Origin: a virus
Strand: one strand, 5' to 3'
DNA: 30,264 nt
Virus record (IMG/VR): IMGVR_UViG_3300044611_000404
Coordinates: 1 to 30,264 of that record
A model generated the notes under the pieces. That model saw only the letters and a program-made list of their open reading frames with translations. It was not told where the DNA came from and searched no databases. This document shows, one piece after another, positions 1-30,264 of this stretch. Position numbers and translations under genes: made by a program. Position 1 is the first letter of the stretch. Every line of letters starts with the position of its first letter.

Positions 1-36
1 TGGCCCCTGCTGCGGGGCAAAGTTTACATTAAACAT
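1..36 (-). CDS. Partial gene downstream of portal (5' end only)
   Basis: Twelve codons on the minus strand starting ATG at 36 read MFNVNFAPQQGP and then run off the window. The ATG lies 8 nt after the portal stop codon, in a different frame, as expected for the next gene of the packaging block. In phages of this layout the next gene is often a scaffold or capsid-region gene, but nothing in 12 residues shows which. The assignment as a gene rests only on position, spacing and an open frame. Confidence 0.4.
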   Translation of the reverse strand, partial: MFNVNFAPQQGP

Positions 37-44
37 TGGCTTGT

Positions 45-2144
45 TCATTGCTGCGCCATCTGTTGCGTATTCATTTCACCAACGGCAGCGGGTTGAGTCC
101 CGATTTTGCCAATCTGGGCGTTCTGCATTTGCTGCATCTGGAAGATATATTGTGAATGATACTTTTCGAGGCGGCCCTTAAAGGCTTCGTCTTGCTGCAA
201 TCGCTGGACAACGTCTGGCTGCTGGGCGTATTGGGTGATAACTTGCAGCGCGATTTGCGCCCCATTTGGACGGGCTGGCATTTCAATAGCGGACGAGATT
301 TTTGTAAGGTCATCGGTTACTTGTTTGACAATTTGTTGCTGTGCTTGCTCGGCTGGCTGCAAGATAGCGTCGGCCAACATTGGGTCAATTGCGGCAGCCG
401 CCATGTCCAAGAGAGCATCCACATTAATGCGGCCATTCTTGTCGAGTTGCAATAACGACACAAGCTGATTGAGCTTTGCTTCTTGTGTCTCTGGGTCGGT
501 GTTGAGGACATCAAAATTAATTAGGATGTCAAAGTCCTCATCAGGATTGCCCTTATCAAACCGCTGTGGGTCAGGCACACCTGTAACACGGAAGAACACT
601 TGTTCTGGGCCAAAGCGTTGATAGCACTTAAAAGACATCTTGATGACATCGCGCACATGACCCAAGAACTTGTCCACAAAAAACTGCTGTTTAATAGACG
701 ACAAAGGATTTGTTGGGTCTAGGCCAACAAGATTGTCAGCCGTCTTGAGCTGTGTGTTCTCCATCTCTACAGAACCCGCATTATATTGCGGCACAGGGCC
801 AAACTGGAACTCACCAGCGCGGCGATAGGGAACGTAACGCCCCGGCCCCCAGTCTTTGGGTTCATTACCCACAGGGTGTAGCACAGGAGGCAGGGTAGCC
901 ATGCTGTTGCGGTCAATGCGGCTGTCGCGTTCTACCTTTACTTGCCATTGAATACCACGCAGCAAATCAGAAACATTCTGTGTATCATACAGACGTTTGC
1001 TGTTTTCAAACAGCCGTGTAACAACCACAGGATAATCCTCGTAGCCGTTCATCAGCTCAAATTTTGCATAAGCAGGCACATTCTGCGCCTCTTTCTTGCG
1101 GTCTAGGTCACGATGGAATACGGTGCAGTAGATACCTTCGGAGTTGTCTTCTTTGTCAATCAACCGTTGGTAGCCATACACCACTTCAATGAGTTCATTG
1201 GCCTCATAAATCTGTGTGGTGAAGCCATAGTTACGGCGGCCATTGAGTTCTGTCTCAATCGCGTTCACTTTAATCCCGCGATAATGTTCAATGACGTAAT
1301 CCACCCATTCTTTATCCCAGCCCTCTGTGCCAACTTTGTTCTGCAACTCTTGGGCTGTGTAGTAGGTGCGCCAGAAACAATAAGGCGAACGCTGTGGGTC
1401 TGTAACGTAGGACGGGAAGAAGAAGTCTCCGTCAGGGCTAAGGGTTTTGACTAGAGGACAGTCAATCTGGCGGCGTACAACAGGAATCTCAGCAACACCT
1501 TTCTTGCGGAGTTCATTTAATGCACGCTTGGCACGTTTATCAGACACTTGAGGGTAGACAGAGCGCAGCATCTCAATGAGCTGGTCATCAGCGGTTCCCT
1601 CTAGCACAGCCTTGGCTAGATTCGGGTCGGCTTGAGCTAGTTGCGCTAAGTCTAATTTTTGCAAGTAGGTGCTGTTCTCACGCTGCCAGCCTACATAGGT
1701 GATGAGAACGCCACGCTCCAACAAATAGTTGGCGGCCAGTTCCATCTCTTTCTTAAAACGAGGAATGTAAGAAGACACCATCCACTTGAGGAAGCTGCTT
1801 ACAACCTTTGACCTACCAATGTCTGTAATCTCTACAGGATAGGCGCGAATGTTAGCGCGAGACATAGACGAGATAAACATAGAAACATACGCATTGATGC
1901 GCTCATCAATAACGTGCGCCTCTGTATCTGCCGCACCCTCCCAAGGAAACGCATCAGCCCCGTGCTTGCGTAGGTCGCGGCTTTTTCCCGGCCAATAATT
2001 GCGGCGGTCATCATAGCTACTACGGCAAGTGTCAAAGAAGCTACTTAGTTCATTAACTGTTTGCTCATACGCATCGCGCAGCACTGTAATGTCTGGCTCT
2101 TTGCTGGCGTATGTCAGGGCTTCTTGTTTGTCGTTATTATCCAT
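45..2144 (-). CDS. Portal (head-tail connector) protein
   Basis: A 699-residue protein, a size typical of podovirus portals (roughly 500-750). Portals form the dodecameric ring at one capsid vertex through which the terminase pumps DNA. The N-terminal third contains a typical portal-like stretch (FPWEGAADTEAH at about residues 66-77, then a segment of alternating helices leading to ELAANYLLERGVL near 136-148). The C-terminus is Gln/Met-rich (from about 600 on), as is common for portal barrels. The gene follows both terminase subunits on the same strand. The start ATG at 2144 is preceded by CCAATTAA without a Shine-Dalgarno. It overlaps the end of the small upstream frame by 8 nt (ATGGATAA). 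The function is inferred from length, composition, weak similarity to known portals and position; confidence is high because terminase genes are adjacent. Confidence 0.85.
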   Translation of the reverse strand: MDNNDKQEALTYASKEPDITVLRDAYEQTVNELSSFFDTCRSSYDDRRNYWPGKSRDLRKHGADAFPWEGAADTEAHVIDERINAYVSMFISSMSRANIRAYPVEITDIGRSKVVSSFLKWMVSSYIPRFKKEMELAANYLLERGVLITYVGWQRENSTYLQKLDLAQLAQADPNLAKAVLEGTADDQLIEMLRSVYPQVSDKRAKRALNELRKKGVAEIPVVRRQIDCPLVKTLSPDGDFFFPSYVTDPQRSPYCFWRTYYTAQELQNKVGTEGWDKEWVDYVIEHYRGIKVNAIETELNGRRNYGFTTQIYEANELIEVVYGYQRLIDKEDNSEGIYCTVFHRDLDRKKEAQNVPAYAKFELMNGYEDYPVVVTRLFENSKRLYDTQNVSDLLRGIQWQVKVERDSRIDRNSMATLPPVLHPVGNEPKDWGPGRYVPYRRAGEFQFGPVPQYNAGSVEMENTQLKTADNLVGLDPTNPLSSIKQQFFVDKFLGHVRDVIKMSFKCYQRFGPEQVFFRVTGVPDPQRFDKGNPDEDFDILINFDVLNTDPETQEAKLNQLVSLLQLDKNGRINVDALLDMAAAAIDPMLADAILQPAEQAQQQIVKQVTDDLTKISSAIEMPARPNGAQIALQVITQYAQQPDVVQRLQQDEAFKGRLEKYHSQYIFQMQQMQNAQIGKIGTQPAAVGEMNTQQMAQQ

Positions 2145-2343
2145 TTAATTGGCGGGTTCTAATATCGGAAAGAATTGTGTGGGAATATCCTTTATACACC
2201 CCAATCTTATCAGCCAGACTACCGGGCGGGATAGGACGAGGGTCAGCAGTGAGGAGTTTACAAAGCATTTCAAAGCCAAGGAGTCTATCTACTTGCTCTG
2301 CAATCCAATCGGGATTGTTAGTTATATCCCGTGAGGAGCGCAT
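2137..2343 (-). CDS. Small hypothetical protein between IF2_N-like gene and portal
   Basis: A 68-residue frame (MRSSRDITNNPDWIAEQVDR...) fills what would otherwise be a 173-bp empty gap on the minus strand. Its stop overlaps the portal start in the sequence ATGGATAA, the same 8-nt stop/start geometry seen at four other junctions in this window, which favours a real gene. The middle (residues about 15-60) is predicted to be helical and could be a small helix-turn-helix-like fold (PPGSLADKIGVYKGYSHTIL), but no family is recognised. The start is uncertain: an in-frame ATG at 2367 lies deeper inside the preceding gene and another lies at 2268. The plus-strand frame over the same DNA is regarded as a shadow. 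Confidence 0.5.
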   Translation of the reverse strand: MRSSRDITNNPDWIAEQVDRLLGFEMLCKLLTADPRPIPPGSLADKIGVYKGYSHTILSDIRTRQLNG

Positions 2344-2704
2344 GGCGGTAGGTTGTCCCAGTGGCATCAGTGATAGCGTGAATTGGAATACGCTTATTCA
2401 ACAGTTTACCACGCAGGCGGCGTGGAATTGCTACAGGCTTCTTGCCGCCAATCCCCACAATCTCACAATATACCCAATTAGGATTCTTGGCATTAGAAAG
2501 CACCATGCCAATAAATTGATTTGGCACAGCCAGCGGGATGTCAATGGCTAGACGAATCTTGGCAATGCCAGCATCGTTAAACCATGTGTTTTTACCAACG
2601 CCCTTGTAGTCTGTCTCGTCGAGCTTATTGGTTTTCAATAGCATCAACTCATTAACAGATACGTTTAGTTCCTTAGCCAAGTCTGTAATACGAATAGCAC
2701 TCAT
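2318..2704 (-). CDS. IF2 N-terminal-domain-like small phage protein
   Basis: A 128-residue protein. Residues 4-24 (IRITDLAKELNVSVNELMLL) match the pattern of the IF2_N domain (the small helical repeat at the N-terminus of bacterial translation initiation factor 2: hydrophobic-x-L-A-K-E-L-x-V-S-x-x-E-L). The rest (PLAVPNQFIGMVLSNAKNPN, VYCEIVGIGGKKPVAIP) is beta-rich and not recognised. It is far too short for a GTPase, so it is not a translation factor. Such short IF2_N-like proteins are probably nucleic-acid-binding modules in phages (inference). It lies between the HNH gene and portal, in the packaging operon. The start is preceded by ACTATTAA with no Shine-Dalgarno. Confidence 0.6.
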   Translation of the reverse strand: MSAIRITDLAKELNVSVNELMLLKTNKLDETDYKGVGKNTWFNDAGIAKIRLAIDIPLAVPNQFIGMVLSNAKNPNWVYCEIVGIGGKKPVAIPRRLRGKLLNKRIPIHAITDATGTTYRHALLTGYN

Positions 2705-2711
2705 TTAATAG

Positions 2712-3212
2712 TTAGTTAGTAGCTTTAGTGACATTATAATGGGCAGTTGTAACCCTTAGATTATTAGGGTGATGTAATCCACCGCGACATATTGGTTGGC
2801 AATGGTCAACATGAAACATTGCGCGGCCATGTTGTTTATTCAGAATATCCCTAAAAGCATATACATCTTTTACCAATGCTTTCTCGTTATCTGATAGCAG
2901 GATTGCATTGCCTTTAATTATTGCACGACGAGCAGACTGAAAGCTGTCCATATAGGCGCGATTAGCTTTATTCCATTTACGTTTTCTGGCGCGAGCTAAC
3001 TCAGAACAATTCTTAGCCTTGTCTTTAGCCCTATATGCTGGGTCATTATGATAACGCCATTTAGCTCTGTCCCTAGCATCTTGAATAATTTTATTATAAT
3101 GTTCAACGGTTACCCACCATTCTGTAAAGCTAGTAAGATTTTTTGTTCTAGACAAAAACACCATACCATCTTTTCTAACGTCTCCTCTTTTAGGTGTCTT
3201 AGTTGCAATCAT
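2712..3212 (-). CDS. HNH endonuclease (homing-type)
   Basis: A 166-residue protein. The C-terminus carries a clear HNH signature: HVDHCQPICRGG (134-145), followed by LHHPNNLRVTT and a final Asn/Lys segment. The central part (residues 45-100) is very basic with many Arg/Lys, as in DNA-binding linkers. The N-terminus (RGDVRKDGMVF at 9-19, then WWV) is shared in pattern with the HNH protein at 29581-30261 (KGDVREDGKVF). HNH genes of this kind are typically free-standing homing endonucleases that nick or cut cognate DNA and spread with their flanks. This one sits between the large terminase gene (stop at 3234) and the IF2_N-like gene. An alternative role in packaging (HNH proteins next to terminases stimulate some HK97-type terminases) is possible but less likely given the homing-like N-terminus. 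Confidence 0.85.
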   Translation of the reverse strand: MIATKTPKRGDVRKDGMVFLSRTKNLTSFTEWWVTVEHYNKIIQDARDRAKWRYHNDPAYRAKDKAKNCSELARARKRKWNKANRAYMDSFQSARRAIIKGNAILLSDNEKALVKDVYAFRDILNKQHGRAMFHVDHCQPICRGGLHHPNNLRVTTAHYNVTKATN

Positions 3213-3233
3213 TAGTTATTGTATCTAAATTAC

Positions 3234-4847
3234 TTAGTAGCCGCCAGTCTTATTTTTGTCCACAGCGTATTTATTTTCTTTAATAAAACTGATATTTTCA
3301 ATTGCCGCGTATCGACATACATCCACACAATCTTTCCACGCTTCGTCGGGGCCGCCTTCGGCTGTGTATTCTTGGAACGCTTGGATAATGTTTTGACAAC
3401 GGTTGGATACATAAAGGTGTGGGCGATTAACGCCATCTATTGAAATTTTTTTATTATAAGCCATCTTGCTTTGGAGGGCTTGGATGCCGTCCTCAATATC
3501 AAGTCCGGGCGCAGGCACAAACGTCAAGCCAGCCATAGACAAGTCCTCGATGATAGAAGAAGCTCCGTCCTGCCCCTGATACTTGGCCGCACCTAAACGT
3601 GGGTCAATCAGCCGTTCAAAGATGTTTTCCTTACCATCAGACTCTAAGGTAGTGATTAGATTAACATAGTCCTTGATGCCATAGCCTAGCCCCTTAGACC
3701 CTTCGCCGCCAATCCATTTGCCGCCGTGCCACTTAGCCCAATCCCCTACAGCAACGTCAGGCCACTCCCGATAGATGTAATACGTCTCTGTCTCGTCTAC
3801 AGCTATCCAGCACATGAACCAATTCTTGCGGCCAGCAGGGTCTAGCACCATGTACCTAGTGACGTTTATCCTAGGAATTTTTTCGTGGGGTATGACATTT
3901 ACATCCGTACTAAAATTAGGGAACTGACAACTAAAGCTCTTGGTGGGAATACCATACGCACGGCACAGGATTTCTTCCTCTGGCCTATTAGCTAAGTCTT
4001 TGGCAATACGGTCATAGCCGCCAAAGGGATTGTCCTTGGTGTGGAAGTAGATGACGGCGGCATTACGATTCTTGGAGTGCTGGATAGTGCTTACCAACCG
4101 TCCTCCAAGTAGTTCTGCTGGTTTGCTTTCTATTGTCGTAGCCCCGCCAATGTAGTCGCGCACTACCTCCGTATATCCATCAATCGGCGTAAACGTCACA
4201 ATCATCTTGGCATTGCGGGTAGCCAAACGGAATCTAAGGGTGTTAAGTAGGTCTGGCCCAATCAAGTATTCGTCGCACCATGCCCCAATATTGACTACCT
4301 TAGCATCCCTGCAGCCCAACTCCGCACCTTCCAAGATGGTGTCGTTGTTTAGGTATTGGGCATACGTCTTGAAAATTATTTGCGACAGGCTATTAGGCAG
4401 AATCAAACTCCCTTTGCTAAAGCCGTTCTTTCTAGTGTAGCTAACATTCTCCTCAGCCCCCAGCATCTTCTTTCTATATTCTTCTGGCAGAGCATCATAG
4501 ATGGCACTTTGCTGTTGACGGATGGATACGTCGGCGTTTTGGCTGAAGCACATGATGACGCTGCCGTGGTTCTCAATCGCCGCCTGCACCACAGCCCTAG
4601 CCGCATAACTTGTTTTACCAGAACGATTACCGCCACTAATCAATATCTCTGTAAACTTGGCAAGCTGCTGGTCGGCCTGTTTCCAATGCGGCAGGACAAA
4701 GCCATACCGATAGCTGTCCCGCTCGCTGTTAGCAATGGACGAATGATATATCTCCCACAGCTCCAACAGTTTATCAGGCTCCATCTGCGCCATCTCATCA
4801 GGCGTCGGGGGACAAAGCACTGGGTGTGGTTTCCAACGTAGGCTCAT
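3234..4847 (-). CDS. terL: Terminase large subunit
   Basis: A 537-residue packaging motor with ATPase and nuclease domains. The Walker A motif GGNRSGKTS is at 72-80. A Walker B-like strand ending in Asp-Glu (VVNIGAWCDEYL) is at about 184-195. The coupling-motif-like segment VTFTPIDGY follows near 217-225. The C-terminal RNase H-fold nuclease shows the expected acidic residues: MVLDPAGRK (Asp336), LIDPRLG (Asp414) and DCVDVCRYA near 507. Length fits the family. The start overlaps the small-subunit stop by 4 nt (ATGA at 4844-4847), which indicates translational coupling of the two subunits. Confidence 0.95.
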   Translation of the reverse strand: MSLRWKPHPVLCPPTPDEMAQMEPDKLLELWEIYHSSIANSERDSYRYGFVLPHWKQADQQLAKFTEILISGGNRSGKTSYAARAVVQAAIENHGSVIMCFSQNADVSIRQQQSAIYDALPEEYRKKMLGAEENVSYTRKNGFSKGSLILPNSLSQIIFKTYAQYLNNDTILEGAELGCRDAKVVNIGAWCDEYLIGPDLLNTLRFRLATRNAKMIVTFTPIDGYTEVVRDYIGGATTIESKPAELLGGRLVSTIQHSKNRNAAVIYFHTKDNPFGGYDRIAKDLANRPEEEILCRAYGIPTKSFSCQFPNFSTDVNVIPHEKIPRINVTRYMVLDPAGRKNWFMCWIAVDETETYYIYREWPDVAVGDWAKWHGGKWIGGEGSKGLGYGIKDYVNLITTLESDGKENIFERLIDPRLGAAKYQGQDGASSIIEDLSMAGLTFVPAPGLDIEDGIQALQSKMAYNKKISIDGVNRPHLYVSNRCQNIIQAFQEYTAEGGPDEAWKDCVDVCRYAAIENISFIKENKYAVDKNKTGGY

Positions 4848-5377
4848 GCGGCGTTATCTGGCGGCACTACAAAGCTCTCCACAGGAATAGCATCCTTAAC
4901 CAAAGAAGCCTTAGCAGCATTGATGGCGGCAACAGCATCCTCTAAAGAAGGCTTCCCAGACCTATGCTCAATCACCACCTTAGCCTCGCCCAAACTCTGT
5001 AACGCTTTATCCATTGCAATACCATAGGGCAACACTAGGTCGCGGATGTTCACCTTCTTCATTGCCTCCTCATCATTTGCTAACATCTCAGCCTTCTGAG
5101 CAATCAGCAGGCGCATCTTCTCCGCTATCTCAAACCCATCTGCCGCAAGCTGTTGTCTACGAACGTCCATAGCCACTTCATTGCGTGCCTTTAAGCTACT
5201 GATGGCATTAAACGATAGGCCAGTCTCTTTGCGTATCTCATCAAACGTCCATCCCTGACATAGCCTCTCTAACGCCAACACAGCCTCTTTAGGACGTTTT
5301 GATTCCGTAAGCGCACCATTCCCCCCATGCGCCGCTACACTAGCCGCAATGACAGGTAGAACGTATTCCTTATCCAT
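4844..5377 (-). CDS. terS: Probable terminase small subunit
   Basis: A 177-residue protein directly upstream of and overlapping terL by ATGA. Residues about 35-65 form a helix-turn-helix-like segment (LCQGWTFDEIRKETGLSF, then NAISSLKARNEV), which would be the DNA-recognition part. The middle (80-130) is helical and fits an oligomerisation region. The C-terminus is Ala/Pro-rich and probably contacts the large subunit. The role (recognising packaging sites and regulating the large subunit) is inferred from position and domain order rather than from strong sequence identity. The start at 5377 has AGGA 7 nt upstream. A TTGACA-17-TAGGAT promoter candidate ends just before the ATG. Confidence 0.75.
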   Translation of the reverse strand: MDKEYVLPVIAASVAAHGGNGALTESKRPKEAVLALERLCQGWTFDEIRKETGLSFNAISSLKARNEVAMDVRRQQLAADGFEIAEKMRLLIAQKAEMLANDEEAMKKVNIRDLVLPYGIAMDKALQSLGEAKVVIEHRSGKPSLEDAVAAINAAKASLVKDAIPVESFVVPPDNAA

Positions 5378-5383
5378 CCCAGC

Positions 5384-5412
5384 ATCCTACCCCCCAACAA
5401 CATCTGTGTCAA
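5384..5412 (-). promoter_or_regulatory. Sigma70-type promoter candidate for terminase operon
   Basis: On the minus strand TTGACA (5412-5407, perfect -35) is followed after exactly 17 nt by TAGGAT (5389-5384, 4 of 6 matches to TATAAT). With normal spacing, transcription would start at or next to the A of the small-terminase ATG at 5377, giving a leaderless or nearly leaderless transcript. The AGGA inside the -10 is alternatively a Shine-Dalgarno for that gene; both readings cannot be functional in the same transcript. Confidence 0.4.
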
Positions 5413-5432
5413 GCATATACTCGTTTCCTTTA

Positions 5433-5449
5433 CACGTTAAATAAACGTG
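5433..5449. promoter_or_regulatory. Inverted repeat, possible operator
   Basis: CACGTT and AACGTG form a perfect 6-bp dyad separated by AAATA. It lies about 20 bp upstream of the leftward -35 box, a suitable place for a regulator of the terminase promoter. No candidate regulator gene is recognised. Confidence 0.35.
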
Positions 5450-5725
5450 ATAAGAAAAGCCAATTTTTTTGCGGCATATGTCCTGCGGCATCCATACCAC
5501 CTATAAGGAGTATCTTATGTTTATACCCTAGGAGTAGTATCATAGTACTAGCAGCTAGCAGGCAGGCAGGCATATTGCTATTTTTTTTAAGGGGCAGTGG
5601 ATAGGAGCAACATCTAGCAAATTTTTTAAGTGGCTTGCAACCAATCCCAATCACAGAACACAGCCGACTAGCCGACCCCCGCCCCCCCCCTATCATGAGT
5701 TCTTTAGTCAAGATGGTAAGTATGC

Positions 5726-5742
5726 TAGGCAGAATTTGCCTA
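5726..5742. promoter_or_regulatory. Inverted repeat, possible operator
   Basis: TAGGCA and TGCCTA flank GAATT. The 6-5-6 geometry is the same as in the dyad at 5433-5449, in the middle of the control region. Confidence 0.3.
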
Positions 5743-5819
5743 CTGGCTGGCGGCTAGCCTATTGATACCCAGTCGCAACAGACGGCTGGCATCATGACAA
5801 GATTACTAAACATGGCTAA

Positions 5820-5834
5820 TTAGAATGATTCTAA
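5820..5834. promoter_or_regulatory. Inverted repeat TTAGAAT-G-ATTCTAA, possible operator
   Basis: A perfect 7-bp dyad with one central base. A second copy of the half-site (TTAGAAT) occurs at 5877-5883. This looks like a protein-binding site; the binding protein is unknown. Confidence 0.35.
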
Positions 5835-6114
5835 ATAGAAAAAGGCATACCTAGCTATAGGCAAATATCAAATCGCTTAGAATTGGCTGCAATCGGTGGC
5901 TAATAGCTTATGCAACTCTATAACATTAGGGGCGTGCGGGAGATAATGAGGGATGGGGGAAGGCATTGCCCTGACTGTTCGGCTGACCGTTGCCCCGCTC
6001 CGCTCCGGCTTGTCCGGCCGTTCCGGCCGTCTGCTTGCTCCCGGTAGTTTGAGTCTGGGGGTGGGGCTTTTCTCTCTCCCTGGCTTTGGGGGCCGCCGAA
6101 AAAATCTTCACTCT

Positions 6115-6143
6115 TTGTTAAAATAGTTATTGCAATCTGTAAT
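6115..6143 (+). promoter_or_regulatory. Sigma70-type promoter candidate for early operon
   Basis: TTGTTA at 6115-6120 (4 of 6) is separated by 17 nt from TGTAAT at 6138-6143 (5 of 6). The predicted start near 6150 gives a leader of about 58 nt that contains the hairpin at 6166-6186 and then the A-rich start region of the first early gene. Confidence 0.5.
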
Positions 6144-6165
6144 TCATGCCCCCATATTAGCTGCA

Positions 6166-6186
6166 TCGGAGGAAATTCTCCTCCGA
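6166..6186 (+). promoter_or_regulatory. Leader hairpin with buried GGAGG
   Basis: TCGGAGGA and TCCTCCGA form a perfect 8-bp stem around the loop AATTC. It ends 22 nt before the ATG at 6209 and is followed by an A-rich stretch, not by a T-run, so it is not a terminator. The GGAGG in the stem is a Shine-Dalgarno core but is paired and too far from the start. The hairpin more likely stabilises the 5' end of the early mRNA or binds a protein (inference). Confidence 0.45.
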
Positions 6187-6208
6187 ACAAACAAATAAAA
6201 ACAATCCG

Positions 6209-6508
6209 ATGAAAACCAATATCAAAATCCAAAACGACAAGCTCCATGCCGAAATACTTACATTGCGTGAGCAGCGAAAGCAGTTTGCCTCAGAGTCCAT
6301 GCGGGCGCAATGGGCTTTGCAACAAGCTCACAAAGCTATTTTCGAGCTAGTCAAAAATATTGAGACGGTGCGTTATTTAGCTGACCATGACCTAAAAGCT
6401 TTACGGGGCTTGGGTTGCCTACCGTTTTCCGCAATCCCCGCCGAAGTGAGTCATGACAGCGCAGATTGGGATTCTATTATGGCCTTCCGCAAAGCAATCA
6501 TTAATTAA
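6209..6508 (+). CDS. Hypothetical protein, first early gene
   Basis: A 99-residue protein of unknown family. The N-terminal two thirds (residues 1-60) are predicted to be a helix with heptad-like hydrophobics, a probable coiled coil (LHAEILTLREQRKQFASE). The C-terminal part is mixed. The start is preceded by CAAATAAAAACAATCCG, an A-rich leader without Shine-Dalgarno. It is the first gene behind the rightward promoter, and its stop codon abuts a hammerhead ribozyme, so its mRNA is probably cut away from the rest of the operon. Confidence 0.7.
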   Translation: MKTNIKIQNDKLHAEILTLREQRKQFASESMRAQWALQQAHKAIFELVKNIETVRYLADHDLKALRGLGCLPFSAIPAEVSHDSADWDSIMAFRKAIIN

Positions 6509-6561
6509 GACGAAACGCCGCAAGGCGTCCATGGGTGATGCCCCATGCTGACGAGTCTCAA
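6505..6561 (+). ncRNA. Type II hammerhead ribozyme
   Basis: All conserved core elements are present in the order of a type II (stem II open) hammerhead. Stem II 5' strand is AGAC (6508-6511), followed by GAAA (6512-6515). Stem III is CGCC-GCAA-GGCG (6516-6527, GNRA loop). U and C17 are at 6528-6529. Stem I is CATGGG-TGATGC-CCCATG (6530-6547), followed by CTGACGA (6548-6554). The stem II 3' strand GTCT (6555-6558) is complementary to AGAC. Two extra A-T pairs follow past one mismatch (6505-6506 with 6560-6561). Predicted self-cleavage is between C6529 and C6530. The element fills the gap between the first gene and the next start (6583), overlapping the stop codon of the first gene through stem II. 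Its cut would leave a hairpin at each new RNA end. Activity is inferred from the motif, not shown. Confidence 0.88.
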
Positions 6562-6582
6562 CTAAATTCAACCAATAGAAAA

Positions 6583-6726
6583 ATGAATAAGCCAAAAAAG
6601 TTTTACCGTATTAACAATCGCAAAAAACCCTCAAAATGGATGCAGAATCAGAATGAATATGCCGCGAAAATGTTTGAGAAGATAGCTCAAATAGAGGCTC
6701 AACTAAAAGACAAGGCGCAACAGTAA
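6583..6726 (+). CDS. Small basic hypothetical protein
   Basis: A 47-residue Lys/Gln-rich protein (MNKPKKFYRINNRKKPSK...), with a basic N-terminus and a helical C-terminus (EYAAKMFEKIAQIEAQLKDK), possibly nucleic-acid-binding. An in-frame ATG at 6535 lies inside the ribozyme. The start at 6583, preceded by CCAATAGAAAA, is preferred because it lies after the ribozyme and begins the lysine-rich sequence. Unknown family. Confidence 0.55.
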   Translation: MNKPKKFYRINNRKKPSKWMQNQNEYAAKMFEKIAQIEAQLKDKAQQ

Positions 6727-6744
6727 ACCATTAAATAAATAAAA
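6723..6744 (+). repeat. Junction repeat copy 1 (AAATAAATAAA leader)
   Basis: TAAACCATTAAATAAATAAA at the stop of the 47-residue gene and just before the ATG at 6747 is nearly identical to the sequence at 6992-7011. It acts as the gene boundary and translation-start leader. Confidence 0.5.
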
Positions 6745-6746
6745 TC

Positions 6747-6995
6747 ATGACAACTCAGCATATTATTGCGAACAGACACGACATCATCGAGGAATCCCTG
6801 ACCCGTGGGTCGTGGGAACCCATTGGCGAAGAAACTGACGGCCTAAATATTCATGATGATGCGCTAGGCATGACACTCATATACCGCGCAGAGAATGACG
6901 GTGATGTGGCCGTGTACCGTTCAACAGATTACAAAATTCACGCGCTAGTGGCAGATGCTAACGGCCCACTTTACGTTTTAGTTCCCGCTCAGTAA
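6747..6995 (+). CDS. Hypothetical protein
   Basis: An 82-residue protein of unknown family with an acidic N-terminal half (EEETDGLNIHDDALG pattern) and a beta-rich C-terminus ending YVLVPAQ. The ATG follows TTAAATAAATAAAATC, one of a pair of near-identical junction sequences (see repeats). It is part of the early operon, 20 nt after the preceding stop. Confidence 0.65.
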   Translation: MTTQHIIANRHDIIEESLTRGSWEPIGEETDGLNIHDDALGMTLIYRAENDGDVAVYRSTDYKIHALVADANGPLYVLVPAQ

Positions 6996-7012
6996 ACCAT
7001 CAAATAAATAAA
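6992..7012 (+). repeat. Junction repeat copy 2 (AAATAAATAAA leader)
   Basis: TAAACCATCAAATAAATAAA differs from copy 1 by one base (C for T). It includes the stop codon of the 82-residue gene and ends just before the ATG at 7017. Confidence 0.5.
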
Positions 7013-7016
7013 TCAA

Positions 7017-7478
7017 ATGTCTATAAAACAAAGCAACAGAAAATTATTCGCCAAGCTGGAGAGCATGGGCTTTACTTATGATGAGGCATCAAGCCTTCGC
7101 CGTATCGAAATGACCTTGCAACGGTGGGCTGAGCGGGAGTGCGGGGACGGTTCCGATTGGGCTATTGAACGCGATGAAGTCACGGGGAAACCTTTCAACG
7201 TGTATCACGGCGAAGGTTCACGCAGCAAATACGCAATCCCTGACCGCGAAGCGGGGGCTTTGAAACGGGCAAAAGATATTGTTTCCGCTAGGAATGTCCG
7301 CATCAATGGCGACCATGACAGGGATGATGATTTGATGGCCTATCATCAAGGGGACTGCCGCGGTTGTATGCTTTACCTTATCCCTGCGGGGACTCTAAAT
7401 CCTGATTCTAATTACTCAAATGGCTTTCCTGTTTGCGCTGTTAGTGGAGGCTTTGGTGGATTCGTTGGGCGTGGTTAA
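7017..7478 (+). CDS. Conserved hypothetical phage protein
   Basis: A 153-residue protein. The N-terminus is helical (SIKQSNRKLFAKLESMGFTY; EASSLRRIEMTLQRWAERECG), and the middle includes NVYHGEGSRSKYAIPDREAGA, then a Gly/Asp-rich segment, with a Gly-rich end. The pattern of helices with RRIEMTLQRWAE..CG resembles a conserved early phage protein found in several podo- and siphoviruses, but no function is known to me. The ATG is preceded by AAATAAATAAATCAA. Confidence 0.7.
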   Translation: MSIKQSNRKLFAKLESMGFTYDEASSLRRIEMTLQRWAERECGDGSDWAIERDEVTGKPFNVYHGEGSRSKYAIPDREAGALKRAKDIVSARNVRINGDHDRDDDLMAYHQGDCRGCMLYLIPAGTLNPDSNYSNGFPVCAVSGGFGGFVGRG

Positions 7479-7500
7479 ACTCTCAACCCATATAAATACA

Positions 7501-7758
7501 ATGACCTTAAATGAACGTCTGAAATATCATGTGAGCGGCGCGGTTCAACGCGGCGAAGCGAAAGTTATTGCTGGAATCCCTGTTATTAATGTTCGCGCCA
7601 TGTATCTTGATTACGTCAATGACTTCCTGACCGTTAATCGGTTTGCAGAGTTTTACAGCATGACCCGCGAAACCGCTTGTAGAATAATTGAAGAAGGCCG
7701 GAAACAGCATGAGGATGTTATCCGCAATGAAATGGAAAATTATGTAGGTAAGCAATAA
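7501..7758 (+). CDS. Hypothetical protein
   Basis: An 85-residue protein of unknown family (MTLNERLKYHVSGAVQRGEA...). Residues 40-65 (LTVNRFAEFYSMTRETACRI, then IEEGRK) look like a helix-turn-helix, so a DNA-binding role is possible. An upstream in-frame ATG at 7420 would overlap the preceding gene by 59 nt. The start at 7501 is chosen because it follows a TATAAATACA leader of the type used elsewhere here. Confidence 0.6.
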   Translation: MTLNERLKYHVSGAVQRGEAKVIAGIPVINVRAMYLDYVNDFLTVNRFAEFYSMTRETACRIIEEGRKQHEDVIRNEMENYVGKQ

Positions 7759-7777
7759 CCTTAATCCGCTAATACCT

Positions 7778-7825
7778 CACCCCATGCCCTGCCGCCTCAT
7801 TCGTGAGCGGCGGGGCTTTTGGGTG
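7778..7825 (+). terminator. Long stem-loop with TTCG tetraloop, possible terminator
   Basis: GCCCTGCCG/CGGCGGGGC plus CTCA/TGAG form 13 pairs (one G-U, one bulged C) capped by TTCG at 7800-7803. They are followed by TTTT and an outer CACCC/GGGTG stem (7778-7782 with 7821-7825). The T-run is only four long, so it may be an attenuator or an RNA-stability element as well as a rho-independent terminator. Confidence 0.5.
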
Positions 7826-7826
7826 T

Positions 7827-7854
7827 CAACGCTTGGCAATTCCGCCCGGCGTTG
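7827..7854 (+). other. Second hairpin in the leader of the 7866 gene
   Basis: CAACGC and GCGTTG pair (6 bp), with an inner GGC/GCC and a 2x2 internal loop, immediately after the TTCG stem-loop and 11 nt before the next start. Together the two occupy nearly the whole 107-nt gap; no coding is seen in this gap. Confidence 0.35.
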
Positions 7855-7865
7855 GCTTTATATAC

Positions 7866-8186
7866 ATGAAAACAAACAAACAGACGGGCGGGCCTTGGTT
7901 CCGTACCGTCAGTCAACATAATGGAGAAACGGTATACGAGATTTGCACCGCCGCCGAAAACGGCGAACCAAAAGAGATAATTGCGCGGGTCAACCATTGC
8001 GTCATCACGCCGGGGCTTGCTATATCGGATGAAGTAAGGGCAAACGCCCGCTTAATCGCCGCCGCGCCTGATTTGCTTGCCGCAGCTATTGCCGCGCTGA
8101 CCATTGTAAACAGGGAACAACCTGACGGCAGCATTGCCGCTGACCTGCTTAAAGCCATTTGTAAGGCAACTAAGGGGGACGCATGA
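7866..8186 (+). CDS. Conserved hypothetical phage protein
   Basis: A 106-residue protein. Near the end of its middle part it contains ANARLIAAAPDLLAA (about 62-76), a segment very common in small early phage proteins of otherwise unknown role, followed by a helical C-terminus. The start at 7866 (MKTNKQTGGPWFR) is preferred over the GTG at 7803, which lies inside the stem-loop. It overlaps the next gene by ATGA (8183-8186). Confidence 0.7.
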   Translation: MKTNKQTGGPWFRTVSQHNGETVYEICTAAENGEPKEIIARVNHCVITPGLAISDEVRANARLIAAAPDLLAAAIAALTIVNREQPDGSIAADLLKAICKATKGDA

Positions 8187-8521
8187 AAATGACCCATGAA
8201 GGAAGAACAGAGAAAGCCCTTAGAAAATATGAACTCGCGCTTGAAACACAAATGCGAGAAGATGCCATGGACACGTTTAACCATGAACGCCCATATTATC
8301 AATTTAACGGCGTTTATGTTGAGACCATGATACCCACTCTCGACCGGGACTTAAATCACCGCGATTATAGGATTATTAAAAGCAAGCTGACGGCTTTATC
8401 ATCCTTTTTTGAATCATGCCAAGGGGAACAAAGGTTCCAAGGTTTAACTAAAAACGCAGAAGCATTTGAAAAGGAAGCCGCAAGACTTCGCGGAATCCTC
8501 AAAACGATACCCAATACATGA
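8183..8521 (+). CDS. Hypothetical protein
   Basis: A 112-residue, mostly helical, charged protein of unknown family. The ATG overlaps the previous stop (ATGA) and is preceded by a clear Shine-Dalgarno-like AAGGGGGACGC. It ends in another ATGA overlap with a tiny membrane-protein gene. Confidence 0.7.
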   Translation: MKMTHEGRTEKALRKYELALETQMREDAMDTFNHERPYYQFNGVYVETMIPTLDRDLNHRDYRIIKSKLTALSSFFESCQGEQRFQGLTKNAEAFEKEAARLRGILKTIPNT

Positions 8522-8622
8522 AAACACTCTATGACCTTGGCCTTGGCCTAATGGCCTTTGCTTGGCTTTGCTTTTGCTTTGTAATGGTTCCCCATATGTT
8601 CAAGGGGGACGAACATGATTAA
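8518..8622 (+). CDS. 34-residue single-span membrane protein
   Basis: MKTLYDLGLGLMAFAWLCFC then FVMVPHMFKGDEHD. Residues about 6-28 form one hydrophobic transmembrane segment with Trp, Cys and Phe, ending in a charged tail. It starts in an ATGA overlap with the previous gene and ends in an ATGATTAA overlap with the next, so coding is supported at both ends although the frame is short. Function unknown; early position argues against a lysis role. Confidence 0.6.
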   Translation: MKTLYDLGLGLMAFAWLCFCFVMVPHMFKGDEHD

Positions 8623-8857
8623 GCTCAAGAGCGGCCCTAAAACGGCACAAGACGGGCCTAGAAAGAAGCTCCTGACGCGGCCCTACATAAGCGCAACCAA
8701 TTTTCGCAAGCTTGGCTTGTGGCGAAGCCTCTACGGGGTTCCTGCGGGGCGTATTATAGATGCCGCAATGGAATTTGCTAGCACTCACCCTCAATTTAAG
8801 CTACCCACTAAGGGGCGCAAACTAAACCACGAACCAATAAAGGAATCAAATGGCTAA
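8615..8857 (+). CDS. Basic hypothetical protein
   Basis: An 80-residue basic protein (MIKLKSGPKTAQDGPRKKLL...) of unknown family. The middle (YISATNFRKLGLWRSLYGVP, then AGRIIDAAMEFA) is helical. A Shine-Dalgarno-like AAGGGGGACG precedes the ATG, repeating the leader sequence of the gene at 8183. It overlaps the next gene by ATGGCTAA. Confidence 0.65.
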   Translation: MIKLKSGPKTAQDGPRKKLLTRPYISATNFRKLGLWRSLYGVPAGRIIDAAMEFASTHPQFKLPTKGRKLNHEPIKESNG

Positions 8858-9083
8858 CATATTCGACATGATGGAGGAATATTGTGCCGCAAATAACGGC
8901 AGCAATGCGGCCCTGCAATCGGCTAAAGGGGCCGTGTCATGGGGCATTAAGAACGGGCTTGTCAAACAGGCAGGGCCGTCTAAGGGTACGGAATACAATT
9001 GGCATCTAAGCCGCCGCATCAAGCGGCTGGAGGCCGATAAACTCAAACATCAAAACAGAATAAAGCAGATATTATCAAGATGA
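8850..9083 (+). CDS. Hypothetical protein
   Basis: A 77-residue protein of unknown family. Residues 1-50 look like a compact helical domain with a winged-helix-like pattern (AALQSAKGAVSWGIKNGLVK, then GTEYNWHL). The C-terminal 25 residues form a very basic helix (RRIKRLEADKLKHQNRIKQI), a possible coiled coil. A DNA-binding role is possible. It has AAAGGA upstream of the ATG and an ATGA overlap with the next gene. Confidence 0.65.
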   Translation: MANIFDMMEEYCAANNGSNAALQSAKGAVSWGIKNGLVKQAGPSKGTEYNWHLSRRIKRLEADKLKHQNRIKQILSR

Positions 9084-9322
9084 ACAAAATAATGACATTA
9101 AAAAACGGGGGGGCTTGTATAGACATTTCCCCTATGACGGAATGGGATTTTGCAGCCGTGTTTCACGGGCGAGAAATGCTAATCCTTGAAAATTGCCTTG
9201 ACGGAAAAATCCGTCGCGGGTACAATTCAAACATCAAGCCGCTAGCATTAAGCAACCCAAAGAAAACAAGCGGCAAGAAACAAACAGCTAAAGGGCTTAA
9301 GGCAAAAACCATTAATAGATAA
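9080..9322 (+). CDS. Hypothetical protein with basic tail
   Basis: An 80-residue protein of unknown family. The first half may be a small beta domain (GGACIDISPMTEWDFAAVF); the last 30 residues are Lys-rich (KKTSGKKQTAKGLKAK) and probably disordered or nucleic-acid-binding. It starts in the ATGA overlap at 9080-9083. Confidence 0.6.
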   Translation: MNKIMTLKNGGACIDISPMTEWDFAAVFHGREMLILENCLDGKIRRGYNSNIKPLALSNPKKTSGKKQTAKGLKAKTINR

Positions 9323-9324
9323 TT

Positions 9325-9519
9325 ATGAAAATAGAATATGTAATACAAGAAGCATCGTTGTGTCCTCACGGCATCAACTATTATGACGCTCTGGAACTGG
9401 GCGTTTTCAAAAGGCTTGACCATGCCTTGCGGGTATTGGTCAAAATGGAAAAAGCTAAAAGCTCATTCCGCTATCGGCTTGTAAAGAGAGTTGAAACAAT
9501 CGAAAAGGAGGCTGTATGA
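9325..9519 (+). CDS. Hypothetical protein
   Basis: A 64-residue basic protein of unknown family. It starts 2 nt after the preceding stop and ends in an ATGA overlap with the following Cys-rich gene. Its last codons contain AAAAGGAGG, which acts as Shine-Dalgarno for that next gene. Confidence 0.6.
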   Translation: MKIEYVIQEASLCPHGINYYDALELGVFKRLDHALRVLVKMEKAKSSFRYRLVKRVETIEKEAV

Positions 9520-9722
9520 AATTATGCGTAGATTGTCAATTCAGCGTGCTTCAAGAGACACGGCGACAACATTTCTATGGATGCACTAAACAATCGGTTT
9601 TCCGTACCAGTTTAATAACAGGAATCAATGAATTCCGTTATTACGTTGGTTGCGAAAACATGAGACACAAAAACGGGGATTGCAAAGCAGAAGGTTTATT
9701 ATTTGAACAAAGAACAACATGA
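9516..9722 (+). CDS. Small Cys-rich (zinc-binding?) protein
   Basis: A 68-residue protein. Cysteines at 4 and 7 (CVDC), 23 (GC), 46 (GCENMR) and 56 (GDC) suggest a metal-binding site of the small phage zinc-ribbon type. The best Shine-Dalgarno in the early operon (AAGGAGG) lies 5-6 nt upstream of its ATG. Overlapped by ATGA at both ends. Function unknown. Confidence 0.65.
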   Translation: MKLCVDCQFSVLQETRRQHFYGCTKQSVFRTSLITGINEFRYYVGCENMRHKNGDCKAEGLLFEQRTT

Positions 9723-10198
9723 ATATCACCATAGACAACACACGGCATTTAGGCGTTGGCGACACGATTTTTGCCACAGATTACATCGCAATGCAGGATG
9801 ATGAAAACCAATACGACTTCATCGCCGTTGGAGGGGAGTATGACGGCCATATTCTTGACGGCACTGAGGAATATGAGTTTCGGCGATTAAATGTCCAAGA
9901 CCCAATAGATTTGATTGCAATAGAGTACGACATCCAAACGGCTATGGGGCGTGCGGCCCTTGTAATCGCAATCGAAAACGTAGCCACATTAGACCGCAAA
10001 CAACGAGATTATGGAAGCCGCAACATCTCCGAATTTGGAGAGTTTGGGATTCTGATGCGAGTCTGGGACAAAATTTGCCGTCTCAAGAACCTAATGGGGA
10101 AAGAGAATCCACAAAACGAGAGCATAGATGACTCATGGCTTGACATGGCAAATTACGCCATCATCGCTATTCTTGTTCGCAGGGGAATCTGGAAATAA
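9719..10198 (+). CDS. DUF1599-like (nucleotide-modification-associated) protein
   Basis: A 159-residue protein. The C-terminal half matches the DUF1599 pattern: RDYGSRN (96-102), FGILMRVWDK (109-118), ICRLKNLM, then ESIDDSWLDMANYAI (134-148). These acidic and basic positions resemble all-alpha MazG-like nucleotide pyrophosphohydrolase folds, and the family is linked in phages to nucleotide metabolism or modification (established association; exact reaction not known). The N-terminal 70 residues are not recognised, so this may be a two-domain version. Located just before the SSB-like gene. Confidence 0.7.
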   Translation: MNITIDNTRHLGVGDTIFATDYIAMQDDENQYDFIAVGGEYDGHILDGTEEYEFRRLNVQDPIDLIAIEYDIQTAMGRAALVIAIENVATLDRKQRDYGSRNISEFGEFGILMRVWDKICRLKNLMGKENPQNESIDDSWLDMANYAIIAILVRRGIWK

Positions 10199-10232
10199 CT
10201 TCAGCCCCAAAACGTCCGTCAAAAACATAACT

Positions 10233-10838
10233 ATGTCACTACAAGATGCAATTAACACCCAAGCGGGTGAGTATATCCGTGGGGGCTTTGCCGCCACAAT
10301 TCAGATGCCGCAAACACGGCAAACTAAAACAGGGAAAGCCTTTTACGTCTGTAAGGCCGCTGATGGAGCGCATCGTGCAGACCTCAGCAGTTTCTCTCAA
10401 GACTTTTCCAAGTATGACAACCAGCGCGTTCACTTTTCGGGCATGGGCCTCAAAAGGGGCGACGACTACAACGGCACAGCTAAAATCACCATTGGTGACA
10501 AAGCCGTGTGGAAGTCATTGGGTGCTGGGGACGCCGCCGCTGAAGTTCATTCAGAGCAGACGCAAGCGTTTCCCGCGACCGTGACACGCTCGGCTCCTAA
10601 GCCACACGTCCCGCTTGTAAATGCGCCGCGAGTTGAGGGCATGGCTGTTGGCAACGCGCTGACAAACGCAACGCAGTTGGCTATTGCTGGCAAAATCCAA
10701 TCGGAAGCTCTGGAGAGTTTCCTGTTCTATACGGCTAGTAAATACCTTCGCACGGCTAACAAGCTGCTTGCTGGTGAATTGTCGCCTTCTAACATCTTAG
10801 AGGCAAAAGAAGTTGGCACAGAAGAAGTGCCGTTTTAA
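10233..10838 (+). CDS. SSB-like single-stranded DNA-binding protein
   Basis: A 201-residue protein. Residues about 15-95 look like an OB fold (TRQTKTGKAFYVCKA; RVHFSGMGLKRG; TAKITIGDKAVWKSL). The last residues, EVGTEEVPF, form an acidic tip ending in Pro-Phe, as in bacterial SSB tails that recruit replication partners. An Ala/Pro linker and a helical segment (140-190) lie between. The start at 10233 (MSLQDAINTQ), after CAAAAACATAACT, is chosen over the upstream ATG at 10128, which would overlap the previous gene. The family assignment is by pattern; other ssDNA-binding or recombination proteins are possible. Confidence 0.6.
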   Translation: MSLQDAINTQAGEYIRGGFAATIQMPQTRQTKTGKAFYVCKAADGAHRADLSSFSQDFSKYDNQRVHFSGMGLKRGDDYNGTAKITIGDKAVWKSLGAGDAAAEVHSEQTQAFPATVTRSAPKPHVPLVNAPRVEGMAVGNALTNATQLAIAGKIQSEALESFLFYTASKYLRTANKLLAGELSPSNILEAKEVGTEEVPF

Positions 10839-10843
10839 CTATC

Positions 10844-10882
10844 AAGCAGGGGTGGGTAATTCCCACTTCTGCTTCCCTTTTT
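10844..10882 (+). terminator. Rho-independent terminator after SSB-like gene
   Basis: AAGCAGGGGTGGG pairs with CCCACTTCTGCTT over 13 bp (two G-U) around the loop TAATT, followed by CCCTTTTT. It lies immediately behind the stop at 10838 and before the HNH gene, so it divides the rightward operon. Read-through is needed, or a separate promoter, for the exonuclease and helicase genes downstream. Confidence 0.7.
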
Positions 10883-10895
10883 AATATATAAAAAT

Positions 10896-11360
10896 ATGAG
10901 TTTAGATTCTGGACAGTCAGTAAAACACAGATGGAGTTATGGAGACAGAAAGCACGCAGTTGATGCGCTTTTCTCTCCCGAAGATGCCGATATGTACCAA
11001 ATTAAATTTGGTCTTAGCTCTGGGTATCTTAGGTCAACTATACGCCCACAGTATTATTCCCATCACGCTATTGCAAAACGAATGGGTCTTATTTGGGATG
11101 GAGTGAAAGTGATAATTGACCATATTAATCGAAACAGATTTGATAACCGCCGTGAGAACCTTCGCGTTGTTAACAGGTCTGAAAATGCGTTGAATAGCTA
11201 TAGCCAAGACAACGCCAAGGGTTATTATTACAGCAAGGGCTATGACGGGAAAAATAAATGGGTTGCTTGCATTGAACGCAAAGGAAAGAAGAAAGTGAAG
11301 TATTGCTACACAGAATCAGAAGCGATTGCTGCAAGAAAGGAGATGCTTAACCATGAGTAA
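10896..11360 (+). CDS. HNH homing endonuclease with AP2-like domain
   Basis: A 154-residue protein. HNH motif IDHINRNRFDNRRENLRVV is at 74-92, followed by NRSENALNS. The C-terminal 50 residues (KGYYYSKGYDGKNKWVACIE at about 108-127, then AARKEM) match the AP2-type DNA-binding domain often joined to HNH in phage homing enzymes. It lies directly after a terminator, between the SSB-like and exonuclease genes. Its 3' end overlaps the exonuclease start by 8 nt (ATGAGTAA) and carries AAGGAG for it. Probably a selfish insertion that has been fitted into the operon. Confidence 0.9.
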   Translation: MSLDSGQSVKHRWSYGDRKHAVDALFSPEDADMYQIKFGLSSGYLRSTIRPQYYSHHAIAKRMGLIWDGVKVIIDHINRNRFDNRRENLRVVNRSENALNSYSQDNAKGYYYSKGYDGKNKWVACIERKGKKKVKYCYTESEAIAARKEMLNHE

Positions 11361-12189
11361 CGAAAACGGCCACTGGTACACGTTGGACGGCCAAGCCGCC
11401 CACACACAAGCGACGAAAACGAAGGGTGCAAAGCCAACGCGCCCCACCACAATAGCTGACGCTAAACGACTGGGCTTGTTGCCAAGCGTCTCCGCTTACA
11501 CAAGGATGCTGGCCGCGCCCTACCTAGAACGCTACAAGATGTTAGAGGTAGCTAAGGCTTGCTATAATTGTCCCCCTGCTGGTGGCGAGAGCTATGACGA
11601 TTATGCACGCCATATTCTAGAGAAAAGCGGCAAAGACGGAAGCGGTGCGGCGGACGTTGGAACCAAAGTTCATGCGGCACTTGACTTGTACTTTACTGAT
11701 ACAGCGGCGTATAATAGTTGCCCCGATATTCAATGTCAGGATGGTAGCGTTGTTCCCGCAGATGCCTTCGTTTTGCCTGCGGTCGCCAAGATAAAAAGCA
11801 TGGAGCTATTCGTGAACAAGACCGAAAACATTATAGTCAATGCAGCCTACGGCTACGCTGGGACTACCGATATGATATTTACCAAGGGCGAGAAATGCGG
11901 CATCTTAGACTTCAAGACCAAACGCACCAAACAAGATGAGCCTGTAATTGCTGGCGATACGCATTGTATGCAGATTGCCGCCTATCATGCGGCATTTTGG
12001 GGGGCAGATGACGGTGAGCCTATTGGAGTCAATGCGGTGGGCTACAACGTCTACATCTCGACAACCGAAATCGGGCGGGTGGATGTGGTGGAGTATTCAC
12101 AGCAGGAGCTTGTCCAAGGTTGGCAAGCGTTCAAATCTTGTCTCAACTTATATAGATACATCAAGGGCTTTGACCCAAGAAAGAAATGA
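11353..12189 (+). CDS. PD-(D/E)XK exonuclease (RecB/Cas4-like)
   Basis: A 278-residue protein. The order GTKVHAAL (103-110), G-x-TDMIF with Asp173, GILDFKTK (183-190, Asp186 and Lys188) and QIAAYHAAF (207-215) corresponds to the motifs of RecB-like or Cas4-like PD-(D/E)XK nucleases (motif I His, II Asp, III D-x-K, IV Q-x-x-x-Y). Such phage enzymes resect DNA ends in recombination or replication. The start at 11353 (MSNENGHWYT) has AAGGAGATG upstream; an earlier TTG is rejected. Overlap by ATGA with the helicase gene suggests joint action. Confidence 0.85.
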   Translation: MSNENGHWYTLDGQAAHTQATKTKGAKPTRPTTIADAKRLGLLPSVSAYTRMLAAPYLERYKMLEVAKACYNCPPAGGESYDDYARHILEKSGKDGSGAADVGTKVHAALDLYFTDTAAYNSCPDIQCQDGSVVPADAFVLPAVAKIKSMELFVNKTENIIVNAAYGYAGTTDMIFTKGEKCGILDFKTKRTKQDEPVIAGDTHCMQIAAYHAAFWGADDGEPIGVNAVGYNVYISTTEIGRVDVVEYSQQELVQGWQAFKSCLNLYRYIKGFDPRKK

Positions 12190-13439
12190 ATTACGAACAA
12201 ACATTTATTGGTAGCTGCTTACAGGATGGGGCCAACATTGACCTAGCCATCCAAGACGGCCTTGTGCCAGCTTGTTTCACCACAGATGACAGGCGCGACA
12301 TTTGGGGCGCATTATTGGGCAACCGCACCGAGGGGCGGCAAACAGATACCACAGGTATCTTTATGCAGATGGGGACGCGCTGTCCCTCGGAGGAGCTGTT
12401 TGCCTGCGAAGCCGCCGCCCCAACTACGGCTTACGCTAAGAAATGCTTAAAAACCATAATCGAGGCGTATGGCATAAGCCTTATAAAGCCCGCCCTAAAG
12501 GGTGTGTTGGAGAAGATAGACAAAGGGCTAGACTACGACGCTGTAAAATCGTCTGTAGATGCCCTAGAATCGATTTTAAGGCCATCCGTGAGCCAAGACG
12601 TATCTATGCCCCAAGTGGTGGATGAAGCCTCCCTATGGGCTACGCAGCAATGTTCTGGCAAGGTTCCTGTGGAAACCGTTGTTATGCTTGGACTTAAGAC
12701 ATTCGACGCTCTAGCCACACCCATACAAGAGCATGAGTATGTTGTTGTAGGTGCTAGAACATCAACGGGCAAGTCTAGCTTTATGGCACAGGTGGCTGGA
12801 TATAACCTCAAGCGCGGCCTCAAAGTGGCTTATTTTACCTTAGAAACCAGCAGCAAGAGCCTTGTTCTGCAGATTGCGGCACAAAGGGCTGGGGTGAACC
12901 TCCGAAATCTACGGGACGAGTTTCCACCACAACAGGCTAAGTTTCAGCAAGAATTGGCAACATTGAGAACGCAACCGTTTCTAGTGTTCGACCGCGACCT
13001 CACCCTAGATAAGATTGAAGCACGTTGCCGCCTATTGGCTACGTCATTCAAACCTAACTTAGTGATTATCGACTATCTGGGGCTTATTAAAGTGAAGGCT
13101 GATGGGGCTTACGAGCGCATGAGTGCATTGAGCAAAGCCATGATTCCTTTGAAGAAGTCGTTAGGCTGTACGCTGATGGTGGCGGCACAACTTAATCGCG
13201 GCAACGAAAGAGAGGATAGACCGCCCAATAGAACGGATTTTAGAGATACAGGTTCTATTGAGGAAGATGCTCATAGAGTGCTTGCAATTCATCGTCCCTC
13301 GAAAGATGATAGCGGCGAAATACAGGGACTAGAACGCTCCCAATTCCAAACAGAACTTTATCAACTCAAACTCCGTGACGGCCCATTGGCGCAATCACGT
13401 TGCCAATTCCAAGCAAAATATACACGCTTTGTAGAATAA
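12186..13439 (+). CDS. dnaB-like: DnaB-like replicative helicase
   Basis: A 417-residue protein. An N-terminal DnaB-type helical domain begins MNYEQTFIGSCLQDG. The RecA-fold motor has Walker A GARTSTGKSS (189-198), Walker B LVIIDYLGLI (292-301) and the DnaB signature AAQLNRGNE...FRDTGSIEEDAH (about 333-362). It unwinds DNA at the fork as a hexameric 5'-3' helicase. No primase domain is present and no separate primase gene is seen in the window. The start is an ATGA overlap with the exonuclease gene. The last codons lie 7 nt before a tRNA gene. Confidence 0.92.
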   Translation: MNYEQTFIGSCLQDGANIDLAIQDGLVPACFTTDDRRDIWGALLGNRTEGRQTDTTGIFMQMGTRCPSEELFACEAAAPTTAYAKKCLKTIIEAYGISLIKPALKGVLEKIDKGLDYDAVKSSVDALESILRPSVSQDVSMPQVVDEASLWATQQCSGKVPVETVVMLGLKTFDALATPIQEHEYVVVGARTSTGKSSFMAQVAGYNLKRGLKVAYFTLETSSKSLVLQIAAQRAGVNLRNLRDEFPPQQAKFQQELATLRTQPFLVFDRDLTLDKIEARCRLLATSFKPNLVIIDYLGLIKVKADGAYERMSALSKAMIPLKKSLGCTLMVAAQLNRGNEREDRPPNRTDFRDTGSIEEDAHRVLAIHRPSKDDSGEIQGLERSQFQTELYQLKLRDGPLAQSRCQFQAKYTRFVE

Positions 13440-13446
13440 ATAATTT

Positions 13447-13521
13447 GCCTTTGTAGCTCAGTGGTAGAGCATCTGTTTTGTAAACAGGCGGTCGTAGGTT
13501 CAAATCCTACCAAAGGCTCCA
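13447..13521 (+). tRNA. tRNA-Thr (anticodon TGT), CCA encoded
   Basis: A complete cloverleaf of 75 nt. Acceptor GCCTTTG/CAAAGGC, D arm GCTC/GAGC, anticodon arm TCTGT-TTTGTAA-ACAGG with TGT, variable CGGTC, T arm GTAGG-TTCAAAT-CCTAC, discriminator T, then CCA at 13519-13521. It lies between the helicase and methyltransferase genes on the same strand and would read ACA threonine codons. It has no sign of an att duplication. Confidence 0.97.
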
Positions 13522-13539
13522 ACTTAATAAACAAATAAA

Positions 13540-14394
13540 ATGACATGGATACTACCGAAATCACTCATCTCAGCCTTTGCTCTGGATACGGAGGTCTTGA
13601 CCTCGGAATCAAAGGAGTCTTTGGCGAAAATGTGCGGACAGTTGCTTATGCGGAAATCGAAGCCTTCGCAATCGAGTGCTTACTTGCGCGAATGGAAGGC
13701 GGGCAACTTGATGCGGCTCCAATCTGGCCTAATATCAAAAGTTTCCCTTGGGGAGCGTTTTCAGACCGCGTGGATATCCTTTCTGGCGGCTACCCCTGCC
13801 AGCCATTTAGCGCAGCCGGGAAGCGACTTGGCACAGAAGACCCAAGACACTTGTGGCCTTTCATCGCAAACGGAATTAGGATTATGCGACCCAAGCTCTG
13901 TTTCTTTGAGAACGTCGAAGGACACATCTCTCTCGGACTTAGAGAAGTCGTTGAAGAACTGGGAAGCATCGGTTATAAAACGACGTGGGGAATATTCTCA
14001 GCGCGTGAAGTTGGCGCACCACACCAACGGAAGCGGGTCTTCATCTTGGCCTACTTGCGCGGCGCGGGATTACAGAGATACTGGGGACTTGAGCAAATCG
14101 GATTGGAGAAAGGACGGACAGTTGAGGTCGGATACGTTGGCTCGCAAAGTGGATTTGGAATACAGACCGTTGCAAACAAAGAATGGCCTAGTCGCCTTCG
14201 CGAACCCCAGCACGCATGGGAACCGCCCCGCCAAGTCATTCCCAACGCTCAACCCTCGGTGGGTAGAGACTTTGATGGGACTGCCAGTGGGATGGACTAT
14301 GCCGAGCTGTGCATCTCCAATGACAATCGAGCCGACGAACTCAGACTCCTTGGAAATGGGGTTGTTCCAGCTACCGCAACTAAAGCTTTCTTGA
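13540..14394 (+). CDS. Overlapping-frame protein inside the cytosine methyltransferase gene
   Basis: A 284-residue frame open across nearly the whole methyltransferase gene, in a different reading frame. It has protein-like features I recognise from phage proteins that accompany or overlap C5 methyltransferases: SSAYLREWKAGNLMRLQSG (45-63), LRTSKDTS (123-130), RGEYSQRVKLA (149-159), SSWPTCAARDYRDTG (168-182) and LNPRWVETLMGLPVGWT (237-253). A 284-codon random frame at about 47% G+C would be improbable. Its ATG at 13540 carries the phage's typical AATAAACAAATAAA leader, so it is translated first if that leader works. Function unknown; the family recognition is from memory and not verified. Confidence 0.75.
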   Translation: MTWILPKSLISAFALDTEVLTSESKESLAKMCGQLLMRKSKPSQSSAYLREWKAGNLMRLQSGLISKVSLGERFQTAWISFLAATPASHLAQPGSDLAQKTQDTCGLSSQTELGLCDPSSVSLRTSKDTSLSDLEKSLKNWEASVIKRRGEYSQRVKLAHHTNGSGSSSWPTCAARDYRDTGDLSKSDWRKDGQLRSDTLARKVDLEYRPLQTKNGLVAFANPSTHGNRPAKSFPTLNPRWVETLMGLPVGWTMPSCASPMTIEPTNSDSLEMGLFQLPQLKLS

Positions 14395-14420
14395 CATTGC
14401 TTGAGGATTTAATCAAATAA
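13545..14420 (+). CDS. C5 cytosine DNA methyltransferase (Dcm family)
   Basis: A 291-residue enzyme that transfers a methyl group from S-adenosylmethionine to C5 of cytosine in a target sequence that cannot be told from the protein. Motif I LSLCSGYGGLDLG (9-21), motif IV GGYPCQPFS (81-89, catalytic Cys85), motif VI FFENVEG (120-126), motif VIII GAPHQRKRVF (157-166) and motif X LGNGVVPATA (269-278) are all present. The target-recognition region is about 165-260 and is short. It probably protects phage DNA from host restriction, as no cognate restriction gene is next to it. The gene shares nearly its whole length with another open frame (13540-14394). The start ATG lies 5 nt after the first ATG of that frame. 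Confidence 0.92.
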   Translation: MDTTEITHLSLCSGYGGLDLGIKGVFGENVRTVAYAEIEAFAIECLLARMEGGQLDAAPIWPNIKSFPWGAFSDRVDILSGGYPCQPFSAAGKRLGTEDPRHLWPFIANGIRIMRPKLCFFENVEGHISLGLREVVEELGSIGYKTTWGIFSAREVGAPHQRKRVFILAYLRGAGLQRYWGLEQIGLEKGRTVEVGYVGSQSGFGIQTVANKEWPSRLREPQHAWEPPRQVIPNAQPSVGRDFDGTASGMDYAELCISNDNRADELRLLGNGVVPATATKAFLTLLEDLIK

Positions 14421-14437
14421 CTTCACTTAATAAAAAT

Positions 14438-14632
14438 ATGAATGAAATATATCCATTGATAGTAGACGGCAGAATCAACTACGCCAAGGCGTATGGTACT
14501 CTATCGGGTTTGTTTATCTCCATTAAAAACGGCTACATCACAAATGAAGAAGCCTTGGACATTTACGACAAGCTCTATTACATTGTAAACGAACAAGAGA
14601 AACTCAACCGCCAAGATTTATCCCGTAACTAA
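14438..14632 (+). CDS. Hypothetical protein
   Basis: A 64-residue acidic helical protein of unknown family (segments YAKAYGTLSGLFISIKNGYI and LDIYDKLYYIVNEQ). The ATG is preceded by CTTAATAAAAAT, an A/T leader. It follows the methyltransferase gene by 17 nt. Confidence 0.6.
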   Translation: MNEIYPLIVDGRINYAKAYGTLSGLFISIKNGYITNEEALDIYDKLYYIVNEQEKLNRQDLSRN

Positions 14633-14639
14633 TAAATAT

Positions 14640-14861
14640 ATGTATTACGACGAACTCCGTATTCAGAACGAACAGCATCAAAGCCGTGTAGACGCAGCAT
14701 GGGAAAATCGTGTGCGTGCAGAATCCGCATCCCGGCTGTTCAATCACGGCCCCACCAATTTATCGCTCCACTCAAACCCAATCCAACAATCGTTGGATGC
14801 TCGGAATCTTGTGGGGAAAGTGCAGGGCGATTCTATTTCCAATGAAACGAACACCGCTTAG
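14640..14861 (+). CDS. Hypothetical protein
   Basis: A 73-residue protein of unknown family, helical at the N-terminus (RIQNEQHQSRVDAAWENRVR) and polar at the C-terminus. The start is preceded by ACTAATAAATAT. Its last 20 nt overlap the start of the following HNH gene. Confidence 0.55.
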   Translation: MYYDELRIQNEQHQSRVDAAWENRVRAESASRLFNHGPTNLSLHSNPIQQSLDARNLVGKVQGDSISNETNTA

Positions 14862-15114
14862 ACGAATCTCTAAGAAAAGACAAAATGCCCTCACCATTTA
14901 TCGGCGGCTCAAGAAAGAATACTTTCTTCTCAACCCTGTTTGTGAGGTGCGTGGATGCTCTCATCCTGCTGTTGATATTCACCATCGCCTTTCCCTTGGT
15001 CGCGGCGGCGGTTTTAATGAGCCAAGCAATTTTATGGCTATATGCCGTTTACACCACATCCAAATCCATAACAATCCTCGTTGGGCGGAAGCTGAACATT
15101 ATCTATTAAAATAA
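14842..15114 (+). CDS. Small HNH endonuclease-like protein
   Basis: A 90-residue protein. After a basic N-terminus (MKRTPLRRISKKRQ) it has CEVRGC (34-39), VDIHHRLSLGRGG (44-56) and MAICRLHHIQIH (65-76), the metal-binding Cys pairs and HNH box of a compact phage HNH/NinG-type nuclease. The start at 14842 is preferred over 14710, since the extra N-terminus would overlap the previous gene and has no family-like residues. It may act in recombination or DNA processing. The family is clear, the role is not. Confidence 0.75.
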   Translation: MKRTPLRRISKKRQNALTIYRRLKKEYFLLNPVCEVRGCSHPAVDIHHRLSLGRGGGFNEPSNFMAICRLHHIQIHNNPRWAEAEHYLLK

Positions 15115-15118
15115 TCCT

Positions 15119-15319
15119 ATGACAAACAACACAGACATCACCACAATCGTAAATTCATACGTTGATATGCTCAAAGATGGGCAAATCGACTTGCAAGACG
15201 CTTATGAGAACGGCGACCATAAAACGTATTTCTCTGCTATTGAGCGGCACTTGAAGCTCACAGAGGCTATTGATACAGGGCTTATGGCTACCCAGAAAAT
15301 CAAGGCTCTTAGCGAATGA
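15119..15319 (+). CDS. Hypothetical protein
   Basis: A 66-residue, mostly helical acidic protein (TTIVNSYVDMLKDGQIDLQD, then AIERHLKLTEAIDTGL), unknown family. It overlaps the SWIM protein gene by ATGA (15316-15319). Confidence 0.6.
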   Translation: MTNNTDITTIVNSYVDMLKDGQIDLQDAYENGDHKTYFSAIERHLKLTEAIDTGLMATQKIKALSE

Positions 15320-15594
15320 AGGTTGAGTTTACAGGAGACAAAGGACGCTACCATGTTGCTAGCAGTGATAGCACCACTAGTCACTTGGTAGACATCTTGG
15401 CCTTGCGCGGCAAAGATATGCGATGCAACGGACAGTGTTCCTGTAGAGACTTTGAGACACGTTGTTCTCCTGAGTGGGCTAAAAGCGGCACTATTGTAGA
15501 ACGTGATGAGCCAAACTACACACGATGTAAGCACATCACCGCTGTCATCTACGCCATTGGGAATAGATATGCCGACCACATGAGCATCCAATGA
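15316..15594 (+). CDS. SWIM-type zinc-finger protein
   Basis: A 92-residue protein. QCSCRDFETRC (40-50) with Cys41 and Cys43, then TRCKHI with Cys71 and His73, gives the CxC...CxH metal site of the SWIM zinc finger, a domain that binds DNA or proteins in nucleases, transposases and other enzymes. The protein is little more than this domain. It is flanked by an ATGA overlap on each side and followed by an HNH nuclease and a small PD-(D/E)XK protein, so a shared role in DNA handling is likely (inference). Confidence 0.75.
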   Translation: MKVEFTGDKGRYHVASSDSTTSHLVDILALRGKDMRCNGQCSCRDFETRCSPEWAKSGTIVERDEPNYTRCKHITAVIYAIGNRYADHMSIQ

Positions 15595-15947
15595 AGCCCC
15601 CTAAAACTCATTGCAACGGCACTTGGACTACAGCCAGATTCTTTGGGTTTATACGCTCGGCTCTCCGCAGGACATGGACACGCTGGCCTGAGCAATACAG
15701 GGCTAGGCACATGGCTCGCCGCCCCTACAAAGGGCGTAATAAGCTACAGAAGTGGGAGTTTCTGTGCGCTGAGTGCAATGAATGGTTCATGGCTAAAAAC
15801 ACGCAAATCCATCATAAGATTGAGTGTGGTACGCTTAAAAACTTTAATGACATAGCTGGCTTTACAGAACGATTGTTATGCCCGGCTGAAGATTTAATGG
15901 TGCTTTGTAAGAAGTGCCACAAAGAGAAACATCATCCCAAGAAATAA
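15591..15947 (+). CDS. HNH endonuclease (phage type)
   Basis: A 118-residue protein. The N-terminal segment FFGFIRSALRRTWTRWP (17-33) is the conserved start of a phage HNH family. Next come RRPYKGRNKLQKWEF, FLCAECNEWF (Cys59, Cys62), QIHHKIECG (72-80), LMVLCKKCHKEKH (102-114, Cys106, Cys109). All the Cys and His that hold the metal in this family are present. The first His/Asp position reads HH instead of the commoner DH. The start overlaps the SWIM gene by ATGA. Confidence 0.85.
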   Translation: MKPPKTHCNGTWTTARFFGFIRSALRRTWTRWPEQYRARHMARRPYKGRNKLQKWEFLCAECNEWFMAKNTQIHHKIECGTLKNFNDIAGFTERLLCPAEDLMVLCKKCHKEKHHPKK

Positions 15948-16307
15948 ATGCAATCAGCAATGAGAAATAGAAATGCGACCCACGTTGACTTCGCAGCCCT
16001 GCGCGGAATCTTCTCTAACGCCCTAGCCATGCCATCCAACATTGACATGGTGCTAGAGCGACACGGCAAGTTTTTAATCGGAGAATGGAAGCGGCCTAAT
16101 GAAGCTATTAGTGCAGGCCAGAAAATCATGCTGCTCCACCTAGCCATGATGCCAGACTTCACCGTCCTTATTATCGAGGGAGATACGGACGAGGATATGG
16201 TGATACATAATGTATGGCAGCTTACCCCCCACCGCACACTCAAACCCATCACTAGCTCAATAGAAACATTTAAGACCTATCTCTCAGATTGGTTCAACGC
16301 AGCATAA
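15948..16307 (+). CDS. Small PD-(D/E)XK-type nuclease (resolvase-like)
   Basis: A 119-residue protein. SNIDMVLERHGKFLIGEWKR (30-49), with Asp33, Glu46 and Lys48, fits the PD-(D/E)XK core of small Holliday-junction-resolvase- or VRR-NUC-like nucleases. QKIMLLHLA then follows as the helix after the active site. It could cleave branched DNA from replication and recombination before packaging (inference). The ATG directly follows the preceding stop (TAAATG); a second ATG at 15960 is a possible alternative start. Confidence 0.6.
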   Translation: MQSAMRNRNATHVDFAALRGIFSNALAMPSNIDMVLERHGKFLIGEWKRPNEAISAGQKIMLLHLAMMPDFTVLIIEGDTDEDMVIHNVWQLTPHRTLKPITSSIETFKTYLSDWFNAA

Positions 16308-16314
16308 AAACAAA

Positions 16315-16848
16315 ATGATAACAACAGAGTCATGGTTTATTCAACCATATTACAGCGTAACTTATAACGATGGAACACTCACAATCCGTTCTTCGTCTAA
16401 ACATAAAAAAGGCAACGAACTTGCACAAAACAACAACGATGGATATTTGCGCTGCAAAATAAATAATATATCAACTAAGATACATCAAATTATAACCAAT
16501 CATTTTTTGGGGACTAGACCCGCAGGATTGACCGTTAATCATAAAGATGGAAATAAACTTAATAACCGTATTGAGAACTTAGAATATGTATCTATTAGAG
16601 AGAACACTCTACACTCTATCCGCACGGGTTTACACGTTTGTTGCGACCCAACTAGAATGCCGGGATATAAAGACGGGAGAAGCAGGGACAGGGTTGCATA
16701 CAGAAAGGCGTATAGGATAGCAAACGCAGATAAAATATCTGCTTACATGAAAGCGAGATACGCAAAGAATCCAGCTAAATTTATAGCTTATCAGAAAGCT
16801 CATGCCCTTGCCCAGAAAAACAAAACAACCGTTACCACAAATGAATAA
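16315..16848 (+). CDS. HNH homing endonuclease
   Basis: A 177-residue protein. HNH box TVNHKDGNKLNNRIENLEYV (73-92) and the following SIRENTLHSIRTG are typical of phage homing HNH enzymes. The N-terminal 60 residues have the strand pattern of a NUMOD4-like module (weak). The C-terminal third is basic and repetitive (YRKAYRIANADKISAYMK), probably DNA-binding. It ends in an 8-nt overlap (ATGAATAA) with the 3'-5' exonuclease gene. Confidence 0.88.
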   Translation: MITTESWFIQPYYSVTYNDGTLTIRSSSKHKKGNELAQNNNDGYLRCKINNISTKIHQIITNHFLGTRPAGLTVNHKDGNKLNNRIENLEYVSIRENTLHSIRTGLHVCCDPTRMPGYKDGRSRDRVAYRKAYRIANADKISAYMKARYAKNPAKFIAYQKAHALAQKNKTTVTTNE

Positions 16849-17617
16849 TCGTTCTATTAAAAGACTGTTTTTTGATTTGGAAACTTCGCCCAACGTCGTC
16901 CTATCATGGCGCGTAGGCTACGACCTAAACATTGCACAAGACAACATCATCAAAGAGCGAGCCATCATCTGCATTGGCTACAAATGGGAGCATGAAAACA
17001 AATCTTATATCTTAACATGGGATAAGAACCAATGCGACAAGGCTATGCTCAAGAAGTTCTTGCAAGTTGCCGCCGAAGCTGACGAAATGGTGGCCCACAA
17101 CGGAGACAAGTTTGACATCAAGTGGTTCAAGACCCGCTGCATCTTCCACGGCCTGCCATTTGAACCCTATAAGACGGTGGACACGCTCAAGTGGGCTAGG
17201 AGCCAGTTCTTGTTCAATAGCAACAAGATGGACTACTTGGCGCGTTATCTAGGCTTAGGGGCCAAGATTAAAACAGAGTTTGGGCTATGGAAGGACATTT
17301 GTCTACACAACAGTCCCAAGGCCATGAAGCTAATGACGGACTACTGTAAACATGACGTAGTGATATTAGAGAAGGTGTGGAAGCGTCTATCTGACCTTAT
17401 GGCCGCCAAAACCCATGCAGGCGTGCTTCTAGGGCATGAGAAATGGACTTGCCCCCACGATGGCAGCCGCAACGTCATCACCTATGGAACATCCGTATCA
17501 GCCAAGGGAGTGCGAGCCTATAAGATGAAATGCAAAGATTGCGGCCACTACTACACCATCACGGAGAGCGTGCATAGCGAGTATCTAGCCGATAAAGCGG
17601 AGGCCAAGAAAAAATGA
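16841..17617 (+). CDS. DEDDy 3'-5' exonuclease with C-terminal zinc ribbon
   Basis: A 258-residue protein. FFDLETSP (10-17, Asp12, Glu14), VAHNGDKFD (84-92, ending at the second motif's Asp) and YCKHD (168-172, Tyr168-x3-Asp172) are the Exo I-III motifs of the DnaQ-like DEDDy superfamily, closest to stand-alone exonucleases related to the PolB proofreading domain. The last 60 residues have WTCPHDG and CKDCGHYY, a probable zinc ribbon. The polymerase domain is absent. It would trim 3' ends or degrade host DNA. The start at 16841 (MNNRSIKRLF) follows CGTTACCACAA. The 16802 ATG is rejected as it lies deeper inside the HNH gene. Confidence 0.85.
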   Translation: MNNRSIKRLFFDLETSPNVVLSWRVGYDLNIAQDNIIKERAIICIGYKWEHENKSYILTWDKNQCDKAMLKKFLQVAAEADEMVAHNGDKFDIKWFKTRCIFHGLPFEPYKTVDTLKWARSQFLFNSNKMDYLARYLGLGAKIKTEFGLWKDICLHNSPKAMKLMTDYCKHDVVILEKVWKRLSDLMAAKTHAGVLLGHEKWTCPHDGSRNVITYGTSVSAKGVRAYKMKCKDCGHYYTITESVHSEYLADKAEAKKK

Positions 17618-17769
17618 ACGGCAAGGGAGATAGGCCAAGACCTGTAGACTTAGAGAAGTATGCGGCCAATTATGATGCCATTTTTAGGAAACCAACACTT
17701 AAACCAGAAAAAGTAGATAGCTATTTCAATCCCCGGAGACTCTATTCACTTTTTAAGAAAATCAAATGA
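17614..17769 (+). CDS. Small conserved phage protein (NGKGDxPRP type)
   Basis: A 51-residue protein beginning MNGKGDRPRPVDLEKYAANY and ending DAIFRK and a basic tail. The GKGDxPRP...YDxIF pattern is one I know from many small phage proteins of unknown function. Both ends are ATGA overlaps (17614-17617 and 17766-17769), which strongly supports coding. Confidence 0.75.
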   Translation: MNGKGDRPRPVDLEKYAANYDAIFRKPTLKPEKVDSYFNPRRLYSLFKKIK

Positions 17770-17876
17770 CAACTGAAACTGACAAACTAAAAGCTATTCT
17801 TGCGGCTGTTAAAGCCTACCCATTCTTGCCAATGGGCCTATTGCAACTGATTGAACAAATGGAGGGAACAACATGA
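17766..17876 (+). CDS. 36-residue hypothetical protein
   Basis: MTTETDKLKAILAAVKAYPF then LPMGLLQLIEQMEGTT: an amphipathic helix, a Pro-rich turn and a second helix. Coding is supported by ATGA overlaps at both ends. The last codons, ATGGAGGGAAC, give a Shine-Dalgarno for the next gene. Confidence 0.6.
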   Translation: MTTETDKLKAILAAVKAYPFLPMGLLQLIEQMEGTT

Positions 17877-18436
17877 GCGACTTGAATCTCCATAATTATT
17901 ACGACACCAACAACAACACCATAGAACAGCTTAAGACCATAGGCTTTCCTGTAGTGCATCCTTGGTGGTCTGACACCCTAAAGATAACATCTGGATGCCG
18001 CGATTTCACTGCCTTAGTTCAAGAAATTTGGGGCGGCCAAGAGGATTGTGTAGACGTGAACAACAAGGCCAGTATCATCACGGTGCATTGCGATGCTTGG
18101 CGGCCTCAAGGGAAGTATCTTGCCACAATTAAGGGCGGCTCACGGTCTGTAGCCTTACACGGCAACGTAATGTCACACGGCACGGAGGTGGACGTAGACA
18201 TTGGCAATTGGAGCGACCAGAGCGCATTGCCCACCACAGAAACCGTTTTGGGCCTCTACAGCAAGACAGGGAAGCCTATCTTAGTGCGCGTGTTAAATGG
18301 CACAGCCCCATACATGATTGATGGCACAGGGCCATACATCTATGCGTTCCCCAAGCCAGACACTTGGTATCACAAATACGTTGTCTGGATATTCCTAACG
18401 AGCCTGCGATTGTGGAAGCGAATTCAACCCAGATAG
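17873..18436 (+). CDS. Hypothetical protein with C-terminal membrane segment
   Basis: A 187-residue protein, last gene of the rightward block. Residues 1-150 are a probable soluble beta-rich domain with many Trp and Asp. Near the C-terminus, YHKYVVWIFLTSLRLW (about 166-181) is a hydrophobic stretch flanked by basic residues, possibly one membrane anchor. ATGGAGGGAACAAC precedes the start. Its 3' end overlaps the convergent virion gene by 42 nt. No function recognised. Confidence 0.65.
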   Translation: MSDLNLHNYYDTNNNTIEQLKTIGFPVVHPWWSDTLKITSGCRDFTALVQEIWGGQEDCVDVNNKASIITVHCDAWRPQGKYLATIKGGSRSVALHGNVMSHGTEVDVDIGNWSDQSALPTTETVLGLYSKTGKPILVRVLNGTAPYMIDGTGPYIYAFPKPDTWYHKYVVWIFLTSLRLWKRIQPR

Positions 18437-20005
18437 ATTAATACCTTTCTGGACAAACATTGAGCCAACGTCTTGTGGCATAAGAGCCTCATAGGAACGC
18501 TGAGAAAGCAACCTATTCATTGTCGGGTTAGTTAGTATAGCCCTAGAAACAGGAGGAACGGCTATAGCTGATATTCCTGCAATAGCGGGTAATACCATGC
18601 CAACATTGCCAGCATAATGTTTTCCAGCAATAGACAATGCGGCCATAGTTGTTAGTCGATTAAACAACAATCCGCCCTGATGCATGGACTCAGTATCTTT
18701 AACGCTAGAAGGGAACGTATTAGCCATTTTCCTGATTATCTCTAATTCATCTGTTGTGACGGTTCCTCTAGCTTCTGTGGCTCGCGCTAAAGTTCCTGCG
18801 CTCATTTTGCCAGAATCTGCATTAAATGCTGTTTCAACAACATGAACCTTAGAAAGCAATTTTTTGGCTTCTTCTAGTTTTGGTATTAAAGCAGCATTAG
18901 ATACAGCCACACCGTTCTTAATTGTTTTTTTATTTGCTTCTGCAACTAATGTCTTCCAATACCTCTCTGCTTCTTCAAGATACGCTTGTGCTTCTTCTTT
19001 TAGTTGAACTGGTCTTGATGATAAATTGCTATCTGCTGCGCGAAACGATGCATTGGCATTATCTTGGGCTTTACGATAGGCTAACAATGCAGCCTTAGCC
19101 CTTGGACTAACGGCCTCAACAGCGGCATATGCCTCATTAGCAACATCTTTAATACCATCAATGTTGACTTGATTTAATGCTTTAGATGGAGAAATACCAA
19201 TAGCTTTTTTAGCCAAATCTACAGTGACATCTGCATTTAGAAGCGCAAATTCATTATCAGTTAATTGTTTTCCCCCCAAGTATTCAAGTGCAGAAACAAT
19301 CTTCCCAGACTTCAATACGCTAGGATTAATCATATATCCAGCATCCGTTACAATTTTAAGTGTTTGATTTTCAACTTCATCAGCAATCTTTCTGCGAGTT
19401 GCCGCTATAACACTCTTGCCTGTGTCAAGAGCCTTGCCCGCATAGGCTCCCATAAAACCAGTAGCAGTAGAAACAACAGCCTCTGTTGGCGTTATCATCC
19501 TATCATTATCAATGCCCTCTTGAATGCTTTTAGCGGCAACGTTTGCCACAACATTTTTTGCCGCTACTTTAGATAGCGTTTTGGTAGTAGCAGCCACTAA
19601 CGGGCTTCCGGGAATTGATGAAAGAACACCAGCAGCAATTGCTTCACCTAAAGAAAAATCTTGTTTCTCTCCGTTAAATTGTTGTCTAAGTTGACCAACA
19701 ACATTTCCAGAAAACCCGCCAATAAATCCACCTAGAGGAATAGTAACAGGAGCAGCAGGGCCACCACCAGCACCAACTGCCTGTCCAATTAATCCCCCAC
19801 CAGTCTCCATGCCTATGTCAGCAATAGCCCCACCAGCAGGCATACCCATACGAGATGGCATATCCGTCATTGGATTCATGCGTCCTTGAGTAACCACTGG
19901 CTCAGAAGGCACATTTAGCGACTTCATCTTTGCCATAATTGCATCTCTTGATGTACCATCAGGAAATGGTACTGGCCCAGCCTTTGGGTGATTAACAGTA
20001 ATCAT
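18395..20005 (-). CDS. Internal virion / DNA-ejection-type protein
   Basis: A 536-residue protein. The N-terminus has the segment GPVPFPDGTSRDAIMAKMKS (10-29), a small module common at the start of phage virion proteins. Then follows a Gly/Ala-rich, membrane-compatible region (about 55-125: GGGLIGQAVGAGGGPAAP; IGGFSGNVVG), long helical segments with coiled-coil character (280-400), and a second hydrophobic stretch near 470-500. This organisation is typical of proteins ejected with DNA to form the trans-envelope channel in short-tailed phages (inference). Last gene of the leftward virion block; overlaps the gene upstream of it by ATGA (20002-20005). Confidence 0.65.
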   Translation of the reverse strand: MITVNHPKAGPVPFPDGTSRDAIMAKMKSLNVPSEPVVTQGRMNPMTDMPSRMGMPAGGAIADIGMETGGGLIGQAVGAGGGPAAPVTIPLGGFIGGFSGNVVGQLRQQFNGEKQDFSLGEAIAAGVLSSIPGSPLVAATTKTLSKVAAKNVVANVAAKSIQEGIDNDRMITPTEAVVSTATGFMGAYAGKALDTGKSVIAATRRKIADEVENQTLKIVTDAGYMINPSVLKSGKIVSALEYLGGKQLTDNEFALLNADVTVDLAKKAIGISPSKALNQVNIDGIKDVANEAYAAVEAVSPRAKAALLAYRKAQDNANASFRAADSNLSSRPVQLKEEAQAYLEEAERYWKTLVAEANKKTIKNGVAVSNAALIPKLEEAKKLLSKVHVVETAFNADSGKMSAGTLARATEARGTVTTDELEIIRKMANTFPSSVKDTESMHQGGLLFNRLTTMAALSIAGKHYAGNVGMVLPAIAGISAIAVPPVSRAILTNPTMNRLLSQRSYEALMPQDVGSMFVQKGINLSGLNSLPQSQAR

Positions 20006-21468
20006 GGTGTGGGTGTTAGACCGCCATCTGGGGTATAATCAAAAGAAGAACCGGGCGGAATAGGCGGTAGTGGTGATGCTGGTTTTTCTTCTATACTAAC
20101 TAAAGTTCTTTGTTTATATCCAGTTTTCCCATATCTATTAAGAACGCCTTGTTGATAGAGGTTATAATCCTGCTGGTATTCATTCATTTTATCTTCTAAA
20201 ACTTCATTAATTGCCTGTTTAACAATCTCTCGATTTGTAGAAATGCTTTTAATATCACCACCAAAACGCTCTAAAATACGCATAGCATCTTGTTCTGTAA
20301 GAACACCACCCCCAAGGATTACTCCCTTAAACGCGCCTAATAATCCTTGTTGTCTAGCCACAGACAAACCAAGTGTTTTTTCATCTTCAGTCAGTGGCTG
20401 TTTTGTAATAGATGTTTTGATAAGAGCCGATACAGCGGTAGCGGCTTTATCAAGACCTGTCGATAAGGTTCCCACTCCTTCAGTATATCTTTTTAATTGT
20501 TTAATAGAATTTTCCTGAGCAATTAGTTTATCACTTAATTTTTGAAATGAAGGAGCATCTAAAAATGCATTAACATCACCCGGAGATACTGGTGAAAATT
20601 TACTTAAATCTGTTGGTGTAAATACGCCCTTTGCGTCTACAGTACCAATCTGTCCTTTATGCTTCCCTCTATTTGCTCTAACCGTTGGTATAGGATTAGC
20701 CCCAGAAATAGAATCTGCCATGATTGGACCAGCAGAATAAGATTCGCCTACTTCGCGGCCACCAGTGGATAAGACTGATGCGTAACGTTCTGTAGCTTCT
20801 TGGGAACCCGCTGGATATAAACCAGCGGCTATCTCAGCAGCTACAACCGCACTTGCATTTTGCATGGCCGTTGTTGGTTGAGCTTCAGTTGCTGCTGCTT
20901 TTTTAGCATTAGCTCTATTTAATGCTACCTGTGACTTTAATTCATCTTGCTTTAATCTTTCTGTGGTCTGCGCCATATATTGATTCTGGGCCATCATATT
21001 AGCTTCTGGTGAACCAAGTGTTTGCCCATCAGCACCCATATAGCTAGACTCACCGCCACTTGCACCATAGCGCATAAGTATGTCAGCGGCTTGTGTCTTA
21101 TCCATCTCTCCCTTAGCAACATTTGCCATCTTAAAAAAGTTTTCTACACCACCTACGGCTTTCATGCCAGCTTTAATGGCCTTTGTGTCGTTAGGGTCTT
21201 TAATACCAACTGCTTGCAATATATATGGATTTGTTGTTCCAAGATTTTGAATAAACGCAACGCCATCATCTTCTAATTTTTTTATTTCCTGCTTTTTGTA
21301 ATATGCCGCAACTCCTTTGCCAACCTCTTGCCCAAGATTAGCCAAGCCCTGCCCAATCATTTGGCTGCCTTGTGCAGCCATTTGTGCGCCAGCCAATGAC
21401 CCCCTAAGGATGGGGCTATAGTCGATTGCACCGAGCTGTGGGTTAATGCCTTGTCCAAAAGTTGCCAT
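20002..21468 (-). CDS. Internal virion / ejection-type protein
   Basis: A 488-residue protein. The N-terminus includes NPQLGAIDYSPILRGSLAGA (9-28), a pattern seen in phage internal virion proteins, followed by long helices (GQGLANLGQEVGKGVAAYYK at about 42-61) and Ala-rich segments, and ends in a Pro-rich tail. Role as a helical ejection protein is inferred from size, helical composition and position between two other virion genes. ATGA overlap with the following gene. Confidence 0.6.
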   Translation of the reverse strand: MATFGQGINPQLGAIDYSPILRGSLAGAQMAAQGSQMIGQGLANLGQEVGKGVAAYYKKQEIKKLEDDGVAFIQNLGTTNPYILQAVGIKDPNDTKAIKAGMKAVGGVENFFKMANVAKGEMDKTQAADILMRYGASGGESSYMGADGQTLGSPEANMMAQNQYMAQTTERLKQDELKSQVALNRANAKKAAATEAQPTTAMQNASAVVAAEIAAGLYPAGSQEATERYASVLSTGGREVGESYSAGPIMADSISGANPIPTVRANRGKHKGQIGTVDAKGVFTPTDLSKFSPVSPGDVNAFLDAPSFQKLSDKLIAQENSIKQLKRYTEGVGTLSTGLDKAATAVSALIKTSITKQPLTEDEKTLGLSVARQQGLLGAFKGVILGGGVLTEQDAMRILERFGGDIKSISTNREIVKQAINEVLEDKMNEYQQDYNLYQQGVLNRYGKTGYKQRTLVSIEEKPASPLPPIPPGSSFDYTPDGGLTPTP

Positions 21469-21469
21469 G

Positions 21470-22579
21470 TTATGCTAGATTAAGTTGGGATGTTTTTTGG
21501 ATGCGCCCGTTCATCCACATACGGATAACAGACTTTAACACAGGCTTATTCTTGATGAATGCCGCAAAACGCTCGCCGTGTTTTAAATATAGATTATAGA
21601 ACCACTTAGGAGCTTTTGTATCAAGCCAAGCGCGGAAGTAAAGCCATTTAGGATTGTCTTTGCCGAATACTTCACGGGCTACCCAGCATTTGCTAGCAAA
21701 TCCACCGCCAATTGCACCAAGTCCTTGAGCGAGTCCACCAATCATAGCACCACGGGCCTGTGCCTGCGCTCCCGCAAAGCCAGCCTGTGAGCCATAGATG
21801 TTGGCGTTGTAATTGCTCAGATTGGCGTTCTGACCCAAGGCCAAGTTGATACCCGCATTAGGGTCAAATAGCTGCGGCCCTTGCTGACCAGCCATACCTT
21901 GAGCAAATTGTGTCTGCGCCATGCCTAATTGTGCCGCATTTGACGGCCTGCCAAGGATGGCTTGGAAAGGGTCAGCCGAGGTCATACGATTGGCGTTAAA
22001 GGCCATTTGCGCGGCATTTACGGCCTCTTGACGACGTTGCCCCATAGCAGCCTCACGATTCATTATCTCAGCCGCTATTGTGGACGTATCGCCTACGCGC
22101 CCACGCGCCTGCCCGTACAGGCGAGCCTGCTGTTCAGCATTGCGTTGAGCCTCTGGGGATAGACGGCCAGCCGCCCCAGCACTCTGTAGGGCATATTGAT
22201 TCATGCCTTGCAGCAGGGCTTTCTGATAGGGGTCAGCGTTACGAAGGGCTTCTGTGGCTCTGCCGCCGTATTGTTCTACGTCTGCAATGTCGCGCATCCT
22301 CTGCTGAGAAAGAGCGTCCATCTGCATCTGATTGGCTTGCTGGGTAGCTTGGGCGTTAAGGTCTAGCACCCCACGTTGGCCGCCGCCGCCCATTAAATAT
22401 GTATTTAGGTCAGCTAGGTTAAGTGCCGCATATTGAGGACGATACATCTGCTCGCTCTGCAATATCTGATTCTGCAAGGCTGGGTCAGCCATGCTCCGCA
22501 TATAATCGAGCGCAGACTTGCCGGGGTCGATAGGAGTGGGGGCTGCTGGAGCCTGTGGCATTGAAATCTTAGAACCCAT
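21470..22579 (-). CDS. Virion protein with conserved C-terminal domain
   Basis: A 369-residue protein. The first 290 residues are low-complexity, Gln/Ala/Gly/Met-rich and helical (NQMQMDALSQQRMRDIADVE, etc.), ending in a Gly-rich membrane-like stretch (IGGLAQGLGAIGGGFA). The last 75 residues form a compact domain, CWVAREVFGKDNPKWLYFRA (298-317) and WFYNLYLKHGERFAAFI, which I recognise from phage virion proteins, often at the C-terminus, function unknown. Probably an internal or tail-tip structural protein. Confidence 0.7.
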   Translation of the reverse strand: MGSKISMPQAPAAPTPIDPGKSALDYMRSMADPALQNQILQSEQMYRPQYAALNLADLNTYLMGGGGQRGVLDLNAQATQQANQMQMDALSQQRMRDIADVEQYGGRATEALRNADPYQKALLQGMNQYALQSAGAAGRLSPEAQRNAEQQARLYGQARGRVGDTSTIAAEIMNREAAMGQRRQEAVNAAQMAFNANRMTSADPFQAILGRPSNAAQLGMAQTQFAQGMAGQQGPQLFDPNAGINLALGQNANLSNYNANIYGSQAGFAGAQAQARGAMIGGLAQGLGAIGGGFASKCWVAREVFGKDNPKWLYFRAWLDTKAPKWFYNLYLKHGERFAAFIKNKPVLKSVIRMWMNGRIQKTSQLNLA

Positions 22580-22597
22580 GATAGATAGTATTAAATG

Positions 22598-23140
22598 TTA
22601 GTAGAGACGCTGTGGCCCTTGGCGGGAACTTACCTTGTTACCACCATACGGGTTTTGCTGCATAGGCTGCTGTGCATAGCCGCCGTATCCAGCCATAGGT
22701 TGCTGTTGAATCTGTGGCACTTGATAATTGGGAACAGCTTGAGGCCCCATTCCAGCAGGAGCAGCTTGATATAAACCTTCAGTACCATTTGCAACAGCCG
22801 CAGCATATCCCTCTGTAAGTTTATAGCTAGATGGGTCGTATGGAGCATTAATGTCTTGCTGTGTCATTTTAGACATATCTGGGTAAACATTTTGGCCTGA
22901 AGGTGTCATTGCCATACCCAAACGACCTTGCGGAGCATAATTAGGCACAGACTGTCCGCCGCCGTATCCTTGCATACCACCAGACATAGCCATTCCCCCA
23001 GCCATAGGAGAAAATGCCCCATATTGCGGCGCATACATCCCAGCAAAGCCCGTCTGCTGGTCTTGCTGCTGCATAGGAGCCATCTGCGGCATCTGCATCT
23101 GCCCCATAGATTGTTGCTGTGGAAATGTATTAGAACCCAT
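22598..23140 (-). CDS. Gln/Gly/Met-rich low-complexity protein
   Basis: A 180-residue protein rich in Gln, Gly, Met, Pro and Tyr, with repeated QMPQM, GYGG and QQQPM patterns throughout, so it is largely disordered. It sits between two virion genes and overlaps the next gene by 11 nt. Its coding status is supported by position and continuous frame; its composition suggests a virion linker or chaperone-like role (guess). An AGGA 7 nt upstream of the ATG fits an SD. Confidence 0.6.
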   Translation of the reverse strand: MGSNTFPQQQSMGQMQMPQMAPMQQQDQQTGFAGMYAPQYGAFSPMAGGMAMSGGMQGYGGGQSVPNYAPQGRLGMAMTPSGQNVYPDMSKMTQQDINAPYDPSSYKLTEGYAAAVANGTEGLYQAAPAGMGPQAVPNYQVPQIQQQPMAGYGGYAQQPMQQNPYGGNKVSSRQGPQRLY

Positions 23141-23465
23141 GATTTATCCTATGTTGTAGTTTGTAAAAGTCGTAGAAGCGAGGAATTGGCTTGTTCTTGA
23201 AATCTCTGCGCCAACCAATTCTTGAGAGCGGAAAAGGGATTTTGCTGTACATAATGCTAAGGGCATTAGGGCCAACACATAGCTCAATCCACCAAGCATC
23301 CGCATCTTGCGGTTCCACCCATTCCTCGTATCTTTCAACCAAGCACGGCCTTGCAAGAGCAAGCATGGTAGGTTCAGAATAACAGAAGCCTCGCTCCAAA
23401 TACATCCCATGAAGCCGAGGAAAGTCAGGGCCGTATAGAGCAATTGCATCTTGGATGGCTCCCAT
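23130..23465 (-). CDS. Conserved hypothetical phage protein
   Basis: A 111-residue protein with many aromatic residues (RGFCYSEPTMLALARPCL; ADAWWIELCVGP; FPLSRIGWRR). The arrangement (Cys-Tyr-Ser-x-Pro, Trp-Trp, then a short strand) resembles a small phage protein common in virion modules of podoviruses; function unknown. It overlaps its upstream neighbour by a single base (TAATG at 23465). Confidence 0.6.
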   Translation of the reverse strand: MGAIQDAIALYGPDFPRLHGMYLERGFCYSEPTMLALARPCLVERYEEWVEPQDADAWWIELCVGPNALSIMYSKIPFPLSRIGWRRDFKNKPIPRFYDFYKLQHRINHGF

Positions 23466-24148
23466 TAAGTAGCAATTATCCCGTGAGTGCGTAGCTTGGC
23501 AAGTAGAGCGTTTACTTTGTTCTCTAAAGCATTTACAGAAGCAAGCACCGTTGATTCATCTACCGTGTCTGAACCAACAATGCTAGAAGTCACCGTAACA
23601 TTAGCTTCAGCCGCAGCTTGAGTTGTAAGAAGCTGAACACCATTAACATCCTTATAGAATTTAGCCGTAACAGACCCAGAAGCATTGGTGGCCTTAAAAT
23701 ACCCTGCTGTTAATTCGTTGCTTGTAGAAAAAGTGATGTCTCCACCAGCGGCAACAAACCCTGTAGATTTCTGGAAGGTTTTGCCCGTTGCATCTGTATT
23801 ATCCATGATAACAAAGAAGTCTTGGGCAGGAGATGCGCCTAATGATGCCGCCGACACCGTAATGGCCGCCGAAGCATTGGTGATAGCTATGCCAGCCCCA
23901 GCCGTTAATACGCCTTTAGTAAACCCTGTGCCATTGCCAATAAATAACTGACCGTTTGTGCCTGATTCTAATTTGGCTTCGCCAATGCCGCCGTCTATTA
24001 CAATAATTGCACCAGACGCTATGGCAGTACCTTGGGCATTATTCACTGCGCCAGACGCAAATGTAGCACCATTAACAGCATCGTTTAGTTTAAGTGCCGT
24101 TACTTGATTGCCGTCAGCAAATGTGTTCCCTGTCGTCAGAATAGCCAT
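23465..24148 (-). CDS. Tail fibre-like structural protein
   Basis: A 227-residue Ala/Gly/Thr/Val-rich protein with repeating strand-turn patterns typical of fibres: ALKLNDAVNGATFASGAVNN, NGQLFIGNGTGFTKGVL and VSAASLGAS. The last 40 residues contain a likely trimeric coiled coil (TVLASVNALENKVNALLAKL). It is probably an adhesin subunit or adaptor next to the tailspike. Few charged residues in the centre fit a beta-rich fibre shaft. Confidence 0.65.
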   Translation of the reverse strand: MAILTTGNTFADGNQVTALKLNDAVNGATFASGAVNNAQGTAIASGAIIVIDGGIGEAKLESGTNGQLFIGNGTGFTKGVLTAGAGIAITNASAAITVSAASLGASPAQDFFVIMDNTDATGKTFQKSTGFVAAGGDITFSTSNELTAGYFKATNASGSVTAKFYKDVNGVQLLTTQAAAEANVTVTSSIVGSDTVDESTVLASVNALENKVNALLAKLRTHGIIAT

Positions 24149-24160
24149 AGGGGTAGTATA

Positions 24161-26320
24161 TCAGTTGTTATTTACGGTTGTAATGGTTCCAGAGGTGTTG
24201 GTATTGGTAATTGTTGTGCCGCCGCCAATAGCGGTGTTATTAACAAACTTACCAACATTAACAAAATCTGTTTCACAATATGTAATACCAAGGCTAAAAA
24301 ACACATTATTTGCCACAATAAGATTGTTCATCTTCTTTCCAGTTAAATAATATATTCTAATCCCTTCATTATTAGAGGCTTGTTGCAAATAAAAAGTATT
24401 ATTGCAAATTGAAACATTATTGGAGGCATTTAAGGTTCTTCCACTAGATGAACTGGCTCCAGAGCTAACAATCCCTCGACAAAATTGATTAACGGTTTGT
24501 TGGAAAACATTGCCAGAAATAGTTAAACCTTGTGAATCATCAATATCTAACATACTTGCTGCATGGGGATTTAATACATAGTTGTTGGTTAAAGAACAAC
24601 GAGTACACCAATACATCTTAATATTTCCAATTTGTCCTCCCAAATAATTGCAATCGTATATAAAATTACTTGAAACATGAATTTCCTCGTTTACATATGC
24701 GGTCTGATTATATTCATCATCTAATGCAATAGAATTTGAATTTGTTGTAAAAATTTGATTGTTAGATATTTTAATGTTTTTACTATTAAATACAACAATG
24801 CCCCTAAATCCAAAACATCTAGTTGGTTGTGCAATTAATGTTCCCGTAGCTGATGCAGCAGGAGTTCCAAGCATTGTGTATGTGTAAGTTGATGCGCCCG
24901 TAGTAACAATATCAGCTTCAATGTTGTATAGTGCTGCATCTCCACCAGTAGCACCAGAATGTAAAATAGCTACTGGCAATCCAACCGTTGAGGTAATACC
25001 GTGAGGACTGGTTGTAGTAACCGTAGCGGTAGTGCCAGACCTTGTAATACTAGATATGGGGATAGTTGCGGCAATATATGTAGTTCTTCCCAAAACAATG
25101 TTATTAGCAATAATGCCGTTCTGTGGTTGTGCAGCAGCACCATTGGTAATTACAGCAATAGCATCATCTCCACAACCATCAAAAACATTGTTTTCAATCA
25201 AAAATCCATCGCCATCCATAACATGACATCCATCTCCCATAGTATCCTTAAAATAATTATTAGAACAAACAAATCCTTTAACATAGGGGGAACCCAGACC
25301 GCTTGCACTGTTTACTTGAACACCCCAATCAGTTGACCGCTCTATACGACAGTTCCGAATGGTGGTGTAATCTGAACCAATAACAAAATGAATACCACTG
25401 CTGCGGCGATATAAACCATAAGCATTAACCCATAGATTATCAAAAGTGATAAATGAACAGCTAGATGGAACAGAAAACGTTCCCTGATTCATATTAGTGC
25501 AAAACAACTGCGCTTGATTGCCGTATACTAAAACATTAGTTAATGAAGCTGGTAAAGAAAACCCACCAGTGTGCATATATTTCCCCGACGGAAAATACAA
25601 AGATTTGTTAGATGATAGAGCAGCAAGGGCATTAACAATAGAACTAGTGTCATCTGTTGTTCCATCCCCAGTAGCTCCATAATCTTTTACGTTAATAGTT
25701 TGTGCAGAACGATTTGCTAGAGAAATAGCCGCAGAACCACCTGTAGCCGTATAGGTTCCTGCTCCTAATGTTGTCTGTCCTGTGCCGCCGTTGGCTTGCG
25801 GCAGCACCCCCGTTACTTGACTTGTTAGATTAACACCACTTAGAGTGCCGCCAAGGGTTAAGTTTCCACTAGAAGTAACTGTTCCAGATAGCGTTATGCC
25901 ATTGACCGTTCCTGTTCCTCCTACGCTTGTTACAGTGCCGCCAGATGATGGAGAACTATTTGTCACCGTAAAACTAGGATAGGTTCCGCTGACAGAGATG
26001 CCTGTGCCAGCAGCAATGGCTACAGTTTGGTCGGGCGCACTATTGGTAATGGTGAGCGTGCCGCTAGTGGTAATTGGACTACCGCTCACTGTAATTCCAG
26101 TGCCAGCAGTTGCTGCTACGCTAGTAACAGTGCCTGTACCAGAGGCTGTAGATGCAATCGTTACCCCGCTAGTGCTTCTAGTAACAGTGACATTAGCCCC
26201 CGCCAGAATGTTCATCTGGGTGTCTTCCATCATCCTATTCAAACGAATAGCTGTGGCCTCATTGGTTTCCCAATTAGCCTTGTCGTCAGACCAAGTGTAT
26301 CCTGTTTGTAGGTCAGACAT
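24161..26320 (-). CDS. Tailspike with pectate-lyase-like beta-helix
   Basis: A 719-residue protein. Residues 1-35 may be the virion adaptor (TGYTWSDDKANWETNEATAI). Residues 40-200 consist of Ser/Thr/Gly repeats like TVTSVAATAGTGITVSG and VLPQANGGTGQTTLGAGTY, found in phage fibre shafts. From 210 on comes a right-handed parallel beta-helix: the pectate-lyase entry motif VKDYGATGDGTTDDTSSI (211-228), then many short strand repeats with Asn ladders (CSNNYFKD, ENNVFDGCGDD, ANNIV). Such spikes bind, and often cleave, host surface polysaccharide; catalytic residues cannot be assigned here. It overlaps the next gene by TAATG at 26320. Confidence 0.88.
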   Translation of the reverse strand: MSDLQTGYTWSDDKANWETNEATAIRLNRMMEDTQMNILAGANVTVTRSTSGVTIASTASGTGTVTSVAATAGTGITVSGSPITTSGTLTITNSAPDQTVAIAAGTGISVSGTYPSFTVTNSSPSSGGTVTSVGGTGTVNGITLSGTVTSSGNLTLGGTLSGVNLTSQVTGVLPQANGGTGQTTLGAGTYTATGGSAAISLANRSAQTINVKDYGATGDGTTDDTSSIVNALAALSSNKSLYFPSGKYMHTGGFSLPASLTNVLVYGNQAQLFCTNMNQGTFSVPSSCSFITFDNLWVNAYGLYRRSSGIHFVIGSDYTTIRNCRIERSTDWGVQVNSASGLGSPYVKGFVCSNNYFKDTMGDGCHVMDGDGFLIENNVFDGCGDDAIAVITNGAAAQPQNGIIANNIVLGRTTYIAATIPISSITRSGTTATVTTTSPHGITSTVGLPVAILHSGATGGDAALYNIEADIVTTGASTYTYTMLGTPAASATGTLIAQPTRCFGFRGIVVFNSKNIKISNNQIFTTNSNSIALDDEYNQTAYVNEEIHVSSNFIYDCNYLGGQIGNIKMYWCTRCSLTNNYVLNPHAASMLDIDDSQGLTISGNVFQQTVNQFCRGIVSSGASSSSGRTLNASNNVSICNNTFYLQQASNNEGIRIYYLTGKKMNNLIVANNVFFSLGITYCETDFVNVGKFVNNTAIGGGTTITNTNTSGTITTVNNN

Positions 26321-28494
26321 TATACTTTAGAATTGATGCCTTGGTCAGTGAGTTGGGCGGATATTTTGATAGTGCGGATTTTAGGGCGGCCAATAGTTGG
26401 GGCTAATACAAACTGACCGCCATAGCCACGAACATTCCCAACTCTGCCACGCGCCGAAGCATCTTCCGATATAGGCAATGTTTCGCCTAACATAGTGGAA
26501 AGAGAGTCCAAGAATTCTGAGCTATCTGGATTTTCTGTTAAGAACGCAATCTGCACATCTGAAACATTACTGTCAGAGCTTTGGGCTTGTAGCTCAAAGG
26601 AATTAAAGCGTTTTCTATCCATTGTGCCGCCTGTATATTGGCGGGTCTTTAATTCAGAATTAATTGGATAATAAGCGGCTGTTCCACCAATCTGTAGGTT
26701 TACAACGTCCCTATCGTCTTCGCGGTAGTCTAGGATATGGATGCCGCCGTCTTTATTAACAGCATACAGACTATTAAGGCCGCCAGCTCCTGCCCTAATA
26801 AACTCACGCACATTCCAACCATTCTGTTCAATAATGTCTAATGACTCCCAGCCTTGATTAAGGAAGTTATAGATAAAGATAGCGTTATTCTCTGTCGATG
26901 TATCTAACGGCACAGCAATGTAATAGCGATTGTCGTGATAGGTAGCTACACAATTTGCAATATAGTCTGGGTTAATGCGTTGAATAAGCGGATTGATAGC
27001 CTCGCTCATAGGAATAGATGCGCCCCGCAAATTATATAAATCCTCAAAGTTGACAGAATATACGCCGTTGTCGGACAAGAAGAAGATTTGATTGCCCACT
27101 TGCACCACAGTTTTGCGAGCAATACAACCTACTTCACGGGTTACCTCTTGCACCGATACGTCCTTTAGAGGTTGGCTTACGCCGCGAATAAGATGGATAG
27201 TGTTGCGATTGAACACTACAACATTATCTTCGGCAAACGGCTGGATAGCAACAACAAAGTCGGCTCCGCCAGAGGCAATGCGGAAATTGTTCTCAATCTG
27301 GTCGTAGGTGTTCTGGTCAAGAATATCGGACGCAATAATCTCATCCGTAATGTTTCTGCTGGTGATGGTGGGGCTGCCGCTGCTGCCAGCCATTGTATAG
27401 TAATAGGGCATCCAGAGCCGTCTCTGATGATAGATAGCCCACGGGGGCGCAGGCATGTGGGTAAAACCAGCCCCAGCACTTTGCGGCGAACCCAACACCA
27501 CTGTAGCCCCTGTAATGTTATCGGCTGTAGCAAAGAACGTAAATGTATTAGCACTTGCCGTTGTAATAAAATACTCTGACAAGTTATTTAGATTGGTTGT
27601 GCCACGGTCAATAATCCTGACAGTGTTGCCTGCTACCAGCCCATGCGCTGTTTCGCTAATAGTGACAACGCCGTTGGCAATAGCACAATTAGCTGAAGCC
27701 GTTAATGTTAATGGCTGGGTGTATGCGCCATTAGATACTAATGTAAAAGCTGGGCTGCCAACAAGTGTTCCTGTAAATTGCAAGGTAGTTAAACCATCAC
27801 GGAACAAGAAAAGATAATTGAACGCCTGTAATAGATTAACGTCTGTATCTATGGTGATGCCGCCGGGATAAGTGATGGTGTTAGTAGTGGCTCCCGTGCT
27901 TACATTCACTGCCTTTACACCTGTATTGGTGGCAAGCATGATGTATTCATCATTATCAGACGTAGGGTCTGAGAACAGACAGCTACCAAATACAGCATTA
28001 ACAATGGTGTCTTCTAATCTTGGTGCGCCAACTACGGCAGTGCCAGTGGCTGTCCCAGAAATGCCTGTAATCGTAATGCTAACAGAGGTGCTATTCACCA
28101 CTGTAATAATATAATTCTGCGCTACAAAAGATGGGCTAATGCCTGTTATGCCAGAGACATACGCTAGTGTAGTGGTGGTAAAAGCATGAGCGGTGGCAAA
28201 CCCAATAGTAATAGTGGTAGACACCCTTGTTACACTATTGCCCGTTTTGTTGGCGTAGGTGTAGAACGGCAACGTCAATGCTGTGGCGTTAGTGGCAAGA
28301 GCCGCTCCAAAGTTTTGCACGCCCATGCGCGTCTGCCACGCGCCATCTAAGTCCATACGTCCATTAGTGGACAACGCTACTTCTCCCGCCTTCAATTGGT
28401 CGGGACGCAAGCGAGCGTTCATGCGAGCAAATCCCGTATCCCCTTCTTCCATAAGAGGTGTGTCTAAGGGGCCATAATTATTAAAACGCGCCAT
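26320..28494 (-). CDS. Large tail protein with FCCH-like domains
   Basis: A 724-residue protein with conserved start MARFNNYGPLDTPLMEEGDT. Two segments (about 88-155 and 265-330, the latter around VVTISETAHGLVAGNTVRII) look like repeats of the FCCH-type beta domain found in phage tail proteins. The rest is beta-rich, with a propeller-like pattern (NQIFFLSDNGVYSVNFEDLY; HDNRYYIAVPLD; GWESLDI). Size and order fit a tail nozzle or tail-hub component, similar in role to the T7 gp12 class (inference from position next to the spike). Confidence 0.7.
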   Translation of the reverse strand: MARFNNYGPLDTPLMEEGDTGFARMNARLRPDQLKAGEVALSTNGRMDLDGAWQTRMGVQNFGAALATNATALTLPFYTYANKTGNSVTRVSTTITIGFATAHAFTTTTLAYVSGITGISPSFVAQNYIITVVNSTSVSITITGISGTATGTAVVGAPRLEDTIVNAVFGSCLFSDPTSDNDEYIMLATNTGVKAVNVSTGATTNTITYPGGITIDTDVNLLQAFNYLFLFRDGLTTLQFTGTLVGSPAFTLVSNGAYTQPLTLTASANCAIANGVVTISETAHGLVAGNTVRIIDRGTTNLNNLSEYFITTASANTFTFFATADNITGATVVLGSPQSAGAGFTHMPAPPWAIYHQRRLWMPYYYTMAGSSGSPTITSRNITDEIIASDILDQNTYDQIENNFRIASGGADFVVAIQPFAEDNVVVFNRNTIHLIRGVSQPLKDVSVQEVTREVGCIARKTVVQVGNQIFFLSDNGVYSVNFEDLYNLRGASIPMSEAINPLIQRINPDYIANCVATYHDNRYYIAVPLDTSTENNAIFIYNFLNQGWESLDIIEQNGWNVREFIRAGAGGLNSLYAVNKDGGIHILDYREDDRDVVNLQIGGTAAYYPINSELKTRQYTGGTMDRKRFNSFELQAQSSDSNVSDVQIAFLTENPDSSEFLDSLSTMLGETLPISEDASARGRVGNVRGYGGQFVLAPTIGRPKIRTIKISAQLTDQGINSKV

Positions 28495-28508
28495 AGACGT
28501 ATATTACC

Positions 28509-28751
28509 TTAACAGTCCCATGCCCTGCGCGACCACCAATTAGCAGATAATTTGTTAGATGTTCCCTTGATGCCGCCAGACCTAGCGCAATAGCTTTTCT
28601 TGCGTGCGGGAGAAGATTTCTTAATTGTCATATTGGCGTCTCCAAAACGCACAATACGTTCCTGTCCATTAGCACAAGCACGCACGACAGACTTCTTGCC
28701 GCCTTGGATGTCGCGTCTAGGGCTGTTACAAGGCAAATCCCTTGGATTCAT
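28509..28751 (-). CDS. Small conserved phage protein
   Basis: An 80-residue basic protein. The pattern KSVVRACANGQERIVRFGDA followed by NMTIKKSSPARKKSYCARSG and GIKGTSNKLSANWWSRRAW is one I recognise as a conserved small gene in many phage virion modules, with no known function. Three Cys residues could bind metal. Just 2 nt separate its ATG from the stop of the preceding 49-residue gene. Confidence 0.7.
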   Translation of the reverse strand: MNPRDLPCNSPRRDIQGGKKSVVRACANGQERIVRFGDANMTIKKSSPARKKSYCARSGGIKGTSNKLSANWWSRRAWDC

Positions 28752-28752
28752 C

Positions 28753-28902
28753 TCAGCAAGCCTGACGGCTGGTGGAATAGCTCATACGGCCTTCATTATG
28801 GCTCCCAGCCTCCATAATGCGCTGTTTGGCTGTTTGGACATTAACCTGTTGCTTAGGCGGCGCGTTCTTCTTGGCTTTAGGGTTTCTTTTAGAGGCTTTC
28901 AT
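28753..28902 (-). CDS. 49-residue basic hypothetical protein
   Basis: The frame ATG at 28902 to TGA at 28753 reads MKASKRNPKAKKNAPPKQQV then NVQTAKQRIMEAGSHNEGRM and a short tail. Very basic N-terminus, helical middle. It fills the gap before the 80-residue gene with 1 nt spacing, as expected in this packed block. The overlapping plus-strand frame (28600-28929) is a shadow. Confidence 0.55.
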   Translation of the reverse strand: MKASKRNPKAKKNAPPKQQVNVQTAKQRIMEAGSHNEGRMSYSTSRQAC

Positions 28903-28921
28903 AGATTATTGGTAGGGAGGT

Positions 28922-28951
28922 GGCTTTAAAGCGTCAAATGGCCTTAAAACG
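28922..28951. repeat. Two 12-bp direct repeats, 18-bp period
   Basis: GGCTTTAAAGCG (28922-28933) and GGCCTTAAAACG (28940-28951) agree in 10 of 12 positions. The first contains the palindrome GCTTTAAAGC. They lie in the 86-bp gap between the holin-like gene and the 49-residue gene, the largest gap in the right virion block, and may be a regulator site. No clear promoter hexamers are seen beside them. Confidence 0.35.
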
Positions 28952-28988
28952 CACGGAAAGGGGGATAGAAACGATGTCTGCGACAGCG

Positions 28989-29429
28989 TTATTTAGCGGT
29001 TCTAGCCAAAGGACGGCTACCAAACCACCACATAACTGCTGTTGAAGTAGTGAATACAAAGTCGGAGATAACGGCTTCTGTGGCAGTTATACCTAGTTTA
29101 TCGCCAAATATAACACAACTTAGGGTGATTATCATGGCCCAAGTGAGGCCGGGACGGGTGAACGCCCGAAAAGCGTCCACTAACACACGGATGGCTGACA
29201 CCCAGACAGGGGTGTTGGCAGGGATGTCAATGTCCTCATTAGCCTGCTGGGACGTTGTAAAGGCCGCCAGCTCCCCCTCCGTCACCTTGAGCCGCGCCAT
29301 GCTCTCCATCTTGCGTATCTCAATGTCGGCCTCCATCCCCTTAGCTTTAACATCAGCCCACTTCTGGAATAGGCTTAGGATGCCGCCGAGTAAGCTGCCC
29401 CCTAATGCGCTGCTGATGAAGCTAAACAT
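28989..29429 (-). CDS. Holin-like membrane protein
   Basis: A 146-residue protein. An N-terminal Gly-rich hydrophobic segment (FISSALGGSLLGGILSLF, 3-20), a charged helix (25-60), and two C-terminal hydrophobic segments (about 93-110 GLTWAMIITLSCVIFG and 118-140 AVISDFVFTTSTAVMWWFG) resemble the 3-TM holin family linked to gene-transfer-agent and podovirus release, including the DIPANTPVWVSAIR box (about 68-81). It would control membrane permeabilisation at lysis. No endolysin is visible in the window. Alternative: another virion-associated membrane protein. Confidence 0.65.
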   Translation of the reverse strand: MFSFISSALGGSLLGGILSLFQKWADVKAKGMEADIEIRKMESMARLKVTEGELAAFTTSQQANEDIDIPANTPVWVSAIRVLVDAFRAFTRPGLTWAMIITLSCVIFGDKLGITATEAVISDFVFTTSTAVMWWFGSRPLARTAK

Positions 29430-29430
29430 A

Positions 29431-29577
29431 TTAGTCTTGGGCTGCTGGCTCAGGCTTAGGCTTTAAGGCTTCAGCAAGCTGTTCAGCACATTTGCGGATA
29501 AGCTCATGCTGCTCCGCATTTAGCGGGGCAAGACGGGCGGCATTATAGAGATTATTAAGTGCGGTATCAATATTCAT
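29431..29577 (-). CDS. 48-residue conserved small phage protein
   Basis: The frame ATG at 29577 to TAA at 29431 reads MNIDTALNNLYNAARLAPLN then AEQHELIRKCAEQLAEALKP and a Pro-rich tail. The ALNNLYNAARLAPLNAEQH pattern is one I know from short conserved genes beside holins in other podoviruses; two helices, function unknown. It ends 1 nt before the holin-like start. Confidence 0.65.
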   Translation of the reverse strand: MNIDTALNNLYNAARLAPLNAEQHELIRKCAEQLAEALKPKPEPAAQD

Positions 29578-29580
29578 ATA

Positions 29581-30261
29581 TTAAAATGAACTAGCTTTAG
29601 CTAAATTTTCTGCTGCAAATAGTGGTTGAAGGTTAGAATAATGAAAACAAGTTGATGCTTGGTTTGAATTAGACAAGTCAAAAGATGAGCATGGTTGAAT
29701 ATGGTCAATATGCCAAACCTGACCATGATTTTCTAACGTCATGCCTTGGCGAAATTTAGAAACAAAATGCTGACGCAGTTGTTCTCTATTGCATCCCGTT
29801 AATTCAAAAGCATTTTTGGTCTTTTCAACTCCTTGGCATTTAAAAGCACGACTAAGACGACTACGCAATCTGTGGGTTAAACGAAAAAGGGAATCAACTG
29901 CAAGTCGATTGCGTTGATATATAGTATGTTTTGCAGAAATCTTCTTCCAATTTAATTTTCGATAGGCTGCTACTTGTTTTAGAGTTGCTGTTCGATTTAT
30001 TGCATAATGCTCTTTTCTTTTTATTAGAGCAGCATCTCGATTATCTTGGTAATATTTTTTAATTTTAACTGATATTCTTTCGTAATTATTAACACGATAT
30101 TCATTCTTTTTTGCCAGACAATTTTTTTGATTTAGATTAAAGTTTTCTTTATTAACCCAATACTCTTTACCAGTAGATTGATATGCCCAAAATACTTTTC
30201 CGTCCTCACGAACATCACCTTTTTTATAACGGACGTTGTTTAATGCTTGTTCTGTGGTCAT
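29581..30261 (-). CDS. HNH endonuclease
   Basis: A 226-residue protein. HNH-type nuclease at the C-terminus: VWHIDHIQPCSSFDLSN (182-198), then FHYSNLQPLFAAENLAKA (206-223). A long basic helical linker (45-150, many KK and RR) precedes it. The N-terminus shows KKGDVREDGKVFWAY (13-27) and EYWV, shared in pattern with the HNH protein at 2712-3212. Start ATG at 30261 is 3 nt from the window edge; an earlier in-frame start beyond the edge cannot be excluded. It is A/T-richer than neighbouring virion genes, in line with recent insertion. Confidence 0.85.
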   Translation of the reverse strand: MTTEQALNNVRYKKGDVREDGKVFWAYQSTGKEYWVNKENFNLNQKNCLAKKNEYRVNNYERISVKIKKYYQDNRDAALIKRKEHYAINRTATLKQVAAYRKLNWKKISAKHTIYQRNRLAVDSLFRLTHRLRSRLSRAFKCQGVEKTKNAFELTGCNREQLRQHFVSKFRQGMTLENHGQVWHIDHIQPCSSFDLSNSNQASTCFHYSNLQPLFAAENLAKASSF

Positions 30262-30264
30262 ACT

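Follow-up and report, generated by a model that had tools for sequence, protein, structure and literature searches.

What might a self-cleaving RNA do in the early operon of a phage? The question is raised by a contig of 30,264 nucleotides from an uncultured bacterial virus (IMG/VR record IMGVR_UViG_3300044611_000404; its whole length is referred to here as the window), in which an earlier note, made from the sequence alone, recognized a type II hammerhead ribozyme between the first early open reading frame and the remaining operon. Ribozymes of this type have been known in phages since 2011, in arrays between small, non-conserved genes (PMC3088659; reviewed in PMC6155905). A review describes their biological roles as unsettled, and the small, non-conserved ORFs that it notes beside them (PMC6155905) fit the setting in the window. 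As detailed below, the ribozyme in the window is real, well supported and of a kind already known in phages. It is probably functional, so that the early polycistronic mRNA would cut itself between C6529 and C6530 during or soon after transcription.

Direct reading of the plus strand finds a complete hammerhead core whose elements follow one another in type II order (Table 1). The invariant CUGANGA and GAA segments, A15.1-U16.1 and an H17 residue at the cleavage site are all present. Stems I and III are closed by loops and stem II is open, as in the type II permutation, and the 15 core bases left unpaired match the hammerhead set exactly. The minimum free energy (MFE) fold of positions 6500-6566 is exactly the hammerhead structure (-18.1 kcal/mol); when a 121-nt context is folded, the structure becomes less dominant (MFE frequency 0.01), the MFE fold still containing the hammerhead. 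The cleavage position proposed in the earlier note agrees with the one given by the aligned hammerhead consensus.

Table 1. Coordinates of the early operon start and of the hammerhead ribozyme in the window.
Feature	Position	Strand	Basis and remarks
Putative promoter of the early operon (TTGCAA 6130-6135, 17 nt, CATATT 6153-6158)	6130-6158	+	Block conserved in five related phages
8-bp hairpin (UCGGAGGA/UCCUCCGA)	6166-6186	+	Direct reading; should coincide with the primary 5′ end to within a few bases
First early ORF (ORF 1), 99 aa	6209-6508	+	No relatives found
Stop codon UAA of ORF 1	6506-6508	+	A6507: conserved base preceding stem II; A6508: first base of stem II
Type II hammerhead ribozyme	6507-6562	+	Full match to covariance model
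Stem II, 5′ strand AGAC	6508-6511	+	Pairs with GUCU 6555-6558
Core GAA (G12 A13 A14)	6512-6514	+	Direct reading
Stem III hairpin: ACGCC (6515-6519), loop GCAA (6520-6523), GGCGU (6524-6528)	6515-6528	+	Direct reading and fold; compensated changes in L121
Predicted cleavage site, after C17 (C6529)	6529-6530	+	Position in aligned hammerhead consensus
Stem I hairpin: CAUGGG (6530-6535), loop UGAUGC (6536-6541), CCCAUG (6542-6547)	6530-6547	+	Direct reading and fold; U6536 is the first loop base
Core CUGACGA (C3-A9)	6548-6554	+	Direct reading
Stem II, 3′ strand GUCU	6555-6558	+	Direct reading and fold
A/C-rich leader of downstream mRNA, no Shine-Dalgarno	6559-6583	+	Direct reading; similar leader in L121
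Downstream ORF 2, 47 aa from AUG 6584	6584-6726	+	Listed from GTG 6535 as 63 aa

A descriptor scan for type II hammerheads yielded one match in the window. In 600 dinucleotide shuffles of the window no match as good was obtained, and weaker ones arose at a rate of 0.028 per window. A covariance model (R1), trained on 38 type II hammerheads taken from other viruses and genomes, the window and its relative L121 being left out, scored the motif at 58.9 bits (E = 7.8e-14, a rough value because the calibration was short; the bit score is unaffected). The next match of this model in the window had an E-value of 4.9, and neither the descriptor scan nor R1 found a second hammerhead within the 30 kb. 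The Rfam model RF02276 (Hammerhead_II), applied to a 131-nt stretch, gave 26.6 bits (E = 7.6e-4), significant at that search size but below its gathering cut-off of 37, and the site is absent from the list returned by a whole-window Rfam search. The refuting outcome named in the earlier note, lack of a significant covariance-model score, did not occur, although the score with RF02276 falls short of the official Rfam cut-off; the identification as a type II hammerhead is supported.

As the earlier note stated, the ribozyme separates the first early ORF from the genes that follow it in the operon. A consensus promoter scan did not pick up the TTGCAA-17-CATATT block, and the promoter is placed there because of conservation: the sequences of the five related phages diverge right after this block, whose counterpart in L121 is TTGACT-17-CATATT. 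Judging from the -10 element, the early transcript would start near 6164-6166. About 100 nt ahead of the operon (6060-6158) are strongly conserved among relatives with differing downstream genes. An A/C-rich leader lacking a Shine-Dalgarno sequence precedes AUG 6209. The frame that begins there and ends in stem II is as the earlier note described it; searches of viral contigs, PHROGs and Pfam found no relatives of it, and it is taken as coding because of its position. Further downstream, short intergenic A-rich leaders (TAAACCATYAAATAAATAAA..ATG; 6714-6754 and 6990-7020), likewise without Shine-Dalgarno sequence, are kept between relatives while the intervening genes change, hinting at gene-cassette exchange and at a host that initiates without Shine-Dalgarno sequences.

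Hammerhead cleavage leaves a 2′,3′-cyclic phosphate and a 5′-OH end. If the window RNA is cut after C6529, the upstream piece would be a monocistronic mRNA for gene 1 with the stop codon intact, and its 3′ end would be formed by the stem III hairpin, bearing a 2′,3′-cyclic phosphate. In the downstream piece, the stem I hairpin would stand at the very 5′ end, its first base bearing the 5′-OH, ahead of the leader without Shine-Dalgarno sequence and AUG 6584; this layout (hairpin, A/C-rich leader, AUG) would reproduce the one with which the primary operon transcript appears to begin. The hairpins at both new ends, already pointed out in the earlier note, should slow exonucleases and 5′-end-dependent decay. 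The most likely use of such a device would be mRNA processing, whereby gene 1 would be uncoupled from the rest and the operon split into units with hairpin-capped ends.

This proposal has precedents. Perreault et al. 2011 suggested a processing of phage transcripts into mRNAs of operon or gene length, and prophage-derived arrays self-cleave in vitro and in E. coli (PMC3088659). The bacterial and phage type II hammerheads (RF02276; PMC3088659) have the same order of elements as the window (stem II, GAAA, stem III, UC, stem I, CUGANGA, stem II) and resemble it in phage setting, in their place between small genes and in the proposed role in mRNA processing. The window differs from RF02276 in its 4-bp stem II, its loop I of UNANG type, the absence of the common pseudoknot and a score below the cut-off. 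As in the prophage arrays of Agrobacterium, Azorhizobium and Clostridium scindens (PMC3088659), the ribozyme occupies a gene junction within one transcript; unlike them, the window has a single ribozyme in 30 kb and no array.

Using the large terminase gene (3234-4847, minus strand) as query, 80 related loci were retrieved. By this gene the nearest annotated isolate record is Phage C75C1, only 43% identical; the terminase of L121 is 98% identical to that of the window. In L121, too, the ribozyme follows the conserved promoter block, at the position that it has in the window. Between L121 and the window, the ribozyme forms a 57-nt island, 91% identical, set between unrelated genes: the upstream ORF of L121 (108 aa) bears no relation to ORF 1, and a different short ORF lies downstream. 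Core bases are identical in the two, and stem III is fully paired in both, with 5 bp in the window (ACGCC/GGCGU) and 6 bp in L121 (ACACGC/GCGUGU). The UAA codon of the upstream ORF touches stem II in both, with a one-base overlap in the window and abutting in L121. When the exact stem I and loop of the window were sought elsewhere in viral contigs, the contig of L121 was the sole match.

Four other close relatives covering the operon start (L129, L133, L135 and L136) have the promoter and no hammerhead, so that the ribozyme is present in two of the six close genomes covering the site. Hence, the hammerhead is conserved where present, but dispensable. More distant cousins (L138, L140, L143 and L169; terminases about 73-76% identical) have type II hammerheads on the same strand, placed at different gene junctions. 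In at least L140, L143 and L169, loop I is complementary to the tail (UUGGCA/UGCCAA in L140, by eye). An Rfam search at the gathering cut-off returned nothing in ten relatives, L121 included. Weak covariance-model matches of 13-17 bits in relatives (L151 and others) were not counted; those that could be placed fall inside the terminase match. A GC-rich inverted repeat (AAGCCCGCTCCC..GGGGCGGGCTTT), possibly a terminator, occupies a gene junction common to relatives (L121:120-200; near 3137 in L135).

The patchy distribution, together with the varied junctions occupied in the cousins, is what one would expect if the hammerhead were a decayed or neutral passenger, brought in with a gene cassette and of little effect on the phage whether it cuts or not. 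Against this, all core bases are intact in the window and in L121 despite the compensated change in stem III and the exchange of the flanking genes, a combination that calls for selection on the fold. We therefore regard the passenger explanation as unlikely. Preservation of the ribozyme as a conserved island while genes on either side were exchanged offers a lead on the role of phage hammerheads.

The motif was also set against the wider type II family. Pattern scans, both of which fix two stem III sequences, collected at least 119 viral loci, 96 loci in prokaryotic genomes and at least 120 further viral loci. Among the matches listed, which were chosen by core and stem III only, stem I reaches 4 bp or more in 123/133 sites of the first viral set, 78/102 of the genome set and 120/126 of the second viral set, the chance level being about 2%. 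In the family alignment, whose rows were picked by a descriptor demanding the stems, 99.8% of cells are paired and 12 of the 15 pairs have changed on both sides. Two classes are prominent among the type II matches listed. In the pseudoknot class, a stem II of 2-3 bp is combined with pairing between loop I and the 3′ tail; among the matches listed, 143 of 202 sites with a three-bp stem II have loop I/tail complementarity of at least 4 bp, as compared to 40 with shuffled tails. In class A (148 sites among the matches listed), stem II has 4 bp, stem I has 6 bp, loop I measures 5-6 nt and is mostly UNANG, and the pseudoknot is rare (4-bp complementarity in 27/148 of these sites versus 11 with shuffled tails).

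The window hammerhead belongs to class A and is without the usual pseudoknot. It shares with other members (e.g., L003, L014 and L069) a 4-bp stem II preceded by A, a 6-bp stem I, a U as first loop base and the lack of a downstream pseudoknot; it differs, as does L121, in a loop of 6 nt, UNAUGC, which can also be read as UNAUG plus a bulged C, most class A loops having 5 nt. Comparison of two listings indicates that the Rfam gathering cut-off reports 2 of 15 class A sites, from 13 loci, and misses the other 13. Because this cut-off mostly misses them, ribozymes of the pseudoknot-less subgroup are under-annotated.

The loop I/tail pseudoknot, reported for a majority of type II motifs (PMC3088659), is not a defining feature. 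For the window such pairing amounts at most to UGA/UCA, 3 bp with one base in stem II; it is lost in L121 and was rejected. Cleavage by the window ribozyme may be modest in rate, since stem II is just 4 bp long with an outer A-U pair and the usual pseudoknot is absent. The earlier note had suggested a different tertiary contact, between UGAU of loop I and AUCA at 6497-6500. The ATCA sequence is there, but L121 has not conserved the contact, its loop being UAAU with no ATTA shortly upstream, and the proposal had to be abandoned. Instead, across the 148 class A relatives the first loop base co-varies with the base 5′ of stem II: among the matches listed, the combination (base 5′ of stem II/first loop base) is A/U in 136 sites, U/A in 8, A/G in 3 and G/G in 1. 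As 7 of the 8 U/A cases come from one subclass with a different loop, a direct base pair is suggested, unproven, and the swap was not taken as proof of an A6507-U6536 pair. These sequence comparisons nonetheless make A6507-U6536 a likely contact in the window, better supported than the one with AUCA.

The arrangement of the stop codon is a general one. Among the matches listed, the distance between an upstream stop and the edge of stem II falls in the range -2 to +3 nt in 104/148, 56/102 and 110/194 sites of three collections, together 270/444 (61%). The count covers sites with an upstream ORF of at least 60 codons ending nearby and uses simple ORF rules, related contigs being partly thinned. 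In both viral sets stem II most often begins with the third base of the stop codon, as it does in the window; in the genome set, exact abutment is commonest. This measurable position rule is also seen in cultivated Streptomyces phages: in phage Janus (L413), the stop codon of gp75, annotated by others, ends at L413:1198 and stem II starts at 1199. The term "stop codon" is absent from the main text of PMC3088659 and PMC10085705; the rule may be reported elsewhere. Beyond the single locus, this general docking of stop codons and the pseudoknot-less subgroup are the most interesting part of the analysis.

Because stop codon and stem II overlap, the ribozyme cannot be folded at the moment when a ribosome terminates there. 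The ribozyme might thus be gated by translation: a ribosome finishing gene 1 would cover the stop codon, stem II and GAAA, delaying cleavage under good translation and releasing it otherwise, so that cleavage would report on gene 1 translation. The sharing of A6508 and of the conserved contact base A6507 by the UAA codon, the high docking frequency and the annotated stops of Janus abutting stem II are all consistent with this scheme. However, in a placement test limited to sites with free room of at least 20 nt, 20 nt being reserved for the start, the start-codon side was also docked in excess (50 sites within 4 nt of that limit), besides the stop side (47 docked sites observed, 14 expected). 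Genome compaction, which predicts docking on both sides, is therefore sufficient to explain the pattern, and stop-codon docking was rejected as proof of gating. Moreover, the conserved A is present at sites without a docked stop (33/38, 26/39 and 64/74; together 123/151 among the matches listed), from which it follows that the ribozyme needs this base anyway and the stop codon borrows it. Nor is there any sign of regulated output. Gating of the window ribozyme by gene 1 translation thus appears improbable. Equally doubtful is the general form of the idea, that type II phage hammerheads are built onto stop codons, with the loop I-contacting base 5′ of stem II serving as second or third stop base and the competition between termination and folding timing cleavage by translation of the upstream gene.

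Finally, the notion that the site holds no ribozyme and that the two strong adjacent hairpins, also seen by a terminator scan on the opposite strand, act as attenuator, terminator or processing site can be virtually dismissed, given that the coding strand has no U tract and that the unpaired bases and the R1 E-value are those of a hammerhead.

Processing by a functional hammerhead thus remains the favoured reading for the window. Elsewhere, many viral contigs have homologous arrays lying between small genes. Four to eight type II hammerheads can lie within a few kb of a single viral contig (eight in L075, six in L112, five each in L004 and L413, four in L018), the five of Janus being contained in 2.4 kb. 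A contig of an Archaeoglobales MAG (L209, QMZE01000031.1) has four type II pattern matches, all on the minus strand (25-83, 994-1052, 1993-2051 and 4170-4228). In the window itself, four ORFs resemble HNH endonucleases by eye (2712-3212 and 29581-30261 on the minus strand; 10896-11360 and 16315-16848 on the plus strand), and a single tRNA-Thr gene (anticodon TGT; 13447-13521, plus strand) immediately precedes a gene for a C-5 cytosine DNA methylase (13545-14420).
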